Shown here: positions 1 to 5,760 of the stretch, one piece after another | Layout: each line of letters opens with the position of its first letter | Numbering within the stretch: the stretch's first letter is position 1 | Origin: Desulfobacterales bacterium | GTDB lineage: Bacteria; Desulfobacterota; Desulfobacteria; Desulfobacterales; JAFDCJ01 | Assembly (NCBI GenBank): GCA_020345785.1 | Contig: CP070771.1 | Location: 1,497,842-1,503,601 of the forward strand | Direction: 5' to 3' | Length of the DNA: 5,760 nucleotides | The notes under the pieces: model-generated | Told to the model about the DNA's origin: nothing | Database searches by the model: none | The model's input: the letters and a program-made list of their open reading frames with translations, nothing else | Made by a program: the position numbers and the translations under genes

Positions 1-27
1 CTAATCTTGTTTTCTTTGTGGCCTTAA

Positions 28-180
28 ACCGCAGGAATACATCCGTATTTCGAGGATTTAAAACGAGGCACCAACAAAGAGTTTGGGCCAAAAGACTTTT
101 TTGAGATAGCTTCTAGTATCTTTGTTGGTAATTTAATATTTTCATTTAGGCTTGAATTTAAAATCTATGATATGTGCTGA
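28..180 (+). other. Unidentified short open frame at window start, possible gene end
   Basis: Frame 1 is open for 50 codons between a TAA at 25-27 and a TGA at 178-180, and reads with a protein-like composition (an acidic and aromatic stretch, then a hydrophobic FVGNLIFSF segment). There is no ATG and no ribosome-binding site, so if real it would be the C-terminal tail of a decayed gene. The same stretch carries an 11-bp inverted repeat. I do not recognise a family, and a chance open frame in AT-rich DNA is at least as likely. Confidence 0.15.
70..129. repeat. 11-bp perfect inverted repeat, 38-bp spacer
   Basis: ACCAACAAAGA at 70-80 is matched exactly by its reverse complement TCTTTGTTGGT at 119-129. 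The arms are separated by 38 bases. The repeat lies in gene-poor DNA beyond the end of the methyltransferase remnant. It could be a weak hairpin, the ends of a very small inserted element or chance; no target-site duplication is evident just outside the arms. Confidence 0.4.
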
Positions 181-235
181 AGCAATTGTGAAGAGAAAGA
201 CGCCGGGGTGCCTGCCGTGTCCGCTGAGGACTGAA

Positions 236-252
236 AAGCTATTCGATAGCTT
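236..252 (-). terminator. Short hairpin downstream of the methyltransferase remnant
   Basis: AAGCTAT and ATAGCTT form a perfect 7-bp stem around a 3-nt loop. Read on the minus strand the stem ends in TTTT before a C, so it could act as a weak intrinsic terminator for the minus-strand operon, about 55 nt after the remnant's stop codon. The stem is A/T-rich and the T run short, so termination would be inefficient. Confidence 0.3.
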
Positions 253-307
253 GCACCTACGTATGGCTGTGCTCAGTATCGGCTGATGGTTTTATAAGTT
301 TTCCTGA

Positions 308-629
308 TCATGCTGGTTTTTCAGCGCGGAACAAAACACCTTTGGTTTTGGGGGTACTGTTAAAACCAGTTTTACCTGCGAGTTCAACCTGTTGAAAGCC
401 GACTTTTCCCAATAAGGCCAGGAAATCCTTTCCCCACGCCACAATACGAGGAAGCAACCTCATTTGGGAGTTTTCCGATCAGATTTTTGTCATACTTTCG
501 CGCTTCAAGGCCTTTTATGCCGGTAGGATAATTAAATTGCCCATCCGGACTGATAGCAACTTTAGCATACTTTTCCCGAATACCTTCTTCGATTTTTCTG
601 AGATCTTCCGTAGTGATTTGAGAATACAT
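308..629 (-). pseudogene. Remnant of SAM-dependent methyltransferase (arsenite methyltransferase-like), internal deletion plus frameshift
   Basis: The N-terminal part (ATG at 627-629) reads like the start of the arsM/UbiE-type methyltransferases found in arsenic and thiol-stress operons: an amphipathic helix (EEGIREKYAKVA), then YPTGIKGLEARKYD and SSYCGVG, where the family normally continues CGVGNPF. Instead the frame runs nine more unrelated codons to a TGA at 384-386. In the +1 frame the sequence continues as VAWGKDFLALLGKVGFQQVE and GKTGFNSTPKTKGVLFRAEK to a TGA at 308-310, a typical C-terminus of the same family. So both ends are present while the SAM-binding core and catalytic cysteines (normally well over 100 residues) are gone. 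The joint lies near 428-442. The frame is open further upstream to an ATG at 726-728 that overlaps the stop of the selenoprotein gene; I prefer the internal ATG because family similarity starts there, although its ribosome-binding site (GGA) is weak. Family assignment is from remembered motifs. Confidence 0.75.
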
Positions 630-720
630 AGTTTTTTTCCGTTTTGGCAGGCGATTAAAAATTCCTTCTTTTGCGCATAATTTTTTCCTTGTTGATTGAT
701 TACTTACGGGGACAATTCGT

Positions 721-2463
721 TTATCCATCGCGTTCGGATTTCATCAAATCAGACATGCGATTCAAAAACTGATCGGGCGGCAAAAAGTCCACCAGTCGCA
801 GGTTGGGAAGCTCTCGCCCCTGTGCATCTAAAAAGACAACGGTGGGTACGCCCTTGATGTCATACTGTTTCAGCAGGCGTTCGTGAACCGGGTTCCCTGC
901 CCGGGTGACGTCCACTTTGATCATTGTAAAATGACTTTCTGCGTGTTTGACCACGTCGGGGTGATGGAAGGTGGCCTCTTCGAGTTCGCGGCAGGGGCTG
1001 CACCAGTCAGCATAAAAATCGATGATCACTGGTTTGTTTGCGTTTTTTGATTCCGCTAACAGTTGATTCGAGTAGATATTCCAGGTCACCCCGGGCCCCT
1101 GCAGGAACCAGTTCCCAACCAGCAGAGTAGGTATGACAACGGCTGCGATTCCAACAGCAGTCCTAATCCATTCAAATGCGCGGAAGTTGGCCTTTGTTTT
1201 ATCGATCCAGCCCAAATGGAGCCCCGCGGCCAAAGCCAGAGCTGCTGAAAAGAAAACGCCGGCCGTTTTTGGTAAAACCGACCCGATAAAATAAACCGCC
1301 ATTCCCACCAGAACCCAACCCATGAGTTTTCTGACCCAGAACATCCATTCGCCCAAGCGGGGAAGCCTGCTGATGTTTCCCGAAAAGACGGCTAAAAAGA
1401 AAAGCGGCAGTCCGAGACCGAGACTTAAGGTAAAGAAGACGATGAAACCAAGCCACGCGCTTCCCAGGCCGGCAACCCAGGTCAACAACCCCAGCACGAA
1501 GGGACCGATGCATGGCGCGGCGACAATCCCCATGGTAAGTCCCATGAAAAGGGCGCCCAAATATCCGGCATAGGTTTTTGACGCTGCCTGCATCAGGTTG
1601 CCGGGAAGGCGCAGTTGCCACCATCCAAAAAGGCTTGTGGCCATTAGCACCAATATCGCTGCCACAAAGACAAGTACCAAGGGGTTTTGTAGCATTGCCC
1701 CCATCAGTCCGCCTGTCAGGGCCGCAACAACTCCCAGAGTCGAATTAGTGATTGATAATCCTGCAATGTAACACAACCCATGGCCGATCAACCGACGCTT
1801 ACCGCTTCTTCCACCGAAATAGGAAATCGTTACGGGAATCAGGGGATAGACACACGGAGTCAGATTCAGGGCCATGCCGCCAGCGAATATACCCAGCAGC
1901 GTCCAGATCATGGCCCAGCCGTATAGCGCTCCCGGTGCTTCCGGCTGTTTTTCCATGCCGGCAAGTCCCGCCGGTGCTGTTTCTACGGGCAGGTTCTTTG
2001 CCTGCCACTGGGGGTATCCCAGAGGATCGCGAAAGACATTTTTATAACCAAGCTGCACAGCTGCCCGAGCTGCCGAGTCGCTTCGGACTCATGTCAACCC
2101 GGCTCAGTAAAACACGATTGACCGGCCTTTATCCTCGCCCAATAACTTTTCCAGATCCGCCTTTTTACGCCAACGTGCCAGCCAAGTAGGTTCCATGGGA
2201 AAGTTAACGGCCCCTTGAATATGGCCGGTTCGGTACTCCCATTCTTGACGGGTATCAACCACAAGCAGACTGCCCCGGCCTTTGTTGTACCGTTTCCATA
2301 AATCGTCGGTTGAAATGAGCTGATAGCCGCCTTTTTCCGCTTCAATCACGACGTCTGGCCAAGTCGCCTCTTTGGGGAAGACCGCACGATTGGTCAGCCA
2401 CAAGACCCCCACGGTCACAGCAATGGCTGCAAGGGCCAGAAGGGTTCGTTTTCCATTTCTCAT
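721..2463 (-). CDS. Rhodanese-DsbD-thioredoxin fusion selenoprotein with two selenocysteines (UGA at codons 120 and 125)
   Basis: Seen: one frame of 580 codons interrupted only by two TGA codons, giving the rhodanese loop FYUAGLTU. Domains: a positively charged start and one hydrophobic anchor (about residues 6-24); a periplasmic rhodanese domain (about 45-155, VVDTRQEWEYRTGHIQGAVN, then GYKNVFRDPLGYPQW after the active loop); a DsbD-like membrane domain of about eight helices with the two redox cysteines Cys204 (NLTPCVYP) and Cys318 (AAPCIGPF); and a C-terminal thioredoxin domain with WCSPC (Cys488, Cys491) and the cis-Pro GVPT at about 540. In ordinary DsbD an Ig-like alpha domain stands where rhodanese stands here. 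Start chosen: ATG 2461-2463, with AAAGG about 7 nt upstream, 52 nt after the regulator; the upstream extension would run into that gene. Known: DsbD moves electrons from cytoplasmic thioredoxin to periplasmic partners. Inferred: the attached domains reduce the Sec pair, serving persulfide, polysulfide or thiophilic-element chemistry. Cleaving at the TGAs would give two useless halves with the active loop lost. Confidence 0.88.
2058..2072 (-). promoter_or_regulatory. bSECIS-like hairpin 2 (serves the TGA at 2089-2091)
   Basis: On the mRNA, CAGCU (2072-2068) pairs with AGCUG (2062-2058) around the 5-nt loop CGGGC; one further G-U pair is possible. The loop begins 22 nt after the second UGA and again has G as second base. 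It lies directly after hairpin 1, so each UGA has its own correctly spaced stem-loop. CAGCU occurs three times nearby, so alternative pairings exist. Confidence 0.6.
2075..2091 (-). promoter_or_regulatory. bSECIS-like hairpin 1 (serves the TGA at 2104-2106)
   Basis: On the mRNA, GAGUC (2090-2086) pairs perfectly with GACUC (2079-2075) around the 6-nt loop CGAAGC; a U-G pair extends the stem by one. The loop begins 19 nt after the first UGA and has G as its second base, matching what I recall of the bacterial SECIS consensus (small apical loop, G within its first two bases, 16-37 nt from the UGA). The second UGA is itself in the 5' arm. An alternative longer pairing of GCCGGG with CUCGGC is possible. 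Confidence 0.65.
2089..2091 (-). other. In-frame TGA, proposed selenocysteine 125 (second loop position)
   Basis: This second TGA lies exactly five codons after the first. It aligns with the second Cys of the C-x4-C loop seen in the neighbouring ArsR-rhodanese protein. The frame then continues VRSDSAARAAVQLGYKNVFR, a normal rhodanese C-terminal half. A second hairpin has its apical loop starting 22 nt downstream of this codon. Confidence 0.85.
2104..2106 (-). other. In-frame TGA, proposed selenocysteine 120 (rhodanese catalytic position)
   Basis: This TGA replaces the catalytic cysteine of the rhodanese loop. The upstream frame ends in SIVFY and the frame continues AGLT. In the adjacent regulator the equivalent loop is VAYCRGPYC, so the codon aligns with the first Cys. 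A bacterial-SECIS-like hairpin has its apical loop starting 19 nt downstream of the TGA. Confidence 0.87.
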
Positions 2464-2515
2464 GAAATGCCTTTCTTGATTGACCCATGATTCGAACCGT
2501 TTATCGATGACCGCT

Positions 2516-3187
2516 TCAATCGCCGATCTCCACCGGCAGACCCATTGCCCGCCAATCCTGAATGCCCTCTTCAAGGCGAATTGCTTTAAAACCCTGTCCG
2601 CGCAGCATCTCGACAGCCTCCATAGCAAGCACGCAGTACGGTCCTCGGCAGTAGGCGACAATCTCCTGATCCCTTGGTAATTTGGATAACAGTTCTTTCA
2701 AGCGCCCTAATGGAACCGATAGTGCGCCGGGAATATGACCTGCCTTGTATTCATCCACAGGTCGAACATCTAAAACGGTGACGCCGCCCTCGATCACACG
2801 CTTCAGCAGGTCGTTTCTATTTACCGGTTCCATACCCTCTCTGCCTTCTAAGAAACGACGTTTGATCATATCTACTTCTGCCAATCGGTGTTCCGCCAAC
2901 ACGCGCATGGTTCGGAAAAACTCGCACACCATCTCATCCGCAAGGCGGTATTTGACGTAGAGACCCTCTTTTTCCGCCTTGACCAGCCGTGCCGCTCTGA
3001 GTGTCTGCAGGTGTTGCGATGTATTGGCCAATGTTAGATCGGTTTCCTTTGAAAGGGTTTCAACCGTTTTCTCACCCTGGCAGAGCAGGTCGAGCATTTC
3101 TAATCGCTTGGGGCTCGATACTGCTTTACCAATTCTTGCAAATTGTTCGTAAATGGCATCCTTGAATTGTCGGCTTGGGTTTTTCAT
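2516..3187 (-). CDS. ArsR/SmtB-family regulator fused to a rhodanese domain
   Basis: A 223-aa cytoplasmic transcription regulator. Residues about 14-85 form the winged helix: SSPKRLEMLDLL, then the recognition helix region TLANTSQHLQTLRAARLV (52-69) and wing EKEGLYVKYRL. Residues about 120-220 form a rhodanese domain with VLDVRPVDEYKAGHIPGA and the active loop VAYCRGPYC (Cys180, Cys185), ending in the usual DWRAMGLPVE. Length and domain order fit the known ArsR-rhodanese family. Start ATG 3185-3187, with GAGG 8 nt upstream. It is the first gene of the operon and its own promoter carries an inverted repeat, so autorepression is likely. The ligand is not visible: classical ArsR metal-site CVC motifs are absent, so sensing through the rhodanese cysteines (persulfide) or through Cys36 and Cys88 is an inference. 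It also gives an internal Cys reference for the Sec positions of the next gene. Confidence 0.93.
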   Translation of the reverse strand: MKNPSRQFKDAIYEQFARIGKAVSSPKRLEMLDLLCQGEKTVETLSKETDLTLANTSQHLQTLRAARLVKAEKEGLYVKYRLADEMVCEFFRTMRVLAEHRLAEVDMIKRRFLEGREGMEPVNRNDLLKRVIEGGVTVLDVRPVDEYKAGHIPGALSVPLGRLKELLSKLPRDQEIVAYCRGPYCVLAMEAVEMLRGQGFKAIRLEEGIQDWRAMGLPVEIGD

Positions 3188-3202
3188 GACTCCATCCTCA
3201 AC

Positions 3203-3224
3203 TAATCAATTAATCGATTGATTA
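3203..3224. promoter_or_regulatory. Perfect inverted-repeat operator, probable ArsR-rhodanese binding site
   Basis: TAATCAAT (3203-3210) and ATTGATTA (3217-3224) form a perfect 8-bp inverted repeat with a 6-bp centre. The site starts immediately after the -10 box and covers the expected transcription start, 15 bp before the regulator's ATG. Size, A/T-rich half-sites and position fit ArsR-family operators. Confidence 0.75.
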
Positions 3225-3253
3225 TTTATGGGCTAATGAAATCGAATTGTCAA
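3225..3253 (-). promoter_or_regulatory. Sigma70-type promoter of the regulator-selenoprotein operon
   Basis: On the minus strand a perfect TTGACA -35 (3253-3248) is followed after exactly 17 bp by CATAAA (3230-3225), a 4/6 match to TATAAT. The operator abuts the -10. This should be a strong promoter when not repressed. Confidence 0.75.
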
Positions 3254-3268
3254 TGAATGTTTTCGATT
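3240..3268. repeat. 7-bp inverted repeat flanking the -35 box
   Basis: AATCGAA (3240-3246) and TTCGATT (3262-3268) are exact reverse complements on either side of the -35 element. The AATCGA core also occurs in the centre of the main operator (AATCGATT, 3212-3219). It could be an auxiliary operator or chance in A/T-rich DNA. Confidence 0.4.
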
Positions 3269-3684
3269 AACCCGTTCCAACCATACTCATGCCACAGCCC
3301 CATATGTTGTAATGTAGATTTTTTTTCAAACACCGATCCCTAGCCAGGGTGATGAAAGCTATCATCTCGATTCAGTCTTGTTTTAAGTCTCTATGGGATC
3401 AGTCTATGGGCTCCGGTCTTGCATTGTGAATAAAGGCGGGGTCAGATGCTTTTGGACTGCCCCTTTTCGGCACTGGCGGCTAATAACCCGACGACTGAAA
3501 AAGGCACGCAGAATAAATCTAAGTGCCTCAAGACATGGTGTCGAAGGTCGGATTTGTCAGATAGTTAATGATTACAAAAAGTTACTAGATTTTATGTCAG
3601 TTTGTGTTAGTCTAAACGAATTTTTGTGCGGCTCCGGCTGCATCATCGCATATCAATCGCATATAAAAATAATGTTTCTTAAAA

Positions 3685-3709
3685 CGCCCATTTTACCTCT
3701 AAAATGGCG
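3685..3709 (-). terminator. Terminator-like hairpin, best read on the minus strand
   Basis: CATTTTA (3689-3695) pairs with TAAAATG (3700-3706) around a 4-nt loop. After one bulged C the stem continues CGC/GCG for three more pairs. On the minus strand it is followed by TTTT, so it may be an intrinsic terminator for something transcribed leftward through 3738-3920. The T run is short. Confidence 0.4.
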
Positions 3710-3737
3710 GCACTAAGCACGAAATTAGCCCTCTTTT

Positions 3738-3920
3738 TTACTCTTGTTCAAGATTATCAATTGCTCGCTTTGGTCCGATCTTCCTGACTCGCAGAACCTT
3801 TCCCGCCGTCTCGATACGGGCCGGCTCCACGGCTAGCGTGGGGGAATCGAATTTTATTGGGACCATCGACCCGTCGACCCATGGTAGGCAGGGACCGCCT
3901 GTTAAAGTGTCATTGAGGGT
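3738..3920 (-). pseudogene. Possible unidentified gene remnant (C-terminal fragment)
   Basis: The minus strand is open for 60 codons between a TGA and a TAA in a patch richer in GC than its surroundings. It reads in a protein-like way (FDSPTLAVEPARIETAGKVL, then a basic stretch). It has no ribosome-binding site and no intact start. A terminator-like hairpin lies about 30 nt after the stop. Other frames of the same patch are also fairly open, so the call is weak. I do not recognise the family; a transposase tail is conceivable but unsupported. Confidence 0.25.
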
Positions 3921-3935
3921 TCATTGGCAACATAG

Positions 3936-4014
3936 TTGACTTATTTGTTAAATGAACAGGCAATAAGCTTGGTTAAATCAAAAGACTAGAATAATTAATT
4001 TGACTTATTTATTA
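3936..4014. repeat. 15-bp direct repeat (14/15), 49-bp spacer
   Basis: TTGACTTATTTGTTA at 3936-3950 recurs as TTGACTTATTTATTA at 4000-4014. Both copies contain TTGACT, which resembles a -35 box, but no good -10 follows at 16-18 bp. The pair could be a duplicated regulator site upstream of the plus-strand gene, or footprints of an excised element. Confidence 0.45.
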
Positions 4015-4264
4015 TAGCGGCCTAATGATGTCAGAATCGAATTGAAAGCTCTTCCGCGATCCTTTGTGATTTTCTGTAGCGGCTCCACTGAGATCGTGCC
4101 GACAGACCGTGGAGAATGCGCCGACCGGCGGCAAGGCCCGGAAAGCAGTTAGGGATGTTTGGCCTTGAATTAGCGAGCGGATGCCGGGCAGGACCGGTTT
4201 TTGCTCCAGGTGCGGAAGGGCAAACGTTTTTATTGAACCTCTTTGAGATTAAAGGAGAATTCTC

Positions 4265-5143
4265 ATGTTCTATCCCCTTGAGCCACCCCGCCCTACGCCG
4301 GGGAAAAAGCAGGCGGCGGCGCTGGTGATTTTGAACCCTGCGCAGTCGCGCAGACTCGTCGCCAAGGGGGCGGTGGCCTGCCCCATCGTCCAAAACGCCT
4401 ATCGCAACGGCCTGATTATCATTGCCCGAGGCATCACCAATGCTTATGTCATCGAGGAACTCTTCAACATTACCATCGAAAACAAGGCCAATCAGACCGT
4501 GGGTTTTGTAGGGCAGGGCATGACCAACGTTTCGGCCACTCCGCCGCCTTCGACCTTGCATGTCATCGAGAGGGGCCATGTCATCGAAGGGGCCGACTCC
4601 AATGTGGAGATTCTCAGGTTCAAGAAGGGCGATGTTCTCATAAAGGGGGCGAATGCCATCGACCACACCGGCCTGACTGCCACTTGCGCCTCTTCGCTCA
4701 AATGCGGCACTATGGGCATGTCTTGGCCGATCATCACTCCTCGGGGAGGCGAATTTATCATCCCGGTAAGTTTGGAAAAGATGGTTCCCTCCGTCATGAC
4801 CGCGGCCCAACACACCGGCGTTTATCATTTCAAATACTCGATGGGCCTGCCGGTCAAGCTTGTTCCCCTACTTGAAGCCAAGGCCATTACCGAAATCGAG
4901 GCTCTGGCCCTGCTGTGCGGTGTGACCGCCTATCACGTCGGTTCCGGAGGCGTGGCCGGCTCGGAAGGCTCGATCCACTTATCTCTCGAAGGGGATGAAG
5001 ATAAGATCGAACAGGCCATGGAATTGGTCAGATCTCTTGGTGATGAACCGCCGGTTACCATGCCCGACAAATACAGGATCGCCGATCCGGCGGAATACGA
5101 TTATGACGCCCAAGCCCAATTGGACGTTTTAGGAGGAATCTGA
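4265..5143 (+). CDS. Conserved-looking protein of unknown function, 292 aa
   Basis: A clear gene: ATG preceded by AAGGAG about 8 nt upstream, GC-rich coding sequence unlike its AT-rich flanks, and stop at 5141-5143. No signal peptide or membrane segment is evident, so it is probably cytoplasmic. Visible elements: GLIIIARGITNAYVIEEL (49-66) looks like a beta strand with a loop and a helix; GDVLIKGANAID (122-133); three cysteines at 141, 147 and 218; a glycine-rich turn with GSGGVAGSEGS (226-236); then IHLSLEGDEDKIEQAMELVR (237-256), a strand-helix unit reminiscent of small ferredoxin-like or ACT-type modules. I have seen similar hypothetical proteins in sulfate reducers and methanogens but cannot name the family, so no function is offered. 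It stands alone on the plus strand with about 240 nt of unexplained leader. A 265-codon antisense frame over its 5' half is a shadow. Confidence 0.88.
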   Translation: MFYPLEPPRPTPGKKQAAALVILNPAQSRRLVAKGAVACPIVQNAYRNGLIIIARGITNAYVIEELFNITIENKANQTVGFVGQGMTNVSATPPPSTLHVIERGHVIEGADSNVEILRFKKGDVLIKGANAIDHTGLTATCASSLKCGTMGMSWPIITPRGGEFIIPVSLEKMVPSVMTAAQHTGVYHFKYSMGLPVKLVPLLEAKAITEIEALALLCGVTAYHVGSGGVAGSEGSIHLSLEGDEDKIEQAMELVRSLGDEPPVTMPDKYRIADPAEYDYDAQAQLDVLGGI

Positions 5144-5453
5144 GCCGAGGAGACGGCCCAAACGGCTATACATAAGAAATCCAAACCACTTTTAGGATCG
5201 AGAGAAGATAGAAGCAAATACCAGTCATCAAAGTCAGTGCCGCTATGGCGCGGAAGAAACCGGACGATGAATCCAAGCTCGGGTTCGGTGTTCCCTGAAT
5301 TATCCTCCTGATTAATTTTATGCTTTAAATATTTGACCAAGGGGTGAATCATCCGGACATTGGAATTTCCCAGCCAAGAACAAAATTATTGCTCAACAAT
5401 GCGGTACCAGGCCATTTGCACAAATGCCGACAGATATCTGAAAGGGTCCAAAT
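5144..5453. other. About 310 bp between two plus-strand genes, no intact gene
   Basis: Apart from the possible aminotransferase fragment I see no gene, no clear terminator after the 292-aa gene (no hairpin with a T run) and no strong promoter for the cupin gene. The minus-strand 83-codon frame at 5101-5352 lacks a ribosome-binding site and overlaps the upstream gene's end. Confidence 0.5.
5212..5298 (+). pseudogene. Possible N-terminal fragment of a branched-chain amino acid aminotransferase
   Basis: Between a TAG at 5209-5211 and a TGA at 5296-5298 the plus strand reads IPVIKVSAAMARKKPDDESK followed by LGFG. The DESKLGFG stretch after a basic linker resembles the N-terminus of IlvE-type aminotransferases, where the family continues with TDHMF. 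Here similarity ends abruptly after GFG. If the resemblance holds, this is a gene start whose body was deleted. The original ATG seems lost, leaving only an internal ATG (5245-5247). The match is short and from memory, so chance is a real alternative. Confidence 0.35.
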
Positions 5454-5760
5454 ATGGCAAATAGTAAAGTTCAGCGATTCAAATGGGACGATATGCCCAA
5501 AGAGAAACTTAACGATCTCATTGACAGGAGAATTATCACCGGTGAAAAGGTTATGCTGACGCATGTCTATTTGAAAAAAGGTGCCGTGGTGCCAATGCAT
5601 TCGCATGCCAATGAGCAAATCACATATCTCTTAGAGGGAAAGCTCAAGTTCTGGATTGAAAGCGAGGATGCGGATCCCATAACGGTTGGCCCGGGTGAAG
5701 TGCTAATCCTGCCGTCTAATCTTTCCCATAAGGCAGAGGCACTTGAGGATACTTTAGACG
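5454..5760 (+). CDS. Small single-domain cupin protein, 3' end cut by window
   Basis: The ATG at 5454-5456 follows AAAGGG with a 7-nt gap. At least 102 codons are present and the frame is open at the window edge. Cupin motif 1 is visible as G43, HSHANEQ (His49, His51, Glu54) and G62; motif 2 as G81, ILP (Pro87) and His92 in LSHKAEA. His49, His51, Glu54 and His92 are the expected metal ligands of the beta barrel. The family (HSH-x2-EQ variants) includes many small proteins of about 110 aa with unassigned substrates, so only a metal-binding cupin can be claimed. It may be a stand-alone gene; no link to the 292-aa protein is shown beyond shared strand. Confidence 0.88.
   Translation, partial: MANSKVQRFKWDDMPKEKLNDLIDRRIITGEKVMLTHVYLKKGAVVPMHSHANEQITYLLEGKLKFWIESEDADPITVGPGEVLILPSNLSHKAEALEDTLD

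Follow-up and report, generated by a model that had tools for sequence, protein, structure and literature searches.

The window, that is, the whole stretch of 5,760 nt analyzed here, contains on its minus strand a gene which, by its sequence, is a member of the already named TsoB family of selenoproteins. We consider it probable that this is one gene whose two in-frame UGA codons are both likely read as selenocysteine (Sec), and that its product is a predicted inner-membrane electron relay leading through a DsbD-like core to a rhodanese domain with a U-x4-U motif. The sequence comparisons themselves establish the family membership, the conservation of the UGAs, the order of the domains, the cysteines of the core and the synonymous selection past the second UGA.

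Two open reading frames (ORFs) that appear separate, located at 2104-2661 and 721-2058 (both on the minus strand), lie in the same frame and make one gene when joined. The initial annotation had proposed that they be joined by reading two TGA codons, and its coordinates and counts hold. The resulting TsoB coding sequence (721..2463, minus strand; frame reading and match to NF045694) extends from an ATG at 2463 to a TAA at 721 and comprises 580 codons, the sole internal stops being the TGAs at codons 120 and 125, as had been claimed. The first of them (UGA1, 2104..2106, minus strand) occupies the first position of a loop and the second (UGA2, 2089..2091, minus strand) the last one, and from the frame and the relatives both are predicted to encode Sec. 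A wholesale reassignment of TGA was rejected: the gene for the adjacent regulator (2516-3187) and the ORF at 4265-5143 both grow longer when TGA is read through, and therefore each of them ends in TGA.

When compared with the NCBIfam model NF045694, the 580-residue reading scores 990 bits (cut-off 805) over profile positions 2-571 of 572; the halves of the gene, scored separately, give 769.8 and 151.6 bits, both under that cut-off. The source paper for TsoB is said to be that of Haft and Tolstoy, published in mSystems in 2025. NF045694 corresponds to seleno_TsoB, "rhodanese/DsbD fusion-like selenoprotein TsoB", with a UxxxxU motif and two Sec residues, as listed in the accessible part of a 2026 review (PMC13188914). 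The window gene has TGA at both loop positions of this motif, codons 120 and 125. The suggestion that such a fusion might be undescribed therefore has to be dropped, as it is already catalogued under that name. That part of the review gives no function for TsoB, and what is added here to the listing found in it are the hairpins, a positional match to the C-x4-C motif of DsbD and a variant gene neighbourhood. The window protein shares with TsoB the domain order, the U-x4-U motif and the two predicted Sec residues, and differs in its neighbours: an ArsR-rhodanese gene replaces the upstream TsoR and TsoA, and no TsoC was found within the window.

Upon merging duplicates and leaving out matches with less than 45% identity in the rhodanese stretch, 35 distinct relatives remained, of which 34 have TGA at the two sites and one (L111) has Cys at both; a further locus, L015, starts only behind a masked stretch and was left out of this scoring. 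Carriers of TsoB include a cultured organism, Desulfacinum infernum DSM 9756 (L013). On genome contigs 80 loci were found, 15 of which include the rhodanese part, each of these with TGA at the two positions. When 395 genomes evenly sampled from the phylum were examined, 23 TsoB matches over the cut-off turned up in 22 genomes; exactly two internal TGAs occur in 22 of these matches and none in the other one (G291:C128). Between the two TGAs, the window and the 34 TGA-containing relatives have Ala at codon 121 (34/35), Gly at codon 122 (35/35, four codons in use), Leu at codon 123 (35/35, five codons in use) and Thr (19), Ala (15) or Ser (1) at codon 124. As codons 121-123 keep their residues while changing synonymously, the stretch between the TGAs looks translated, and this pattern, together with the conserved TGAs, speaks against a chance pair of mutations; the initial annotation had likewise held it implausible that two nonsense mutations should fall by chance on both loop positions. 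A pseudogene with two nonsense mutations, to which the splitting of the gene under the standard code and the ArsM-type remnant next door could point, is scarcely conceivable, since the TGAs shared among relatives from separate genomes refute it for the TsoB family, no further stop occurs in 580 codons, and Ala, Gly and Leu are kept at codons 121-123 under synonymous variation.

In a protein search, the 7,998 candidates with the most words in common with the query were scored and 120 of them listed. Among the matches listed, two database proteins have Cys at both sites (P0011, CTGQTC; P0018, CAGPDC). An alignment with homologues, proposed earlier as a check, finds Cys at both sites in P0011, P0018 and L111, the last of which reads CAGPDC and is identical to P0018 at 574/578. 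A full-length TsoB relative among the matches listed (P0061) reads GHGLAR; as it has Gly and Arg at the Sec sites, the redox pair can be lost, both residues together. Genome G291 holds both the Cys-Cys TsoB (L111) and a Sec-Sec TsoB (L112), and the Cys copy retains one of the two RNA hairpins described below (hairpin 2) and a weakened form of the other one (hairpin 1), as though it descended from a Sec form.

If translation stopped at UGA1 and restarted at GTG 2058 or later, the gene would yield a shortened rhodanese alongside a separate DsbD core, with little or no full-length protein. Two database proteins among the matches listed, P0002 and P0003, begin after the TGAs, and some termination at UGA is expected under selenium scarcity, a point that counts for such a split. 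Against it, residues R127, S128, D129, A131, A132 and R133, which precede GTG 2058 (codon 136), are invariant in 22 Sec and non-Sec forms, full-length Cys forms exist, and inspection by eye finds no obvious ribosome-binding site ahead of GTG 2058. Taking into account the conserved residues between UGA2 and GTG 2058 and the full-length Cys forms, the split-gene reading was rejected, and we regard it as highly improbable. The single two-Sec rhodanese-DsbD-thioredoxin protein put forward in the initial annotation is strongly supported by the match to NF045694, the TGAs of the relatives, the Cys forms, the constraint on the RNA and the Sec machinery of the relatives.

With respect to this machinery, SelB scored over the cut-off in 32 of the 33 TsoB genomes of relatives (13/14 and 19/19; in G001 it is split into two pieces) and in 2 of 14 control genomes, and SelA in 30 of the 33 and in one of the 14 controls. 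tRNA-Sec was over the gathering threshold in 28/33 TsoB genomes and 5/14 controls and, as it passes in these five, is the least specific of the three tests. Many of the 33 genomes are fragmented, and genes missing from them carry little weight. No tRNA was found in the window.

Synonymous constraint was tested at 279 columns in 32 of 36 genes, L012, L016, L103 and the Cys form L111 being left out. When runs of ten scored codons are compared over the whole gene, codons 126-135, directly past UGA2, come out as the most constrained, and the five most constrained of the 279 columns (codons 126, 134, 129, 132 and 130) all fall within this run. The constraint is gone by codon 136. Two hairpins are predicted in this region on an alignment of 35 rows (A1, without L111). 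Hairpin 1 (2075..2090, minus strand; A1 columns 17-32) takes in its stem the GA of UGA2, and its apical loop lies 18 nt past UGA1. Hairpin 2 (2057..2073, minus strand; A1 columns 34-50) is SECIS-like, with its apical loop 21 nt past UGA2 and 36 nt past UGA1.

Hairpin 2 is well supported by the comparison of relatives. Its pair 36-48 is GC in 23 sequences, AU in 7, CG in 3 and otherwise in 2, and its pair 39-45 is CG in 32 and UA in 3, so that compensatory changes at third codon positions are found in 10/35 and 3/35 sequences, respectively. As a control, the partner was slid by one to three columns; of the six slides, one left three cells and the others left no compensatory change. Out of the five pair measures, three lie above all 500 shuffles and two do not, pairs with two-sided changes being reached by 135/500 shuffles and further pair types by 483/500. 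The RNAalifold consensus keeps hairpin 2 and pairs the region of hairpin 1 otherwise.

In the accessible part of the review, the bSECIS model is given as a loop of 3-9 nt, a stem of 4-16 bp, a G within the first two loop bases, a distance of 16-37 nt from the UGA, an MFE <= -7.5 and a G[G|U] loop (PMC13188914). Positions 2 and 3 of the hairpin 2 loop are G followed by G or U in 35/35 sequences, matching G[G|U], whereas in the remainder of these genes Arg codons end in G or U in 49% of cases. Both hairpins of the window fit the model in loop, stem, G and spacing, with energies of -6.8 (hairpin 2) and -6.5 (hairpin 1) versus -7.5, and folded together they give -13.4 kcal/mol. Hairpin 2 reaches -7.5 kcal/mol in 30/35 sequences, that of the window falling short, and hairpin 1 in 0/35.

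We infer hairpin 1 less firmly. Across the 35 sequences it has no compensatory change, the sequence itself being conserved; it has fewer than five pairs in four of them (L011, L012, L096 and L098), and its loop has G followed by G or U in 7/35 only. Folded as a single sequence, the window RNA has no unusual stability (z -0.92), and the fold of minimum energy predicted for it is not the two-hairpin structure. A search of the window with Rfam gave three weak matches below gathering elsewhere and none at the hairpins. The most degraded hairpin 1 of the set is that of L012 (1339-3078), a TsoB relative whose frame is broken after residue 301.

Either each UGA would have a hairpin of its own, or hairpin 2 would be shared, hairpin 1 then acting as a spacer which opens up once UGA2 is reached. 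We put forward only tentatively, as a possibility on the unlikely side, that hairpin 2 is the one SECIS decoding both UGAs, which are 15 nt apart. Hairpin 1, built round UGA2, would then fold the RNA so that hairpin 2 sits 14 unpaired nt from UGA1; upon melting of hairpin 1 by the ribosome, hairpin 2 would sit 15 nt from UGA2. What points to this arrangement is that covariation and the G[G/U] loop are found in hairpin 2 alone, and that those forming hairpin 1 belong to the codons of the gene with the strongest synonymous constraint. The selection on the RNA past two close UGAs and the covarying hairpin bear on how bacteria decode two successive selenocysteines.

As had been proposed, the joined reading completes a rhodanese domain (residues 52-156; 1996..2310, minus strand), which is recognized by Pfam (PF00581, 57.3 bits, gathering cut-off 22.2; E 2.3e-15) and by comparison with solved folds. 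In the predicted structure, a model of moderate confidence (mean pLDDT 75.6, pTM 0.53), both TGAs lie inside the loop flanked by strand 115-119 and helix 127-137, which we take to be the usual site of the rhodanese catalytic loop. Ahead of this domain, a predicted N-terminal helix (residues 4-25; 2389..2454, minus strand) may act as a membrane anchor. The rhodanese domain is followed by the DsbD transmembrane domain DsbD_TM (Pfam; residues 186-396; 1276..1908, minus strand), with C204 and C318, and by a C-terminal thioredoxin-fold domain (Pfam and solved folds; residues 461-547; 823..1083, minus strand) with CSPC at 488-491. Among solved folds, the C-terminal domain comes closest to DsbD gamma and the N-terminal domain to rhodaneses. 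C204, C318, C488 and C491 are invariant in 22/22 aligned proteins and correspond to the relay cysteines of DsbD.

The window protein scores 260.9 bits with the DsbD model NF001419, below the cut-off of 330. It resembles DsbD (NF001419/PRK00293) in its membrane core, where both relay cysteines are present, and in its C-terminal thioredoxin domain; the outer domain of DsbD relatives has C-x4-C, whereas that of TsoB is a U-x4-U rhodanese. Among the 80 loci, 65 are not TsoB and were used as DsbD relatives; 20 of them lack the exact core motif sought, which leaves 45 readable ones. In 41 of these 45, the domain that precedes the membrane core has a C-x4-C, at 70 to 133 residues before the core motif, and in the four without the pair merely 22-60 residues are readable upstream of that motif. 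In TsoB the core motif is at residue 200, and codon 120 thus lies 80 residues before it. As DsbD relatives have C-x4-C where TsoB has U-x4-U, the rhodanese domain has probably taken the place of the DsbD outer (alpha) domain, U120 and U125 being by analogy the putative redox pair of this rhodanese outer domain.

The gene located 52 bp upstream of TsoB (2516..3187, minus strand) encodes a regulator with an ArsR-type HTH and a rhodanese domain (Pfam/NCBIfam). The initial annotation had set the U-x4-U of TsoB beside a C-x4-C in this protein, which indeed reads CRGPYC. Compared with TsoR, it scores 48.6 bits, below the cut-off of 115. The usual gene order is TsoR-TsoA-TsoB-TsoC, as in G364; in the 33 TsoB genomes, TsoA scores over the cut-off in 24, TsoC in 30 and TsoR in 21, and the over-cut-off matches to TsoA and TsoC have one internal TGA each. 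This arrangement, which accompanies TsoB and does not define it, was not found within the window, and a tblastn search with 11 TsoA and 10 TsoC proteins, confined to these 5.8 kb of the genome, gave a best E of 0.37. The window presents TsoB beside an ArsR-rhodanese regulator, without adjoining TsoA and TsoC. Homologues of this regulator (E <= 1e-25) are found in 5/33 TsoB genomes, in three of them (G001, G002 and G007) directly upstream of TsoB. As G002 gave no match to TsoA, TsoC or TsoR at the thresholds used, TsoB may act without them, unless that draft is incomplete.

Downstream of TsoB and not part of it lies an ArsM-type selenoprotein remnant (314..629, minus strand; NF041536). Its N-terminal piece (423-629) covers 69 positions of NF041536 with 91 bits and its C-terminal piece (314-436) covers 40 positions with 55 bits; both are in different frames and the middle is missing. 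On the plus strand, the ORF at 4265-5143 (292 residues) matches no model of Pfam or NCBIfam at the thresholds applied; that at 5454-5759, a cupin-domain ORF, runs off the window.

The ArsR-type regulator upstream of TsoB and the ArsM-type remnant downstream of it would fit a gene that serves the handling of arsenic or other metalloids, as would the ACR3 genes adjoining TsoB in G020 and TsoB-TsoC in G001. ACR3 is present in 30 of the 33 TsoB genomes, yet it stands beside the TsoB genes in these two only (in a third one it is at 6.5 kb), and ArsR-type proteins sense many things, so that a role in metalloid handling appears improbable. In G020 (L121, 7796-9631, minus strand) TsoB is immediately preceded, on its own strand, by genes for the arsenite pump ACR3 and for a CcdA-like protein; the ACR3 gene of G001 (L001, 6688-7743, minus strand) faces TsoB-TsoC.

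For the two-Sec membrane relay we propose the following mechanism. The SECIS hairpins directly after the UGAs would be used for decoding. The N-terminal helix would tether the rhodanese domain to the periplasmic face of the membrane, a topology drawn by analogy. Electrons, likewise by analogy, would be handed by cytoplasmic thioredoxin to C204 and C318, then to the thioredoxin domain with its CSPC motif, and from it to U120 and U125, a pair that would alternate between the diselenide form and two selenols. Taking the place of the C-x4-C alpha domain of DsbD, the rhodanese domain would reduce an extracytoplasmic substrate, and tsoB is probably under the control of the ArsR-rhodanese protein encoded next to it. 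From the position of U-x4-U, where DsbD relatives have C-x4-C, the electron relay of the membrane is predicted to end in a domain that carries a diselenide.

The same two-Sec protein might instead serve sulfur or selenium transfer, U120 carrying a perselenide or forming a selenosulfide which the relay would merely reset. This would suit a domain that is a true rhodanese, and the adjacent regulator also has one. A second Sec at the last position of the loop fits a dithiol-type redox pair better, as does the C-x4-C at the matching place of DsbD relatives, and we therefore judge a transfer function, as far as sequence comparisons can tell, rather unlikely, if well worth considering.

Two further groups of selenoproteins can be set beside the proposed TsoB relay. 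One comprises peroxiredoxin-like (Prx-like) proteins with a UxxU motif, which we take to be tied to the SelL diselenide family. They have, like TsoB, two Sec per redox motif, but according to the accessible part of their description (PMC2398784) the spacing is two residues versus four in TsoB, and they are peroxiredoxin-like, without a membrane relay. The other group is that of the remaining rhodanese selenoproteins (forms 1-4 in the accessible part of PMC13188914), which have Sec within the rhodanese domain, as TsoB has, and, unlike it, carry one Sec each, in the motifs UxxS, UxxG and CxU.
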